Made by a program: the position numbers and the translations under genes
In this document: positions 1 to 64,000 of the stretch, piece after piece
Numbering within the stretch: the stretch's first letter is position 1
Layout of the letters: every line of letters starts with the position of its first letter
The notes under the pieces: generated by a model
The model's input: the letters and a program-made list of their open reading frames with translations, nothing else
The model's database searches: none
What the model was told of the DNA's origin: nothing
Assembly (NCBI RefSeq): GCF_023715895.1
Contig: NZ_JAMBOO010000001.1
Coordinates: forward strand, 1-64,000
Origin: Domibacillus indicus
Lineage (GTDB): Bacteria > Bacillota > Bacilli > Bacillales > Domibacillaceae
DNA: 64,000 nucleotides
Direction of reading: 5' to 3'

Positions 1-30
1 TAAAGGAAAAAGAACAAAAAGCCTAAAAGG

Positions 31-76
31 AAATAGGCAGATTCCTGTTGAATTTTGAACAGGAATCTGCCTATTT
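31..76. terminator. Strong hairpin terminator at left edge
   Basis: A 19-bp perfect inverted repeat (31-49 with 58-76) with an 8-nt loop. It ends in a T run on the plus strand and has T-rich sequence beyond it on the minus strand, so it can end the minus-strand EAL-HDOD gene and also whatever reads in from the left. Confidence 0.8.
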
Positions 77-158
77 TTGTTGGAGAAACAAGCAAGAATT
101 TAAAAACGTAAGTTTTTCAGTGCCCTCCTCTAGAGGAGCTGGTGTTTTTCATTTGTCA

Positions 159-1406
159 TCAGTTCATTGCCTCACTGACCTGGCTCATTTCTCCCGCCCA
201 CTGCCGGGCCTCTTCATAAATCATTTTCACTGTTTGCACATTCAGCCCAAGCTCTTGCACTTTTGTTTCAATGATCTTCCAATCCACAATATCCATACCG
301 ACCACAAGTTCTAAGAAAGGAGTGATAGGCGTGATAGTTCCCCTTAACGTTTCATTTACCTGATCAGATAATGGAATTTGCGCTAATACATCTGACATGC
401 TGCACTTAAGCAGTACATCCACGAGTGAAAACATACCTGCAAGAAAAAACTCGGCTGCATTCCCAGCTTGTGTGTTCCTGGCCAGTTCCTCGCATGCTTT
501 TGCGCGAAACAGCGCCGATTCCATTAATTCTTTTGTTTTGGCCGGCAAGTCCTTTTGAATTTCCCGCAGAGCCAGCATATACAGCCATTTTGTCAGTTCA
601 ATAAACCCAATCATCATAATCGCTTGTTTAATAGACTTAATCTTGGCTCTTGTACGCAGTGCAGGTGAATTGGCCAGCTTTAATAGATGATACGACAGTG
701 ACACATCCCGTTCAATCAAGCGGGTAATGTTTTCAATATCGATTTCCTCTTCCTGCAAAAGCTTGATCAAATGAAAATAAGTGACCGCATTGATCGGCAG
801 GTATGCTGACTGAATCAGCTGCGGTTTCGCAAAAAAGTAGCCTTGAAACAGTTCGTAACCTGCCCTTTTTGCCCTCTCGAATTCTTCATGTGTTTCAACC
901 TTTTCTGCCAGAAGCACAATATGCGGAAAATCGTTTTTCACTTTTTGTTCGATGGCCAGCCGCTCGGCGGGTGTTGTGTGTAAAAAATCTACCTTTATGT
1001 ATGTAGTCAGGTTAAACAGCTCATTATACAGGTCTGTCTGCCCGCGCAGAATAAAATCATCTAAAGCAATTGAGTACCCTTTTTGTTTCAGTCTCTGAAG
1101 AACGGCAATCAGTTCAGCTGTAATTGGAATATCCTCCAGCACTTCAATAATAACGTGCTCCGGCGGAAAGTTTTCAGCCACTTTTTCTTTTAACAGCGTT
1201 TCTGTAAAGTTAATAAAACAAGGGTGCCCATGGGCTATTTTTTCTACTCCAACCGTCAAAAATGAATGAATTAACACTTCAATTGTCGCCTGATCCGGGG
1301 ACACATCCGGAAAAGTATTGGTTTCGCTGTTTCGGTACAGCAGCTCATAACCAAATACGTGCTCATTGACGCTGAAAATGGGCTGGCGTGCCATAAATAA
1401 ATTCAT
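159..1406 (-). CDS. EAL-HDOD two-domain regulatory protein (YuxH-like)
   Basis: 415 aa. Residues about 1-200 form an EAL-type (cyclic-di-GMP phosphodiesterase) fold with ELLYR where the EAL triplet is expected, then ALDDF, IKVDF and QGYFF motifs. Residues about 205-400 form a helical HDOD domain. This pairing is that of B. subtilis YuxH. Members of this family are often catalytically inactive and act as protein-interaction switches; the altered EAL triplet and the ALDDFIL sequence (instead of DDFG) point that way here, which is inference. The ATG is preceded by GGAG at 9 nt. The gene is probably transcribed alone: its own extended -10 promoter lies upstream and a hairpin follows it. Confidence 0.85.
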   Translation of the reverse strand: MNLFMARQPIFSVNEHVFGYELLYRNSETNTFPDVSPDQATIEVLIHSFLTVGVEKIAHGHPCFINFTETLLKEKVAENFPPEHVIIEVLEDIPITAELIAVLQRLKQKGYSIALDDFILRGQTDLYNELFNLTTYIKVDFLHTTPAERLAIEQKVKNDFPHIVLLAEKVETHEEFERAKRAGYELFQGYFFAKPQLIQSAYLPINAVTYFHLIKLLQEEEIDIENITRLIERDVSLSYHLLKLANSPALRTRAKIKSIKQAIMMIGFIELTKWLYMLALREIQKDLPAKTKELMESALFRAKACEELARNTQAGNAAEFFLAGMFSLVDVLLKCSMSDVLAQIPLSDQVNETLRGTITPITPFLELVVGMDIVDWKIIETKVQELGLNVQTVKMIYEEARQWAGEMSQVSEAMN

Positions 1407-1439
1407 CTTTTTGTGCTCCGATCATTATTAATCTATGAC

Positions 1440-1448
1440 ATTATACCA
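1440..1448 (-). promoter_or_regulatory. Extended -10 promoter of the EAL-HDOD gene
   Basis: On the minus strand TGGTATAAT occurs (TATAAT at 1440-1445), an extended -10 element. There is no good -35. It lies about 35 bp upstream of the start codon. Confidence 0.45.
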
Positions 1449-1480
1449 ATATATAGATAAAAAGTCCCTTTTTCAAGCAA

Positions 1481-1512
1481 AAAAAGTCATCCTTGGAAAA
1501 GGATGACTTTTT
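1481..1512 (-). terminator. Terminator of tcdA
   Basis: A 12-bp stem (1481-1492 with 1501-1512) begins right at the tcdA stop codon and is followed on the minus strand by a T run. Confidence 0.85.
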
Positions 1513-2272
1513 AATCGTTTACACGAGTGATTTTCACATCTTTTAAAATGTCACGAACAACATAGCTTGCTGCGATTAAGCCCGCAACAGATGGAACAAA
1601 AGCGTTTGAAGCGGGAGGCATTTTCGCTTTGCGAATTTCCGCCTCATCGTTGCCGACGACCTGACGTACATCTTCCCGGATCACAATTGGGCTTTCATCC
1701 GAGAAAATAACGGGAATGCCTTTTCGAATGCCTTCTTTGCGCAGGCGTGTGCGAATCACCTTTGCAATAGGATCCGTATGGGTTTTAGAAATATCGGCAA
1801 TGGTAAACCGTGTCGGGTCTAACTTATTCGCCGCCCCCATGCTGGAGATGATCGGAATATTTCGGTTTAAACATTCTTTCATTAAGTGAATTTTGTAAGA
1901 GATCGTATCGGACGCATCCACAACGTAATCGAGTCCGTAGCTGAAAAACTGCTCATATGTTTCTTCTGTATAAAACATTTTCAGTGCGATCACTTCACAT
2001 TCAGGATTGATATCCGCAATTCGTTCTTTCATTAGATCCGCTTTTGGCTGTCCGACTGTTGATAAAAGTGCCGGCAGCTGGCGATTAATATTTGTAATAT
2101 CGATCACATCTTTATCGACCAGAATTAAGCGGCCGACTCCTGAACGGGCAAGTGCTTCCGCTGCAAATGAGCCCACTCCGCCAATGCCCAAAACGGCAAC
2201 GGTTGCATTTTTTAATAGGTCAAGCCCTTCTTTTCCGAAGGCAAGTTCATTACGGGAAAATTGGTGAAGCAT
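1511..2272 (-). CDS. tcdA: tRNA threonylcarbamoyladenosine dehydratase TcdA
   Basis: 253 aa, E1/ThiF-like. In the family this enzyme uses ATP to cyclise t6A37 of ANN-decoding tRNAs to ct6A. The N-terminal Rossmann loop GIGGVGSFAAEAL (about residues 30-42), the DKDVIDITNINRQ segment (about 54-66) and VVDASDT (about 117-123) match the E1-like adenylation core. It is the counterpart of B. subtilis YrvM, and the position between the 6S RNA and aspS is the same. The ATG has AGGAG 11 nt upstream. Its transcription is probably separate from aspS because the 6S RNA terminator lies between them. Confidence 0.93.
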   Translation of the reverse strand: MLHQFSRNELAFGKEGLDLLKNATVAVLGIGGVGSFAAEALARSGVGRLILVDKDVIDITNINRQLPALLSTVGQPKADLMKERIADINPECEVIALKMFYTEETYEQFFSYGLDYVVDASDTISYKIHLMKECLNRNIPIISSMGAANKLDPTRFTIADISKTHTDPIAKVIRTRLRKEGIRKGIPVIFSDESPIVIREDVRQVVGNDEAEIRKAKMPPASNAFVPSVAGLIAASYVVRDILKDVKITRVND

Positions 2273-2300
2273 TTAAACAATCACTCCTGTTTTTAAGCAT

Positions 2301-2504
2301 AAAAAAAGACGGCGAATCCCAATCGTGCCGTCGTTGTAATAACATATGTTTTGAACCCGCTCTACAGCAGGTGGGTGCCCTGTTCTGGGCGTTGCAAGTC
2401 CCCGCAAAGGGCATGTGCGCTGTCCAAAAACTCAGACTCCCTAACATATAGTGTTCGGTCAAAACAGAATGTGTAACTAACGTACACATCAGGATCCGCC
2501 TCAT
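2301..2504 (-). ncRNA. ssrS: 6S RNA (SsrS / BsrA type)
   Basis: About 204 nt between aspS and tcdA, the locus of 6S-1 RNA in B. subtilis. The ends are set by a consensus-like promoter just upstream and by a terminator (stem GACGGC/GCCGTC at 2308-2313 and 2327-2332, then seven U at 2301-2307). The inside has the long irregular hairpin with complementary flanks around a central bubble (GGGCACCC… / …GCGCACATGCCC) expected of 6S RNA. The known role is to bind housekeeping RNA polymerase as an open-promoter mimic, with pRNA synthesis releasing it. The identity rests on locus, size and shape; a covariance search would settle it. Confidence 0.85.
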
Positions 2505-2511
2505 TGAAATC

Positions 2512-2540
2512 ATATTATCATACGTTTTTTTGAAAATCAA
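2512..2540 (-). promoter_or_regulatory. Sigma-A promoter of 6S RNA
   Basis: TTGATT (2535-2540), 17-bp spacer, TAATAT (2512-2517), with TG one base upstream of the -10. The predicted start is near 2504. Confidence 0.7.
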
Positions 2541-2589
2541 CTAATGATCACTGCGAATTTATCAGAAAATTAAAAACACAACTTTTTTC

Positions 2590-4362
2590 TTATTTCGCTG
2601 TTTGGCTGATACGTAGATGCAGTTCTTCAAGCTGTGCATTGGACACTTCGCCCGGCGCATCTGTTAATACGTCTGCTGCACTTGCTGTTTTCGGGAAAGC
2701 AATAGTATCACGCAGATTTGTACGGCCGGCAAGAAGCATAACCAAACGGTCTAAGCCCAGCGCAATACCGCCGTGTGGAGGCGTACCATATTCAAATGCA
2801 TCCATAAGGAAGCCGAACTGTTCTTTCGCCTGCTCTTCTGTGAAACCAAGCAGCTTGAACATTTTTTCCTGCACATCACGTTCAAAAATACGAATCGAGC
2901 CGCCGCCGAGTTCATAGCCGTTTAACACAATGTCATAGGCTTGCGCACGTACCGCGCCCGGGTCTGATTCCATTTTCTCGATATCTTCACGGAATGGCAT
3001 TGTAAATGGATGGTGCGCTGCGTAGTAACGTCCTTCTTCTTCGTCATACTCAAGCAGCGGCCAGTCTGTTACCCAAAGGAAATTGTATTTAGATTCATCG
3101 ATCATGCCAAGCTCTTTACCAAGTTTTAAGCGAAGAGCACCCAATGCATCGGCTACAACCTGCTTTTTGTCTGCGACGAACATGATTAAATCGCCTGTTT
3201 TTGCTCCGGCTGTTTCCAGCATCTTTGCCTGTTCTTCGTCCGTGAAGAACTTGATAATCGGCCCTTTCATGCCGTCTTCTTCAACTTTCAGCCAAGCAAG
3301 GCCTTTCGCACCGTAAATCGCTGCAAACTCTGTTAGATGATCAATATCTTTACGAGAATACTTTTCAGCACCGCCCGGTACACAAAGCGCTTTTACTTGT
3401 CCGCCTGACTCTACAACCTGCGCGAATACTTTAAATCCAGATCCACGAACCACATCGGCCATATCGATCAATTCAAGACCAAAGCGTGTATCCGGCTTGT
3501 CAGAACCAAAACGGTTCATCGCGTCTTTATATGTCATGCGTTCAAAAGATCCATCAATGTCGAGGTTTTTCACGCGCTTCATCACTTTTTTCAGCATCTC
3601 TTCTGTCATTTGCATGATGTCTTCCTGGCTCATAAAGCTTGTTTCAATATCGACTTGTGTGAATTCAGGCTGACGGTCTGCACGCAAATCTTCATCACGG
3701 AAGCAGCGGGCAATTTGATAGTAACGATCTACACCAGACACCATAAGCAGCTGTTTGAAAATTTGCGGTGACTGCGGCAGCGCGTAAAACTCGCCTGGGT
3801 GAACACGGCTTGGAACCAGATAATCACGTGCGCCTTCCGGTGTTGATTTTGTTAAAATCGGTGTTTCCACATCAAGAAAACGATTTTCGTCTAAATAATC
3901 ACGAATCGTTTTTGTTACATCACTGCGCATTTTCAGTGTTTCAAACATCACTGGACGGCGAAGATCCATGTAGCGATATTTTAAGCGGACGTCTTCGTTT
4001 ACTTCCGTTCCGTCTTCAATCATGAATGGCGGTGTTTTCGCTTCGCTCAGTACGTTGATTTCCGTTACGTGTACTTCAATCGTACCAGTCGGGATGTTTT
4101 CATTTACGGTTTCCGCATCACGCTTTACAATTGTCCCTTTGACATCAAGTACATATTCATTGCGGACTTTTTCTGCCACAGCAAGTGCTTCTGCTGAAAT
4201 TTCCGGGTTAAACACGATCTGCATGATGCCTGTACGGTCACGCAAATCAATAAAAATGACGCTCCCAAGGTCACGGCGGCGCTGCACCCATCCTTTTAAT
4301 GATACTTCTTTTCCAATATGTTCTTCGGTCATTTCACCGTTATAAAACGTGCGTCCAAACAT
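2590..4362 (-). CDS. aspS: Aspartyl-tRNA synthetase
   Basis: 590 aa, the usual length for a bacterial-type AspRS. It charges tRNA-Asp. An N-terminal OB-fold anticodon-binding domain (about 1-105, with GWVQRRRD) is followed by the class II catalytic core: SPQIFKQLL (about 195), the [18 protein letters not shown] region (motif 2, about 217-234), the bacterial GAD insertion (about 280-420), and motif 3 [11 protein letters not shown] near 535. The start ATG directly follows the hisS stop (TAAATG), and its GGAGG lies inside the end of hisS, so the two are translationally coupled and share the hisS T-box. Confidence 0.97.
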
Positions 4363-5640
4363 TTACTTCGCCTCCATTTTTGTTTTAATATAACCAGCCA
4401 GCTCATCCAGTGACACCTGGTCCTGCGAACCCGCCGCCATGTCTTTGACGGTAATTCGGTTTTCCGCCAGTTCATCTTCACCCAAAATCGCTGTAAAGCG
4501 GGCGTGCTGGCGATCAGATGCTTTAAGCTGAGCTTTCATTTTTCGGTCCTGGTAGTCACGGTCTACTGAAAGACCCGCTGTACGCAGCTCATGAACAAGC
4601 GAGACGGACCGGTCTTTTGCTGCATCTCCAAGCGCTACTACAAAACAGTCAATTCCTTGATCGATCGGCCATTCTACACCTTCTGCCTCCATCGCGGCAA
4701 TAAACCGCTCAATACTGAAAGCAAAGCCGATTCCCGGTGATTCTGGACCGCCAAGCTGCTGGACAAGACCGTTGTAGCGTCCTCCTCCACACAGCGTCGT
4801 GATGGCCCCGAAGCCCTCTGCCTCGCTCATCACTTCAAAAGCTGTGTGATTGTAGTAATCAAGCCCGCGGACAAGCTTTGGATCTACGGTATATGAAATG
4901 CCGATTGCATCTAAATAGCTGGTTACTTTCTCAAAGTACGCTTTTGATTCTTCGTTTAAGTAGTCCAGAATAGAAGGTGCTGTCTGCATCAGCTCATGAT
5001 TCCGGTCTTTTTTGCAATCTAAAATCCGGAGCGGATTTTGCTGCAAACGCGTCTGGCAGTCGCTGCAGAATTCCTCAATACGCGGCTCGAAATGACCGAT
5101 GAGCGCTTCCCGGTGTGCATTTCGGCTGTCAGCATCGCCAAGAGAATTAATGACGAGATTTAACTTTTGAAGCCCTGCTGCTTTGTAAATATCCATTACA
5201 AGTGCAATCACTTCCGCGTCGATGGCCGGATCTTCGCTGCCAATCGCTTCTACGCCAAACTGGACAAACTGGCGGTAGCGGCCCGCCTGAGGGCGTTCAT
5301 ACCGGAACATCGGACCTGTGTAAAACAGCTTGACCGGCTGATCCGGGTGGCCAAACATTTTGTTTTCCACAAACGAACGGACAACCGCGGCTGTTCCTTC
5401 TGGGCGAAGGGTTAAACTGCGCTCTCCTCTGTCTTCGAACGTGTACATTTCTTTTTGAACGATATCGGTTGTATCGCCGACGCTGCGCTTGAACAATTCG
5501 GTATGCTCAAAAATCGGTGTGCGAATTTCTTTATAGTGATAACGGCGGCAGACGTCTTTAGCAATGGATTCTATGTACTGCCATTTTTCTGACTGTCCTG
5601 GCAAAATATCCTGCGTACCACGTGGAATATTCACTGACAT
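4363..5640 (-). CDS. hisS: Histidyl-tRNA synthetase
   Basis: 425 aa class II synthetase that charges tRNA-His. Visible motifs are RGTQDILPG at the N terminus, [15 protein letters not shown] (motif 2), [12 protein letters not shown] (histidine A loop) and a C-terminal anticodon-binding domain. The frame stays open far upstream, but the start is set at the ATG at 5640 by GGAGGAACGACC directly before it and by the standard family length. The longer reading would translate the T-box leader. It is first gene of the hisS-aspS operon; both are controlled by the T-box at 5672-5945. Confidence 0.96.
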
Positions 5641-5671
5641 GGTCGTTCCTCCTTTATTTGTAAAAGCACAT

Positions 5672-5945
5672 AAAAAAACTTCCATCCCTGCACTGCGCGC
5701 AGGGACGGAAGTTTTCCGCGGTACCACCCTCGTTAAAGCCGAAGCTTTCCCTTTTTTGATAACGCAATACGCGGTTTTTCCTACTATTGTTTCAGAAAAA
5801 CGCCTCAGAAGTGTCTGTTCATGAAGGTGCACCGTAAATGCTCTCAGTCGCGGCATTTTTCTCTGTCCGGGCATGGGCTTCACTACTTTTCTTCGTCTAT
5901 GGCTTTTCATATGTTCTTTTATGATGGACTGGATATCCAGCCGAT
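5672..5945 (-). promoter_or_regulatory. T-box riboswitch of hisS-aspS
   Basis: The T-box sequence GAGGGTGGTACCGCGG lies at 5716-5731 (minus strand). It overlaps a long terminator hairpin, 5675-5691 with 5699-5715, followed by seven U. About 200 nt of Stem I/II sequence precedes it, with AGTAG- and CAGAGA-type motifs. Uncharged tRNA binding should favour the antiterminator. A candidate histidine specifier CAC lies at 5811-5813 in a GAACAGACAC context, but I could not prove the fold. Confidence 0.92.
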
Positions 5946-5951
5946 GAAAAG

Positions 5952-5980
5952 ATTATAAAAAACTTTTCCCCTGATTTCAA
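5952..5980 (-). promoter_or_regulatory. Promoter of the hisS T-box transcript
   Basis: TTGAAA (5975-5980), 17-bp spacer, TATAAT (5952-5957). The predicted start near 5945 is just ahead of Stem I. Confidence 0.8.
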
Positions 5981-5982
5981 CC

Positions 5983-6426
5983 TTAATCTTTCGTATCAAG
6001 AATTAAGGTAACCGGACCGTCGTTTACAAGCGACACATCCATCATGGCGCCAAACACACCCGTTTCCACCTGTACGCCTTTTTCGCGGATGAGGCGGTTA
6101 AAGGCATCATATAGCCCTTCTGCCTGGGCACCGGCTGCTGCCTTCATGAAATTCGGACGCCGCCCTTTTTTGCAGTCACCGTACAAGGTAAACTGGGAAA
6201 CCGATAAAATCGATCCGCCCCGCTCAAGCAGTGATTCATTCATTTTTCCCGACTCATCTTCGAAAATACGCAGATGCACAATTTTTTCGGCGAGCCAGGC
6301 TGCGTCCTGCTCCGTATCCTCATGTGTTACACCGACTAGAAGGACAAGGCCTGAGTCAATGGCTCCTTTGATTACTCCGTCCACCGTCACGCTTGCTTGT
6401 TTGCTTCTTTGTAAAACCACTCTCAT
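5983..6426 (-). CDS. dtd: D-aminoacyl-tRNA deacylase
   Basis: 147 aa, the normal length of DTD. It hydrolyses D-amino acids (and glycine) mischarged on tRNA. The SVSQFTLYG active-site motif is at about residues 77-85, and the conserved [13 protein letters not shown] C-terminal segment, which carries the gly-cisPro-like cross-subunit loop region (here NDGPVT), is present. It follows relA by 19 bp, as in B. subtilis (relA-dtd), so it is likely cotranscribed. GCAGGTG precedes the ATG. Confidence 0.95.
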
Positions 6427-6445
6427 TCTTCTACACCTGCCAACG

Positions 6446-8644
6446 TTAATTCATAATGCGGCGGACTGCATAAATGTCCGGAATTTGTTTGACCCGTTCC
6501 ACCACTTTTTGCAGGTGATTCACATTACGAATAAAAATAGACATATCGATTTTGGCCATTTTATTTCGGTCTGAACGTCCAGATACCGCGGAAATATTTG
6601 TTTTTGTTTCACTGACTACATGCAGCACTTCATTTAAGAGACCTTGACGGTCGTAGCCGGAAATCTCAATATCAACCAAATACTCTTTTTGATTTGCACC
6701 GCCTGACTCCCACTCAACCGGGATCAAGCGATTTTCTGCATCGTCATCCGCCGTCACGTTCGGACAGTCTTCCCGGTGAACAGAGACACCGCGTCCTTTT
6801 GTAATATAGCCGACGATATCGTCACCCGGTACAGGGTTACAGCAGCGGGACAGCCGAATCAGCAAGTTGTCGATGCCTTTAACCGTAACACCGGCATTTT
6901 TCTTTTGAGCGGCTGGATTTGGCGGCGTTTTAATTTCCTTCACCACTTCACTCAGCGCCGCTTCCTGATCACGCTGCTTGCGAAGCTTTTCAGTCAGCCG
7001 GTTGGCTACTTGAAGAGCGGTGACTCCGTTATAACCGACTGCTGCATACATGTCTTCCTCATTCAAGAAGTTGAACTTTTCCGCCACGCGCTTTAAGTTC
7101 TGCTGCGTCAACACTTCTTTTACATCGAATTCCATATTTTTAATTTCATTCTCGACCATTTCCTGGCCTTTTTCCACGTTTTCTTCACGATTTTGCTTTT
7201 TGAAGAATTGGCGGATTTTGTTTTTCGCCTGCGACGTCTGCGCCATTTTGATCCAGTCTTTACTCGGGCCGTATGAATGCTTTGACGTCAAAATTTCTAA
7301 AATATCGCCTGTTTTTAATTTATAATCAAGCGTAACCATCTTCCCATTTACTTTTGCGCCAATGGTTTTATTGCCGATTTCTGAGTGAATACGATAGGCG
7401 AAATCAATCGGGACAGAACCGGCCGGCAGCTCCAGCACATCGCCTTTTGGCGTAAACACAAACACCATATCCGAAAACAAATCGAGCTTTAATGATTCCA
7501 TAAACTCTTCTGCATCCTGCGATTCATTTTGGAAATCCAGAATTTCACGGAACCACGTCATTTTCTTTTCAAACGAAGCATTTTCGTCTACCGTTCGTCC
7601 TTCTTTATAGGCCCAATGCGCCGCAACCCCGTACTCGGCAATTCGGTGCATCTCTTCTGTGCGAATCTGCACTTCAAGCGGATCACCTTTCGGGCCGATG
7701 ACCGTCGTGTGGAGAGACTGGTACATGTTCGTTTTTGGCATCGCTATATAATCTTTAAAACGTCCTGGCATCGGTTTCCAGCATGTATGAATAATGCCGA
7801 GCGCTGCATAACAGTCTTTGATGCTGTCTACGACAATACGAACCGCTAATAAGTCGTAAATTTCATTAAACTGTTTGTGCTGCATGGCCATTTTCCGATA
7901 AATACTGTAAATATGTTTAGGGCGGCCGGAAATTTCCGCGCTGATATCCATCTCATCGAGCCGTGTTCTCATTAAATCAATGACGTCATCTAAATACTGC
8001 TCCCGCTCCTCGCGCTTACGTTTCATCAAGTTGACAATCCGGTAATACTGCTGTGGATTCAAATAACGAAGTGCTGTATCTTCCAGCTCCCATTTAATCT
8101 TCGACATTCCAAGACGATGGGCAAGAGGTGCAAAAATTTCCAGCGTTTCGTTGGAAATACGGCGCTGCTTTTCCTGCGGCAGGTGTTTCAACGTTCTCAT
8201 ATTGTGCAGACGGTCTGCCAGCTTGATTAAAATCACACGAATATCCTGTGCCATTGCGACAAACATTTTCCGGTGATTTTCCGCCTGCTGTTCTTCTTTT
8301 GACTTATATTTAATTTTTCCAAGCTTTGTGACACCGTCTACCAGCATTGCTACTTCCGCATTAAATTCATTCGCCAAGTCCTGCAGTGTCACATCCGTGT
8401 CTTCTACCACATCATGCAGAAAACCGGATGCGACCGTTGCCGGGTCCATTTCAAGATCAGCCAATATGCCCGCAACCTGGATAGGATGAATGATGTACGG
8501 TTCGCCCGATTTACGAAACTGGTGCTTATGCGCTTCTTTTGCGTACTCAAACGCACGCCGGACAAATCCGACATGCTCTTCGTTCAAGTAGGCACGGGTC
8601 CGGTCGATGACCTGGTCGGCGGTTAATATCTGGTCTTTCGCCAT
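6446..8644 (-). CDS. relA: Bifunctional (p)ppGpp synthetase/hydrolase
   Basis: 732 aa, the long RSH type. It makes and degrades (p)ppGpp in the stringent response and acts on ribosomes. The order is an HD hydrolase domain (H53, H77-D78 in FLHDVVEDT), the synthetase domain (about 240-350, with the [10 protein letters not shown] segment), TGS (about 390-455), a Zn-finger/helical region with [14 protein letters not shown] (about 605), and an ACT domain at the C terminus (about 655-732). The intact HD residues suggest hydrolase activity is kept. AAGGTG precedes the ATG. It is followed by dtd; the apt terminator lies upstream. Confidence 0.96.
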
Positions 8645-8707
8645 ATGTTTTGTTCACCTTCGCCCTTTCCGAAAAAAACTGATTGTTCTTATTATCGAAA
8701 AAAAAGC

Positions 8708-8729
8708 GCAGGATGTAAAGTCATCCTGC
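8708..8729 (-). terminator. Terminator after apt
   Basis: An 8-bp stem GCAGGATG/CATCCTGC with a 6-nt loop and a T-rich tail on the minus strand, between apt and relA. Confidence 0.75.
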
Positions 8730-8762
8730 ACTTTTTTTGTGAATTAGGCGATTTTTGTCGAA

Positions 8763-9278
8763 TCAGTCGTACGGAATGATGGTTAATACATCATATCCAT
8801 CCAATTTTTCGCGCCCGTTCAAGTAATTTAATTCAATTAAAAATGCAATACCTACTACAATACCGCCAAGTTGCTCTACAAGCTTGATTGTCGCTTCAAT
8901 CGTACCGCCTGTTGCCAGCAGGTCATCTGTAATAAGAACACGCTGACCCGGCTTAACGGCGTCTTTATGGATCGTCAGCACGTCTTTTCCATACTCAAGC
9001 CCATATTGTACTTTGATCGTCTCACGCGGCAGCTTGCCTTCTTTACGGACCGGCGCAAAGCCAACACCAAGAGAGTAGGCAACCGGGCAGCCTACAATAA
9101 AGCCACGCGCTTCCGGACCTACAATTAAATCTACTTGTTTATCTTTTGCATACGTGACAATTTGATCCGTTGCATAACGGAATGCCTCGCCATTGTCCAT
9201 AAGTGGTGTGATATCTTTAAACTGAATGCCCGGCTTTGGCCAATCCGGCACAATTTTAATATACTCTTTTAAATTCAT
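8763..9278 (-). CDS. apt: Adenine phosphoribosyltransferase
   Basis: 171 aa. It salvages adenine with PRPP to give AMP. The PRPP-binding motif [13 protein letters not shown] is at about residues 119-131, and the GPEARGF segment is at about 56-62. Its ATG overlaps the recJ stop by 4 bp (ATGA), and the GGAGG lies inside recJ, so translation is coupled. The recJ-apt order is as in B. subtilis. Confidence 0.96.
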
Positions 9279-11611
9279 GTTAATCGTTCCTCCCAGTGTC
9301 TAGCGGGCTGCTTCATCCATTCATCCAGAATTATTTTTAATTCACGGTAGGATGAGTACAGCAGCTTTTGTTCAAGGTTAAATTGCGTCTGCTTTCGTAT
9401 GTAGGCAGGCGACTCGCTCAAATCACGCTTGTCCGCTTCTCTTTGCACTTCAATCTTTCCATTCTCTAGTTTAACAAATCCAAGCTCTAAAAACACGTTT
9501 GACATAAAACGAACAGCAGCATAAGACCAGCCCTGCTTTTTCGCCAGCAGCTCACCATGCTGTTTCACATCAAATGAGCCTCTTTTCAATAAAAATGCGT
9601 AATACCATTTGAAATGATCCCGTGTTGGCATCGAACTGAAGAAATGATTCTCCTGCGTGCTGAAATGGGCATAAATACGAGCCGGCGACTTTCCACCCAA
9701 GAGTGACTTGATCACTTCTTCCCTTTCCGGCAAATCTAACAGTACTACATTTTTGCCATCCATTTCAACGGCTTGGGCATCCTGTTCGTTTTGAACAAAT
9801 ACGACATTAGGATCCCCTGATGCACGGCTGAAGGATACAGCGACCTTTACATCGGGTATGTTCTTGTACCAGCTTGAAACATTTCTTCCGCCGCGCATAT
9901 CAAACAGCTGGCATTCGTCCACCCGAAGGTCGCGAAGCATAAGCTGCGGGCGGCGCATATTATTCCATTCATTAATAGACAGTTCGCCAATCACCGAAAT
10001 GTCTGATGTTTTCGCTATTTGATCGGCGTACTCTCCCATGCCAAAACCGACTCCGTCAATGGTCTGCCCGTTTTGTTCAAACGCTGCTTTTAAGTGCGTT
10101 TGGTTGGCGCCAATCTTTTTCATCGAAGCAATTTTAGCATCCTGGATCACAAAAAGCGGTTTCGGGTTGTTCATGCCAAACGGCGCCAGCTTATTCAGCT
10201 CCTCAATCCCCTGCACTGTAATATCAGACACCGAGGCCTGCGCATCGACTTGAACAATCGGCGTAAAATCCTCTTCCCTAAGTGTATCCTTAGCGATACG
10301 AACCATACGGCTGCGCAGCTCATCTACATCATGAATCGACAGGGTCATGCCGGCAGCCATTGGATGACCGCCGAAATGCGGCAAAATATCCCGGCAGGTT
10401 GACAAGCTTTTAAACAAATCAAAGCCTTTAATGCTTCTGGCTGAGCCTTTCGCAATGCCTTTCTCAGAATCAAAACCAAGCACGATAGCCGGCCGATAAA
10501 ATGTATCAGTCAAACGGGACGCAACAATTCCGACAACACCGGGATTCCACCCTTCCTTGCCTACCACAATGACCGGGTACTCATCCGGCGGAAACTCCTG
10601 ATTTACCATGTCAATTGCTTCTTTTGCCATGTCGTTGACGATAGACTGCCGTTGTTTATTCATTGCGTCAATTTCTTCTGCAAGCATCATCGCTTCTTCT
10701 ATGTCTTCCGTTAACATTAATTCTGCAGCAGGACCTGCATCATCAAGGCGGCCAGCTGCATTAATACGCGGTCCGATCATAAATCCGACCGTTTCTTCAT
10801 CAATAGATGACTGCTCTGTGCCCGTCTGTTTGCAAAGCGCGACAATACCCGGCCGCTCTGTCTGGCGCAGGGCGGACAGACCTTTTTTGGCAATCAGCCG
10901 GTTCTCTCCGTACAGCGGCACCAGATCGGCAATCGTGCCAATTGCAGCCAAATCAAGCAGATGTTCCGGTACTTTCCCGTATAACGCATGTGCCACCTTC
11001 AGCGCCACCCCTACACCGGCAAGATACCCAAATGGATACGTGCCCTCTGGATGCTTCGGGTGTATAATCGCTAATGCTTCCGGCAGTACAGGCCCGGGTT
11101 CGTGATGATCCGTAATAATTAAGTCAATGCCAATCTCCTTGGCCACCTGTGCTTCATGAACGCCTGAAATTCCGGTATCAACCGTAATAATCAAACCAAA
11201 GCCACTTTCTTTCGCATGACGAAAAGCCGGCTCATTCGGACCATAGCCTTCAGTGAACCGGTTCGGAATATAATAATCAGCGAGAACACCATAATCGCGA
11301 AGCGCTGTTAAAAGCAGCGACGTACTGCTGACACCGTCAGCGTCATAGTCACCAAAAACAAGAACAGCTTCTTCCCGCTCTTTCGCCTGACGAATGCGGT
11401 CGATTGCTTTGTTCATATCTTTTAACAAAAAAGGATCGTGAAAAGCGACACCTTCATCAAACAAAAATGCACGTGCTTCTTCTTTTTCTGTGATTCCCCG
11501 TCCCAATAAAAGCGATGCAGCGAGAGGGCTTGTTCCAACTTCCTCCGCAAACGCTTCACTTTTTTTGTGGTCCACTTCTTTCAAGGACCAGCGCATTTTT
11601 GGTTTCAGCAT
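9275..11611 (-). CDS. recJ: Single-strand-specific 5'-3' exonuclease RecJ
   Basis: 778 aa. It degrades single-stranded DNA 5' to 3' in recombination and repair. DHH-family motifs are visible: [11 protein letters not shown] (about 84-94), [10 protein letters not shown] (about 139-148), the DHH triad in [11 protein letters not shown] (about 161-171), and a DHHA1 GGHPMAAG motif (about 405-412). The start is taken at 11611, where GGGGTG precedes the ATG; an upstream in-frame ATG at 11662 lacks this and adds 17 unconserved residues. The C-terminal extension typical of Firmicutes RecJ is present. Confidence 0.95.
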
Positions 11612-11677
11612 AATTTCACCCCATAACGTACTCATTATACGGGTCAATTGAACAAATGACAATATGATTCAAAAGAA

Positions 11678-11706
11678 GAGAGCTGAGTGGGTTTCACTCA
11701 GCTCTC
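11678..11706 (-). terminator. Terminator after lapA
   Basis: A 12-bp perfect stem (11678-11689 with 11695-11706) with T-rich sequence on both sides. It separates lapA from recJ. Confidence 0.75.
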
Positions 11707-11715
11707 CTTTTTCTT

Positions 11716-12051
11716 TTATGAATCACCGTCCGGCGCCAGCCGGGTTGACGTAGCAGCGGGTGTTCTCTGCTCCCGGTGCTCAAGCTTTAATTCGTGCAAT
11801 TCTTTTTTTAGCTGCTCATTTTGCCGGACCAGCTCCTTACGCTGCCGCTTAAGTGCCAATGTACGAAACAAACTAAACATAAAGATAGCGAGTCCGCCAA
11901 GCAGCACAGAAAACAAAATAACAAGAATTAGCGGCCATTGTGCAGAACCAAATAGGTAATTTACCGTTACCGGATTTACATTAATGACAGCAAAAACAGC
12001 GATAACAAGTGCGAAAATCAATCCTAAAATAAGAGCTGTTTGTGTTTTCAT
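11716..12051 (-). CDS. lapA: LapA-family membrane protein
   Basis: 111 aa. It has two transmembrane segments (about 5-25 and 40-62), then a basic charged coiled-coil tail (LKRQRKELVRQNEQLKKELHEL). This is the lipopolysaccharide-assembly-LapA domain layout, and it sits at the yrvD position of B. subtilis. The function in Gram-positive bacteria is not established. GGGAGGGG precedes the ATG. Confidence 0.85.
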   Translation of the reverse strand: MKTQTALILGLIFALVIAVFAVINVNPVTVNYLFGSAQWPLILVILFSVLLGGLAIFMFSLFRTLALKRQRKELVRQNEQLKKELHELKLEHREQRTPAATSTRLAPDGDS

Positions 12052-12178
12052 CTTTTCCCCTCCCTACATGTCTTTACTTTTCCTTTTTCGAATTCACTTC
12101 AAACATTGGCCGGCCGCTTCTCTCTTGAATTCTTTTTCCAAAACAGGCACGATAAGAGAAAAAGAAAGCAGGAGTAGC

Positions 12179-13225
12179 ATGCAGCGTTTTTATATCGACA
12201 TTCTTCAAGGAAGAGGGAGTTATTATGATCTCGGGCTTCTTGCCGGCGAAAAATTAAAGGAATCGCCGCTTTTTGCGGCTCATCAAAAACGGCGCCAAAA
12301 GTCTCTTCGTTCTTATGATATTGATTTCAAAAAGGTAAAAGCCTACTTTCAATCCTTCCTTCCTCTTATATGGGAAGAGCTTGAGGGCCTTGCAGAGTCC
12401 CTTAGCTGGTCTTTATATGAGGTGGTTCACGAATACAGCGGTTTTCAAGCCGATGATGTAAACAGCGGATGTTCTGCCCTGATGAACAATGGCATTTTCG
12501 CAAGAAACTATGATTATCACCCGAAAACCTATGAAGGCAGACTTTTATTGTGGCAGCCTGATCATGGCTACGCTTCAGTCGGTATAAGCGGCAGGATGAT
12601 TGGGCGGATTGACGGCATGAATGAAAAAGGGCTTGTGATTGGCTTTCACTTTGTAAATCGGCGTCGTGCTGAAGATGGATTTACGTGCAGCGTTATCGCT
12701 CGCATGGTGCTGGACTCGTGTGCGACAACAGACCAGGCGATCGACCTGCTTCGTTCTATTCCACATCGACATGCATTTAATTACTCTCTTTATGATGCCT
12801 CCATGCATAGTGCAGTTGTCGAAGCGTCACCACGAGGGGTACAAGTGCACAAGCAGGCTGCAGCTTGTGCGAATCATTTTCTCTCGGACACCTTATCGTC
12901 CGAAAACCGCCATCATACAGCTGAGTCTATAGAACGGCTGCAGACGCTGCAACACTTTTCCGGAACCGCACAAAGCACCATGGAACGATACAAGCTTTTC
13001 AACGATCCTGCTTATGGCATTTTTAAAAAGAAATACGCCAGCTGGGCGGGAACACTTCACACAACCGTATATGAACCGGCTTCTCTCCGGATGCTTCTTG
13101 GCGTCGGCGAAAGCGCCCATCCTCTTCCCATTGACTTCGGCCGCTGGCTGGCTGGAGAGCGGCTTCCCATTACCCGTGTGTTTGGAAAAATTGATTCGAA
13201 TGAGTCGTTTTTGCATATGTCATGA
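12179..13225 (+). CDS. C45/choloylglycine-hydrolase-like N-terminal nucleophile amidohydrolase
   Basis: 348 aa. It resembles the acyl-CoA:6-aminopenicillanate acyltransferase (peptidase C45) branch of the Ntn hydrolases. The likely nucleophile is C98 in NSGCSAL, exposed by self-cleavage after G97; FARNYDYHP (about 107-115) follows as in C45 proteins, and a MNEKGLVIGFHF strand comes later. Members cleave or transfer linear amide bonds; the substrate here cannot be told. The start at 12179 has AGGAG 4-5 nt upstream. A longer in-frame reading exists but would run back through the lapA promoter region. It is a lone plus-strand gene between lapA and the symporter, absent from this place in B. subtilis as far as I recall. 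Confidence 0.8.
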   Translation: MQRFYIDILQGRGSYYDLGLLAGEKLKESPLFAAHQKRRQKSLRSYDIDFKKVKAYFQSFLPLIWEELEGLAESLSWSLYEVVHEYSGFQADDVNSGCSALMNNGIFARNYDYHPKTYEGRLLLWQPDHGYASVGISGRMIGRIDGMNEKGLVIGFHFVNRRRAEDGFTCSVIARMVLDSCATTDQAIDLLRSIPHRHAFNYSLYDASMHSAVVEASPRGVQVHKQAAACANHFLSDTLSSENRHHTAESIERLQTLQHFSGTAQSTMERYKLFNDPAYGIFKKKYASWAGTLHTTVYEPASLRMLLGVGESAHPLPIDFGRWLAGERLPITRVFGKIDSNESFLHMS

Positions 13226-13233
13226 GCGTACAA

Positions 13234-13264
13234 AAAAAGACAGGCTTTTTCAGCCTGTCTTTTT
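13234..13264. terminator. Bidirectional terminator between the hydrolase and symporter genes
   Basis: A 13-bp stem, 13234-13246 with 13252-13264, with A and T tracts on both arms. It serves the two convergent genes. Confidence 0.85.
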
Positions 13265-13266
13265 TA

Positions 13267-14547
13267 TTATGCAGATTTTGATTGCTGTATTTGACGCACT
13301 TCTTCGAGGTATTGTCTCCCTTTCGCTTCATTGTACTGTCCTTCCCATTTAGACATTACAATAGCAGCAAGAGAGTTACCTACAACGTTAACCACTGTAC
13401 GGGCCATGTCCATGATCCGGTCGATTCCCGCGATGAATGCCAAGCCTTCAACCGGGATTCCCACGCTTCCAAGTGTAGCAAGAAGCACGACGAAGGAAAC
13501 GCCTGGAACTCCTGCAATCCCTTTAGAAGTAACCATTAACACAAGTACAAGTGAGAGTTGTTCTGCCATCGACAAGTCGATTCCATACATTTGCGCGATA
13601 AACAAAGCTGCAATCGCCTGGTAAAGGGTAGATCCATCAAGGTTGAATGAATAACCCGTTGGAATAACGAATGAAACGATCGCTTTCGGGCAGCCGAACT
13701 TCTCCATTTTTTCAATTAATTTCGGCAGCACTGTCTCCGAACTTGACGTGGTATACGCAAGAATCATTTCGTCTTTTAAAATTCTAAATACGTTAAAAAT
13801 GTTTACTCCAGCGATTTTCGCTGTAATTCCCAATACCACAAGGATAAAGAAAATCATTGACCCGTATACAAGAATAACCAATTTGCTTAGCGGGATCAGT
13901 GATTCAACCCCGAATTTAGATACGGTTACACCAATCAAGGCAAACACGCCGAACGGCGCGAATTTCATGATTTGGTTTGTAATATAAAACATCGCCTCTG
14001 CCGTTCCCTGGAAAAATTGCAGAACCGGCTTTCCTTTTTCACCGATTGCGGCAATACCAAGACCAAATACAACAGAGAAAAAGATGATTGCCAGCATATC
14101 ACCCTCTGCAAGAGACGTGAATAAGTTTGACGGCACGATATTGACAAACGTTTCAGCAAACCCATGGCTGGATGTTTCTTCTGTTGTGTCTACGTAGCTG
14201 CTGATATCGGTTTTATCCAAATTGGACATATCAACTCCAGCACCCGGCTGAAAAATATTGGCGGCAGCAAGACCGACCAAAATCGCGATTGTTGTAATGA
14301 TTTCAAAGTAAAGAATTGTTTTACCGCCCAGTCTTCCAAGCTTTTTCGTGTCGCCGACACCGGCTACCCCGACAATAATGCTGGAAATGACAATCGGAAT
14401 GACAATCATTTTAATGAGACGCAGAAAAATATCGCCAATTGGCTGCAGATACGTGGCAACATGCGGGTTTCCAAAAAACATGGCTCCGACCGCTATACCA
14501 AGAATTAAACCAATTAAAATCTGCCATGCTAAACCTATTTTTTTCAT
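13267..14547 (-). CDS. Sodium- or proton-coupled dicarboxylate/glutamate symporter (DAACS family)
   Basis: 426 aa. The family imports glutamate, aspartate or C4-dicarboxylates with Na+ or H+. It has about eight transmembrane segments plus two re-entrant loops. Diagnostic motifs are the serine-rich loop TSSSETVLP (about 269-277), SFNLDGST (about 303-310) and DRIMDMARTVVNVVGN (about 377-392). This is the GltP/GltT/DctP group; the D and R of the last motif suggest an acidic amino acid or dicarboxylate, but which is not decidable. It is divergent from a GlnK/GlnL-like two-component system that may control it through the repeats at 14701-14730. Confidence 0.9.
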   Translation of the reverse strand: MKKIGLAWQILIGLILGIAVGAMFFGNPHVATYLQPIGDIFLRLIKMIVIPIVISSIIVGVAGVGDTKKLGRLGGKTILYFEIITTIAILVGLAAANIFQPGAGVDMSNLDKTDISSYVDTTEETSSHGFAETFVNIVPSNLFTSLAEGDMLAIIFFSVVFGLGIAAIGEKGKPVLQFFQGTAEAMFYITNQIMKFAPFGVFALIGVTVSKFGVESLIPLSKLVILVYGSMIFFILVVLGITAKIAGVNIFNVFRILKDEMILAYTTSSSETVLPKLIEKMEKFGCPKAIVSFVIPTGYSFNLDGSTLYQAIAALFIAQMYGIDLSMAEQLSLVLVLMVTSKGIAGVPGVSFVVLLATLGSVGIPVEGLAFIAGIDRIMDMARTVVNVVGNSLAAIVMSKWEGQYNEAKGRQYLEEVRQIQQSKSA

Positions 14548-14700
14548 TTCATCAATCCCTTCCCCTTATTTATCATCCATCGCTGCATTCAACTGTCCGC
14601 CAAATGCGGCTGGTTATTCCCTAAAAAAAGCTGTCAACTGTGCTTTTTTTATTTACATCCAGATGACAGGTATACTTCCATGTATATAACTATATTTCAC

Positions 14701-14730
14701 TACCTACAAAATCATACAATTACCTACAAA
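14701..14730. promoter_or_regulatory. Direct repeats, likely response-regulator operator
   Basis: The decamer TACCTACAAA occurs at 14701-14710 and again at 14721-14730, exactly 20 bp apart (two helical turns). It lies in the 300-bp gap between the symporter and the divergent kinase gene, upstream of a weak AT-rich symporter promoter region. The layout fits binding of the adjacent GlnL-like regulator, which is inference. The rest of the gap (14548-14848) holds only A/T tracts and the kinase promoter. Confidence 0.55.
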
Positions 14731-14763
14731 GGGAGCGTTTTTTTATATAAAAAAAACGTTAAG

Positions 14764-14792
14764 TTGTATTACGTATCGCCCAATTGTATACT
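14764..14792 (+). promoter_or_regulatory. Promoter of the two-component operon
   Basis: TTGTAT (14764-14769), 17-bp spacer, TATACT (14787-14792). A strong AGGAGG follows at 14815-14820. Confidence 0.65.
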
Positions 14793-14848
14793 ATTCTTCA
14801 TAAATCGAAACAAAAGGAGGGGTTTTTATTTTTCCTTCCCGTGCCTTT

Positions 14849-16108
14849 TTGAAAAATGAGCGGCTCCTGATACTTATCATGATTTTCGCTGTTCCAGCAG
14901 CAGGAGAACTGAAGATTTATCCATTTGGAGAAGTGTTCCGGATTGGCCTGGGTCCACCGGTTATGTTTTTCTTTTTGTTATATTTAAGGAAAGAACGGAT
15001 CATATGGGCCGGCCTGCTTACCGCTGCAGCGGTCTTTTTATTTCGTACCGGTCTTGAGACAGCTTCTTTTCATGAACAAGATCTCATTCTTTCTTTTTCG
15101 CATCATGTTCCAGCTTTTATTTATTATTTTTCATACGCTTGTTTGTTCCGTCTTTTTTACGTAAAAAGTCATCGAAATAGGCTGCTTGGCGTTGGATTTG
15201 CCATGCTTGGAATTGATTTGGCTTCCAATTCTATCGAGCTTTTTATTGATTATCTGCTGTTTGAGATTTCTCTTTCTTTCAACGACATAAAAGAAATTAT
15301 TCTGATTGCACTTGCCCGCAGTTTTATCGTTGTTAGTTTGTTGAACATGCTGAAACTAAATGAAGCGCATACAAGAGAAAAGCATATCACGGAGCGAAAT
15401 GAGTATATGCTCATGCTTGTTTCCAGTTTGTATGAAGAAACCGTTTATTTAAAAAAAACGCTCACTGATGCAGAAGAAGCGACAAAAGAATCCTATCATC
15501 TCTATCGCTCTCTAAAACAGGAAGATCATCCGGCAAGCCAGGAGGCATTGAAGCTGGCGGGTAAAATTCACGATATTAAAAAAGATAATCAGCGGATTTA
15601 TGCCGGACTTTCCAATGTGATTACAAACGAAAGCCCGAAAGATTTTATGAGTGCCGAGGAACTTCTTCAACTAACAGTCCAGATTAATGAAAAGTATGCT
15701 ATTGCCTTAAAAAAGAAGGTGACCTTTTTATCTGCAGTATCGGGAGAGCATCCTCCGTATCATGCTTATACGTTCCTGTCCCTTCTGAATAATTTGGTTT
15801 CAAATGCTGTCGAGGCCATACCGAAGGAAGGGTTTGTCCAAATCAAGCTTTTATCACAGCAGGAGCACATTGAGCTTCAGGTGCGCAATAGCGGTCTTTC
15901 TATTTCCGATAAATATCAGAAGGTAATTTTCGAGCCGGGCTTTACAACAAAGTATGATGAGCAAGGAAACCCTTCAACAGGCATTGGGCTTGCCCATGTA
16001 AAGGAGATCGTGAATGGCTTTCATGGCAGCATTGAATTAAAAAATGAACAGGGCAGTGTTTTGTTTCAAATTAACATTCCGGTTCAGGCGTTTATGCAGA
16101 AAGGTTGA
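14849..16108 (+). CDS. Sensor histidine kinase, GlnK (YcbA)-like
   Basis: 419 aa from a TTG start. About five or six membrane segments fill residues 1-170. A coiled linker and a dimerisation region with the probable phospho-histidine H241 (GKIHDIKKD) follow. Then comes an HATPase domain with N box LLNNLVSNAVEAI (about 313-325) and G box STGIGLAHV near 387. This layout matches B. subtilis GlnK, which senses glutamine; the ligand here is unknown. The only good Shine-Dalgarno (14815-14820) is 28 nt before the TTG but 7 nt before an in-frame ATT at 14828, so the true product may be 426 aa. The response regulator begins 6 bp downstream. Confidence 0.85.
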   Translation: MKNERLLILIMIFAVPAAGELKIYPFGEVFRIGLGPPVMFFFLLYLRKERIIWAGLLTAAAVFLFRTGLETASFHEQDLILSFSHHVPAFIYYFSYACLFRLFYVKSHRNRLLGVGFAMLGIDLASNSIELFIDYLLFEISLSFNDIKEIILIALARSFIVVSLLNMLKLNEAHTREKHITERNEYMLMLVSSLYEETVYLKKTLTDAEEATKESYHLYRSLKQEDHPASQEALKLAGKIHDIKKDNQRIYAGLSNVITNESPKDFMSAEELLQLTVQINEKYAIALKKKVTFLSAVSGEHPPYHAYTFLSLLNNLVSNAVEAIPKEGFVQIKLLSQQEHIELQVRNSGLSISDKYQKVIFEPGFTTKYDEQGNPSTGIGLAHVKEIVNGFHGSIELKNEQGSVLFQINIPVQAFMQKG

Positions 16109-16114
16109 TTACAT

Positions 16115-17047
16115 ATGCGTTTTTTTCTTGTAGATGATGATGATGCAATTCGTCTTACGCTGACGAAAATTATTGAAGATGAGGATTTGGGAGAAGTAGC
16201 CGGAGAACAAGCAGATGGCGATGGATTAACCGGTGCGTTTTTGAACATGCAAAAAATTGATATCCTTTTTATTGATTTGCTGATGCCCATCAAAGACGGC
16301 CTGGAAACGATCCGCGACCTGGCAGGGTACAATGGCAAAGTGATTATGATTTCACAAGTAGAAACGAAGGAACTGATCGGCGAAGCATACGCCCTCGGTG
16401 TAGAATACTACGTTATGAAACCGATCAATCGAATTGAAATCATTACGGTTATTCGAAAAGTAAAAGAGCGGATTCAGCTTGAAAAATCAATCCAGACGAT
16501 TAAAACATCCTTAAACAGCCTGCTGCCGGCCGAAGAATCGGACAGACGCGCTGCACAAAGCGAAACGAGCTTAATCGATACAGGAGAATACCTGCTGGCT
16601 GAAATGGGGATTGTCGGCCATAACGGTGCGAAGGATTTGCTTGATATTCTTTCTTTTTTATTTTCAGACGAGGAATCTGCTTTTGATCAAAGCTTTCCTT
16701 CTTTAAAAACCATTTTTGAAAAGACGATTCAAAAAAGACTGGGTGAATCTGCTTCCGCCCAAGCGGTTAACAGGGAAATAAAAGCTTCGGAACAGCGGGT
16801 CCGCCGCGCTATTATTCACTCCATCGTTCATTTCGCTTCACTCGGGCTGACTGATTACGCCAATCCTAAATTTGAGTTTTATGCGGCCAAGTTTTTTGAT
16901 TTTATGACCGTCCGCCAAAAAATGCTGGAACTGCAAAAAGACCCAAATGCCGCTTCTGCTCCCGTTAAAGTGAATATGAAAAAATTTATCCAAATGTTCT
17001 TTTTTGAAGCGAAACGCTTAAGAACCGAAACAAACCACCCATATTAA
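16115..17047 (+). CDS. Response regulator, GlnL (YcbB)-like
   Basis: 310 aa. A receiver domain at residues 1-120 has the acidic pocket (LVDDDD), phospho-acceptor D54 (LFIDLLMP) and the conserved lysine in MKPIN (about 107-111). The C-terminal half lacks a classic winged helix and instead resembles the YcbB domain of B. subtilis GlnL, which binds DNA and activates glutamine transport and glutaminase genes. It is in an operon with the kinase and divergent from the symporter, its probable target. The ATG is 6 bp after the kinase stop. Confidence 0.87.
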   Translation: MRFFLVDDDDAIRLTLTKIIEDEDLGEVAGEQADGDGLTGAFLNMQKIDILFIDLLMPIKDGLETIRDLAGYNGKVIMISQVETKELIGEAYALGVEYYVMKPINRIEIITVIRKVKERIQLEKSIQTIKTSLNSLLPAEESDRRAAQSETSLIDTGEYLLAEMGIVGHNGAKDLLDILSFLFSDEESAFDQSFPSLKTIFEKTIQKRLGESASAQAVNREIKASEQRVRRAIIHSIVHFASLGLTDYANPKFEFYAAKFFDFMTVRQKMLELQKDPNAASAPVKVNMKKFIQMFFFEAKRLRTETNHPY

Positions 17048-17050
17048 CAG

Positions 17051-17086
17051 AAAAAACCTGCAGACTGATGCGTCTGCAGGTTTTTT
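17051..17086. terminator. Bidirectional terminator between the regulator and secDF
   Basis: A 15-bp perfect stem, 17051-17065 with 17072-17086, with A and T tracts at the two ends, between convergent genes. Confidence 0.9.
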
Positions 17087-17090
17087 GCAT

Positions 17091-19352
17091 TTATACTTGT
17101 AATTCGTCTTTGTTTGCTGCTTTTTCTTTGTACGTAATTAATTTGCCTTTTTTCTTTAATTCTTTCTTTTTCCAAATCAGCCATAGCTGGGAAGCAATAA
17201 AGATAGACGAGTATGCTCCACCAATCAAGCCGACCAAAAGCGCAATAGAGAAGTTTAAGATCGACGGGCTTCCAAGCACAATCAACGTGATAACAGCAAT
17301 GACGACAGTTAAAACCGTATTGATAGAACGGGCCAGCGTCTGCCGGATACTTTTATTGACAATATTGTCCAACTGCTCCGGTGCCGTGATTTTCTTTGCT
17401 TTCGTCATATTTTCGCGAATCCGGTCAAATGTAACGATCGTATCGTTAATTGAATACCCGACAATCGTCAATACAGCCGCGATAAAGGTAATATCGACTT
17501 CAAGGCGCGTTAAACTGAAAAACGCAATGATGAAGAATACGTCATGCAAAAGTGCTAAAACGGCAGCAAGGCCCATATAAAATTCAAAGCGGAACGCCAC
17601 ATATAAAATAATTCCTATTGTGGCAATGGCAAGTGCCTTTATTGCATTTTTCGCCAGCTCTTTCCCAACGACCGGCGAAACGGTGCTGATATTTGGCTCA
17701 GAGCCAAATTTTTCATTCATGCCTGCTTTGACTTTAGCAATTTCCTGCTGCGTCAGCGCTTCATCAAACCGGGCAGATGCAATGGTTTGATTGTCCCCGC
17801 CAAGCGTTACATTTACGTCATAGCCAAGCTTGTCGAGCTCTGCTTCAACCGCCTCCTCGGTTAACGGTTTCTCAGACAGCAATTCCATCCGGGAACCGCT
17901 GGAGAAATCAATACCGAGGTTTAAACGGAACACAGCCAGTACAATCATGCCGGCAATAATCGCCACAGCCGACAGTGCAAACAGCTTTTTATGCGGTTTA
18001 ACAAAATCCAGCTTGTCAAATTTAGTTGGCAGATCCAGTGCATCATATCCTTCACTGATCGGATGAATATCTGCTTTTTTCACGCCAAACCAGCCCGGCT
18101 TATTATTTAGCCAGTTGCTTTTTACAAGAATGCTCATCAGCACCCTTGCACCCCAGATAGCGGTAATAAAGCTGACAAGAATACTGATAATCAAAGTTGT
18201 CGCAAAGCCTTTTACAGAGCTTGTCCCAAAGTAAAATAAAACGCCGCCTGCCAGCAGTGTCGTTAAGTTTGCGTCAACGACGGTCAGGAAGGCATTGCTG
18301 CTTCCTGTCTTGAAAGCGGCTTTGATCGGCCGGCCGATCTTAATTTCTTCCTTGATCCGCTCTGCGGTAATGATGTTTGCATCTACTGCCATCCCAACCC
18401 CAAGTATAAGAGCCGCGATACCCGGCAGCGTCATGACTGCACCAAGCAAATCAAAAATAAGCAGTGTTAAGTAAAGAAAGGCTATCAGTGTAATGACTGC
18501 TACGAATCCCGGCAAGCGGTAATATAGAATCATAAATAAGAAGATGATCCCGATACCAACAATACCAGCCAGCATCGTTTCATTGAGTGCTTGTTCACCA
18601 AACTGTGCCCCAACGGACGTTGAATATATTTCTTTCAGTTTGACCGGAAGAGCCCCTGCATCCAGCAGTGCTGCAAGTTCCTGTGCTTCTTCTACTGTAA
18701 AATCCCCTTGAATGGTGACTTCTGTTGTATTGAATACCTCGTCAACATTTGGGGCCGACAAAAACTTCGGATTTTCTTTTTGAACTTCCTTGGCAAAAGA
18801 ATCTTTGCCTTCTTCAAAATCAAGCCAGATGACCAGCTGATTGTTTGGTGCCATGGAAACAATTTTTTCTGTTACTTCTTTGAATTTATCTTTATCTTTT
18901 AACTTAACAGCGACGTTGGGCTGCCCTGTTTCCGTAAAGGACTGCTCAGCTCCACCTTCGACAAGATCGCTTCCATCCATCATCAACTTGTCGTTTACAT
19001 CGCGAAAAGATAAATTTGCCTGTGTAGACAGCATGCTTCGTGCCTGCTCCTGATCCTCTATACCAGCCAGCTGCACACGAATCCGATTGCCTTCCTCCAC
19101 TTGAATGCTTGGCTCGCTGACACCGAGAGCGTTAATTCGCTTATCCAGCGCTTCAGCGGTATCCGCTACTACACTTTCCGTTATTTTCTGTCCTTCTTTT
19201 GCAGGCTGTACTTCATACAGCACTTCAAAACCACCCTGCAAATCAAGCCCCAGCTTAATATCCTGGACGATGTTTTTTGCCGTTGTACTCATCGCTCCTA
19301 ACAAAACGAGGACCACGAGCAAAAAAGCAACGATCCGGCTCCGTTTTACCAT
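17091..19352 (-). CDS. secDF: SecDF fused protein translocase subunit
   Basis: 753 aa. SecD and SecF are fused in one chain, as is usual in Bacillus. It pulls exported proteins through SecYEG using the proton gradient. There are twelve predicted membrane segments: one at the N terminus, then the P1 periplasmic region with GLDLQGG (about 34-40), SecD segments to about residue 420, a linker, SecF TM1 near 455-475, FSSGSRMELL, and a second five-TM block. AAGGAGTGG precedes the ATG. It neighbours yajC as in other Firmicutes, separated by spoVB and comN. Confidence 0.96.
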   Translation of the reverse strand: MVKRSRIVAFLLVVLVLLGAMSTTAKNIVQDIKLGLDLQGGFEVLYEVQPAKEGQKITESVVADTAEALDKRINALGVSEPSIQVEEGNRIRVQLAGIEDQEQARSMLSTQANLSFRDVNDKLMMDGSDLVEGGAEQSFTETGQPNVAVKLKDKDKFKEVTEKIVSMAPNNQLVIWLDFEEGKDSFAKEVQKENPKFLSAPNVDEVFNTTEVTIQGDFTVEEAQELAALLDAGALPVKLKEIYSTSVGAQFGEQALNETMLAGIVGIGIIFLFMILYYRLPGFVAVITLIAFLYLTLLIFDLLGAVMTLPGIAALILGVGMAVDANIITAERIKEEIKIGRPIKAAFKTGSSNAFLTVVDANLTTLLAGGVLFYFGTSSVKGFATTLIISILVSFITAIWGARVLMSILVKSNWLNNKPGWFGVKKADIHPISEGYDALDLPTKFDKLDFVKPHKKLFALSAVAIIAGMIVLAVFRLNLGIDFSSGSRMELLSEKPLTEEAVEAELDKLGYDVNVTLGGDNQTIASARFDEALTQQEIAKVKAGMNEKFGSEPNISTVSPVVGKELAKNAIKALAIATIGIILYVAFRFEFYMGLAAVLALLHDVFFIIAFFSLTRLEVDITFIAAVLTIVGYSINDTIVTFDRIRENMTKAKKITAPEQLDNIVNKSIRQTLARSINTVLTVVIAVITLIVLGSPSILNFSIALLVGLIGGAYSSIFIASQLWLIWKKKELKKKGKLITYKEKAANKDELQV

Positions 19353-19468
19353 TCTACATTCCCACTCCTTATGATATATAAAAACCAGTTGATAAAAAAA
19401 ATTCCGGTAACGAATACCAGAATCCCTCAGCCCTCTACATTATGAATGAGAACAAACAGGCTGTCAAT

Positions 19469-19786
19469 TTACTCCCTTTCTTTAGGCGGAGCAAACAAAG
19501 CAGCTATTTCCACATCAGACAGCGGTTCACTCCATTCCGGCGCTTTAAAGGCCGTCAGCTGCGTGTAATTCATATATTCCCCCGGCTTCACTGATAAGAT
19601 ATCTCCTACTAAACGGGAAAGCGAACGCTCTGTGTCCATTGATTTCCACCTTTTTTCTTTCAAAAACCGCCATAGCATTCCCGTTTCTGCAGTTTCATAG
19701 TGAAGCAGCCTAAACTCTTCAACTTTGCTGATTAGTGCCGGCAGCAGCTTGTCGTAATACACATCGTACGGATGATTTCCCATCAT
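19469..19786 (-). CDS. comN: Post-transcriptional regulator ComN
   Basis: 105 aa, the counterpart of B. subtilis YrzD/ComN. That protein acts on comE mRNA accumulation and is found near division sites. It is a small soluble protein with a C-terminal DVEIAALF motif. It lies divergent from spoVB and upstream of secDF, the same order as in B. subtilis. GGGGG precedes the ATG pair; either of the first two Met codons could be used. Confidence 0.85.
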   Translation of the reverse strand: MMGNHPYDVYYDKLLPALISKVEEFRLLHYETAETGMLWRFLKEKRWKSMDTERSLSRLVGDILSVKPGEYMNYTQLTAFKAPEWSEPLSDVEIAALFAPPKERE

Positions 19787-19880
19787 GAATGCCCCCTGTC
19801 ATGCTCGTCCATCTTTGTACATATATCTCATTATACAATACTTTTCTCACAATTACTTTCTTAGAAAAGGCGGTGGCAGA

Positions 19881-21395
19881 TTGTCATCATTTATAAAAGG
19901 AACGATGTGGCTTGCAGGCGCTATTTTCCTTGTGAAAATCCTTGGCTTCGTCAACCGGATGGTCATTGCCCGGTTAATTGGCGAAGAAGGCGTCGGCTTG
20001 TATATGGCTGTATTTCCAGCTTTTATATTAACGATTACAGCCGTTCAGTTCGGACTGCCGGTGGCTGTTACACGAAGCGTTGCCGCTGCAGAAAATGATG
20101 CACAGCGAAAGCATATTTTCTGCACATCGCTTTTTATCACCCTTTCACTGGCAGCCGTTTTAACACCTTTATTTTGTTTGCTGGCACCCTATCTTGCTGA
20201 AAACTTATTTCATGATAAACGGGCAGTCCTGCCGCTTTATGCCATAGCACCATCGATTCCAATTATCGCCATTTCATCTATTGTGCGCGGCTATTTTCAA
20301 GGAAAGATGAATATGAAGCCGGCTGCTCTTTCACAGCTGATTGAGCAGATCGTCCGAATCGGCTTGATTATCGTATCAGGGAGGCTTCTTCTGCCTTATG
20401 GAATCGAGTATGCTGCAGCAGGTGCCATGGCAGCTGCTTCAGCTGGAGAGCTGATTTCCCTCCTTTATCTTCTCGGCTCCTTTCGTTCGGAGTGGCGGAA
20501 AGTCCGGAAGTATCCCGGCAGGCGGACAAGCCGGCCTCTTTTTGGCGAATTGGCGGAAACGGCTCTTCCTGCTGTTGGAAGCCGGCTGATTGGGTCTGGT
20601 GCCTGGTTTTTAGAGCCGATTGTCGTCGTGAAGAGCCTGGCCATTGCAGGGCTTGCTTCGAGTGAAGCGATGAAAGAATACGGAGTGTTGACAGGCTACG
20701 CGCTGCCGCTCATGTTCCTGCCGTCTTTTTTAACGGTTGCTCTTTCCTCTTCGCTCGTTCCGGATATTAGCGAGTCTTTCAGTAAAAAAAGATTCAGCAA
20801 CGTTGCCTGGCGGGTAAATGAATCTATCCGCTTTTGCTTGTTTTCAGGCGGATTCGCTACGATTATTCTGTTTTTGTTTGCAGAGCCTTTTATGCTGGTG
20901 ATGTATCATACCCAAAAAGGAGCCGATTTAATTCAGGTTATGGCACCCTTTTTCCTTCTTTATTACTGCCAGGGACCGCTCCAGGCTGTTCTTCAGGCAC
21001 TTAACTTGTCACGTGCTGCCATGCTGAACAGCTTTTATGGCGCTGTGGTAAAGCTTCTGGTTATCTTTCTTTTATCAAGCCAGCCTGCATTTGGTATTCG
21101 CGGCACCGCCATTGCTATAGCGGCCGGCATCGTGATTGTTACACTTCTTCACACAGCATCTATGCTAAAAGCCGTACCGTTTTCACTTCAATATGGCTTA
21201 TACGCAAAAATCGGTTTGCTGCTTCTCTTTACCTTTTTCAGCGCCCAGGCGTTTCTTCCCTTTCTTAAAGAGAGTACCTTCCTTTATGTAGGAGGTGGAA
21301 TGACCGGCTGCCTGCTCGTTTATGTGGCTGGCGCTGTTGTACTCGGTATCTTTAAAAAAGACGATCTGTCCACGCTTCTTTTTTGGCGCACATAA
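19881..21395 (+). CDS. spoVB: Stage V sporulation protein B (MVF-family lipid flippase)
   Basis: 504 aa integral membrane protein with about 14 segments, of the MATE/MVF polysaccharide transporter superfamily. SpoVB is needed for spore cortex synthesis and is thought to flip lipid-linked precursors. The N terminus FIKGTMWLAGAIFLVKILGF… and RLIGEEGVGLYM match the family. The start is set at TTG 19881 (GGCGGTGG upstream); the open frame runs 32 codons further but those residues are not membrane-protein-like. It lies between comN (divergent) and yajC (convergent). Confidence 0.93.
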   Translation: MSSFIKGTMWLAGAIFLVKILGFVNRMVIARLIGEEGVGLYMAVFPAFILTITAVQFGLPVAVTRSVAAAENDAQRKHIFCTSLFITLSLAAVLTPLFCLLAPYLAENLFHDKRAVLPLYAIAPSIPIIAISSIVRGYFQGKMNMKPAALSQLIEQIVRIGLIIVSGRLLLPYGIEYAAAGAMAAASAGELISLLYLLGSFRSEWRKVRKYPGRRTSRPLFGELAETALPAVGSRLIGSGAWFLEPIVVVKSLAIAGLASSEAMKEYGVLTGYALPLMFLPSFLTVALSSSLVPDISESFSKKRFSNVAWRVNESIRFCLFSGGFATIILFLFAEPFMLVMYHTQKGADLIQVMAPFFLLYYCQGPLQAVLQALNLSRAAMLNSFYGAVVKLLVIFLLSSQPAFGIRGTAIAIAAGIVIVTLLHTASMLKAVPFSLQYGLYAKIGLLLLFTFFSAQAFLPFLKESTFLYVGGGMTGCLLVYVAGAVVLGIFKKDDLSTLLFWRT

Positions 21396-21422
21396 AAAGC
21401 CCGGAATATTTTCCGGGCTTTT
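21395..21422. terminator. Bidirectional terminator between spoVB and yajC
   Basis: A 12-bp stem, 21395-21406 with 21411-21422, with A and T tracts. Confidence 0.85.
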
Positions 21423-21427
21423 GCATG

Positions 21428-21697
21428 TTAGACAGTCGTTTTGTTTACTACATCACGTACCGCAGAGCGGTCAAATGTTAAACGTGTACCATCGCCGACT
21501 ACAATGGTAATCGTTGTTTCATCGGTTGATTCAATCATACCGTGAAGACCGCCAATTGTGACGATTTTGTCTCCTTTTTGCAAATTGGTCTGCATTTCCA
21601 TCACCGTGCGCTGACGCTTTCGCTGCGGGCGGATCAATAGGAAATAAAACAGGGCAAACATGATAATCAAAGGGAGAAACTGAGCTAATGCTTCCAT
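21428..21697 (-). CDS. yajC: Preprotein translocase subunit YajC
   Basis: 89 aa with one N-terminal membrane segment (about 7-24), then the conserved LLIRPQRKRQR cytoplasmic motif and GGLHGMIES. It is an accessory of the Sec holotranslocon that associates with SecDF. It is downstream of tgt (36-bp gap) on the same strand, the usual queA-tgt-yajC order. AAAGGAG precedes the ATG. Confidence 0.94.
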   Translation of the reverse strand: MEALAQFLPLIIMFALFYFLLIRPQRKRQRTVMEMQTNLQKGDKIVTIGGLHGMIESTDETTITIVVGDGTRLTFDRSAVRDVVNKTTV

Positions 21698-21732
21698 TCG
21701 TATTCTTCACTCCTTTCCAAAAACAAACAACG

Positions 21733-23917
<2,185 letters not shown>

Positions 23918-23933
23918 TTCTTACACCTCTAAT

Positions 23934-24140
23934 TTATCTCCATTTTCCAATTACATAAAAAAGAAGCGACAGCACAATGCTTGCCACGATCGATGTTACA
24001 ATCGGAAAATAAAAGGTTGCGTTTTCTTTTTTAATCACAATATCGCCCGGCAGCCGGCCGAGCTTTCCAAATTGGACAAGAAGCCCAATGAGGAATAAAA
24101 CGGCCCCAGCTGCCATCAGCATTTTGCCCATACTTGTCAT
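23934..24140 (-). CDS. DUF2905 small membrane protein
   Basis: 68 aa with two membrane segments (about 6-24 and 45-64) and the signature [23 protein letters not shown] of DUF2905 between them. The function is unknown. Its start overlaps the ruvB stop by 4 bp (ATGA), so it is translationally coupled to ruvB; it sits between ruvB and queA, a placement common in Bacillaceae. Confidence 0.88.
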
Positions 24141-25141
24141 AATGCAGGCAGCTCCATTCCAAAATGCTCGTAAGCCGCTGGCAGGGCGATTCTTCCACGC
24201 GGCGTCCGCTGCAGAAAGCCAATTTGCAATAAATAAGGTTCATATACATCTTCTATTGTAGCAGATTCTTCGCCAATGCTGGCAGCCAGCGTATCAAGCC
24301 CCACCGGACCGCCTTTAAAACGGCTTAATATCGTGTTAAGCAATTTATGGTCAATATGATCAAGGCCAAGGCGGTCGACCTGCAGAAGCTCAAGCGCTTC
24401 GTTCGCTTTTTCGATCGTAATGTGCCCTTCTCCACGGACTTCCGCATAATCGCGCACCCGTTTTAATAATCGATTGGCAATACGGGGTGTACCGCGTGAG
24501 CGGCGCGCCAGCTCATCGGCTCCTTCTGCATCAATAGAGGTACCCAGTATATCTGCTGTTCGTATGACTACTTCCTTGAGCTGATCAGGCGTATAATACT
24601 CTAACCGGGAGTGAACGCCAAACCGGTCACGAAGCGGCGCAGAAAGTGCCCCAGCCCGTGTGGTCGCGCCAATAAGTGTAAACGGAGGCAGATCAAGCCG
24701 CACTGACCTTGCTTCCGGTCCTTTTCCAATCACAATATCAAGACAGAAGTCTTCCATTGCCGGATAAAGGACTTCTTCAATCGAGCGTGGCAGCCGGTGA
24801 ATCTCATCAATAAACAGCACATCGCCTGGGGCAAGGGCTGTTAATACTGCGGCTAAATCTCCTGGACGTTCAATGGCCGGACCGGATGTTGTCCGGAATC
24901 CGGACCCCATTTCGTTGGCAATGACCGCTGCCATCGTTGTTTTGCCAAGTCCGGGAGGCCCATACAGAAGCACGTGATCCAGTGTTTCTTCCCGTTTCAA
25001 TGCTGCTTCAATAAAAATAGACAAGTTTTGTTTAACTTGTTCCTGTCCAATATATTGACGTAACGTTTGCGGCCGGAGCGACTGCTCTTCAAATCGTTCT
25101 TCTGCTCCGGCTCCGCCTGATAATACCCGCTGATCTTCCAA
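24137..25141 (-). CDS. ruvB: Holliday junction branch migration helicase RuvB
   Basis: 334 aa AAA+ ATPase that drives branch migration with RuvA. Walker [10 protein letters not shown] is at about residues 60-68, Walker B FIDEIHRL at about 109-116, sensor GATTRAG near 159-165, and a C-terminal winged helix with [10 protein letters not shown]. The start is TTG 25141, with GGAGG 7-8 nt upstream. It follows ruvA by 15 bp. Confidence 0.96.
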
Positions 25142-25156
25142 TCCAGTCCCTCCTTC

Positions 25157-25768
25157 TTATCCAAGCAGCAGCTGCAGTCCTTTTCGAATGTACTCATCAG
25201 TAGACATGGCTGCTTCTTTCTCGAGCCGGCCCGTAATGCGCTTGATTTCCCGCGCTGAATAGCCTAGCGCCTCAAGCGCAAGCAGCGCTTCATCAAGCGC
25301 AGCATTCCCCGATGAAGCAGGTTCCGGCTGTTTTGGAGCAAATAAACCGGTCAAGGAATCCGATACAACGTGATCCAGTTTTCCCTTTAAATCTAAAATC
25401 ATTTGGCGCGCCGTTTTTTTGCCGATCCCCGGGAATTTCACTAAATAGGGCTCGTCTTCGCGCTCGATTGCACTGACAACATGTGATGGTGTACCAGAAG
25501 CCAGAACCGCCAGCGCTCCTTTTGGACCGATGCCGGACACACTAATCAGCTTTTCAAATAGCCTTTTTTCTTCCATCGTTGCAAATCCAAACAGAACATG
25601 AGCATCTTCACGGACATGCTGATACAAATAAACCGTTTTTTCTTCCTGCTCATGTTTTGAAAAAGCAAATGGGTTCGGTGTAAGCACTCGATAGCCGATG
25701 CCATTGTTTTCAACAACAATATACTCCGGCCCTACAAATGTAATAAATCCTTTAATATACTCGTACAA
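25157..25768 (-). CDS. ruvA: Holliday junction DNA-binding protein RuvA
   Basis: 203 aa. It is the tetrameric junction binder that recruits RuvB. The order is an N-terminal OB fold (1-65), helix-hairpin-helix motifs (VSGIGPKGAL and FPGIGKKTARQM), an acidic pin region, and domain III, which contacts RuvB. The start is TTG 25768 with AAAGGAG upstream; the ATG 10 codons earlier has no ribosome site and adds unconserved residues. In B. subtilis bofC is its upstream neighbour; here a HemD-like gene is. Confidence 0.94.
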   Translation of the reverse strand: MYEYIKGFITFVGPEYIVVENNGIGYRVLTPNPFAFSKHEQEEKTVYLYQHVREDAHVLFGFATMEEKRLFEKLISVSGIGPKGALAVLASGTPSHVVSAIEREDEPYLVKFPGIGKKTARQMILDLKGKLDHVVSDSLTGLFAPKQPEPASSGNAALDEALLALEALGYSAREIKRITGRLEKEAAMSTDEYIRKGLQLLLG

Positions 25769-25848
25769 ATTCCTGTCTCCTTTTATACGCTTGTTCATTG
25801 TATCATATCATATCAGCGCTAAAAAAGAAACATTTGTTCCCTGAATAT

Positions 25849-26655
25849 TCAGTCACCTTTAAAAAACTCATCAACTGCCACAACAAGTGCTCCCATTCGC
25901 TCATGTTCCGGTGCTACCACCCGTGTGATGCCATATTCGCTTAGCGTTCCAGTTGTAACCCTGCCAATCGAGCCGGCAACCGCTTTTTCATTAAAAGCCT
26001 GCGCCAGCTGCCCGGCCAGCCCTTGTTTTTCCGCTTCTTTAAATAAAACACGCACTTGTGGCGTCGCCGTAAATAAAACAGCATCGATTTCACCGTCAAT
26101 GATTTCATGGACCAGTTTCGTGACTACTTCAGGATATGGAACTGTCGTTTCGTACGGCATAATGCATGTTAAATCTGCTCCCTTTTCTGCAAACCCCTGC
26201 TCAAGAGCCGGCACCCGCTCTCCATGAAGCTGTAAGAACACGCGCTGTCCAGCTAAATCCACTTCTTCAAGCGCCCCAAGCAGTCCGGCGTTTGTGCCGT
26301 CACCATCAATAATTTCTGGAGCTAACCCATGTTTTTTTAACTCCTGCACAGTTTTGTAGCCGCGCGTTGCAATTCGGGAAGCCGCTACCGCTTTTTGAAG
26401 CGGCTCACTCAGGCCAAGCGAGGCAGCTGCTTCAAAAAGAGCCGCTGTTCCGACACCCGTTGTAAAAACACTCCAGTCTGTTCCGTTTGCGATCACGGCT
26501 TCAAGAATTTCCTGCATATCCTCCGGCTTACATTTTATTGTTTCCTGAAGTGGCCGTTCGTAAGCCGTGCCGCCTTTTTTTTGAACCATCATGCTCATTT
26601 CTGCCATTTTCCGTGAGCCAGTAATGGCAATTCTTTTTTCATGCAAGTTTCCCAT
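25849..26655 (-). CDS. Uroporphyrinogen-III synthase-like protein (second HemD-like copy)
   Basis: 268 aa with the two alternating alpha/beta domains of the HemD fold: KRIAITGSRKMAEM at the N terminus, VFTTGVGTAALFE (about 73-85), and VLFTATPQVRVLFKEA and GSIGRVTTGTLSEYGI in the second half. The canonical hemD lies at 58797-59552 inside the hem operon, so this is a paralogue whose substrate may differ. The start at 26655 has GGAGAG upstream. It is on its own, after the fru terminator and 80 bp before ruvA. Confidence 0.8.
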   Translation of the reverse strand: MGNLHEKRIAITGSRKMAEMSMMVQKKGGTAYERPLQETIKCKPEDMQEILEAVIANGTDWSVFTTGVGTAALFEAAASLGLSEPLQKAVAASRIATRGYKTVQELKKHGLAPEIIDGDGTNAGLLGALEEVDLAGQRVFLQLHGERVPALEQGFAEKGADLTCIMPYETTVPYPEVVTKLVHEIIDGEIDAVLFTATPQVRVLFKEAEKQGLAGQLAQAFNEKAVAGSIGRVTTGTLSEYGITRVVAPEHERMGALVVAVDEFFKGD

Positions 26656-26720
26656 TTTATCTCTCCGTTTCTCTTTTCTTTTAATACTATCCGTTTCCCC
26701 GGCTTTTTTCCATAGAAAAA

Positions 26721-26746
26721 GGCGGCTCAACCTCGGTTGAGCCGCC
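26721..26746 (-). terminator. Terminator of the fru operon
   Basis: A 12-bp perfect stem, 26721-26732 with 26735-26746, very GC rich and followed on the minus strand by a T run. Confidence 0.85.
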
Positions 26747-26754
26747 TTAGTTCC

Positions 26755-28629
26755 TTATTTAACTGGCTTTTTCAAAACAGCAAGAAGGAGAGCTGTTACA
26801 GCTGCGCCTACCAGGACTGCTACCAGGTAAAGAAGGGGATTTCCTTGTACAACAGGGAAAACGAAGATCCCGCCGTGTGGTGCAGGCAATTTAACACCAA
26901 AAATCATTGTCAGCGCACCGGCTACTGCTGAACCGGCTACTGCCGCTGGAATTACGCGTGCTGGATCTTTTGCAGCGAACGGAATCGCTCCTTCCGTGAT
27001 AAAAGAAAGACCCATAATGTAGTTTGTTTTACCTGCATCGCGTTCTTGTACAGTAAAACGATTTTTAAAGAATGTTGTCGCAAGCGCGATACCAAGCGGC
27101 GGAACCATACCGCCGGCCATAACCGCTGCGTGCGGTGCAAAGTTGCCGGCATCAATCATGGCAATACCAAATGTAAAAGCGGCTTTGTTAATCGGGCCAC
27201 CCATATCAACAGCCATCATACCGCCAAGAATCACACCAAGAAGAACAAGATTGCTTGTTCCCATTCCGCCAAGGGCATCTACAAGCCATTGGTTCAAGGC
27301 ACTTACAGGACCATTAATCACATAAACCATTGCCATACCGGTAATAAAGATACCGAATAGCGGGTACAACAGAACTGGCTTAATTCCATCCAATGCCTGA
27401 GGAAGGCCAGCAAAGATTTTTTTCAACAATACGACTGCATAACCAGCAAGGAAACCGGCGATTAAACCGCCAAGGAAGCCAGAACCGCCATTTGCAGCCA
27501 GCATACCACCAACTAAACCAGGAGCAAGACCAGGACGATCCGCAATACTCATCGCAATGAATCCAGCAAGAATCGGAATCATAAGAGCAAATGCACTGCC
27601 GCCGCCAATATCCATTAATGCTTTTGCAAACGGATTGTATGTTGGATCATCAGGATTTACTGCATTAATACCAAAGAAGAATGAAATCGCGATTAAAATA
27701 CCGCCGCCGACTACAAGCGGAAGCATTGCGGATACACCGCTCATTAAGTGCTTGTAGAATGCGTTTCCAGCTGAAGAATCGCTTTTCGATGAAGAGGCTG
27801 CAGCACCACCGCCGCCCTGGAATACAGGTGCATCTTGTTTTACGGCACGGTCAAGCAATCCATCCGGGTTGCGAATCCCTTGTGCCACCGGCACTTGAAT
27901 CACATGCTTGCCTTTAAAGCGCTCCATTTCTACCTGCTTGTCCGCTGCGACAATAATGGCGGACGCTTTCGCAATTTCATCGGCTGTAAGCGCGTTTTTC
28001 ACGCCGCTTGAACCGTTTGTTTCCACTTTAAAGTTTAAGCCTTTTTCTTTCGCTTTTGCTTTCAGTGAGTCTGCTGCCATATACGTATGCGCAATCCCTG
28101 TCGGGCAGGCTGTTACCGCCAGTACAAGCGGTGCATCCGCCTCAGCAGGAGCAGCTGTTTCTTCTTTTTCTTCTACATTTTCACGCAGGTCAAACGCTTG
28201 AATAATTTCATCTTCGTTTTTAGCGTTCATTAGCTCATCCCGGAAGCCAGGATCCATTAAAAAGCCGGATAAGCTTGAAAGTGTCTCTAAGTGCGCTTCG
28301 TTTGCGCCATCTGGAGCCGCGATCATGAAGAAAAGTGTAGATGGCTGTCCGTCTAATGATTCATAATCAATTCCATTTTTCGCACGGCCAAATGCTACAG
28401 CCGGTGTTTTAACCGCTGCTGTTTTCGCGTGTGGAATGGCAATGCCTTCTCCAACACCTGTTGTGCTTTGTGCTTCACGGGCTAAAATGGCTTCTTTATA
28501 GGCAGCACGGTCGTTTAAACGGCCGGCTTGATCTAGTTTCGCAACCAATTCATCAATAACAGACGCTTTATCTGTTGCAGACAAGTCCATGATGACTGTG
28601 TCTTTTTTCAGCAAGTCTGTAATTTTCAT
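26755..28629 (-). CDS. fruA: Fructose PTS transporter subunit EIIABC
   Basis: 624 aa. It takes up fructose and delivers fructose-1-phosphate. EIIA is N-terminal (1-150, phospho-His H67 in AIPHAKT), EIIB follows (about 168-265, phospho-Cys C175 in TACPTGIAHT), then a Ser/Gly-rich linker and EIIC (about 290-624) with about ten membrane segments. The start at 28629 has GGAGGG 8 nt upstream and overlaps the fruK stop by 4 bp; an upstream ATG in frame lies inside fruK. It is the last gene of fruR-fruK-fruA. Confidence 0.95.
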   Translation of the reverse strand: MKITDLLKKDTVIMDLSATDKASVIDELVAKLDQAGRLNDRAAYKEAILAREAQSTTGVGEGIAIPHAKTAAVKTPAVAFGRAKNGIDYESLDGQPSTLFFMIAAPDGANEAHLETLSSLSGFLMDPGFRDELMNAKNEDEIIQAFDLRENVEEKEETAAPAEADAPLVLAVTACPTGIAHTYMAADSLKAKAKEKGLNFKVETNGSSGVKNALTADEIAKASAIIVAADKQVEMERFKGKHVIQVPVAQGIRNPDGLLDRAVKQDAPVFQGGGGAAASSSKSDSSAGNAFYKHLMSGVSAMLPLVVGGGILIAISFFFGINAVNPDDPTYNPFAKALMDIGGGSAFALMIPILAGFIAMSIADRPGLAPGLVGGMLAANGGSGFLGGLIAGFLAGYAVVLLKKIFAGLPQALDGIKPVLLYPLFGIFITGMAMVYVINGPVSALNQWLVDALGGMGTSNLVLLGVILGGMMAVDMGGPINKAAFTFGIAMIDAGNFAPHAAVMAGGMVPPLGIALATTFFKNRFTVQERDAGKTNYIMGLSFITEGAIPFAAKDPARVIPAAVAGSAVAGALTMIFGVKLPAPHGGIFVFPVVQGNPLLYLVAVLVGAAVTALLLAVLKKPVK

Positions 28630-29555
28630 ACTAATCCCTCCTGTTCTGCTTCTACAATCGTCACACGGCTGTACACGTCTTCTACTTCTTCTTTTGTGCA
28701 CAGATCATCCGAAAACGCTGTTGCGCTTCCTGCTGCAACCGCCCAGCGGAACGCTTCATGCGGCGCTAGACCCGCATCGATTTTAGCCATGAATGCTGCT
28801 ACCATGGAGTCACCGGATCCGACTGTGTTTTTCACTGTACCTTTTGGTGAAGAAGCGAAATAAACGCCTTCTTTATGAACAAGAACAGCACCATCACCGC
28901 CCATAGAAACGATCACGTTTTGAGCGCCTTCATCTACGAGTTTTTTCGCAATAGAAGCAGCTTGTTCTTTTGTTTCTACTTTTGTATCGAACAACTCACC
29001 AAGCTCATGATGGTTCGGTTTTACGAAAAACGGCTTATATGGAAGAAGTGCTTTAAGGGCTGCGCCGCTTGTATCAACGACAACCCGCGCCCCTTTTGCT
29101 CTTGCCGCATCGATTAATGTTCCTGCATAGTCTGCTGGCAGTGAAGACGGTACGCTTCCGCCGATGTGAAGCCAGTCCCGATCCGTTAATTCGCTCGTTA
29201 GCTGAACCAGCTGCCTCGCATTCTCGTCTGAAATAAGGGGTGATGGACCATTGATTTCTGTTTCGCTGTTTGATTTCAGCTTTACATTAATACGTGTGGC
29301 GCCTTCAACAGGTGTAAAGCGGTGAGATACCCCTTCGCGATCCAGTTCGCTTTTGATAAACTCTCCTGTAAATCCTCCTGCAAAACCAATCGCGCACGTG
29401 TCGCTTTCAAGGCGCTTCAGAACACGCGATACGTTAATTCCTTTTCCTCCGGCATACATATCGGCGCTTTCAGAGCGGTTTAATCCACCTGCTTGAAATT
29501 GATCGACCCGTATCACGTAATCAATGGCCGGGTTTAGTGTGCATGTGTAAATCAT
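28626..29555 (-). CDS. fruK: 1-phosphofructokinase
   Basis: 309 aa PfkB/ribokinase-family sugar kinase. It phosphorylates fructose-1-phosphate to fructose-1,6-bisphosphate. GGKGINVSRVL is at about residues 37-47, and the C-terminal catalytic motif TVGSGDSMVAAFMA is at about 243-256 with D248 as the likely base. It overlaps fruR and fruA by 4 bp each, giving coupled translation across all three genes. AAGGAGG precedes the ATG. Confidence 0.95.
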   Translation of the reverse strand: MIYTCTLNPAIDYVIRVDQFQAGGLNRSESADMYAGGKGINVSRVLKRLESDTCAIGFAGGFTGEFIKSELDREGVSHRFTPVEGATRINVKLKSNSETEINGPSPLISDENARQLVQLTSELTDRDWLHIGGSVPSSLPADYAGTLIDAARAKGARVVVDTSGAALKALLPYKPFFVKPNHHELGELFDTKVETKEQAASIAKKLVDEGAQNVIVSMGGDGAVLVHKEGVYFASSPKGTVKNTVGSGDSMVAAFMAKIDAGLAPHEAFRWAVAAGSATAFSDDLCTKEEVEDVYSRVTIVEAEQEGLV

Positions 29556-30304
29556 GATAGTGCCTCCTTGATGTCCGTTACTTTCTCGAACATCCGTCTT
29601 GTTTTCTCCGGGATTTTGCCCGTAATAATGACTGCGTCTTCAAGATTAGCAATATGAGCAAACGTGCTTTCCTGAAACTTCGACGCATCCGCTAAAATAA
29701 ACGGCTGCTGTGCACGCTTTATTGCCTCTGTTTTCACAGCTGCTTCTTCCGGATCCGGTGTAGTATACCCTGCTTTTAAATGAATCCCGTTTACACCAAG
29801 AAATGCTTTGTCAAACCAATATTGCTGAAGGCCGTGTACCGCTCCAGTTCCCGTTAAAGCTTCCGTAGACTTCTTTAACCGGCCGCCGGTTCCGTACGCT
29901 TCAATTCCCTGTTCAGCTAAGAGACGCAAATGATCAAAACCGCTCGTGACGGCGACAATATTTTTCGCTTGAATATATGGAATAAGAGCAAGTGTTGTTG
30001 TTCCCGCATCAATAAACACGCAGTCATTGTCTTCAATAAGGGATGCAGCCAGGCGTCCGGCCGCACGCTTTTCTTCTGAGAAACGATTACTTTTTTCACC
30101 CATCGATGGTTCAATACGTTTCCTGGATACTTTTGCAGCGCCGCCGTGAACCCGCCTAAGGAGTCCTGATTCTTCCAGATCCGTCAAATCGCGGCGGATG
30201 GTAGATTCTGACGCCCCTGTTGCTTCCGTTAGTTCTTGAATCTTAACCACTTCTTTTTCTTTTAAAAGATTTAAAATCGTGGCGTGGCGTTCTTCTGTCA
30301 GCAC
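29552..30304 (-). CDS. fruR: DeoR-family repressor of the fructose operon
   Basis: 250 aa. An N-terminal DeoR helix-turn-helix (EVVKIQELTEATGASEST, then IRRDLTDLEESG) is followed by a sugar-phosphate sensing domain of the DeoRC type (VFIDAGTTTLALIPYI). It likely represses fruRKA until fructose-1-phosphate binds. The GTG at 30304 is preferred because GGAGG lies 10 nt before it; the ATG at 30313 abuts that site. Confidence 0.92.
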   Translation of the reverse strand: MLTEERHATILNLLKEKEVVKIQELTEATGASESTIRRDLTDLEESGLLRRVHGGAAKVSRKRIEPSMGEKSNRFSEEKRAAGRLAASLIEDNDCVFIDAGTTTLALIPYIQAKNIVAVTSGFDHLRLLAEQGIEAYGTGGRLKKSTEALTGTGAVHGLQQYWFDKAFLGVNGIHLKAGYTTPDPEEAAVKTEAIKRAQQPFILADASKFQESTFAHIANLEDAVIITGKIPEKTRRMFEKVTDIKEALS

Positions 30305-30337
30305 TGGCTGCATCCCTCCTTTATTTTTGTTACTTTC

Positions 30338-30380
30338 ATTATATAACCGCTTTCATGCAAAAACAATCATTTTCAATCAT
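30338..30380 (-). promoter_or_regulatory. fru promoter with cre-like site and operator repeats
   Basis: -35 TTGTTT (30361-30366), 17-bp spacer, -10 TATAAT (30338-30343). A cre-like sequence ATGAAAGCGGTTATA (30342-30356) overlaps the spacer and -10, which implies CcpA repression. Upstream, AATCATT occurs twice (30365-30371 and 30375-30381), possible FruR half sites. The remaining sequence to 30508 is AT rich with nothing else clear. Confidence 0.65.
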
Positions 30381-30508
30381 TATTTCTCAAAAACATTCAC
30401 ATTTTGATTATTTGTGACTGATTCATGAAAAAAAACGGGCAATTTCTGCACTGTTTTATCTGAAAATTATGTGAATATACAAAAACATACTATTTTCTAC
30501 TCCACAAA

Positions 30509-30536
30509 AAAAGACGTGCGAAAGCGCACGTCTTTT
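30509..30536 (-). terminator. Terminator of safA
   Basis: A 12-bp stem, 30509-30520 with 30525-30536, and a 4-nt loop followed by a T run on the minus strand. Confidence 0.85.
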
Positions 30537-30539
30537 CAG

Positions 30540-31184
30540 TCAACGATGACAGTATGGGCATTTTGGCATCATCATTTCCGGATAATGCATGTTATCATGA
30601 TGCTCTTGTTCTTCCTCATCTTCCATCTCTGGCATCAACCCGTAAGGCTGGTGCATGTACGGCACTGGGCAAGGCACCGGCACAAAGTAACATGGTATTG
30701 GCGGACAAGGCATCATCATCTCGTGTTCAAGCTGTGGCGGTGCGGATGGCATGGATGGCACCTGCGGTACAGATGGCATCGATGGCATAGACTGTATCGG
30801 CGGCACAGACGGCATTGATGGTGTTGGTGTTGGTGCTGGCGCTGGTACAGATTCTGCCGTTGGTGCCGGTACCGGCTCTGTCATCCAGTCTTCCGGCATG
30901 GTCAGTTCAGGTTCAGATTTCATGTCTTCTTCGATTCCCTTTACTTCTTCCATTCCTTTTGTTTCTTCCATTAAAGGTGGGTATGCAAATGGCTTGTTGT
31001 TTGCATATGGATGGCTTTTTTCCATTATTGCAGCAGTATCGGGCAATTTAATTTTCATACCCGGAACGATCATATCCGGATTGGCCAAATGGGCATTTAG
31101 TTTTTGTACTTCTTCAAACGTCACTCCATGTTTCTCGGCAATCGACCATAGCGTATCACCGCGCTGCACAATATGGATCTTCAT
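30540..31184 (-). CDS. safA: SafA-like LysM spore coat morphogenetic protein
   Basis: 214 aa. An N-terminal LysM domain (1-48, IVQRGDTLWSIAEKHGV) is joined to an acidic linker, a proline/serine/methionine-rich stretch of PSMP-type repeats (about 118-150), and a Cys/Pro/His/Met-rich tail ending CPYCHR. SafA anchors the inner coat to the cortex. Location after nadA is as in B. subtilis. The protein is much shorter than the 387-aa B. subtilis one, and the C-terminal half is unlike it as far as I can tell. The start at 31184 has GAGGAGG upstream. Confidence 0.82.
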   Translation of the reverse strand: MKIHIVQRGDTLWSIAEKHGVTFEEVQKLNAHLANPDMIVPGMKIKLPDTAAIMEKSHPYANNKPFAYPPLMEETKGMEEVKGIEEDMKSEPELTMPEDWMTEPVPAPTAESVPAPAPTPTPSMPSVPPIQSMPSMPSVPQVPSMPSAPPQLEHEMMMPCPPIPCYFVPVPCPVPYMHQPYGLMPEMEDEEEQEHHDNMHYPEMMMPKCPYCHR

Positions 31185-31249
31185 TGTGTCCCTCCTCAAT
31201 GATCATTCCCCCATATTGTATGCGCCCGGTAGGCCGGTGTGCGAAAAAA

Positions 31250-32350
31250 TCAGTATGCTCGTGCCAGCATACGGTCAAGCGACCATTTGGCTTCTTGGGC
31301 CGTGCGTGCATCCACTTGAATAATGTTTCCGCTCTTTCCTTCTGCAATGGTTTCCAGTGACCAAAGCAGGTGTGGCAGGTCGATCCGATTCATGGTAAGG
31401 CACGGACACATATTCGGATTTAACGAGACGATTTCTTTGTCCGGATGCTGCGCCATAATCCGTTTAACAAGGTTCATTTCTGTTCCAATAGCCCAGGCTG
31501 TACCTGGCTCTGCCTGCTCAATCACATCGATAATATACTTTGTGGAGCCGTTATCATCTGCCATCGCCACTACTTCTCTACGGCATTCCGGATGAACGAT
31601 AATCTTCATGTCCGGCCGTGTGCGGCGCAGTTCTTCAATATTAGCAACCGTGAAATTTTCGTGAACCGAGCAGTGTCCCTTCCATAAAATAACCCGGACT
31701 TTTTCTATATCTCCTTCATATTCCAATGTATCGGTAATCGGGTTCCAGACCGCCATTTCTTCAAGCGGCACACCAATGTCGAAGGCTGTATTGCGCCCAA
31801 GGTGCTGATCCGGCAAAAACAAAATACGCGGCTTTTCCGTAAACGCCCATTCTACCATTGACCTTGCATTGGATGAAGTGACACATGACCCGCCATTGCG
31901 TCCGGTAAAAGCTTTTATCGCTGCGGTTGAATTGACATAAGTCAGAGGAATCATCGTGTCACCGAACAACGCCTGAAGGGCTGTCCACGCGCGCTCTGTC
32001 TGGTAAATATCAGCCATATCCGCCATAGAGCATCCTGCACGCATATCCGGCAGGTAAACCGTTTGTTTTTCACTTGTTAAAATGTCGGCTGTTTCCGCCA
32101 TAAAATGAACGCCACAAAACACAATATGTTCTGCTTCACGGTTCGCTGCTGACACCTGTGCAAGTTGAAGAGAATCTCCTACTGCATCTGCGAATTGAAT
32201 GACTTCATCTTTTTGATAATGGTGGCCAGGAATAAATAACGATTTGCCCATTTCCTTTTTAATTTCCCGCACCCGTGCTTCCATATCCTCCTGCGCCATT
32301 TGCCGATATTGATCCGGCAGCATCCCTTTAACCAGTTCAGTTAATGCCAT
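31250..32350 (-). CDS. nadA: Quinolinate synthase
   Basis: 366 aa. It condenses iminoaspartate with dihydroxyacetone phosphate to quinolinate in de novo NAD synthesis, using a [4Fe-4S] cluster. Conserved cysteines are seen in [20 protein letters not shown] and MCPCLTMN, as in the long bacterial form. It is third gene of nadB-nadC-nadA, overlapping nadC by 14 bp. AAAGGAG precedes the ATG. Confidence 0.96.
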
Positions 32351-33197
32351 GCAAAACCTCTCCTTTCATTTCTACTCTTGCGCTAATATCAAGTGCTTGA
32401 ACGGAATGTGTTAATGCACCAAGCGAAATCCATCCGATTCCTGTTAACGCGTAGTCACGGATTGTTTCAAGCTCAATGCCTCCTGATGCTTCTGTTTCAA
32501 TATGCGCCGGTACAAAAGGCAGCCACGCTTCGATCTGGGCCGGCGTGCAGTTATCAAACATAATAATATCCGCGCCTGCCTGCACAGCTTCTTTGAGCTG
32601 TTCTTCCGATTCAATTTCCACTTCAATTTTGATGGTGTGTCCGCATGACTGCTTCGCTTTTGTAACAGCCTGCTTAATTCCGCCTGCAAATGCAATATGG
32701 TTATCTTTCAGCATAATGGCATCATAGAGCCCGTTGCGGTGATTGAATGCACCGCCTGTCCGAACTGCATACTTTTCAAGCATACGAAGGCCGGGAACCG
32801 TTTTTCTTGTATCACATATTCTCGCCCTTGTTCCTTCTATTTCTTTTACCGCGGCCGCCGCAGCTGTGGCAATCCCGCTCATTCGCTGAACCAAATTTAA
32901 AATGACCCGCTCTCCTGCTAAAAGCGATCGATACGGCCCTGTAATTCTTGCAAGGCATTCTCCTTTTTTCACCTGGTCGCCGTCTTGTTTCAGTACACTT
33001 GTTGAAATGGTTTCGTCTACGAGCCGGAATCCCCGTTCAATCACAGCTCTTCCGCAAAAAATACCGGCTTCTTTTGCCCAAAAAGAAAACGTCCCTGCTT
33101 CGTGTTCACTAAAAATGCTCTCCCCTGTCAGGTCGCGATCTCCTATATCCTCAATAAAAAAAGCTTTCAGCATATCGTCCAGTTTCATGCCATTCAT
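32337..33197 (-). CDS. nadC: Nicotinate-nucleotide pyrophosphorylase (quinolinate phosphoribosyltransferase)
   Basis: 286 aa. It decarboxylates quinolinate with PRPP to nicotinate mononucleotide. [11 protein letters not shown] at the N terminus, [12 protein letters not shown] (about 129-140), the [15 protein letters not shown] segment and [10 protein letters not shown] mark the family. The start at 33197 has AAGGAG upstream and overlaps the end of nadB by 47 bp. The longer reading from 33263 is not supported by a ribosome site. Confidence 0.95.
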
Positions 33198-34737
33198 GTT
33201 CTTCACTCCTTGTATACAGCCATTTATTTTGAAAGGTAATCCATGTTTTTGCCCATTGCTCATTTTTTTCCGGGTAATCAGCCCGAATATGAGCGCCGCG
33301 TGACTCAGTACGTTTTAACGCGGCGGAAACAATCAAATAAGCGGTTATATGCATAAAGAAACGCTCGATTTTCTCGATCGGCCAGCCGCTGATATCCCCT
33401 TTTTGTGTTCCTGCCTGCTTTAAGCAGTCTTCGAGTTCTTGAAGCGTTTTCTTTGTCCGGATAATACCGGCTCCCTCCATCATAGCCGCCTGAAGCTCTT
33501 CTTTTTGTAAAAGCGGCAGAGGGGAAGGCGGCATCACCGGCTCCGGTCCATATACACTTCTTTTCTCTTCTTCGTTGTGAAGCACCGCTTCAACAAAACG
33601 TTTTCCAAAGGCGAGGCCTTCAAGAAGAGAATTGCTTGCTAAACGATTTGCCCCATGCACACCTGTACAGGCTGTTTCTCCAATTGCATACAGCCCTTTT
33701 ACACTTGTACGGCCGCATGTGTCTGTTTTTACGCCGCCCATTAAAAAGTGGCTTCCGGGTGCAACAGGGATGCGTCCTTTTGTAACGTCTACGCCGTGCC
33801 GGCGGCATAACGCGGCAATAGACGGGAAGCGGCGGTCAAACTCTTCGATCATCGAGATATCCAAAAAAACATCTCTTCCCTGCTGCCGGGCTTTGTAAAT
33901 CTCAAAAGCTGTCACATGACGGGGTGCTAAATCTTCGAGCGGATGTATATCCTTCATTATTTTGCGGCCCTGCTCATCGACTAGAATAGCCCCCGCTCCC
34001 CTGACCGCTTCTGAAACGAGTCCTTTCGTTTCGCCATTTATAAATAAAAGAGTCGGGTGAAATTGCATAAATTCCATATCGGTTACTGCGGCTCCAGCCC
34101 GGCAGGCCAAAGCAATCCCGTCACCCGTAATCGTCTCCTGGTTAGAGGTAAACGAATAAAGAGCTCCGGCCCCGCCCGTTGCCAGCACAATATGGTCTGC
34201 ATCATAGTGATACAAATCCCCTTGACTTGATTTTGTTTTAACACCCGTGCAGATGCCATCATAAACAATGAGTTCAATCGCCATTTCTCCTTCACGGATC
34301 GTGACCTGCTCCGGCAGGTGTGCGATTAAATGCTCAATTGTCCACTTCCCGGTTGCATCGCCGCCCGCATGAATAATCCGACTTGTGCTGTGTGCTCCTT
34401 CTAAACCGAATGAGAGACTTCCATCTGCTTGCCGATCGGCCGGGAACCCTTCCCTTAATAAGCTGTTTACTTCACGAGCTCCTTTTACAACCAGCTCTCT
34501 GACGGCTTCTTTATTGTGATGGTATTCACCCGCCGCGAGAGTATCTTGTATGTGAGATTCATTTGTATCAGATAAAGACAAAACGGCTGCAATACCGCCT
34601 TGCGCATAGTAAGAGTTGCTTTGCCGAATCGTCGTCTTTGTGATAACAATCACATTCATATGCGGCGCTAAATGTCTAGCGGCCTGCAGCGCCGCAACCC
34701 CGGAGCCGATAATGACCGCCTGTGGCATTTTTTTCAT
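33151..34737 (-). CDS. nadB: L-aspartate oxidase
   Basis: 528 aa flavoprotein that oxidises L-aspartate to iminoaspartate, the first step of de novo NAD synthesis. The N-terminal FAD site VIIGSGVAALQAA (residues 8-20), SNSYYAQGGIAAV, and a C-terminal succinate-dehydrogenase-like helical domain are present. It is first gene of nadBCA, divergent from nifS-niaR over a 96-bp intergenic operator region. GAGGGTGG precedes the ATG. Confidence 0.95.
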   Translation of the reverse strand: MKKMPQAVIIGSGVAALQAARHLAPHMNVIVITKTTIRQSNSYYAQGGIAAVLSLSDTNESHIQDTLAAGEYHHNKEAVRELVVKGAREVNSLLREGFPADRQADGSLSFGLEGAHSTSRIIHAGGDATGKWTIEHLIAHLPEQVTIREGEMAIELIVYDGICTGVKTKSSQGDLYHYDADHIVLATGGAGALYSFTSNQETITGDGIALACRAGAAVTDMEFMQFHPTLLFINGETKGLVSEAVRGAGAILVDEQGRKIMKDIHPLEDLAPRHVTAFEIYKARQQGRDVFLDISMIEEFDRRFPSIAALCRRHGVDVTKGRIPVAPGSHFLMGGVKTDTCGRTSVKGLYAIGETACTGVHGANRLASNSLLEGLAFGKRFVEAVLHNEEEKRSVYGPEPVMPPSPLPLLQKEELQAAMMEGAGIIRTKKTLQELEDCLKQAGTQKGDISGWPIEKIERFFMHITAYLIVSAALKRTESRGAHIRADYPEKNEQWAKTWITFQNKWLYTRSEEHEWHETGRYAESFFY

Positions 34738-34755
34738 TGCCCACCCTCACTTTAC

Positions 34756-34771
34756 AGTTGTCTTGACACCT
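34756..34771. promoter_or_regulatory. NiaR-type operator between nadB and nifS
   Basis: An imperfect inverted repeat AGTTGTC-TT-GACACCT lies in the divergent spacer. It overlaps TTGACA (34763-34768), a -35 for nifS. The GTGTC/GACAC core resembles known NiaR (YrxA) sites that repress NAD genes when nicotinate is present; the regulator is encoded nearby at 35960-36493. Confidence 0.65.
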
Positions 34772-34833
34772 ATCTTTACATAAAATAAAAAGAAAGACAA
34801 GCTTTAATTTTTTGCTCAGAAAGCAGGGATAAT

Positions 34834-35937
34834 ATGTATTTTGATTATGCAGCCACCTCTCCAATGAAAAAAGAGGCACTCGATATATATATAGAAGCAG
34901 CAAGTCGTTTTTGGGGAAACAGTTCCAGTCCGCATGATGAAGGAACACGGGCTTCCCTCCTGCTTGAACGAAGCCGAGCTCTTATTGCTGAGCGGGCTGG
35001 TGTGCAAAAAGAGGGGATTTACTTTACAGGCAGCGGAACGGAAGGGAATTTGCTGGCGATTCTCTCCTTAGCGCGAAGCAGCGGAAAAAAACATATCATC
35101 ACCTCTATGGCAGAGCATACATCCGTACATTCTGCGATGTCCGTTCTGCAATCAGAAGGGTTCTCTGTGACGAAGCTGCCGATGACCAGGGAAGGAATTG
35201 TTGCTGCAGAATCGGTAAAAGCATCGATCACCTCCCAAACCGGGCTCATTTCCATTCAGCATATTAACCCGGAAATCGGTACGATTCAGCCGGTGGAAGA
35301 ACTGGCTGTGGAGGCAAAGAAGCGAGGGATTTTTTTTCATACAGACTGTGTTCAATCGTTTGGCAAAATGCCTCTTCATTCCATTCACGCCGACGCCATG
35401 ACTTTTTCAGCCCACAAAGTCGGCGGCCCAAAAGGCTGCGGGGCAATTTATCTGTCTCCATTTCATGCGTTAAAGCCTGTGTTTCCCGGTTTAACGCATG
35501 AAAAAGGCGTTCGCGGCGGTACAGTGGATACACCGGCTGCTGCGGCTTTTGCAGAAGCTGCCCAAACGAATTCATCTCTTGAGAAGCTTTCCTCCCTGCG
35601 TCGTCTGCTGAAACAGGAGCTGAAGGACTCTTCGATTCGGTGGATTGAAGGGCCAGACAGCAAGCAGTACCCGGGTGTAATTGGTATGTGTATTCCCGGC
35701 GTGGAAGGACAGCTGGTGATGCTGGCTTTAAATGCCCGGAATATGTATATCTCAACCGGGAGTGCTTGTGACGCTTCTTCTGCATCAGGCATGAAAGCAG
35801 CACTTGCGATGGGAATGTCCATGGAAGAAGCACGGCAGTTTTTCCGCGTTTCCTTTGGTTCTGAGACGACAGAAGACGAAGTCCGGCAGCTCGGACAGGC
35901 ACTTATTCATGTTGCAAAACAAGCGGTTGTGCTATGA
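34834..35937 (+). CDS. nifS: Cysteine desulfurase NifS/NadS type
   Basis: 367 aa PLP enzyme. The Lys is in TFSAHKVGGPKG (about residues 190-201) and the catalytic Cys loop is STGSACDASSASG (about 308-320). It releases sulfur from cysteine; this NAD-linked type supplies the NadA iron-sulfur cluster in B. subtilis. It is divergent from nadBCA and followed by niaR after 22 bp. The start ATG at 34834 has AGCAGGGA upstream. Confidence 0.94.
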   Translation: MYFDYAATSPMKKEALDIYIEAASRFWGNSSSPHDEGTRASLLLERSRALIAERAGVQKEGIYFTGSGTEGNLLAILSLARSSGKKHIITSMAEHTSVHSAMSVLQSEGFSVTKLPMTREGIVAAESVKASITSQTGLISIQHINPEIGTIQPVEELAVEAKKRGIFFHTDCVQSFGKMPLHSIHADAMTFSAHKVGGPKGCGAIYLSPFHALKPVFPGLTHEKGVRGGTVDTPAAAAFAEAAQTNSSLEKLSSLRRLLKQELKDSSIRWIEGPDSKQYPGVIGMCIPGVEGQLVMLALNARNMYISTGSACDASSASGMKAALAMGMSMEEARQFFRVSFGSETTEDEVRQLGQALIHVAKQAVVL

Positions 35938-35959
35938 TTACCGGTGGAGGGATTGCATC

Positions 35960-36493
35960 ATGATAGATAAAAGAAAACTGATCGGCGAAAACCGGCGTGA
36001 GCAGATTTTGCACTGGCTTCAATCAAGCCAGAATCCGCTGACCGGGAGTGAGCTGGCCGAACGGGCACAAGTGAGCCGTCAGGTTGTAGTCGGAGATATT
36101 ACGCTGCTTAAAGCCCGCGGCATTCCAATTGTGGCGACAAGCCAAGGGTATGTATATATGGATTCACCTCAGAGCGGACAAGTGGAACGGATCGTTGCCT
36201 GCTCGCATCCGCCCGGTCAAACAAGAGAAGAGCTTCTTCTCCTCGTAGACCTTGGTGTTCTTGTTAAAGACGTTAAAATTGAACATCCGGTTTATGGTGA
36301 TTTAACTGCGTCCATTATGGTATCAAATCGAAAAGAAGCAATGCAGTTTTTGGATAAAATTAATCAAACAGGTGCGGCTTACTTGTCTGAGCTGACAGAA
36401 GGCGTTCATTTGCATACATTGTCCGCCAAAGAAGCCGCGGTGCTTGATGAAGCCGAGCAGGCTTTGCGTGAAGCCGGATTTTTGCTTCAATAA
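35960..36493 (+). CDS. niaR: NAD biosynthesis repressor NiaR
   Basis: 177 aa, the YrxA counterpart. The N-terminal HTH_11 domain (about 10-65, REQILHWLQ…GSELAERAQVSRQVVVGDI) binds DNA. The C-terminal 3H domain (about 75-175) carries the conserved histidines (CSHPPG, EHPVYGDL, HLHTLS) that bind metal and nicotinate. The start at 35960 follows GGAGGGATTGCATC; a longer frame reading back into nifS is not credible. It autoregulates with nadBCA through the operator at 34756. Confidence 0.93.
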   Translation: MIDKRKLIGENRREQILHWLQSSQNPLTGSELAERAQVSRQVVVGDITLLKARGIPIVATSQGYVYMDSPQSGQVERIVACSHPPGQTREELLLLVDLGVLVKDVKIEHPVYGDLTASIMVSNRKEAMQFLDKINQTGAAYLSELTEGVHLHTLSAKEAAVLDEAEQALREAGFLLQ

Positions 36494-36496
36494 AAT

Positions 36497-36532
36497 AAAA
36501 AAGAAGCCCGTTTTGAAACAGGCTTCTTTTTT
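36497..36532. terminator. Bidirectional terminator between niaR and pheA
   Basis: A 12-bp stem, 36497-36508 with 36521-36532, with A and T tracts. It lies at the end of both convergent genes. Confidence 0.8.
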
Positions 36533-37400
36533 ATGCTTTTTCTGCGGCTTGTCCTACTTCATAGCCGTAATAACTTCCGAGCACCTGCACCTTGCATCCG
36601 AGTGCTTCCATCTCAGCGAAAGCGCCCGGCACTAACACATCGTCAATGCGCTGTGCAACATCAATAATGAAAAAGTAATTGCCCAGACCTGTTTTAAGAG
36701 GGCGAGACTCAATTTTCGCAAGGTTCAGATTTCGCCAGGCGAACGTTGCCAGTACTTGATGAAGCGTCCCTGGCCGGTCTGTCGGCAGCGTAACAACAAT
36801 GGTTGTTTTACCGCCTGTTTTAGGAAGTGAAAACGATAACTCTTCGTGTGTTTTAGATAAAACAAGAAAACGAGTATGATTAAACGCCAAATCATGAATA
36901 TCTGCTTTTGCTGTATACAGGCCATATTCTCTTGCTGAAAGTGAATTGGCTATGGCTGCAATGCATTCTTCCGGATGCTCACTTACATATTTCGCTGCGG
37001 CCGCCGTCGAAGTCATTTGCTGCGACGGAACGCCATAAAAGTAACGGTGCAAAAATTTGTGGCATTGCGCAATGGCATGCGGATGCGACAAAACTCTTTT
37101 AGCTTCTGTCCATTTTTGGGCGTTGTCCGGATGAACAAGCAGGTGTTGCTGAATCGGAGCCGTTAGTTCGCCGACAATGGTTAGATCCGCTTCATGAAAC
37201 AAATGATCGATGGTCATATTGACCGTGCCTTCTAAGGCGTTTTCAATCGGTACAACAGCCAGATCTGCTTTTCCTTCAATAACATAGTCCATGCATTCCG
37301 GAATAGTCACACATGGAATCCGCTCATCATTCGGGAATGCTTCTGATACTGCAATATCAGTGAATGTAGCCGCGGGACCTAAAAAAGCAATTTTCCTCAA
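36531..37400 (-). CDS. pheA: Prephenate dehydratase
   Basis: 289 aa monofunctional PDT. It converts prephenate to phenylpyruvate. Two periplasmic-binding-like subdomains include IENALEGTVNMTIDHL (about 77-92) and the TRFLVLSK motif (about 166-173), followed by an ACT domain (about 190-280, with GTLHQVLATFAWRNLNLAKIES region and FFIDVA-like strand) for phenylalanine inhibition. TTG start at 37400 with GGAG 10 nt upstream. It follows pheB by 32 bp. Confidence 0.95.
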   Translation of the reverse strand: MRKIAFLGPAATFTDIAVSEAFPNDERIPCVTIPECMDYVIEGKADLAVVPIENALEGTVNMTIDHLFHEADLTIVGELTAPIQQHLLVHPDNAQKWTEAKRVLSHPHAIAQCHKFLHRYFYGVPSQQMTSTAAAAKYVSEHPEECIAAIANSLSAREYGLYTAKADIHDLAFNHTRFLVLSKTHEELSFSLPKTGGKTTIVVTLPTDRPGTLHQVLATFAWRNLNLAKIESRPLKTGLGNYFFIIDVAQRIDDVLVPGAFAEMEALGCKVQVLGSYYGYEVGQAAEKA

Positions 37401-37432
37401 AACAGTTCACTCCAGTCTTCTCTTCAAACAAC

Positions 37433-37888
37433 TTATGCGCCCGAACCGAGCACTTCTACTGTATCAACAAATTCCAATTTTTTTAATTGAGATAATAGCT
37501 CGTCCAGCCCGGTAATCATACCGGTCACATTCAAGGACAGCGTCACGTTTGCGCGTCCCTGCAGCGGAATCGTCTGGTGAATCGTCAACACGTTTCCGCC
37601 GCAGCTCGCGACAACGGCCAGCAGTTCAGATAAGGTACCCGATCGGTCTTCCAGGTGAAAAAATAAAGTAATGATCCGCTCTTTGACAACGGTGTGAAAC
37701 GGAAACACCGTATCGCGGTATTTATAAAAAGCACTGCGGCTCAGATCCACTTGTTGAACCGCGTCCCACACAGAGTCTGCTCGTTTCCGTTCGATTAATT
37801 CTTTTGCATCAAGCGTTTTTTTCATCGCTTCCGGAAGTACATCTTCGCGGACAAGATAAAATTTTTCATTCTGTTCTTTCTTCCCCAT
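37433..37888 (-). CDS. pheB: ACT domain protein PheB
   Basis: 151 aa. The N-terminal half is a short regulator-like helical region ([17 protein letters not shown]… with a [10 protein letters not shown] helix-turn-helix-like segment); the C-terminal half is an ACT domain (about 70-145, [21 protein letters not shown]). It is conserved next to pheA and obg. A sensory role is likely but unproven. The start at 37888 follows GGGGGAG by 5 nt. Confidence 0.9.
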
Positions 37889-37921
37889 GTCGCTCCCCCT
37901 CAAAACCGCCGGCTGCAGCTT

Positions 37922-39211
37922 TTAATCGACAAATTCAAATTCGTAATCAAGCAGACGGACGATGTCGCCGTTTTCAGCACCCCGTTCACGCAGCGCTTCA
38001 TCTACCCCCATTGAGCGCAGCTGGCGGGCAAAGCGTTGAATAGATGGTTCCCGCGAGAAGTCCGTCATTTTAAACAATTTTTCAATTTTGCTGCCTGTCA
38101 GCTCAAACGCTCCATCCGGACCGCGTGTAATCACAAACTCAGCGGCTTGCTTGTCATGGCGGTACATCACCCGGTTTACAGACAAATCTTCTTCTTCGTG
38201 CTCAAGCGGGAATTCAGGCGTCTCTTCCACTTTATCGGCAATAGCAAACAGCAAGTCGCGCAGCCCGCTGCGTGTCAGCGCAGAAATTGGGAAAATAACC
38301 GCATCTTCTCCTACTTTTTCCTTGAACACTTTCAAATTTTCTTCTGCTTCCGGCATATCCATTTTATTGGCTACAATAATTTCTGGACGCTCTGTCAGCC
38401 GAAGATTATACTCTTTTAGCTCATTGTTAATGGTTACGTAATCCTCATACGGATCACGGCCTTCCATCGCAGACATATCAAGTACGTGAACAATGACGCG
38501 CGTCCGCTCGATATGACGCAGGAATTGATGGCCAAGTCCGGTTCCTTCATGCGCACCTTCAATTAATCCTGGCAGATCCGCCATAACAAAGCTCCGGCCG
38601 TCTTCGGTCTCAACCATGCCGAGATTTGGAACAAGCGTTGTAAAGTGGTAGGCCGCGATTTTTGGCTTAGCCGCCGTTACGACTGAAAGAAGAGTGGATT
38701 TACCCACACTTGGAAAACCGACAAGTCCTACATCTGCCAAAAGCTTTAATTCTAACGTAACATTACGCTCGATACCAGGCTCCCCGTTTTCAGAGATTTC
38801 CGGTGCCGGATTAGCCGGTGTCGCAAAGCGGCTGTTTCCACGGCCGCCGCGGCCGCCGTGTGCAATAATGGCCTGCTGCCCGTGTTCTACGAGATCCGCA
38901 ATCACTTCTCCGGTTTCATCATCTGTTACAACTGTGCCCGGCGGAACTTTGATAATCATATCTTTTGAATTACGGCCATGCATGTTTTTGCTCATGCCAT
39001 GCTCGCCGCGTGGCGCTTTGAAATGGCGCTGGTAACGGAAGTCCATTAATGTGCGGAGTCCTTCTTCCACTTCAAATACTACATTCGCACCGTTTCCACC
39101 ATCACCGCCGGCCGGCCCGCCGTTCGGTACGTATTTTTCACGGCGGAATGCGACCATCCCATTACCTCCGTCGCCGCCTTTAACATATATTTTAACCTGA
39201 TCTACAAACAT
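37922..39211 (-). CDS. obg: GTPase Obg
   Basis: 429 aa. The glycine-rich Obg fold is residues 1-158 ([23 protein letters not shown]… region), the G domain about 159-330 has [20 protein letters not shown] and NKMD, and a C-terminal OCT domain closes it. It acts in 50S subunit assembly and stress control. Start at 39211 has AGGAGG upstream. It lies just after spo0B, as in B. subtilis. Confidence 0.96.
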
Positions 39212-39225
39212 ATTGTCTGTTCCTC

Positions 39226-39792
39226 CTAAAATGTCACTTCCATTAGTATATCCCCGGAATCCGTTTCCCACACAGCAGTTTTAAGCTCAAGACTATGCGC
39301 AAATTCCTTTATTTTCTTCAGAAGCAGCGGCCGGTTAGCCACTTCTCCCATCCATTCCATCTCTGCAGCAAGAGACCCTTGTTTTTCAGATAAATGAACA
39401 AACAGCTCGTGCTCGTTAAATTCTTTTACATGCTGCTCCAGCAGCGAAAATAACTCATTAAAGAAACGGCACGCTTTTTGGTCGTCCGCCGTGCCGGCAG
39501 CAACGGATTCATCCAGTTCATATTCAAGCCGGAATAAGTGCTGCGACCAGTTAAACGTCATAAACAGCTCCGCCATCCCCGGCATGCCAAGATTACACAG
39601 CCTCGACTCCTGTACAGCCTTTAAAATGATATGATCTGCAGCTCGGGCTGCGGCATCAATGTTATTAAGAGAAAGATACCCTTTGACAATTTGTATATCA
39701 TTCATCCAGTCATGACGCGCATGACGAAGCGTTTTTAACAACGTCCATTTTTCATTTTCCACTTGGCTGATCACGCCCCCCGCTCGTTCCAA
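39226..39792 (-). CDS. spo0B: Sporulation phosphotransferase Spo0B
   Basis: 188 aa by the longest reading. Spo0B relays phosphate from Spo0F to Spo0A in the sporulation phosphorelay. The phospho-acceptor is His27 in [12 protein letters not shown], followed by a second helix with the SRLCNLGMP turn and a degenerate ATPase-like C-terminal domain. The start is uncertain: TTG at 39792 lacks a site; GTG at 39774 or 39762 with GGGGGG just before may be used. It is between rpmA and obg. Confidence 0.88.
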
Positions 39793-39873
39793 CGTTCACA
39801 CATTCTTTTTTAGTATAGCAGAAAAATGTCCCAATTGAACGGGAAAACCTCAAAGCCTGCACACAAAAAAATA

Positions 39874-39908
39874 GAGGCGCTCCGAAAGGTTGACTTTCAG
39901 AACGCCTC
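39874..39908 (-). terminator. Terminator after rpmA
   Basis: A 15-bp stem with one G-U pair (39874-39888 with 39894-39908), followed by a T run on the minus strand. It separates the rplU operon from spo0B. Confidence 0.8.
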
Positions 39909-39923
39909 CATTCGTTCATCCAA

Positions 39924-40217
<294 letters not shown>

Positions 40218-40224
40218 TCACCTC

Positions 40225-40557
40225 CTATAGAAAATTTATCTTAATATACTGTCCGTGCCCTTCTTCAATCGTCTGCAGTGAAACGACCATGCCTTCGAGC
40301 AGAAGCTGAATCTGGCTGCGCTTGTCTTCAGGCAGTCCGTCCGGCACCTTGCAGTAAAGCAGGCCGCCATCTTCCCCCAGTTCAATATGAGGTGTGATAC
40401 CGGTCAATGCCTGTACTGCATTAATGGCGCCGAACGAAACAGCTGATGCACCGGCGCAGACAAGATCTTTGCCGCTTTCATCAAAGCCGGCATGTCCTTT
40501 CATCGTAAATGACTGAATGAGCCCGGCCTCGTTTTTGTTCACATCTACATAGATCAT
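40225..40557 (-). CDS. prp: Ribosomal protein L27 cysteine protease Prp
   Basis: 110 aa (YsxB family). It trims the N terminus of L27. The catalytic His (KGHAGFDESGKD, about 21-32) and Cys (LVCAGASA, about 33-40) lie close together as in the family. It sits between rplU and rpmA in all Firmicutes with the L27 extension. Confidence 0.94.
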   Translation of the reverse strand: MIYVDVNKNEAGLIQSFTMKGHAGFDESGKDLVCAGASAVSFGAINAVQALTGITPHIELGEDGGLLYCKVPDGLPEDKRSQIQLLLEGMVVSLQTIEEGHGQYIKINFL

Positions 40558-40569
40558 TGCATCATCGCC

Positions 40570-40878
40570 TTATGCGTTGATTTTTTCAATGACTACTTTC
40601 GTGTAAGGCTGACGGTGTCCTTGCTTTTTGCGGTAGTTTTTCTTCGCTTTGAATTTAAAAACGATGATTTTCTTCGCGCGTCCTTGCTTTTCAACCTTCG
40701 CCGTTACAGTTGCGCCTTCTACGACTGGGCTGCCGACTTTCACGTCGTTGCCACCAACGAAAAGAACTTTATCAAAAGTGACAGTGTCACCATCTTGTGC
40801 GTTCAATTTTTCGATGTAGATTGCTTGACCTTCTTCAACTTTAACCTGCTTGCCGCCTGTTTCAATAATTGCGTACAT
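40570..40878 (-). CDS. rplU: 50S ribosomal protein L21
   Basis: 102 aa, standard length; opens [18 protein letters not shown] and carries the [22 protein letters not shown]-terminal RNA-binding region. The start at 40878 has AGGGAGGTG upstream; an ORF extension to 40911 is leader RNA. First gene of rplU-prp-rpmA. Confidence 0.98.
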
Positions 40879-40981
40879 TTCTGCACCTCCCTGTTTACTC
40901 AGACTCGCCACTTAACAGGTGATCGATCGATACTTAAAACCTGCTGTGCGCGGTTGTAGCACGGGTGCTACAAACAATAAC
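40879..40981 (-). promoter_or_regulatory. L21 ribosomal protein leader
   Basis: About 100-nt leader ahead of rplU with a perfect 8-bp hairpin (40955-40962 with 40965-40972) and a second pairing between CAGGT-type segments around the ATCGATCGAT palindrome. It sits where B. subtilis has the L21 leader (Rfam). It probably gives autoregulation by L21. Confidence 0.75.
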
Positions 40982-40987
40982 ATATGA

Positions 40988-41016
40988 ATTCTATCATCTT
41001 TTAAAAGAAGTGTCAA
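40988..41016 (-). promoter_or_regulatory. Sigma-A promoter of rplU
   Basis: TTGACA (41011-41016), 17-bp spacer, TAGAAT (40988-40993). It overlaps the end of spoIVFB. Confidence 0.85.
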
Positions 41017-41834
41017 TCCATATTTTCATCAACTTCCCGGATGTATTTTTTTCCGGCAAAAAAGGATTGAAGCAATTGTTCTTCTGTCATGTCCCTGCCG
41101 CCTTTCACTTTAAGCGTGTGCGTCCGGTTCCGTTTAAACCTTCTGACCGTGTAAAGCAGGCGGTCTGATTTCAATACAGGCAGATCAAGCAGGCGCAGTG
41201 AAACCGGCTCATAATAGCGGGCCGTTAAAAATCGGATAAACATTACTTCTTTTTCTTTCCACATAACAAGAAGCTGGACTGCGACGTAGGAAGCCGTTAA
41301 AACGAGCTGGACGTAAAAGGGAAGCAGAACAACGGCTGCCCCCATCAGCAAAGCAAGCGACGCAAATGAAAAAAAGATCGACTGCTTGTACGCTTTGTAG
41401 TAAGGATGAAGTGTACATAGAAGGAGCTGAACCATTTTTCCCCCGTCAAGCGGCAGGACCGGAAGCAGATTAAACAAAAAAATAAAAGCATTTAATTGAA
41501 ACAGCAATTGTGATACATCTGCGCTGATCCAGCCGGCTTTTTGCATAAGTGTGCTTGCCGCAAGCATTGGGACATGCATAAAAGGACCAGAGATGACAAC
41601 GAGCCATTCCTCGACAAGCGGCCGTCCGGCATGCTCATCTGTTTCAAGCTTTCCACCAAATGGCAGGAATTCCATTTTGGTGATGCGCCAGCCTGCTGCT
41701 TTAGCGGCAGCGGCATGCCCCATTTCATGGACAAACAGAATGAGGGCGACACAAAGCCCTTCTAAAAAGAGACCTGTGGCAGCAGCAACAGCCCCAAACA
41801 GCCAGGTGATCGGATGAACGGATACCTTATTCAT
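41013..41834 (-). CDS. spoIVFB: Intramembrane zinc metalloprotease SpoIVFB
   Basis: 273 aa S2P-type protease. It cleaves pro-sigma-K in the outer forespore membrane. The zinc motif HEMGH is at residues 36-40 and the third ligand D130 lies in LPLDGGKM; about six membrane segments and a C-terminal CBS-like soluble part follow. Start overlaps spoIVFA by 8 bp, so the pair is coupled. BofC and BofA are not in this window. Confidence 0.93.
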   Translation of the reverse strand: MNKVSVHPITWLFGAVAAATGLFLEGLCVALILFVHEMGHAAAAKAAGWRITKMEFLPFGGKLETDEHAGRPLVEEWLVVISGPFMHVPMLAASTLMQKAGWISADVSQLLFQLNAFIFLFNLLPVLPLDGGKMVQLLLCTLHPYYKAYKQSIFFSFASLALLMGAAVVLLPFYVQLVLTASYVAVQLLVMWKEKEVMFIRFLTARYYEPVSLRLLDLPVLKSDRLLYTVRRFKRNRTHTLKVKGGRDMTEEQLLQSFFAGKKYIREVDENMD

Positions 41835-42264
41835 TTACATTCACTTTTCTGGAAGAAAGAATCTGGCCGTTTTTTCGTTCGATGAATTCAACCGATTTTC
41901 CAGAAGCGGCTCCAACCGGCTCCCCTTGTTTAATGCGTTCAAAAAGACGATACGAATGAGGACGCAGTCCCTTCACCTCCATTTCTGAACCATCTTCCTG
42001 CTGAATGACGATATATTCAGCGCCAACCCGTACCACTACGCCGTTTTGTTCCGCGGCGAGCAGGCTGTTTGTGCTGGCAACGAAAGTCTGCCTGTCATTT
42101 GTTTGATGCATAGCCGGCAATAAAGGACCGAATTGTTCCTCATATGCGGCCGAAAAAACGGCAAACGAAAAGTCACGGGTAAAGATGGTTTGCACAAAGG
42201 AGGTGTGCTGATTAACATGCACGGCCGCAAATAAGCAAACAGAAACGAGGACTTTCTTGATCAT
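41827..42264 (-). CDS. spoIVFA: SpoIVFA-like protein, short form
   Basis: 145 aa. A single N-terminal membrane segment (about 2-17) is followed by an AAYEEQFG segment like the one after the membrane helix of B. subtilis SpoIVFA, and a shortened beta-rich domain with GVVVRVGAEYIVIQQEDGSEMEV, a lysostaphin-like but metal-free fold. B. subtilis SpoIVFA is 264 aa, with a long cytosolic N terminus missing here. In that species it scaffolds BofA and SpoIVFB and is cleaved by SpoIVB. A clean GGGAGG precedes the ATG, so the short form is real. Confidence 0.75.
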   Translation of the reverse strand: MIKKVLVSVCLFAAVHVNQHTSFVQTIFTRDFSFAVFSAAYEEQFGPLLPAMHQTNDRQTFVASTNSLLAAEQNGVVVRVGAEYIVIQQEDGSEMEVKGLRPHSYRLFERIKQGEPVGAASGKSVEFIERKNGQILSSRKVNVNE

Positions 42265-42304
42265 CAGAATCCCTCCCGCCTGCTTATGTATATGCCGTCT
42301 AAAG

Positions 42305-42337
42305 AAAAAAAGCCGCTTTAAAAAAGCGGCTTTTTTT
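42305..42337 (-). terminator. Terminator of minD
   Basis: A 15-bp stem, 42305-42319 with 42323-42337, with GCCGC core, partly inside the minD stop region, with a T run after it on the minus strand. Confidence 0.85.
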
Positions 42338-43142
42338 ATCGGCTCATGCCAATAAATCGTTTGAACTTCGTGAGAAACGTATCCTTTTCCTGATCAAGCG
42401 GCTGAAGCGGAACCGACTCGCCGAGTATACGGCGGGCGATGTTCCGATATGCGATTGAAGCGCGGTTGTTCGGATTATGCGCAACCGGCTCTCCGTTATG
42501 AGACGATTTAATGACCTCATCATCATCTGCTACAATCCCGATCAGCTCAATCGACAAATGAGCAGCTACTTCATCCACATCCAGCATGTCACCTTCTTTG
42601 ACCATATGATTGCGGATCCGGTTTACCACAAGCTTTGGCGGTGCCATGCCTTCTTCTTTTTCCAAAAGACCGATTACACGGTCTGCATCCCGGACGGACG
42701 ACTTTTCCGGTGTAGTCACGACAATGGCGCGGTCTGCGCCAGCTACAGCGTTTTTATATCCCTGCTCAATTCCAGCGGGGCAGTCAATTAAAATATAATC
42801 GTAATCTTGTTTTAATTCATCGACCAATTTTTTCATTTGCTCAGGCGTAACAGCAGACTTATCGGTCGTTTGGGCAGCCGGCAGCAAATAGAGGAGATCA
42901 TTAAAACGCTTGTCCTTCACAAGAGCCTGATGCGTTTTGCACCGCTCCTCCACTACGTCAACAAGGTCATAAATAATCCGATTTTCAAGTCCCATGACTA
43001 CATCCAGGTTACGAAGACCGATATCTGTGTCAATGAGACATACTTTTTTCTCCTGCAGCGCAAGCGCTGTACCGAGATTGGCGGTCGTTGTTGTTTTGCC
43101 GACTCCGCCTTTTCCAGAAGTAATGACAATTGCTTCCCCCAC
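42336..43142 (-). CDS. minD: Septum site-determining ATPase MinD
   Basis: 268 aa ParA-type ATPase that recruits MinC to the membrane to block polar division. The deviant Walker A GKGGVGKTTTT is at residues 10-20, DTDIGLRNLD at about 38-47, and the C-terminal amphipathic helix FLTKFKRFIGMSR anchors it in the membrane. GTG start directly after the minC stop (TAAGTG). It is last gene of mreB-mreC-mreD-minC-minD. Confidence 0.97.
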   Translation of the reverse strand: MGEAIVITSGKGGVGKTTTTANLGTALALQEKKVCLIDTDIGLRNLDVVMGLENRIIYDLVDVVEERCKTHQALVKDKRFNDLLYLLPAAQTTDKSAVTPEQMKKLVDELKQDYDYILIDCPAGIEQGYKNAVAGADRAIVVTTPEKSSVRDADRVIGLLEKEEGMAPPKLVVNRIRNHMVKEGDMLDVDEVAAHLSIELIGIVADDDEVIKSSHNGEPVAHNPNNRASIAYRNIARRILGESVPLQPLDQEKDTFLTKFKRFIGMSR

Positions 43143-43820
43143 TTAAAAGCCCCCTTTAAACGTCGATAAATCAGGACGCAAATATTTCAATACTTGCAGC
43201 CGATCAATCACCAATTGTTGTGCTTCATTAATAAACGCGCATTCCGATTCTGTAACGTCTTCTTCATCATATCGGTCTGGTGAACGGGTTAAATGACTGC
43301 TGATCCGCAGCTGGGACGGCATCATTTTTCCAGCGGCAATCACCGCATTGTCATTTCCATAGCAGCCCGCGTGCGCCATGCCTTTCAGCGCCCCCATGAT
43401 AAAAATGCTTCCTCCTGCCATCACAGCACCGCCAGGATTTACATCCCCAATCAGCAGTAAATCTCCCGGCACTTCCAGCACCTGACCGGAACGGATACGG
43501 CCTGTATATGAAACAATTTCATTTTCTTCTTTCCATTGTATAGCTTCGTCAATTGTCAGCACGTTGGACTTGATGTCTTCGACAACTAGGTGACGGCGCT
43601 GCCTGATCAGCTGACGCAGTTCTTCTTTTTCTTCTTCAGTCAAATATCGGTTCCCTGTTTGAACCGTGACTGTAATGAGTGCATTTTCGCCGTCTTTTGT
43701 AACGGCATCTAATTTTTCGGTTAATTCCTCTATTAATTCATTATAGGAACATTTATCACTTAACTGAAGAGTCAGGCCGTCTTTCGTCCCTTTAATGACG
43801 ACATTTTGACTTTGTTTCAT
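43143..43820 (-). CDS. minC: Septum site-determining protein MinC
   Basis: 225 aa. The N-terminal FtsZ-inhibiting domain (1-100) is joined to a C-terminal beta-helix MinC_C domain (about 105-205, with GDVNPGGAVMAGGSIFIMGAL) that dimerises and binds MinD. GAGGTGG precedes the ATG. Between mreD and minD. Confidence 0.96.
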   Translation of the reverse strand: MKQSQNVVIKGTKDGLTLQLSDKCSYNELIEELTEKLDAVTKDGENALITVTVQTGNRYLTEEEKEELRQLIRQRRHLVVEDIKSNVLTIDEAIQWKEENEIVSYTGRIRSGQVLEVPGDLLLIGDVNPGGAVMAGGSIFIMGALKGMAHAGCYGNDNAVIAAGKMMPSQLRISSHLTRSPDRYDEEDVTESECAFINEAQQLVIDRLQVLKYLRPDLSTFKGGF

Positions 43821-43886
43821 AGAAAGTATCCCACCTCTGTACGTCTCAATATTCGACAGCGCTATCCGATATTCCTTTTTTCTCTC

Positions 43887-44399
43887 TTAATCGAACACTT
43901 TTTTCAATTTCAAAAAAGCACCTCGGAGCGGGATGGCAAACAAAATGTAAAAAAGAGCGTTTAACACAAGCGTTGCCAAAAGCCGCATATAGGTGAACTG
44001 CTCAAATGAAAAGGTTGTCCGCTGTACGAGCACATTCAATCCGTACATGACCAATTCAAGCAGGGCAATATCAAACAACACGATAACGAGAAAAACAGGC
44101 AGCGTACCATGAAGCCATTTCGTCAGCATGGATGTTATGTAAACGATAAGCGGCAGGAAAAAGAAATAGGCGCCTAGAAGCCCTGTATAAAACATATCAA
44201 ATAAAAAGCCGAAGAAAAAGCCATATTTTATAGCTGTATTCCGGTCAAAGAAAACAGACATAAACAAAAGGCCAATGATAAAAAAACGCGGAACCGGCAT
44301 GTAGGCCCCGTCAAAGGCCTGTTCTGAAAAAAAGATCATAAACACACTATCACTATAAAACAGGGCGGTCATTAAAAGAGGAAGGAGCGCTTTTTTCAC
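43887..44399 (-). CDS. mreD: Rod shape-determining protein MreD
   Basis: 170 aa integral membrane protein with five predicted segments. It acts with MreC and the elongasome. GTG start overlaps the mreC stop by 4 bp. Confidence 0.93.
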   Translation of the reverse strand: MKKALLPLLMTALFYSDSVFMIFFSEQAFDGAYMPVPRFFIIGLLFMSVFFDRNTAIKYGFFFGFLFDMFYTGLLGAYFFFLPLIVYITSMLTKWLHGTLPVFLVIVLFDIALLELVMYGLNVLVQRTTFSFEQFTYMRLLATLVLNALFYILFAIPLRGAFLKLKKVFD

Positions 44400-45289
44400 A
44401 TTCCTTCCTCCTCAACCACTACCTGCTGGCGGTCTTCTTCTTCAGGCAGTACTTTTGTCATTTTACGCTTGGACACCATAACGTGTTCCAAATCGTAAAA
44501 GCTTGCGGCCGGTTTGACAAGTGCTGTCTGCGTTAAACCAAACTCATCCGGAACAAGCTCTGATACCTTTCCAATCACCAGGCCTTTCGGGAAAACGCCG
44601 CCAAGGCCGGATGTTGTGACAGCTTGTCCTTTTTTCACTTTCGCATCGGATGGAATCTTCGTTAGTTGAAGCATTTGTTTTTCTTCATCATATCCTTCAA
44701 TAAGCCCATAAACGGTTTTGTCGCCTTGGACAAGCGCCGAAACGCGGTTGTTTGAATCGTGAGCCGACAAAAGCTGCACAGTAGACGTGAACTTTGACGT
44801 ACTCTGTACTTTTCCGACCAAGCCGCTCGCTGTCATCACTGCCATATCCGGCTCAATCCCATTTGATTCTCCTTGATCGATGGTAATCAGCTCATACCAG
44901 CGGTCAGGATTGCGGGCAATGACCGTTGCCTGCACGGGCTCGTAATCAGCCAGGCTGTCTTCTTTCTCAAGCACTTTACGGAGTTCGGCATTATCTTTTT
45001 CAAGACGCGCCACGTCACTTTCCAGCTGGGCAAGCTCTTCCAAGTGAGTGCGAAGCTTTTCATTTTCTTCATATGTATGGCGCAATCTGCTTACATCGTC
45101 AAAAAAAGACTCCACAGCACCCGCGGGCTTCGACACAATATTCTGCCCGAAACCTGTTACGTCTTTAATAAATTTTTCCGACCAAGTGATGTTCTCCCGG
45201 TCCCGCATGGAAAAACCAATCATAGCAACAAGAAGAATAATACTGCCGAGCAATATAATCAACCGCTTGTTTGTTAAAAAGTGCGGCAT
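44396..45289 (-). CDS. mreC: Rod shape-determining protein MreC
   Basis: 297 aa. One N-terminal membrane segment (about 8-27), a coiled coil (about 60-110), then the extracytoplasmic beta-barrel domain with PDRWYELITIDQGESNG and GGVFPKGL. Start at 45289 has GAGGTGG 6 nt upstream; an ATG 9 bp earlier is the alternative. It links MreB with cell wall synthases. Confidence 0.95.
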   Translation of the reverse strand: MPHFLTNKRLIILLGSIILLVAMIGFSMRDRENITWSEKFIKDVTGFGQNIVSKPAGAVESFFDDVSRLRHTYEENEKLRTHLEELAQLESDVARLEKDNAELRKVLEKEDSLADYEPVQATVIARNPDRWYELITIDQGESNGIEPDMAVMTASGLVGKVQSTSKFTSTVQLLSAHDSNNRVSALVQGDKTVYGLIEGYDEEKQMLQLTKIPSDAKVKKGQAVTTSGLGGVFPKGLVIGKVSELVPDEFGLTQTALVKPAASFYDLEHVMVSKRKMTKVLPEEEDRQQVVVEEEGM

Positions 45290-45392
45290 GAATTCCACCT
45301 CAGTTTTCTAAGCATTCAAAACGGTGAGGCTGGTTCAACGCGCACCGGAAAACCGGTTAAGACGCGCGGAGAACCGGCCTCATCGTCAAGGA

Positions 45393-46403
45393 TTATTTGT
45401 TTTTAAACAGATGAATGTGATCCAATGCAAGACCCGTTCCTACTGCAACACAGTCAAGTGGATTTTCGGCAATAATAACTGGCATATTGGTTTCCTTGCT
45501 GATCACCTTGTCTAAATTGCGCAGCAACGCACCGCCGCCCGTTAGTACAATACCGCGGTCCATAATATCGGCCGCTAATTCCGGAGGCGTTTTTTCCAAG
45601 GTACTTTTTACCGTTTCTACAATAGCGTAAACTGTGTCTTTTAGCGCATCTGCTATTTCTTGTGCGGTAATTTCAATCGTTTTCGGCAATCCTGTCAACA
45701 AATCACGGCCGCGGATTTCCAAGTTTGGAATGCCTTCCGCATCACCGGCTGACCCGATTTCCATTTTAATCATTTCTGCTGTCCGGTCTCCAATCAGCAA
45801 ATTGTACTGCTTGCGGATATACGCAATAATCGCATCATCCATTTCATCACCGGCAATCCGAAGTGATTCGCTTGTCACAATACCGCCAAGCGAAATAATC
45901 GCGACTTCTGTCGTACCGCCGCCGATATCTACTACCATGCTTCCCGTTGGTTCCCATACAGGAAGATTGGCCCCGATGGCTGCTGCAAACGGCTCTTCAA
46001 TCGGATAAGCATCCCGTGCCCCTGCCTGGCGTGTCGCATCAATTACCGCGCGGCGTTCAACGGCTGTAATGCCAGATGGCACACAAACCATTACATACGG
46101 CTTGCTTGATAGGAAGCCGCTTGCACCTTTTGTCGCCTGCTTAATGTAGTACTTAATCATCGTGGCTGTTGTTTCATAGTCGGCAATAACACCGTCTTTC
46201 ATCGGGCGAGTGGCAATGATATTACCCGGTGTCCGGCCGATCATGTTGCGTGCATCATTTCCAACTGCCACGATCTGTTTTGTATCTGTCTGCAATGCAA
46301 CAACAGATGGCTCCCGTACAATAACACCTTTTCCTTTTGCATAAACAAGTGTATTCGCTGTTCCAAGGTCGATGCCAAGGTCACGGCTCCCAATTCCAAA
46401 CAT
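45393..46403 (-). CDS. mreB: Rod shape-determining actin homologue MreB
   Basis: 336 aa. Actin-fold ATPase that orients lateral wall synthesis. [17 protein letters not shown] at the N terminus (phosphate 1), [11 protein letters not shown] (phosphate 2), and [13 protein letters not shown] (adenosine motif) are all visible. First gene of the mre-min operon, with TATAAT at 46508-46513 about 105 bp upstream as a likely promoter. Confidence 0.97.
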
Positions 46404-46539
46404 GTAGTGTATCTCCCTTTCCTCAATAGACCCTTTTTATCGTGATCATTTCACTAGATATGGCTGTTTTAAAATGTGTGAAAAGCTTCTCAAAAACCAT
46501 AACTTATATTATAGCGGAACGAAAAAAAAAAGCATAGCG

Positions 46540-47247
46540 TTATAAATAACCTTTTTCTTTCAAACTCACATATTTCTTCTCACCTATAATCAAATGGTCG
46601 AGGATATCAATGCCTAATATTTTTCCGCACTCCACCAGCCGTTTAGTTACATCGATGTCTTCACGGCTCGGAGACGGGTCGCCCGATGGATGATTATGCA
46701 GACAGACAATCGAAGCAGCGGAACGGCGGAATGCTTCTTTAAAGACCTCGCGCGGATGGACAATCGAAGCATTCAAGCTGCCAATAAACAGCGTTTGTTT
46801 GTGCATCACCTGGTTTTTTGTGTTTAAGTAAAGTGCAACAAAATGCTCCTGGCTTAAGAAGCGCATTTCTTCCATCATATAATTAGCGGCATCTTCCGGA
46901 GAGCGGATGGTAAAACGCTCATCATACTTTAAGCGTTCTATACGCCGCCCTATTTCAACGGCCGCCATCAGCTGAATCGCTTTGGCGCTTCCTATTCCTT
47001 TGAGGGATGTAATTTCTTCAAGCGAGGCATCCTTGAGCAGGCGCAGGCCTTCAAAGTGGATTAAAATGCGATTGGACAGCTGCAGAACCGACTCTTCTTT
47101 TGAACCGGTACGAAGTAAAATAGCGAGGAGTTCATGGTTGGATAAACTGTGCGGACCGCTCGCGATCATTCTTTCACGCGGGCGGTCGTGCGGCGGAACA
47201 TCCCGTATCATCAGCGGCTGAGACGGGATTGTTTTATCATGGGTCAT
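46540..47247 (-). CDS. radC: RadC family JAB-domain protein
   Basis: 235 aa. N-terminal helix-hairpin-helix (LKGIGSAKAIQL), then a JAMM-type domain with HNHPSGDPSPSREDI (about 180-194). Sequence matches RadC/YsxA; a DNA-repair role is no longer firmly supported and the real activity is unsettled. Between maf and mreB. Confidence 0.93.
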   Translation of the reverse strand: MTHDKTIPSQPLMIRDVPPHDRPRERMIASGPHSLSNHELLAILLRTGSKEESVLQLSNRILIHFEGLRLLKDASLEEITSLKGIGSAKAIQLMAAVEIGRRIERLKYDERFTIRSPEDAANYMMEEMRFLSQEHFVALYLNTKNQVMHKQTLFIGSLNASIVHPREVFKEAFRRSAASIVCLHNHPSGDPSPSREDIDVTKRLVECGKILGIDILDHLIIGEKKYVSLKEKGYL

Positions 47248-47265
47248 TTGGATTCTTCCCTTCTT

Positions 47266-47850
47266 TCAATCGCGGACCGGCCCGTCCTCAAGAAGGCCCA
47301 ATTGATTCAAGCGGCGGTGAAGTGAGGAAACCGGAAGTCCCACTACATTAAAATAATCACCGTGAATCGCTTTAACAAAAAGCGCGCCGGCTGTTTGAAT
47401 TCCATAGCTGCCTGCTTTATCAAATGGGTCACCTGTCTTGATATAAGCTGCGATCTCCGCTTTTGTCAGTTCCCAAAATTCAACATCAGTTTTTTCATGA
47501 AAGACCACTTTTTCATTTTTCAAGAGAATGGCCACACCGGTATAAACGGCATGGTGACGGCCGGAAAGCCTGCAAAGCATGTCCATCGCCTCCTGCTCGG
47601 TTTCCGGCTTTCCAAGAATACGATCGTCAACAGACACAACGGTATCCGCACCGATCACTACTTTATCCGGATATTCAGCCAAAACAGCTTCTGCTTTTCG
47701 AAGAGCAAGCTGCTCAACTGCCTGAGCCGGATGCATTCCAGGTATGATGGTTTCGTCCGTATTGGCCGCATGAACGGTAAAAGGAATGTTCACTTGAGCA
47801 AGCAATTCTTTTCTGCGGGGCGATGATGAAGCCAAAATAATGTGGGTCAA
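47266..47850 (-). CDS. maf: Maf-family nucleotide pyrophosphatase
   Basis: 194 aa. It hydrolyses dTTP/UTP or modified nucleotides to monophosphates and is linked to septum inhibition. The ASSSPRRKELL motif is at residues 7-17, GADTVV at about 67-72, and DKAGSYGIQ at about 144-152. TTG start with AAAGGTG upstream. Confidence 0.93.
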   Translation of the reverse strand: MTHIILASSSPRRKELLAQVNIPFTVHAANTDETIIPGMHPAQAVEQLALRKAEAVLAEYPDKVVIGADTVVSVDDRILGKPETEQEAMDMLCRLSGRHHAVYTGVAILLKNEKVVFHEKTDVEFWELTKAEIAAYIKTGDPFDKAGSYGIQTAGALFVKAIHGDYFNVVGLPVSSLHRRLNQLGLLEDGPVRD

Positions 47851-47942
47851 AGAGGATCACCTTTCCTTTTGGTTGGATATAAAGAGTCATTGGGAGTTAC
47901 GCGTTTATCATATCAAACAAACATACCGGCAAACAAATAAAA

Positions 47943-47961
47943 CCCGCCGGATGGAGGCAGG
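47943..47961 (-). terminator. Terminator of spoIIB
   Basis: A 6-bp GC stem (47943-47948 with 47956-47961) followed by TTTTATTT on the minus strand. Confidence 0.55.
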
Positions 47962-48555
47962 CTAGGGTGACAGAATCGAGGCGGCTTCTTCCAGCTGCTG
48001 ATCCTCTGCCGCTTTTTTTAACACTTTTTCTTCTTCGCTTGAAACAGTGACTTTCGTTTCTTTTACATAAGCGGCTGTTCCGTCCGATTCCAATTGCTGC
48101 TCGGCTTGATCCGCTTCGGGTTTGGAGAAAAAAACACCGTAGATCATGCTGTATTGCTTCTCTGATGAAAGGACAGCGGCCCGCTCTTCTGATGCAGCAG
48201 CTGCTTCGTCTGCTGCCGATTTTGTAGAATAAAGCCCTCCTTGAAGAACAAACAGCGAAATATTTTTTTCGGAAGCAGCTATTCCTTTTTCGGCCGGCTC
48301 CTCTGCTGACGGCGCCGCTTGCTCAGAAGGCGTACCCGATGCCTGCACTTGTTTGGCTGATTTTTGATCCGGAACCGCGCTCATCATTAACAGCCCGAAC
48401 ACACTGCCTGTTAAAAGAGCAGCAAAAATAATTAGGATTCCCGTCCCTGCTTTTAAAGCAGGCTTTTTTTTCGGCTTCGGCAGTACCGTTTCTTCACCGG
48501 GAAGCTGCCAAATCAATACCTCTCCATCCCGGCGTGTCCAGTCCGGCTCTTCCAT
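47962..48555 (-). CDS. spoIIB: SpoIIB-like SPOR-domain sporulation protein
   Basis: 197 aa. A cytoplasmic N terminus (LIWQLPGEETVLPKPKKK), one membrane segment (about 33-56), an Ala/Glu-rich linker, and a SPOR-type domain (about 100-180, LFVLQGGLYSTKSAADEAAA and YGVFFSKPEADQAEQQL). SpoIIB helps engulfment. Located between maf and comC as in B. subtilis. Start at 48555 follows AGAGGAGG; upstream frame is not plausible. It is shorter than the B. subtilis protein (332 aa). Confidence 0.82.
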   Translation of the reverse strand: MEEPDWTRRDGEVLIWQLPGEETVLPKPKKKPALKAGTGILIIFAALLTGSVFGLLMMSAVPDQKSAKQVQASGTPSEQAAPSAEEPAEKGIAASEKNISLFVLQGGLYSTKSAADEAAAASEERAAVLSSEKQYSMIYGVFFSKPEADQAEQQLESDGTAAYVKETKVTVSSEEEKVLKKAAEDQQLEEAASILSP

Positions 48556-48598
48556 GTTTATCCCTCCTCTCTTAAACATACGGCTTATAGAAAGCAAA

Positions 48599-48627
48599 AA
48601 GAACAGAATAAATATTATTCTGTTCTT
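48599..48627 (-). terminator. Terminator after comC
   Basis: A 13-bp perfect AT-rich hairpin, 48599-48611 with 48615-48627, between the comC and spoIIB genes with a short T run on the minus strand. Confidence 0.6.
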
Positions 48628-48691
48628 ATAATTTTTAATAGACAAGATGATCACTAGATACGTTTCTTTACACCTGTTTTTCAAAAGAAAC

Positions 48692-49199
48692 TTAAGTACA
48701 ATCAATAAATATATTACCTTTAAAATAAGCTAGCAATGTACCCATCGAAATAAATGGAGCGAAAGGGACAGGTTCTTTTCTTTTTATTATTCCAAAAAAT
48801 AAAAGAATAAGACTTATGACAGCTCCAAAGAAACAAGCAAGGAAAAAAGCTAGCAGAATCAATTTAAATCCTAATGTAAATCCAAGCAGCGCAAACAATT
48901 TAATATCTCCTCCGCCAATTCCTCCCCTTGATAACATAGCAAATGCTGCTAATACACCAAAAGTGAATAAAGCGGCTAATAAAGAGTTTCCCCAAGATTC
49001 TAGGGGCTTAATAAGCCATATAGGAAATATGATGCTTCCAAAAACCAGTAAGATTTTATTTGGAATAAGCATATAAACAAGATCTGAAACAATAAGAATA
49101 CTAAGTAACGAAATAAGCAGAAAGGCGTATAAAAAAGATAACGACCAGCCAAAAGTTTGATATGCAAATACAAAAAGCAGTGGTGTAACGAGCTCCATT
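48692..49199 (-). pseudogene. comC: comC 3' part (prepilin peptidase catalytic domain)
   Basis: This is the C-terminal 168 codons plus one base of a split prepilin peptidase (A24). It holds both aspartate motifs (VSDLVYMLIPN and GGGDIKLF) and five or more membrane segments. It lacks the N-terminal Cys4 methyltransferase domain, found at 50668-50894. The ATG at 49198 is an internal codon made to look like a start by the insertion; no ribosome site is present. ComC processes the ComG pseudopilins needed for DNA uptake. Confidence 0.88.
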
Positions 49200-49311
49200 T
49201 TGAACTACCACCCACTTACCTGACGGTTGAAGTGAAGGATTCCTGGGCAAGGGGACCTTCGACCCCCAGTAATCAGGCTAACCCCGTATTCCAACGGTTT
49301 TATGACCAATC
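49184..49311 (-). ncRNA. Predicted omega RNA with guide
   Basis: The sequence after the tnpB stop to the element end has GC hairpins (CTGGG…CCCAG, GGGGTC…) and ends in TTCAA, which is the usual scaffold-guide junction. The guide would be the first ~16-20 nt of comC beyond the element (49199 downward). Inferred from family behaviour; not shown by sequence alone. Confidence 0.5.
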
Positions 49312-50535
49312 TTAAATAGACTGAAGTGAAAGAAGCCGAAGGGCTTCTTTTTTAATATTCAGGCTCGCATTCAGGTCCCGGTCGTGACACACACCGCAGG
49401 ATGGACACTCCCACACCCGGACAGCAAGACTCTTTACATCCTTATGCTGGTGGCCACACCCGGAACAGAGCTGGCTTGATGGGAAGAACGGATCGACTTT
49501 TATAATCGTCCGTCCGTACCACTTTGCTTTGTAGGCGAGCATTTCGTTGAATCTCGACCATGACGCATCGTGAATCCGCTTGCTTAGTTTTTTGTTTTGG
49601 ACGAGATTCTTCACTGACAAATTCTCCACTGCGATCACTTGGTTTTCATGAACGAGCCTGGTCGTCAGCTTGTGAAGAAAATCCTCTCTTGTGTGTTTGA
49701 TTTTTTCGTGCAGTTTAGCAATCTGGGCTTTATTTTTTTTCCACGATTTCGAACCTTCTTTTTTACGTGCAAACGCACGCTGAAGAAAGGCTAGTCGCTT
49801 TTCGTATTTTTGGTAGTATTTCGGGTTGGCAATGGATTCACCATTGGAGAGCACGGCAAACTCTTTTAATCCCAGATCAATGCCAACGGCATCCTTGGTG
49901 CTTGGTTTGTACGGGGAATAAGGCATCTCGCAAATGAACGAAATAGAATACCGGCCGGTGCTGCTTCGGCGTACGGTGACACGCTTAATGTCACCTTCAA
50001 TGTTTCGGGACTTGGAAAAACGAATCCAGCCGAGTTTCGGCAGCTGAACGCGATTGTCTACGATTTTAATATTGTGATTTGTCATTTTGGTTGTGTAGCT
50101 TTGGACTGGGTTTTTCTTGCTTTTGAATGTTGGATGGCCCTTAAAGTCATACGCCGTTGGCGTGTAGCCTTCTGCACATTTTTTAACGGCTCGTTTTTTT
50201 AATTCTTTTTTCGGCTGATCCTTATATTTTTTGAATCCTTCGTACTGATATTCGATGCTTGCCTGAAGAGCAATACTGTCAGAATCAGACAACCATTTGA
50301 ACGTTTCCTTTAGCCCAGGGAGGAGCTTTTTAGCGGCTGTTTCTGTATACCGTTTTTTTGTTTTTTCAAAACTCTTGATGTTTTCATTTAATATATAATT
50401 GTAGACAAACCGGCAGCAGCCGATCGTTTGGTTAATCAGTTGTTTTTGCTCGTCACTTGGATGGATTTTAAACCGAAATGCTTTAAAATGAAGGTTCTTT
50501 TTTTCATCTTTTTTGGTTTTTATCATCTTCCTCAC
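49312..50535 (-). CDS. tnpB: RNA-guided endonuclease TnpB
   Basis: 407 aa. RuvC-like nuclease with all catalytic residues visible: D220 in GIDLG, E304 in AVENLS, and the DRD at 385-387 in HDRDLNASLNI. The zinc finger C357/C360/C377/C380 (CSGC…CPSC) is intact, and the N-terminal HTH_OrfB-type region is present. In the family it cuts DNA matching the omega RNA guide next to a TAM. It looks active rather than decayed. The longest ATG start is kept; MIKTKK is an alternative. Confidence 0.95.
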   Translation of the reverse strand: MRKMIKTKKDEKKNLHFKAFRFKIHPSDEQKQLINQTIGCCRFVYNYILNENIKSFEKTKKRYTETAAKKLLPGLKETFKWLSDSDSIALQASIEYQYEGFKKYKDQPKKELKKRAVKKCAEGYTPTAYDFKGHPTFKSKKNPVQSYTTKMTNHNIKIVDNRVQLPKLGWIRFSKSRNIEGDIKRVTVRRSSTGRYSISFICEMPYSPYKPSTKDAVGIDLGLKEFAVLSNGESIANPKYYQKYEKRLAFLQRAFARKKEGSKSWKKNKAQIAKLHEKIKHTREDFLHKLTTRLVHENQVIAVENLSVKNLVQNKKLSKRIHDASWSRFNEMLAYKAKWYGRTIIKVDPFFPSSQLCSGCGHQHKDVKSLAVRVWECPSCGVCHDRDLNASLNIKKEALRLLSLQSI

Positions 50536-50622
50536 CCTTGAACACTTGTTCTATACCTAATTATACCATTTTAGCCATAGAGCGTTCAAGGAAAAAGAAT
50601 GACTGAAAGAGCAACGATTCAT

Positions 50623-50650
50623 CCCCCACTTAGCAAGCTTGAAGTGGGGG
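50623..50650 (-). repeat. Left-end subterminal palindrome of the IS element
   Basis: A 9-bp stem CCCCCACTT/AAGTGGGGG (50623-50631 with 50642-50650) with a 10-nt loop. IS200/IS605 elements carry such hairpins at the ends as TnpA recognition sites. Confidence 0.7.
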
Positions 50651-50667
50651 TGTTCTCGCCAAAGATG

Positions 50668-50894
50668 ATAAAATAAAGAGGAAAAATACTCTTTTTACAC
50701 TTTCTACACCTGCCTCTTAACAGGATATAGGATATAAGAGGCAATAAGTCAGCAAAAGTTAAGCGATACTGACAGTGAGTGCATGTGCTTGGCGGGTAAA
50801 GAATTGACTTTCCGGCTGGAACACGCATCCCTATTACATTATAAAACGAAGTGAAAACAAGTCCATATAGAAAAATCACCAAAGAATTCGCCAT
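50668..50894 (-). pseudogene. comC: comC 5' part (Cys4 domain)
   Basis: 75 codons plus two bases: one membrane segment, then the STCTHC…CRKC cysteine motif of the prepilin peptidase methyltransferase domain, ending CCT CTT TAT TTT AT at the insertion. The frame then runs on into IS sequence and stops after 16 more codons. Joined to 48692-49199 it gives a 244-aa protein, close to the 248-aa B. subtilis ComC. Confidence 0.88.
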
Positions 50895-51282
50895 TAAACT
50901 TGATCATTAGAAACATGCATAGACTTTTTGTAAATTTTTGATCTGTTGGCCTTCTTCTGAAAAGTGAACGGATACATAAAATTCTTACTTTGTTTGTATT
51001 TGATTAACCTAATCATTCTAATGTTCTTCCTCCACTTCTTTTACTTTGTGCTCACTATACTTTAAATTTTTCTGGTTATGAAATGTAGAAATGACGTATT
51101 TCTACCCATATATTTACCATTTCCCTCTCTATATCTAAAGAACTTATACATTTGGTCTTTAATCCAAAAAAAGAAAAGAAGACAATAACACTGATAGTAA
51201 TATCTTTTGGAGGACATTAAAACGATGTAAATTAGTGAGCAAATAATCCTTTTGCTCCTTTTTTCCACTTTGAACTAACCAT
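50895..51282. other. AT-rich gap between comC and folC
   Basis: 388 bp with no convincing gene. A 68-codon minus ORF (51062-51268) has no ribosome site and an unprotein-like composition. The region is visibly richer in A+T than its neighbours and presumably holds the comC promoter; I found no clear pair of ComK AT boxes. Confidence 0.4.
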
Positions 51283-52572
51283 TTAAATGGTTAGTTCTTG
51301 TTTTATCATAGAAATAAAATAAAGAGAGCCCGTGACAATAAGAATATCTTGAACGGTAGAATTTTGCTGGAAGTCTCGAATAACCCTAACACAATCCGGA
51401 TCAAATATAACTGATGCGCTTTGAAATGGTGCATACTCTTTTGCACCCGCGGCTCTTGGAAAGTCAAACGAAGTCAGGTACAGCTGATCTGCCATTTGAT
51501 TTAAGCGTGCAATCATTCCATCCAGCGGTTTGTCCTTCATGGCCGCAAACAGGACCGTTATGTTTTTATTCGGAAACCGCTGGCTGGCTGTCCGCACAAG
51601 TGCTTCTACTCCCTCTTCATTATGGGCGCCGTCTGCAATGATCAGCGGATCGTCTGAGAGTGTTTCGAATCGTCCCGGCCATACGGCTTTTTGGAGCCCT
51701 TGCTCAATATGGTGCTCTTCGATTAAAAAGGAGTAAAATACACGTAAAAAGTCAGCTGCCATCACGGCTGTCGCCGCATTTTGCACCTGGTGCAGCCCGG
51801 CCAGTCCCGTTTCGAGGGCAGGACGGCTGCTGTAAAGGGACGTGAAGTCAAATTGTTCTCCTTTTTCCGTTGAAGCGATCCAGCTGCCCGTGAAATCCCG
51901 GCCGTATTGGTAAAGTGCTGAACGTTTTTGCTTTGCCGTCTCGGCAATCACAGCAAGAGCTTCCGGCTGATGAACCGCTGTTACAACGGGCACACCGCTT
52001 TTAATAATGCCTGCTTTTTCCCGCGCAATTTCTTCCAGCGTGTCACCAAGGAATTGAAGGTGATCCATGCCAATCGTGGTGATCACCGACAGCAGCGGAT
52101 GAACAATGTTTGTTGAATCCAGGCGGCCGCCAAGACCGACTTCAAATAAAACAAGGTCAACCGGGTGCATATAAGCAAAATAATAAAAAGCCATAGCCGT
52201 AATGATTTCAAATTCACTCGGCCCGCCCATTTCCAGCTCTTCCATTTCATCTGCAATCGTTTTAATTTTCACTGCCAAAGCCGTAATCTCTTCATCTGAA
52301 ATAGGCGTCCCATTAACGCTGATCCGCTCATTGAATTGTTCAATGTAAGGTGATGTAAACGTCCCTGTTTCAAAGCCGGCTTCCGTTAAAATCGACCGCA
52401 GCATAGCGGTAGTCGAGCCTTTTCCATTTGTTCCGCCAATATGGACTGCACGCAGGCGGCGCTCGGGATGATCAAGCCGTTCCATCATATATTCCATCCG
52501 CATCAGACCCGGCTTAATGCCTACGCGCAGACGTCCATGAATCCAGGCAAGTGCTTCTTCGTACGTATTCAT
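51283..52572 (-). CDS. folC: Folylpolyglutamate synthase/dihydrofolate synthase
   Basis: 429 aa Mur-ligase-family enzyme. It adds glutamates to folates, and in bacteria often also makes dihydrofolate. The ATP loop HIGGTNGKGSTTAMLRS is at about residues 44-60, and GMDHLQFLGDTLEEIAREKAGI near 170-190 and DGAHNEEGVEAL (about 301-312) are typical. It follows valS by 62 bp across a terminator, the same order as B. subtilis. Confidence 0.95.
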   Translation of the reverse strand: MNTYEEALAWIHGRLRVGIKPGLMRMEYMMERLDHPERRLRAVHIGGTNGKGSTTAMLRSILTEAGFETGTFTSPYIEQFNERISVNGTPISDEEITALAVKIKTIADEMEELEMGGPSEFEIITAMAFYYFAYMHPVDLVLFEVGLGGRLDSTNIVHPLLSVITTIGMDHLQFLGDTLEEIAREKAGIIKSGVPVVTAVHQPEALAVIAETAKQKRSALYQYGRDFTGSWIASTEKGEQFDFTSLYSSRPALETGLAGLHQVQNAATAVMAADFLRVFYSFLIEEHHIEQGLQKAVWPGRFETLSDDPLIIADGAHNEEGVEALVRTASQRFPNKNITVLFAAMKDKPLDGMIARLNQMADQLYLTSFDFPRAAGAKEYAPFQSASVIFDPDCVRVIRDFQQNSTVQDILIVTGSLYFISMIKQELTI

Positions 52573-52598
52573 GCCATTTCTTCTCCTTATGTACGAAA

Positions 52599-52629
52599 AA
52601 GACGAACCGCCTTGAGGCGGGTTCGTCTT
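52599..52629 (-). terminator. Terminator of valS
   Basis: A 13-bp stem with one bulged G (52599-52611 with 52616-52629), followed on the minus strand by a TTTTTC tract. Confidence 0.75.
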
Positions 52630-52634
52630 CTCGA

Positions 52635-55277
52635 TTAATTCTTTAAATCTTCGATACGTGCTTCAACAGCAGCGAGCTTTTCACGGTAATCCGCTTCTTT
52701 CGCGCGCTCTTCATCAACGACTTTTTGCGGTGCTTTTGAGATAAACCGCTCATTAGACAGCTTTTTCAGTACGCGGTCTACTTCAGACTGCCACTTTGCT
52801 TTTTCTTTTTCAAGACGGGCAATTTCTTCATCAATATTTAATAGACCTGCAAGCGGCATAAAGAGCTCGGCTCCCGTTACAACAGCTGTCATCGCTTTTT
52901 CAGGCACTGCCGGGTTTGCATCAATTACAAGCTCATCCGGGTTACAGAATCGCTCAATGTAGTAGCGGTTTTCTGTTAAAGTAGAAAGAACTGCTTCGTC
53001 TTTTGCTTTTAAAACAAGCGGTACTTTCTTGCTCATCGGCGTGTTCACTTCTGAACGAATGTTGCGGACAGCACGGATAATATCAACGAGCAGCTTCATG
53101 CTGGCTGCTGCTTCTTTGTTTGTTAAAGAATCATCTGCTGTTGGCCATGATGCTTCGACAATCGTTTCTCCTTCGTGCGGCAAGTTCTGCCAAATTTCTT
53201 CGGTAATAAACGGCATAAACGGATGTAGAAGACGCATTGTGTTGTCGAGCACGTAAGCAAGAACCGAACGGGTCATTTGCTTCGCCTGTTCATCTTCTCC
53301 GTACAGCGGCAGTTTCGCCATTTCAATATACCAGTCACAGAAATCGTCCCAAATAAAGTTATACAGCGTCCGGCCGACTTCCCCGAACTCGTATTTATCC
53401 GATAAGTGTGTCACACTTTCAATCGTTTCATTTAAGCGTGTTAAAATCCATTCATCTGCAACTGATTTTTTGCCCGTCAAATCAATTTGATCATATGTCA
53501 TACCGCCCATATTCATCAGGGCGAATCGAGACGCATTCCAAATTTTATTGGCAAAGTTCCATGTTGCTTCCACTTTCTCGGTTGTATATCGCAAGTCCTG
53601 TCCAGGCGAGCTTCCCGTTGCAAGGAAGTAGCGAAGTGAATCGGCACCGTACTGGTCAATGACTTCCATCGGGTCCACACCGTTGCCAAGAGACTTCGAC
53701 ATTTTGCGTCCTTCTGCGTCGCGTACAAGACCATGGATTAAAACATCTTCAAACGGACGTTCACCTGTAAATTCAAGCCCCTGGAAAATCATTCGGGATA
53801 CCCAGAAGAAAATAATATCATACCCCGTTACAAGGGCTGCGGTCGGGTAATAGCGCTTGAATTCAGCAGAATCCTCATCCGGCCAGCCCAGCGTTGAAAA
53901 CGGCCACAGAGCTGATGAGAACCATGTATCGAGTACGTCGGTATCCTGCTCCCAGTTTTCTGCATCCTGAGGCGCTTCCTGCCCTACATAAACTTCACCT
54001 GTTTCTTTATGGTACCAGGCTGGAATGCGGTGCCCCCACCAAAGCTGACGGGAAATACACCAGTCACGGATGTTCTCCATCCAATGCAGGTATGTTTTTT
54101 CAAAACGATCCGGTACAAAGTTTACTTTGTTTTCGTTTTTTTGAAGCTCAACGGCTTGTTCAGCCAAAGGACCCATTTTAACAAACCACTGGGTAGACAA
54201 ATACGGCTCGACAACAGCGCCGCTTCTTTCCGAATGGCCGACTGAATGTAAATGGTCTTCAATCTTAAATAGGACACCTTGTTCCTGAAGATCTTTGACA
54301 ATCTGCTTACGGCATTCAAAACGGTCCATGCCGCTGTATGTACCGGCTTCTTTGTTCATTGTTCCGTCTTCATTCATCACAAGGATACGCGGAAGGTCAT
54401 GACGGTTTCCGACTTCAAAATCGTTCGGATCATGCGCTGGCGTAATTTTTACAACACCGCTTCCGAATTCTGGATCTACATACTCATCAGCGATAATTGG
54501 AATTACCCGGCCGACAATTGGCAGGACAACATTTTTGCCGATTAAATGTTTGTAACGCTCATCTTCTGGATGAACCGCTACGGCCGTATCACCAAGCATC
54601 GTCTCCGGACGTGTTGTGGCAACTTCAATAGAGCCCGAGCCGTCCTCAAGCGGATATTTCATATGATAAAAAGCACCTTGTACATCTTTATAGATAACTT
54701 CAATATCTGACAGCGCCGTTTTAGTAGACGGATCCCAGTTGATAATGTACTCACCACGGTAGATGAGCCCTTTTTCATACAGCTTTACGAATACTTCACG
54801 AACGGCTTTTGACAACCCTTCATCCAGCGTAAAGCGTTCCCGGCTGTAATCAAGACCAAGACCAAGCTTTGCCCACTGGGCACGGATATGCCCGGCGTAT
54901 TCTTCTTTCCATTTCCATGATTCTTCAAGGAATTTCTCACGGCCAAGATCATAGCGGGTCTTGCCTTCTTCTTTTAACTTCTGTTCTACTTTTGCCTGTG
55001 TCGCGATACCGGCATGGTCCATTCCTGGAAGCCATAGAACGTCAAAGCCCTGCATGCGCTTCATGCGCGTTAAAATATCCTGCAGTGTTGTATCCCATGC
55101 ATGCCCAAGGTGAAGCTTGCCTGTAACATTCGGGGGCGGAATAACAATCGTATAAGGGGTTTTGGATTCATCGTTTTTTGCTTCGAAAAATTTGCCGGCT
55201 GTCCACCAGTCGTATCGGCCTTTCTCGATCGCCTGTGGATCATATTTTGTCGGCATCGTTGTTTCTTGTTGTGACAT
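52635..55277 (-). CDS. valS: Valyl-tRNA synthetase
   Basis: 880 aa class I synthetase. HIGH-type [15 protein letters not shown] (about 48-62), an editing domain, [12 protein letters not shown] (about 525), an anticodon-binding domain, and a C-terminal coiled coil ([21 protein letters not shown]). Start at 55277 has AAGGAGG upstream; a reading from 55346 would run into leader RNA. It carries an unusual T-box leader (55417-55499). Confidence 0.96.
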
Positions 55278-55292
55278 TGTTTTTCCTCCTTG

Positions 55293-55412
55293 TAAAAAAG
55301 CGCAAGGCACACGTTTTTCAGCGGCAAGCTTAAGACAACCCCTCACAGAGACGGTTTATACCTCCGGAAGGAACCGGCTTATGCCCTTGCTGATGGCGCC
55401 TGGAGCTTGGAC
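55293..55412 (-). repeat. Intergenic hairpin repeat between the T-box and valS
   Basis: About 120 nt that folds, on the minus strand, into a long imperfect hairpin: GGCGCC and GCAAGG flanks pair with CTTGCC and GTGCC, and a GCATAAGCC… arm pairs with …GTCTTAAGC through several G-U pairs. From memory it resembles a dispersed intergenic repeat of Bacillus-group genomes (AGCTCCAGCGCC … CTTGCGCTTTT ends). It may be a small non-coding mobile repeat. No second copy was noticed in the window. Confidence 0.5.
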
Positions 55413-55416
55413 ATCA

Positions 55417-55499
55417 TAAAAAAAAGCCCCGCCGTCTGAAAAGGACGAAGAGGCTGCTTGCGGTACCACCTTTTCCCGGTCCACACGTTTCTTTTCAAT
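55417..55499 (-). promoter_or_regulatory. valS T-box, antiterminator/terminator part only
   Basis: GGTGGTACCGCAAG (55458-55471, minus) is the T-box sequence, and a GC-rich terminator (55426-55436 with 55444-55454) with eight or more U follows. Only about 25-40 nt separate it from the promoter at 55506-55535, so there is no room for the specifier-containing Stem I and none was found farther upstream. See findings. Confidence 0.65.
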
Positions 55500-55505
55500 A
55501 CCATT

Positions 55506-55535
55506 ATCTTAGCCGAAAATGCTTCAGTGCGTCAA
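55506..55535 (-). promoter_or_regulatory. valS promoter
   Basis: TTGACG (55530-55535), 18-bp spacer, TAAGAT (55506-55511). The predicted transcript start is near 55499. Confidence 0.55.
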
Positions 55536-55589
55536 CCTTACGCACCTTTTTTCGTGCAATTCATATGATGTCAAAAAGGAGTGTTTTCC

Positions 55590-55775
55590 ATGATGCGCCA
55601 TTACGATAGGTGGCCGCCGTGGCTGCGCCGCTGCCGCCTTATGTGCTGCCGGATTATTATTCCGCTTTGCTGCTTTCAAGGGCTGCGCACGCTTTTTTTG
55701 CCGACGACGTTTGATGTTATTCTGTTGTCTCTTTTGATTCTTCTTGCGGCTGCTCTTCATCTTGAGTGGTTATAA
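55590..55775 (+). CDS. Small membrane protein of unknown function
   Basis: 61 aa. A basic, Trp/Arg/Cys-rich N terminus (about 1-20) is followed by a hydrophobic stretch, FQGLRTLFLPTTFDVILL, and a second membrane helix ending in LEWL. AGGAG stands 8 nt before the ATG. I do not recognise it by name. It lies on the opposite strand and its last 59 bp overlap the end of the SpoVID-like gene. The rest covers the interval where B. subtilis has ysxE. Confidence 0.55.
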   Translation: MMRHYDRWPPWLRRCRLMCCRIIIPLCCFQGLRTLFLPTTFDVILLSLLILLAAALHLEWL

Positions 55776-56403
55776 GTTCCACATTGCCGGAGGATACCTG
55801 GAACCGCCATTTTGCTTTTTGTGCAGGCCGCTCTTCAAGCCAGCTAAAAACGGAAGCATCGTCTTCCGCCCGTTTTTGAACTTGAACAGCGGCATCTTCT
55901 GATTCTATTTCGGCTGTTTCCTGCTCTTCTTCGGCTTCTGCGCTTTCTTCTGCTTCACTCTCCTCAAGCTCTTCTACGTCGCTTTCTAAGCTTCCTTCTG
56001 GCTCGTACTCGTACGCAGCTGCCACGATTGGCGCTGGTTCTTCCTCTATTTTTCTGACAGTGGACACTGCAATAGCAAGCTCTGCTTCTAAAATAAGCCG
56101 GTCCGGCTTTTCTACTGTATAATCAAAGGTGTGAATTTCAATATCTGCCCCCTCCGCCGCACGCTGGTCCGGAGGCAAGACGGCCTGCACCGGAATATGA
56201 CGGAAAAACTGGCGGATAGAATCTTCTTCCAGGCCAAAATAATCGTGTATACGATACTCGCCTGTTACCTCAATAGAGCCCTGCACACTTGCTCCTTGAA
56301 TCACAACTTGCGGATCAAGGGAAATGGACAGCAGTTCATCCACTTCTTCTCCTTCTGGAAATACAACATCCTCCTGAAGCGCAACGAAAAATAACTCTTC
56401 CAT
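55717..56403 (-). CDS. spoVID: SpoVID-like sporulation coat protein, lacking a LysM domain
   Basis: 228 aa. The N-terminal ~110 residues (VALQEDVVFPEGEEVDELLSI, SIEVTGEYRI) match the beta-rich SpoVID N domain. The rest is a strongly acidic Glu/Ala/Ser tail, and the C terminus (TQDEEQPQEESKETTE) has none of the LysM domain of B. subtilis SpoVID (about 575 aa). SpoVID directs coat encasement with SafA and SpoIVA. It is next to hemL as in B. subtilis. Start at 56403 has GGAGG upstream. Confidence 0.75.
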   Translation of the reverse strand: MEELFFVALQEDVVFPEGEEVDELLSISLDPQVVIQGASVQGSIEVTGEYRIHDYFGLEEDSIRQFFRHIPVQAVLPPDQRAAEGADIEIHTFDYTVEKPDRLILEAELAIAVSTVRKIEEEPAPIVAAAYEYEPEGSLESDVEELEESEAEESAEAEEEQETAEIESEDAAVQVQKRAEDDASVFSWLEERPAQKAKWRFQVSSGNVELITTQDEEQPQEESKETTE

Positions 56404-56453
56404 GCACACCCCTCCCTTTCGCGCTAGTGTATGCGCGCAGAAACGGAAACATG

Positions 56454-56501
56454 AAAAAAAGGTGTCTATAACATAGCCTTAAATGCTTTGTTATAGACAC
56501 C
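56454..56501 (-). terminator. Terminator of the hem operon (after hemL)
   Basis: A 13-bp perfect stem, 56461-56473 with 56489-56501, then seven T on the minus strand (56454-56460). Confidence 0.85.
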
Positions 56502-56509
56502 ACGTCGTT

Positions 56510-57799
56510 TTATTTTGCCAAGCGGCTAAACGCTTTTTCGGCTGCTTGAATGGTTTGATTAATATCCTCATCTGAATGCGCTGTTGATAAAAACAGCCCT
56601 TCAAATTGGGACGGAGGCAAGAAAACACCTTCAAGCGCCATTTCGCGGAAATAATCAGCGAACAGAGCAAGGTCCGACCCTTTTGCATCTTCATAGTTTT
56701 GAACGGGTCCTTCATGGAAGAAGCAGCCGATCATCGAGCCAGCACGGTTAAACGTGATTGGAATCCCATAATTACGTGCCGCATCCGTCAGCCCTTTTTC
56801 AAGCATATCCGCTTTGCGTCCAAACTCCTCGTAGGATGCCGGCGTCAATTGACGAAGTGTTTCGATTCCGGCAGTCATGGCCATCGGGTTTCCGGACAGC
56901 GTGCCCGCCTGATAAATGGTTCCCGCCGGCGCCACATTGTTCATAATTTCCGCTTTGCCGCCGTAAGCACCAACCGGAAGACCGCCGCCGATCACCTTGC
57001 CAAGACAGGTAAGATCCGGCGTAACGCCGAAGTGCCCCTGTGCACAGTTGTAGCCGACACGGAAACCCGTCATCACTTCATCAAAAATAAGCAAGGAACC
57101 ATTTTGCTCCGTAATTTCACGCAGGTCTTCTAAAAAGTCCGGCAGCGGAGGAACAACGCCCATATTGCCGGCAACCGGCTCGACAATTATACAGGCAATA
57201 TCCTCACCATATTGTTCAAATGCAAAACGAACACTTTCCAAATCATTGTATGGAACCGTAATGGTGTTTTTAGCAACACTCTCCGGCACACCCGGGCTGT
57301 CCGGCAGTCCGAGCGTTGCAACACCGGAACCGGCTTTAATGAGCAGCGAATCTCCATGTCCGTGGTAGCACCCTTCAAACTTAAGGATTTTGTTGCGTCC
57401 TGTATATCCCCGTGCCAGCCGAAGCGCACTCATTGTAGCTTCCGTACCGCTTGATACCATTCGAACGACTTCGATCGACGGTACGCGCTCAATGACGAGC
57501 TTTGCCATTTCATTTTCAAGCAGCGTAGAAGCGCCGAAGCTCGTACCTGTTTCCGCCGTTTTTTTCAATGCTTCGACTACCTGGTCATTTGAATGGCCCA
57601 AAATAAGCGGACCCCATGACAGTACATAATCAATGTACTCATTCCCATCAATATCCCAAATTTTTGACCCTTTGCCCCGCTCCATGAAAATAGGATCGAT
57701 ATTGACCGATTTAAACGCACGAACCGGACTATTTACGCCGCCCGGCATCATTTGAACCGCTTCTTTAAAAGCAGCTTTTGATTTTTCGAATGAACGCAT
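56510..57799 (-). CDS. hemL: Glutamate-1-semialdehyde 2,1-aminomutase
   Basis: 429 aa PLP enzyme that makes 5-aminolevulinate. [18 protein letters not shown] (cofactor site), and the PLP Lys in [15 protein letters not shown] near residue 267, are visible. GGAGG precedes the ATG. Last gene of hemAXCDBL. Confidence 0.97.
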
Positions 57800-57813
57800 G
57801 AAAAAGCCTCCTC

Positions 57814-58791
57814 TTATTGTTCGTTTAGCCAGCGTGCCGCATCTTTTGCATGATACGTCATAATTAAATCTGCACCTGCGCGCTTCATGCCGGTTAATGT
57901 TTCAAGAACAATCGCCCTTTCATCAACCCAGCCATTTAAAGCAGCGGCTTTCACCATGGCATATTCACCGCTTACGTTGTATGCCACAATTGGTGCATCA
58001 AATTCGTTTCGTACATCCCGGACAATGTCCATATAGGAAAGAGCCGGCTTAACGATTAAAAAGTCTGCACCCTGTTCAATGTCAGCCCGCGCTTCCCGAA
58101 TCGCTTCACGCCGGTTTGCCGGATCCATTTGATACGTTTTACGGTCGCCAAATTGCGGTGTAGAATCCGCCGCATCACGGAATGGTCCATAATAAGCAGA
58201 AGAATATTTTACAGCGTAAGACATGATTGGCACTTCTGTAAAGCCCGCTTCATCCAGCCCTTTGCGGATTGCTGCGACAAACCCGTCCATCATGTTTGAT
58301 GGCGCGATGATGTCGGCACCTGCTTCTGCCTGGCTGATTGCCGCTTTGGCCAAAAGGTCAAGAGATGGGTCGTTTAATATGCGGCTTCCTTCGATAACGC
58401 CGCAATGACCGTGATCGGTATATTCACATAAACATGTATCCGCAATCACAATAAGGTCTGGGTAATGGTTCTTAATATGGCGTGTAGCTTTCTGGACAAT
58501 GCCATCATTATGATAAGCGCCTGTTCCAACTGCATCTTTTACATCAGGCAGACCGAATAAAATCACCGATTTAATGCCAAGCCCGACTACTTCTTCGATT
58601 TCCTCGTTTAATTGATCAATAGACAATTGAAAAACGCCCGGCATAGATGGAACCTCGTTGCGGATGCCCTCTCCTTCTGCTACGAAAATCGGGTAAATAA
58701 AATCATTCACATCAAGCTGTGTTTCCCGCACAAGCGCCCGCATATTTGCGGTTTGACGCAAACGGCGGTGACGTTCAAAATTCAATTCCAT
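57814..58791 (-). CDS. hemB: Porphobilinogen synthase
   Basis: 325 aa. It condenses two 5-aminolevulinates. Zinc cysteines are in [14 protein letters not shown] (about 117-130), and the two Schiff-base lysines lie in YAVKYSSA and [10 protein letters not shown]. Start 58791 has AAGGAGTG upstream; a GTG 9 bp upstream is less likely. It lies 14 bp before hemL. Confidence 0.96.
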
Positions 58792-58796
58792 TTGTA

Positions 58797-59552
58797 TCAC
58801 TCCTTATAAAATCTGCTTATTTCCTTTACAAGCGCGTCAATGGTAAAAACGGATGGACAGACCGAAATCGGTATGCCGCATGCTGCTGCTTCTTTTTCTG
58901 TTACCCGGCCAATCACTCCGTAATCTGTTCTTGGCAGCGGCTCTTGTGCCTGCTTCAGAATCTGCATAAAATGCCGGACAGCAGATGGACTTGTGAATGT
59001 AATCATATCTACTTTTTCCGTCCGAATCAGCTTTAATAAGTGTGCCCGCTCATCGGCTGGAAAGTACGTTTCATAAACAATCCAGTCGTCTGCCTGTCTG
59101 CCTGTCTCACGAACGGTATCCGCTATTAAGCTGCGCGCCATGCTGCCTTTTGGAATCAGCACTTTTTCGGGCAGAAAACATCCTTTTCGTATGTCTTCGG
59201 CAACATCCTCTGCGGAAAACCGTCCGGGCATATAAGAAACAGAAAGTCCATAGGATGCTGCTGCTTTAGCCGTCTGTGTGCCGATCGCCGCCCATTTTGC
59301 CCTTATTCTGTGCAAAAGATGACCGGCTTTTTGCATAAAAAAATCAACGCCGTTTTTGCTTGTAAACAAAATCCAATCATATGTATGCAAGCTGGCCAAA
59401 ATGGCCTCTTCCTGCCCGTCTTCAAACGTCCGGAATGCGATAAGCGGCACTGCGTATGCTGTGCCGCCCGCTTCTTCTATTTTACCAATAAACGGTGCTT
59501 CCTGTCCCCTCGGACGGGTTACAACGATTCGTTTACCAGCGAGCGGCTTCAT
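58797..59552 (-). CDS. hemD: Uroporphyrinogen-III synthase
   Basis: 251 aa. It cyclises hydroxymethylbilane with D-ring inversion. N-terminal [12 protein letters not shown] and the [14 protein letters not shown] and [14 protein letters not shown] motifs fit the two-domain fold. It overlaps hemC by 4 bp and is followed by hemB after 5 bp. Confidence 0.93.
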
Positions 59553-60475
59553 TCGGCTGCCGCCCTCGCTGCCTGGATTAATTCGAGCGCACCCCGGTCC
59601 TTTAAAAGATGTGCCGCTTCTAAGCCCACTTTTTCAGCGTTACTTCCGGAGACCGTTTCTTTTAAAATGGTTTTTCCATCCGGTGAAGCAACAAGTGCTG
59701 TTAAAGACAGCTCTTCACCTTTTGTTGTAGCAAAACCAGCTACCGGTACCTGGCATCCGCCCTCTACTGCTCCTAAAAAAGCACGCTCTGCCGTAACCGC
59801 TCGTTTCGTGTTGTCACAAGTGAATTGGTCCAGCAAATTCCGTAATTCTTTGTCATCTTCACGGCACTCAATCGCCAGAGCCCCTTGACCGACAGCGGAA
59901 ACCGACAATTCTTCACTCAAAAATTCTGTTACGGTATCTGCAGACCAGCCCATACGTGCCAGACCTGCGGCAGCAAGAATAATCGCATCATATTCTTCGT
60001 TCTGGAGCTTGGTCAGCCGCGTGTCAATATTGCCCCGAATCCATTTAATCTCAAGATCCGGTCTTTCCGCCAAAATCTGGGCGCTCCGGCGAAGACTGCT
60101 CGTACCAACAATGGAGCCGGCCGGCAATTCATGAAACTTCACATGCCCGTTTGAAATAAGCGCGTCGCGATGATCTTCCCGCTCCGGCACGGCGCCAATC
60201 ACCAGACCTTCCGGCAGGACAGCCGGCATATCTTTCATGCTGTGAACAGCCATATCGATCTCGCCATCAAGCAGTGCCTGTTCGATTTCTTTTACAAACA
60301 AGCCTTTACCGCCCACTTTTGATAACGTCACATCCAGAATACGGTCGCCTTTTGTCACGATTTCTTTTACTTCAAACTCTGTTCCCGGCGACAGCGCCTT
60401 CAGCTGATCGATCACTTGATTCGTTTGTGTGAGCGCCAGGCGGCTTCTTCTCGATCCAACAATAATTTTCCGCAA
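59549..60475 (-). CDS. hemC: Hydroxymethylbilane synthase (porphobilinogen deaminase)
   Basis: 308 aa. It links four porphobilinogens on a dipyrromethane cofactor. [18 protein letters not shown], and GGCQVPVAG with the cofactor Cys are all present. Start TTG 60475 follows GGAGG by 8 nt; the upstream ATG lies inside that ribosome site. It is between hemX and hemD. Confidence 0.95.
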
Positions 60476-60509
60476 GATGATTCCCTCCATAACCGCCCGA
60501 AAGCCGGTG

Positions 60510-61346
60510 TCACGAATACCAGAAATGGAATGTGGACAGCCGGCTTCCGAGGAAAAAGTTCATTAAGATGATAAGAAAAGCCGCTGCATTGATCGATGCA
60601 AGGGTTTTTCCCGAGACTCCTTTTCGCACTTTCACATACAAAAAAGCACTATATATAAACAGTAAAACAAAAGAAGTAACAATTTTCAAATCAAACCAGC
60701 TTACATCAGGCAGTTTAATCGTTTTCCAAACCAGTCCTAAAATTAAGCTCAGCAGCAAAAGCGGAACACCCATTGCATTCCAGATGACTGACAGTTTTTC
60801 AAGCTGGCCAAGATCGCCAAGCCTCCAGAGGCGTTCATTCCACTTTTTCATTTTTAAAAGCCGGTATTGAAGCAGGTATAGGGCTGAAAAAATAAACGAA
60901 AGCGAGAACGCTCCATACGACAAAATCGCTGTCGTGATATGAAGAAGCAAAAGTTCCGATACCAGTTTTTCCGCTGCCGCCTGCGACTCTACCTGAACCG
61001 GCGCAAAGGTATGGATCGTCATGATCATAAATCCTATCACATTCGTAAAGAAAACCGTGAAATCCATCCGAAGCAGCTTATTTAAAACAAGGGAAAACGT
61101 AACCAGCACCCATGCATAAAAATAAAGACCCTCAAAAAGAGTCAATACAGGAAATCGGCCTGTATTATACATATACAAGCCTAAAAAAATAGTTTGAAGG
61201 CTCCAAACCACTGTTAAAATCCAGAAGGCGATTCGATTCGCCCGCTGGTTTTTTTGAACAAAATCAAGAAAATAAAGCAATACGCTTACAGCGTACAAAA
61301 TAATCATAAGTTCATGAAGGCGGATCATTCCTTGCTCCAACATCAC
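60510..61346 (-). CDS. hemX: HemX membrane protein (CcsA-like)
   Basis: 278 aa, about eight membrane segments, of the cytochrome-c-assembly CcsA/HemX family. In B. subtilis HemX lowers HemA levels. The WALVTFSL-like segment and FHFWYS C terminus fit. Between hemA and hemC, GAGGTTAC precedes the GTG start; ATG right after is an alternative. Confidence 0.92.
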
Positions 61347-61356
61347 GTAACCTCAC

Positions 61357-62700
61357 TTAAAACTGGAGTAAAGGCTTTGTTTGAACCCTCTGAACACGCT
61401 CTTCCTCTTCCTGTGCACGCTTCAGTTCTTGAACGTCTTCCTCAATATTGAAAATGTGCATAAAAAGCTCAAGCTTTTCAGCCGCCCGCTTGTCACCGGC
61501 TAATTCTTTTGCCTGCAAGATCGGATCTTTCAGCATCTGATTGACGATACTTTTTGTGTGCTTACTTAATACTTTCCGGTCACGCTCTGATAAATGCGGG
61601 AGCTTCCGGTTAAGGCTCTCCATCGTGTCCGCTTGAATCGAAAGTGCTTTTTGGCGCAAAGCCGAAATAACCGGCACAACACCAAGCAAATTAATCCACT
61701 CATTAAACGCGACGATTTCCCCTTCAATCATAAGGCCTATTTTTGCGGCGGCTTTTTCTCGTTCAGCCAGGTTCGCTTCGACAATGCCTTCCAAGTCATC
61801 GATATCATATAAGAAAATACTGTCCAAATCTGCAACCTCAGGAGCAATATCACGAGGAACTGCAATATCGACCATAAACAAAGGACGCCCTTTGCGCAGC
61901 TTTTGAACACCCTCGATTATTTCTTTTGTGATGACGTAATCCTTTGAGCCGGTTGAGCTGATTAAGATATCCGCTTCAACCAATGCGCCTTGCAGCTCGT
62001 CCATTGTTTTAGCCCGGCCCTGGAACCGCTCAGCAAGCGCTTCTGCTTTTTCGAACGTCCGGTTTACAACAGTCACTTTTGTCGCACCGCTGCCATGCAG
62101 GTTCTGGATGGCCAGTTCGCCCATTTTACCAGCACCCACAACTAAAACATGACGGCCGGCCAAGCGGCCAAAAATCTTTTTGGCAAGTTCCACTGCTGCA
62201 TAGCTGACAGATACTGCATTCGCGCCAATATCTGTTTCGGCATGCGCCCGTTTAGCCAATGTAATCGCCTGTTTAAATAAATGGTTAAAAACGGTACCTG
62301 CCGCTTTTACTTCTTGTGATTGCAAAAAGCTTTGGCGGACCTGTCCTAAAATTTGTGTTTCGCCCAGAACCATTGAATTTAATCCGGCAGACACACGAAA
62401 AAGATGTTCAACCGCGGCCTCTTGCTCATAAATAAACAAAAACGGCGTAAAGTCTGCCTGAGGAATATCGAACCATTTCGACAAAAATTCTTTTATATAG
62501 TAACGGCCGGTATGCAGCTGATCAACAACCGCGTAAATTTCTGTACGGTTACACGTTGATACGATGACATTTTCAAGCACACTTTTTTGTTTTTGGAGCT
62601 CTGCCATCGCTGCCGCGAGCGTTTCTTCTCTAAATGAAAGGCGCTCACGAATTTCTACCGGGGCTGTTTTATAATTTAATCCCACCGTGATGATATGCAC
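61357..62700 (-). CDS. hemA: Glutamyl-tRNA reductase
   Basis: 447 aa. It reduces glutamyl-tRNA to glutamate-1-semialdehyde, the first committed step. Catalytic Cys in [12 protein letters not shown] (about 46-57), NADPH loop [11 protein letters not shown], and the dimerisation helix with [15 protein letters not shown] are visible. Start is GTG 62700 with GGGGGTG upstream, matching the family N terminus ([13 protein letters not shown]). First gene of hemAXCDBL; its regulation may include a promoter with extended TGGTATAAT at 62738-62746. Confidence 0.95.
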
Positions 62701-62737
62701 GTCACTGCACCCCCGAAAACGATTCATTGTAGGTTTC

Positions 62738-62746
62738 ATTATACCA
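62738..62746 (-). promoter_or_regulatory. Extended -10 of the hem operon promoter
   Basis: TGGTATAAT on the minus strand, with TATAAT at 62738-62743, about 38 bp before the GTG. No clear -35 or PerR box was found. Confidence 0.4.
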
Positions 62747-63001
62747 TAATGTAACGTTTTTATTTTTTATAAATTGTGAACATATGCTAACATAAAAGAC
62801 AGTCATGCTTTTAAAACATATGTACACGTATTCCTGTTTCTGTTTGTACTATAGACAGAAACTCCAATGCTAAAACGACGGCGTCACCGATCACCGTTAT
62901 AACGCATGTGCTAATGCGCTGAACAACAGGTAAAATGACATAAGTTCGGGGCCGTATTTTTTCAAACGACGTTTTGTTTGGTTTCTTATTTATAAATATT
63001 A
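62747..63001. other. Non-coding gap between hemA and the tandem repeat
   Basis: Mostly AT-rich. I see no supported gene; a 64-codon minus ORF (62811-63005) has no ribosome site. A pair of possible hairpins (around CACCGATCACCG) has no context I can use. Confidence 0.3.
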
Positions 63002-63201
63002 TCAAATAAAAATCATTTTAGCAATAGGATGAAATCATTGTACAAAGACTAAGAACGTGACATCCTGTCACAACGTCTTCGTGACCCACTTCCTATGGGC
63101 CTCAAATAAAAATTATTTTAGCAACAGGTTGAAATCATTGTATAAAGACTAAGAACGTGGCGTCTTGTTACAACATCCTCATCACCCACTTCCTGTGGGC
63201 G
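63002..63201 (+). repeat. Two tandem 100-bp repeats, candidate structured RNA
   Basis: Exact 100-bp period: 63002-63101 and 63102-63201, 86 of 100 positions the same by my count. A hairpin in each, GTGACA-loop-TGTCAC and GTGGCG-loop-TGTTAC, keeps every pair on the plus strand (three differences turn Watson-Crick pairs into G-U). A second hairpin, CCCA…TGGG, follows. The differences would not pair on the minus strand, so the plus strand is likely the transcript. It ends 37 bp before the gene at 63239. Confidence 0.7.
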
Positions 63202-63238
63202 CTCTATTAATCGTGTTGGAAAGCGGGGCTTAATCGAT

Positions 63239-63733
63239 ATGAATGAACAGCGTATCTTCCCAGGAGTTTTATTAATTGGCTTTGGTTTGTACTTTTTTCT
63301 CCAGCAATCAGCTTTTACGTGGGTTAAGCCTTATCTTGGCTGGCCGGCTCTGCTCTTTATTACAGGTCTTGCTTTTCTTGCCCAAGGGTTTAAAGGTGAT
63401 GGAAGCGGACTGGTTCCCGGTGTCGTACTTTCGGGATTTGGCTTTCATTTTTATGTAGTCGACTATCTCGGCTGGTGGGCCAATGATACCGGTGTTTTTC
63501 TTCTCATCATTGCCGTAGGCTTTTTGCTGCAGCATCAGCAGACCGGCCGCGGCCTTTTAAACGGTGTTTTATTTTTGGCTTTAGCAGCCGTTATGCTTTT
63601 TTATGGCACTGTAAAACAATGGCTGGGACCGGCGGGTTCCTTTTGGCAGTTTTGGCCGCTGATTTTAATTGTGGTGGGCGGATACCTGCTGTTTGTGAAA
63701 AAAAACAGCGGGCCGGCCCGTAAAAAAACATAA
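63239..63733 (+). CDS. LiaI/LiaF-like transmembrane-domain protein
   Basis: 164 aa with about five short membrane segments separated by small loops (FPGVLLIGFGLYFFL, YLGWPALLFITGLAFL, VLLSGFG-type, GVFLLIIAVGFLL, FWPLILIVVGGYLLF). This matches the transmembrane module of LiaI/LiaF or DUF5668 proteins, some of which sense envelope stress. The substrate is unknown. The ribosome site is weak (GCGGGG). It sits between ysxC and hemA, which are usually adjacent in B. subtilis, and follows the tandem repeats. Confidence 0.75.
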   Translation: MNEQRIFPGVLLIGFGLYFFLQQSAFTWVKPYLGWPALLFITGLAFLAQGFKGDGSGLVPGVVLSGFGFHFYVVDYLGWWANDTGVFLLIIAVGFLLQHQQTGRGLLNGVLFLALAAVMLFYGTVKQWLGPAGSFWQFWPLILIVVGGYLLFVKKNSGPARKKT

Positions 63734-63735
63734 AA

Positions 63736-63764
63736 AAACAGCCTCCCTTGTTGGGAGGCTGTTT
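63736..63764. terminator. Bidirectional terminator between the membrane gene and ysxC
   Basis: A 12-bp stem, 63736-63747 with 63753-63764, with A and T tracts on both sides. Confidence 0.9.
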
Positions 63765-64000
63765 TTATTCTTCTCCGAATTCTTCTTCTTTACGCAGCTC
63801 TGTTTGATATTCTTTTTGATCGAGCATCCGTTTTTTCACGGCTTTCCACACTTCATCTTTTCCAAGGCCCGTCTCCGATGAAAAGACAATGATATCATCT
63901 AGCGGATCAAAATCAAGGGTTTCTTTTACCACTTTTAAATGCTTTTGCCATTTTCCTCTTGGAATTTTGTCTGCTTTTGTCGCAATCACAATAGCTGGAA
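63765..64000 (-). CDS. ysxC: Ribosome biogenesis GTPase YsxC (EngB), partial
   Basis: The C-terminal 78 codons, running off the right end. The G4 motif TKADK and [10 protein letters not shown] (G5-like) show a TrmE-Era-EngA-type GTPase of the EngB group, which acts in 50S assembly. The adjacent hemA is the usual Bacillus neighbour. The 5' end lies beyond this window. Confidence 0.92.

What the first reader, a model, noticed from the sequence alone, without database searches (positions are those of the whole stretch)
49180..50672. TnpB appears programmed to cut the uninterrupted comC allele
TnpB keeps all its nuclease and zinc residues. In this family the omega RNA guide is the host sequence just past the right end, here AATGGAGCTCGTT… of comC, and the TAM is the target pentamer, here TTTAT. 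In the empty allele TTTAT lies directly before that guide sequence, so TnpB would recognise any intact comC (excised copies, sister chromosomes, or DNA taken up by the cell). This would hold the element in place and keep competence off.
Basis: inference. Interest (0 to 1): 0.75.

Follow-up and report, generated by a model that had tools for sequence, protein, structure and literature searches.

The report
tnpB element matches empty comC site
A small mobile DNA element has landed in a DNA-uptake gene, and the guide RNA it should make matches the uninterrupted form of that gene exactly; this is the known self-preservation trick of such elements, and it is probably not what keeps DNA uptake off here, because a second uptake gene is also broken.

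Summary
A 1,468-bp tnpB-only element (49200-50667, minus strand) splits comC of a Domibacillus. A same-genus genome (G008) has the uninterrupted comC, reading ...CTTTATTTTAT|AATGGAGCTCGTTACACCAC..., so TTTAT sits directly before a 20/20 match to the predicted guide. Of 11 insertion sites of this family with a located unoccupied allele, 8 have TTTAT directly before the start of the guide and 3 do not. TnpB keeps D220, E304, D387 and the zinc cysteines. tnpB has dN/dS 0.12; the right-end non-coding bases are about three times less diverse than third codon positions.

The larger interpretation is only partly supported. A Y1-transposase search of the assembly finds only a 31-residue remnant, and there is no uninterrupted comC target, so the guide has nothing evident to cut there. 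Competence is probably off anyway: comGC is interrupted by a different insert of about 3.4 kb, and G008 has comGC cut at the same place with comC intact. Verdict: new member of a known kind (donor-site-targeting TnpB) with a notable address. A TnpB-enforced competence lock is possible but unlikely.

The parts
49200..50667 (-). tnpB-only IS200/IS605-family element, 1,468 bp, inserted in comC
   Evidence: Exact borders from BLASTN to the uninterrupted locus in G008; same ends in 17 full copies of the genome
50668..50672 (-). TTTAT, target pentamer and predicted TAM
   Evidence: Present directly before the guide in the uninterrupted comC of G008 and before the left end of all 17 full copies
50623..50650 (-). 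left-end hairpin CCCCCACTTC...AAGTGGGGG
   Evidence: Read from sequence; conserved in the copies
50560..50589 (-). promoter-like site TTGAAC-18-TATAAT upstream of tnpB, inside the element
   Evidence: Consensus scan: 5 promoter-like sites in the region against a shuffle mean of 6.0, so weak evidence
49312..50535 (-). tnpB, 407 aa, RuvC residues D220, E304, D387 and four zinc-ribbon cysteines kept
   Evidence: Pfam; NCBIfam NF038281 521.7 bits over cut-off 425; alignment to ISDra2 TnpB chains 8h1j and 8bf8; dN/dS 0.124 over 325 pairs of 26 copies
49200..49311 (-). non-coding part of the predicted omega RNA scaffold (its 5' end, not determined, probably lies in the 3' end of tnpB)
   Evidence: Mean diversity 0.036 against 0.120 at third codon positions in 26 copies; predicted to fold, without a shuffle control; no RNA data
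49180..49199 (-). predicted guide AATGGAGCTCGTTACACCAC, 5' end of the comC downstream part
   Evidence: 0 of 20 mismatches to G008 comC directly after TTTAT
50668..50894 (-). comC upstream part (A24_N domain)
   Evidence: Pfam PF06750; aligned to G008 comC
48692..49199 (-). comC downstream part (A24 peptidase domain); 1-nt deletion near its 3' end relative to G008
   Evidence: Pfam PF01478; alignments. That both catalytic aspartates lie in this half is recalled, not tested
49328..49351 (+). terminator-like hairpin on the strand opposite to tnpB, at the 3' end of tnpB
   Evidence: Consensus scan

Best explanation
This is a tnpA-less (IS1341-type, name recalled) member of the IS200/IS605 family that inserted 3' of TTTAT in comC. 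Transcription through tnpB and out of the right end would give an omega RNA whose 3' end is comC sequence (established for relatives; not shown here). TnpB with this RNA would recognise TTTAT followed by AATGGAGCTCGT..., that is, only a comC allele without the element, and cut it; repair from an occupied copy would restore the element (retention or homing). Shown here: element borders, the TTTAT/guide arrangement on natural alleles, intact catalytic residues, constraint on protein and right-end sequence. Inferred: RNA production, cutting, repair. In the present genome the system looks loaded but idle: no complete Y1 transposase found to make empty sites and no intact comC to cut. Loss of competence is, by inference, a side effect, shared with an independent break in comGC.
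For: Uninterrupted comC in G008 joins TTTAT to the exact guide. 8 of 11 sites (13 of 16 alleles, comC included) with a located unoccupied relative have TTTAT directly before the guide start. 17 of 17 full copies share the ends and carry different guides. TnpB is over the NCBIfam IS200_TnpB cut-off and keeps the catalytic residues. dN/dS 0.124, and right-end non-coding diversity 0.036 against 0.120 at third positions. Private changes of the comC copy in tnpB are 7 synonymous and 2 non-synonymous. ISDra2 TnpB cleaves the joint that excision would leave, and its TAM equals the TnpA target (PMC8612924, passages). TnpB gene-drive behaviour on plasmids is reported in PMC11870625 (abstract, introduction and passages). 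No match to TTTAT-comC with up to 3 mismatches in the genome except the occupied locus itself, which has TTCAA in the TAM place (reversed-pattern control 0).
Against: No RNA or activity data. 3 of 11 sites deviate (TTTAA in G008 at site L164; TTTGTGT at L008 and TTCGAT at L010 in G061), which may be later divergence. 4 of 17 copies in the genome have an internal stop or frameshift. Changes private to single copies show weaker constraint: tnpB ratio 0.31, and the right-end non-coding bases change at 0.59 of the synonymous rate. The comC copy carries two C-to-T changes in its right-end hairpin relative to consensus, both still pairing as G-U in the consensus fold. Covariation is nearly absent because the copies are too alike.
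Confidence: 0.75

Rival explanations
1. One reading: TnpB actively holds the element in comC and so keeps competence off.
For: Perfect TTTAT-guide match to intact comC; ComK, ComEC, ComGA and ComGB frames are open in the genome, so part of the pathway is kept.
Against: comGC is interrupted by a different insert of about 3.4 kb. G008 has intact comC but interrupted comGC. Only a remnant of a Y1 transposase. comC insertion found in 1 of 60 genomes with a match.
Confidence: 0.06
2. TnpB or its omega RNA from this copy is inactive, a fossil; the perfect match is only what every such insertion leaves behind.
For: 27 of 59 TnpB orthologues were active in one screen (PMC10278001 section 14); 12 amino-acid differences from the family consensus and two changes in the terminal hairpin; no complete Y1 transposase; private changes over all 26 copies show weaker constraint, ratio 0.31 against 0.12.
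Against: Catalytic and zinc residues intact; the comC copy's private changes are mostly synonymous, 7 to 2; right-end region conserved; 12 other full copies without stops or frameshifts could supply protein in trans.
Confidence: 0.35
3. TnpB has been turned into an RNA-guided regulator (TldR-like, recalled) that binds rather than cuts.
For: Stand-alone tnpB without tnpA.
Against: All three RuvC residues kept; multicopy, with full element ends at many unrelated sites; guides are insertion-site flanks.
Confidence: 0.03
4. comC is not fully lost: the downstream peptidase half is still made from the ATG within the guide sequence, so the insertion has little effect.
For: An open frame of 168 aa starts with ATG at 49198 and holds the A24 peptidase domain; 5 synonymous and 1 non-synonymous difference from G008 in its first 483 nt.
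Against: The N-terminal part is separated; 1-nt deletion changes the C-terminus; upstream part has 0 synonymous and 4 non-synonymous differences from G008, though these cannot be assigned to a lineage.
Confidence: 0.1

Closest known systems
ISDra2 TnpB and reRNA (Deinococcus radiodurans; PMC8612924, passages seen)
   Same: Near relative by sequence (phmmer E 1e-93 to chain 8h1j); guide past the right end; TAM equals the insertion target; empty donor site is the substrate
   Different: TTTAT instead of TTGAT; this element carries no tnpA; activity not tested
TnpB-mediated transposon retention in Geobacillus stearothermophilus (Meers et al. 2023, recalled; not among the papers listed)
   Same: TnpB cuts the scarless excised site and recombination restores the element
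   Different: Here no complete Y1 transposase gene was found, so excision is not evident
TnpB gene drive of IS elements on plasmids (PMC11870625; abstract, introduction, passages seen)
   Same: TnpB targets element-free copies of its own insertion site
   Different: Chromosomal gene, not a multicopy plasmid; no pool of empty targets shown
Mobile elements that interrupt competence genes (prophage in comYC, comK and others, PMC4774983, passages seen; transposable elements in comEC of Piscirickettsia, PMC12955456, search listing only)
   Same: A mobile element breaks a gene of the transformation machinery; comGC in this genome is interrupted in a way that resembles this
   Different: The prophage insertions are site-specific and recurrent; the comC insertion was seen once

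Membership tests
IS200/IS605-family RNA-guided TnpB | TnpB sequence over curated cut-off | tested here: met
   NF038281 521.7 bits, cut-off 425
IS200/IS605-family RNA-guided TnpB | RuvC D-E-D and zinc-ribbon cysteines | tested here: met
   D220, E304, D387, C357/C360/C377/C380
IS200/IS605-family RNA-guided TnpB | Insertion 3' of a fixed short target that serves as TAM, no target duplication | tested here: met
   TTTAT at 17 of 17 copies; at 8 of 11 unoccupied sites TTTAT joins the guide start with no extra base, 3 deviate. That TTTAT works as TAM is inferred
IS200/IS605-family RNA-guided TnpB | Omega RNA from the right end with guide from the flank | tested here: inconclusive
   Right-end non-coding region conserved and foldable without shuffle control; Rfam has no match there; no RNA data
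IS200/IS605-family RNA-guided TnpB | Guided cleavage | not testable with these tools
   Needs a bench assay
IS605 proper (tnpA plus tnpB) | tnpA in the element | tested here: not met
   The 1,468-bp element holds only tnpB; one 31-residue Y1_Tnp remnant in the whole assembly
Competence-disabling mobile element (comYC-prophage type) | Recurrent, targeted insertion in a competence gene | tested here: not met
   59 of 59 other genomes with a match have an uninterrupted frame; copies of this family sit at many unrelated TTTAT sites
TldR (nuclease-dead TnpB regulator, recalled) | Degraded RuvC site | tested here: not met
   RuvC residues kept

The most novel reading that the evidence does not exclude
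A self-enforcing competence knock-out: when DNA carrying comC::tnpB enters a comC-positive relative, TnpB cuts the resident intact comC and the break is repaired from the interrupted copy. A transformation-null allele would thus spread by homing through close Domibacillus, shielding itself and the other mobile elements from curing by transformation. The G008 comC, a perfect target in a close relative, would be one such victim-to-be.
Probability: 0.05. Interest if true: 0.8.

Novelty: new member of a known kind. Interest (0 to 1): 0.4.

Why it matters
It gives a natural test of the donor-site rule: occupied and unoccupied alleles of one family at 11 sites in closely related genomes. It shows protein and right-end constraint in a genome where no complete Y1 transposase was found. 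It also places a guided nuclease against a competence gene in a genome where a second insert broke the competence pilus, which links TnpB biology with the conflict between transformation and mobile elements.

Tried and rejected
RNA covariation: 30 right ends (28 distinct) are too alike to test pairs. Promoter scan: promoter-like sites are not above shuffles, so the TTGAAC/TATAAT pair is only a lead. Looking for a vector: of 7 plasmid records with a match none covers 80% of the element; the best has 67% identity over 35%. Looking for the transposase: only Pfam Y1_Tnp was searched. None of the 16 genus matches lies within about 1.5 kb of a close tnpB; three have a tnpB of 37-42% identity beside them, the nearest to ours (42%) in G004. 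Some of these loci are cut by contig ends. Regulator (TldR) reading rejected on intact RuvC residues. Order of the comC and comGC breaks: not resolved, because G000 is nearer to G008 at the comC locus and nearer to G061 at the comG locus.

Sites left out of the unoccupied-site count: of 22 copies whose flanks were searched (which scored 40 candidates per genome, so some may be missed), 9 gave no other genome with both flanks. L013 was left out because G008 holds a 54-nt mini-element there and G061 the full copy. L003 and L170 were left out because 810 nt (L003) or about 560-615 nt (L170) present in the other genomes are missing beside the element; on their guide side TTTAT is seen in G061 (L003) and G000 (L170), TTCAT and TTTAG in G008. 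The deviating sites L164, L010 and L008 are counted.

Literature: the listings (15 of 50 papers; 10 of 385) show no title or abstract start that links TnpB with comC or a competence gene. Two listed papers hold both 'TnpB' and 'natural transformation' in their text (PMC12857756, PMC12477157); I did not read them.

Full report
What is there. The window lies in a Domibacillus genome: the same-genus genome G001 is identical at its comC locus to D. indicus (100% over 3,492 nt). The gene order looks like that of B. subtilis (valS-folC-comC-spoIIB-like-maf-radC-mreB; names recalled, only comC was tested). comC, on the minus strand, is cut into an N-terminal part (Pfam A24_N) and a C-terminal part (Pfam Peptidase_A24) by an element with one gene, tnpB. 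BLASTN of the window against the uninterrupted locus of another Domibacillus genome, G008, gives 97.8% over 9,982 nt on one side, ending at window position 50668, and 97.7% over 9,920 nt on the other, ending at 49199; the two adjoin in G008, so the element is exactly 49200-50667.

Is the guide prediction right? In G008 comC is a single frame (251 aa stop to stop) and reads CTTTATTTTAT followed at once by AATGGAGCTCGTTACACCAC, identical over 20 nt to the sequence past the right end of the element. The insertion therefore lies directly 3' of TTTAT and duplicated nothing. Among 107 comC loci that could be aligned at this position (109 tried; some genomes are in twice) only G008 has TTTAT there; the next best has 1 of 16 guide mismatches but CCGTT in the TAM place. 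The genome itself has no other such target with up to 3 mismatches; the only hit is the occupied locus, where the right end gives TTCAA in place of TTTAT.

Is it a rule of this family? The genome holds 17 full-length copies of the element (93-100% identical TnpB), 13 without an internal stop or frameshift. Every copy begins after TTTAT and ends in GTTCAA, with a different flank. A right-end pattern with up to 3 mismatches has 26 matches in the assembly (control 0): 17 full copies, 4 mini-elements of 54-56 nt and 5 without a left end in the fetched stretch. For the 16 other copies of the window's genome and 6 of the same-species genome G061 I searched the separate flanks in four genomes and read the candidate unoccupied alleles. 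Together with comC, 11 sites had a located unoccupied allele. At 8 sites (13 alleles) TTTAT lies directly before the guide start; the guide itself is identical at comC and differs by a few bases in some others. At 3 sites (3 alleles) it does not (TTTAA, TTTGTGT, TTCGAT). The sites left out of this count are told under Tried and rejected.

Is the machinery intact? TnpB scores 521.7 bits against NCBIfam IS200_TnpB (cut-off 425) and aligns over nearly its whole length with ISDra2 TnpB; D191, E278 and D361 of that enzyme correspond to D220, E304 and D387 here. Over 26 copies from four genomes dN/dS is 0.124 (325 pairs), and mean diversity is 0.032, 0.022 and 0.120 at codon positions 1, 2 and 3 but 0.036 in the 112 non-coding bases at the right end, as expected for a functional RNA. 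Against this, changes private to one copy show a weaker ratio in tnpB, 0.31, and the right-end bases change at 0.59 of the synonymous rate. Those of the comC copy are 7 synonymous and 2 non-synonymous; they may predate the insertion. The comC copy has two C-to-T changes in the terminal hairpin, both still able to pair as G-U.

How it would work. One studied TnpB trims its own mRNA to an omega RNA (AmaTnpB; PMC10278001, section 11), and ISDra2 TnpB cuts the joint that excision would leave, with the insertion target as TAM (PMC8612924, passages). A gene-drive effect on plasmids is also reported (PMC11870625, abstract, introduction and passages). Applied here, TnpB with this guide would cut comC alleles that lack the element; no such target was found in this genome. 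Activity is not certain: 27 of 59 orthologues were active in one screen (PMC10278001, section 14).

Why the competence part does not follow. First, the Y1_Tnp search of the assembly finds only a 31-residue remnant; the same-species genome G061 has the same remnant and one TnpA frame with a stop. With no transposase, no excised comC is expected. The assembly has 180 contigs, so a missed copy is possible. Second, DNA uptake itself needs comC. Third, the comG operon of this genome is broken as well: comGC stops after about 50 of 106 residues at an insert of about 3.4 kb that carries a flagellin-like gene and a 271-aa frame without a Pfam match. The remnant scores 72.1 bits on the ComGC model, under its cut-off of 75, and covers positions 2-45 of 84, while G061 has the whole gene (106.4 bits). 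G008, with intact comC, has comGC cut at the same place by an insert whose first bases resemble those in G000, and a split comGB. ComK, ComEC, ComGA and ComGB frames are open in the window's genome. So the pathway carries at least two independent breaks and the TnpB one is not needed to keep it off. Insertions in competence genes, read as protecting mobile elements from removal by transformation, are known (PMC4774983, passages), and comGC here resembles such a case; comC looks like a chance TTTAT hit: 59 of 59 other genomes with a match have an uninterrupted frame.

Verdict. The mechanism is that of a known family, with a new target. The competence lock is possible only in relatives with an otherwise working pathway, and I give it a low probability.

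Noticed in passing
L215 (G000:C115:393500-403500), insert between about 6098 and 2734, minus strand; L220 from about 13560 on: comGC is interrupted at the same position in G000 and G008 by inserts with similar first bases (GCATACAAA[C/A]ACAAGTAA) but different cargo; in G000 an insert of about 3.4 kb with a flagellin-like gene and no integrase among the frames seen. Looks like an attachment site in comGC.
   Followed up: partly
L191 (G061:C2:1153500-1173400): The same-species genome has a cluster of about 17 kb that looks like type IV pilus genes, with its own prepilin peptidase (about 52% identical to G008 ComC), where the window and G008 have only comC, while flanking DNA is 94-99% identical: a locus swap.
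   Followed up: partly
L245, L233, L234, L247 (G000) and L207 (G008): Mini-elements of 54-56 nt made of only the two ends, inserted 3' of TTTAT; at the L013 site G008 has a mini-element where G000 and G061 have a tnpB copy.
   Followed up: partly
L003 site against L211 and L213; L170 site against L210 and L212: At these copies 810 nt (L003) or about 560-615 nt (L170) of DNA present in other genomes is missing beside the element, up to a second TTTAT (TTCAT or TTTAG in G008), suggesting deletions next to the element.
   Followed up: no
window about 48703: Single-base deletion near the 3' end of comC relative to G008 changes the last residues; a possible sign of decay.
   Followed up: yes
G000: Besides this family the genome has at least 12 more tnpB genes or pieces at 37-50% identity, so several guided-nuclease families seem to share the cell.
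   Followed up: no
window 5698-5908 (-), 2312-2498 (-), 40891-40965 (-), 63033-63099 and 63133-63199 (+): Rfam matches: T-box leader, 6S RNA, L21 leader and two neighbouring Bacillaceae-1 RNAs.
   Followed up: no
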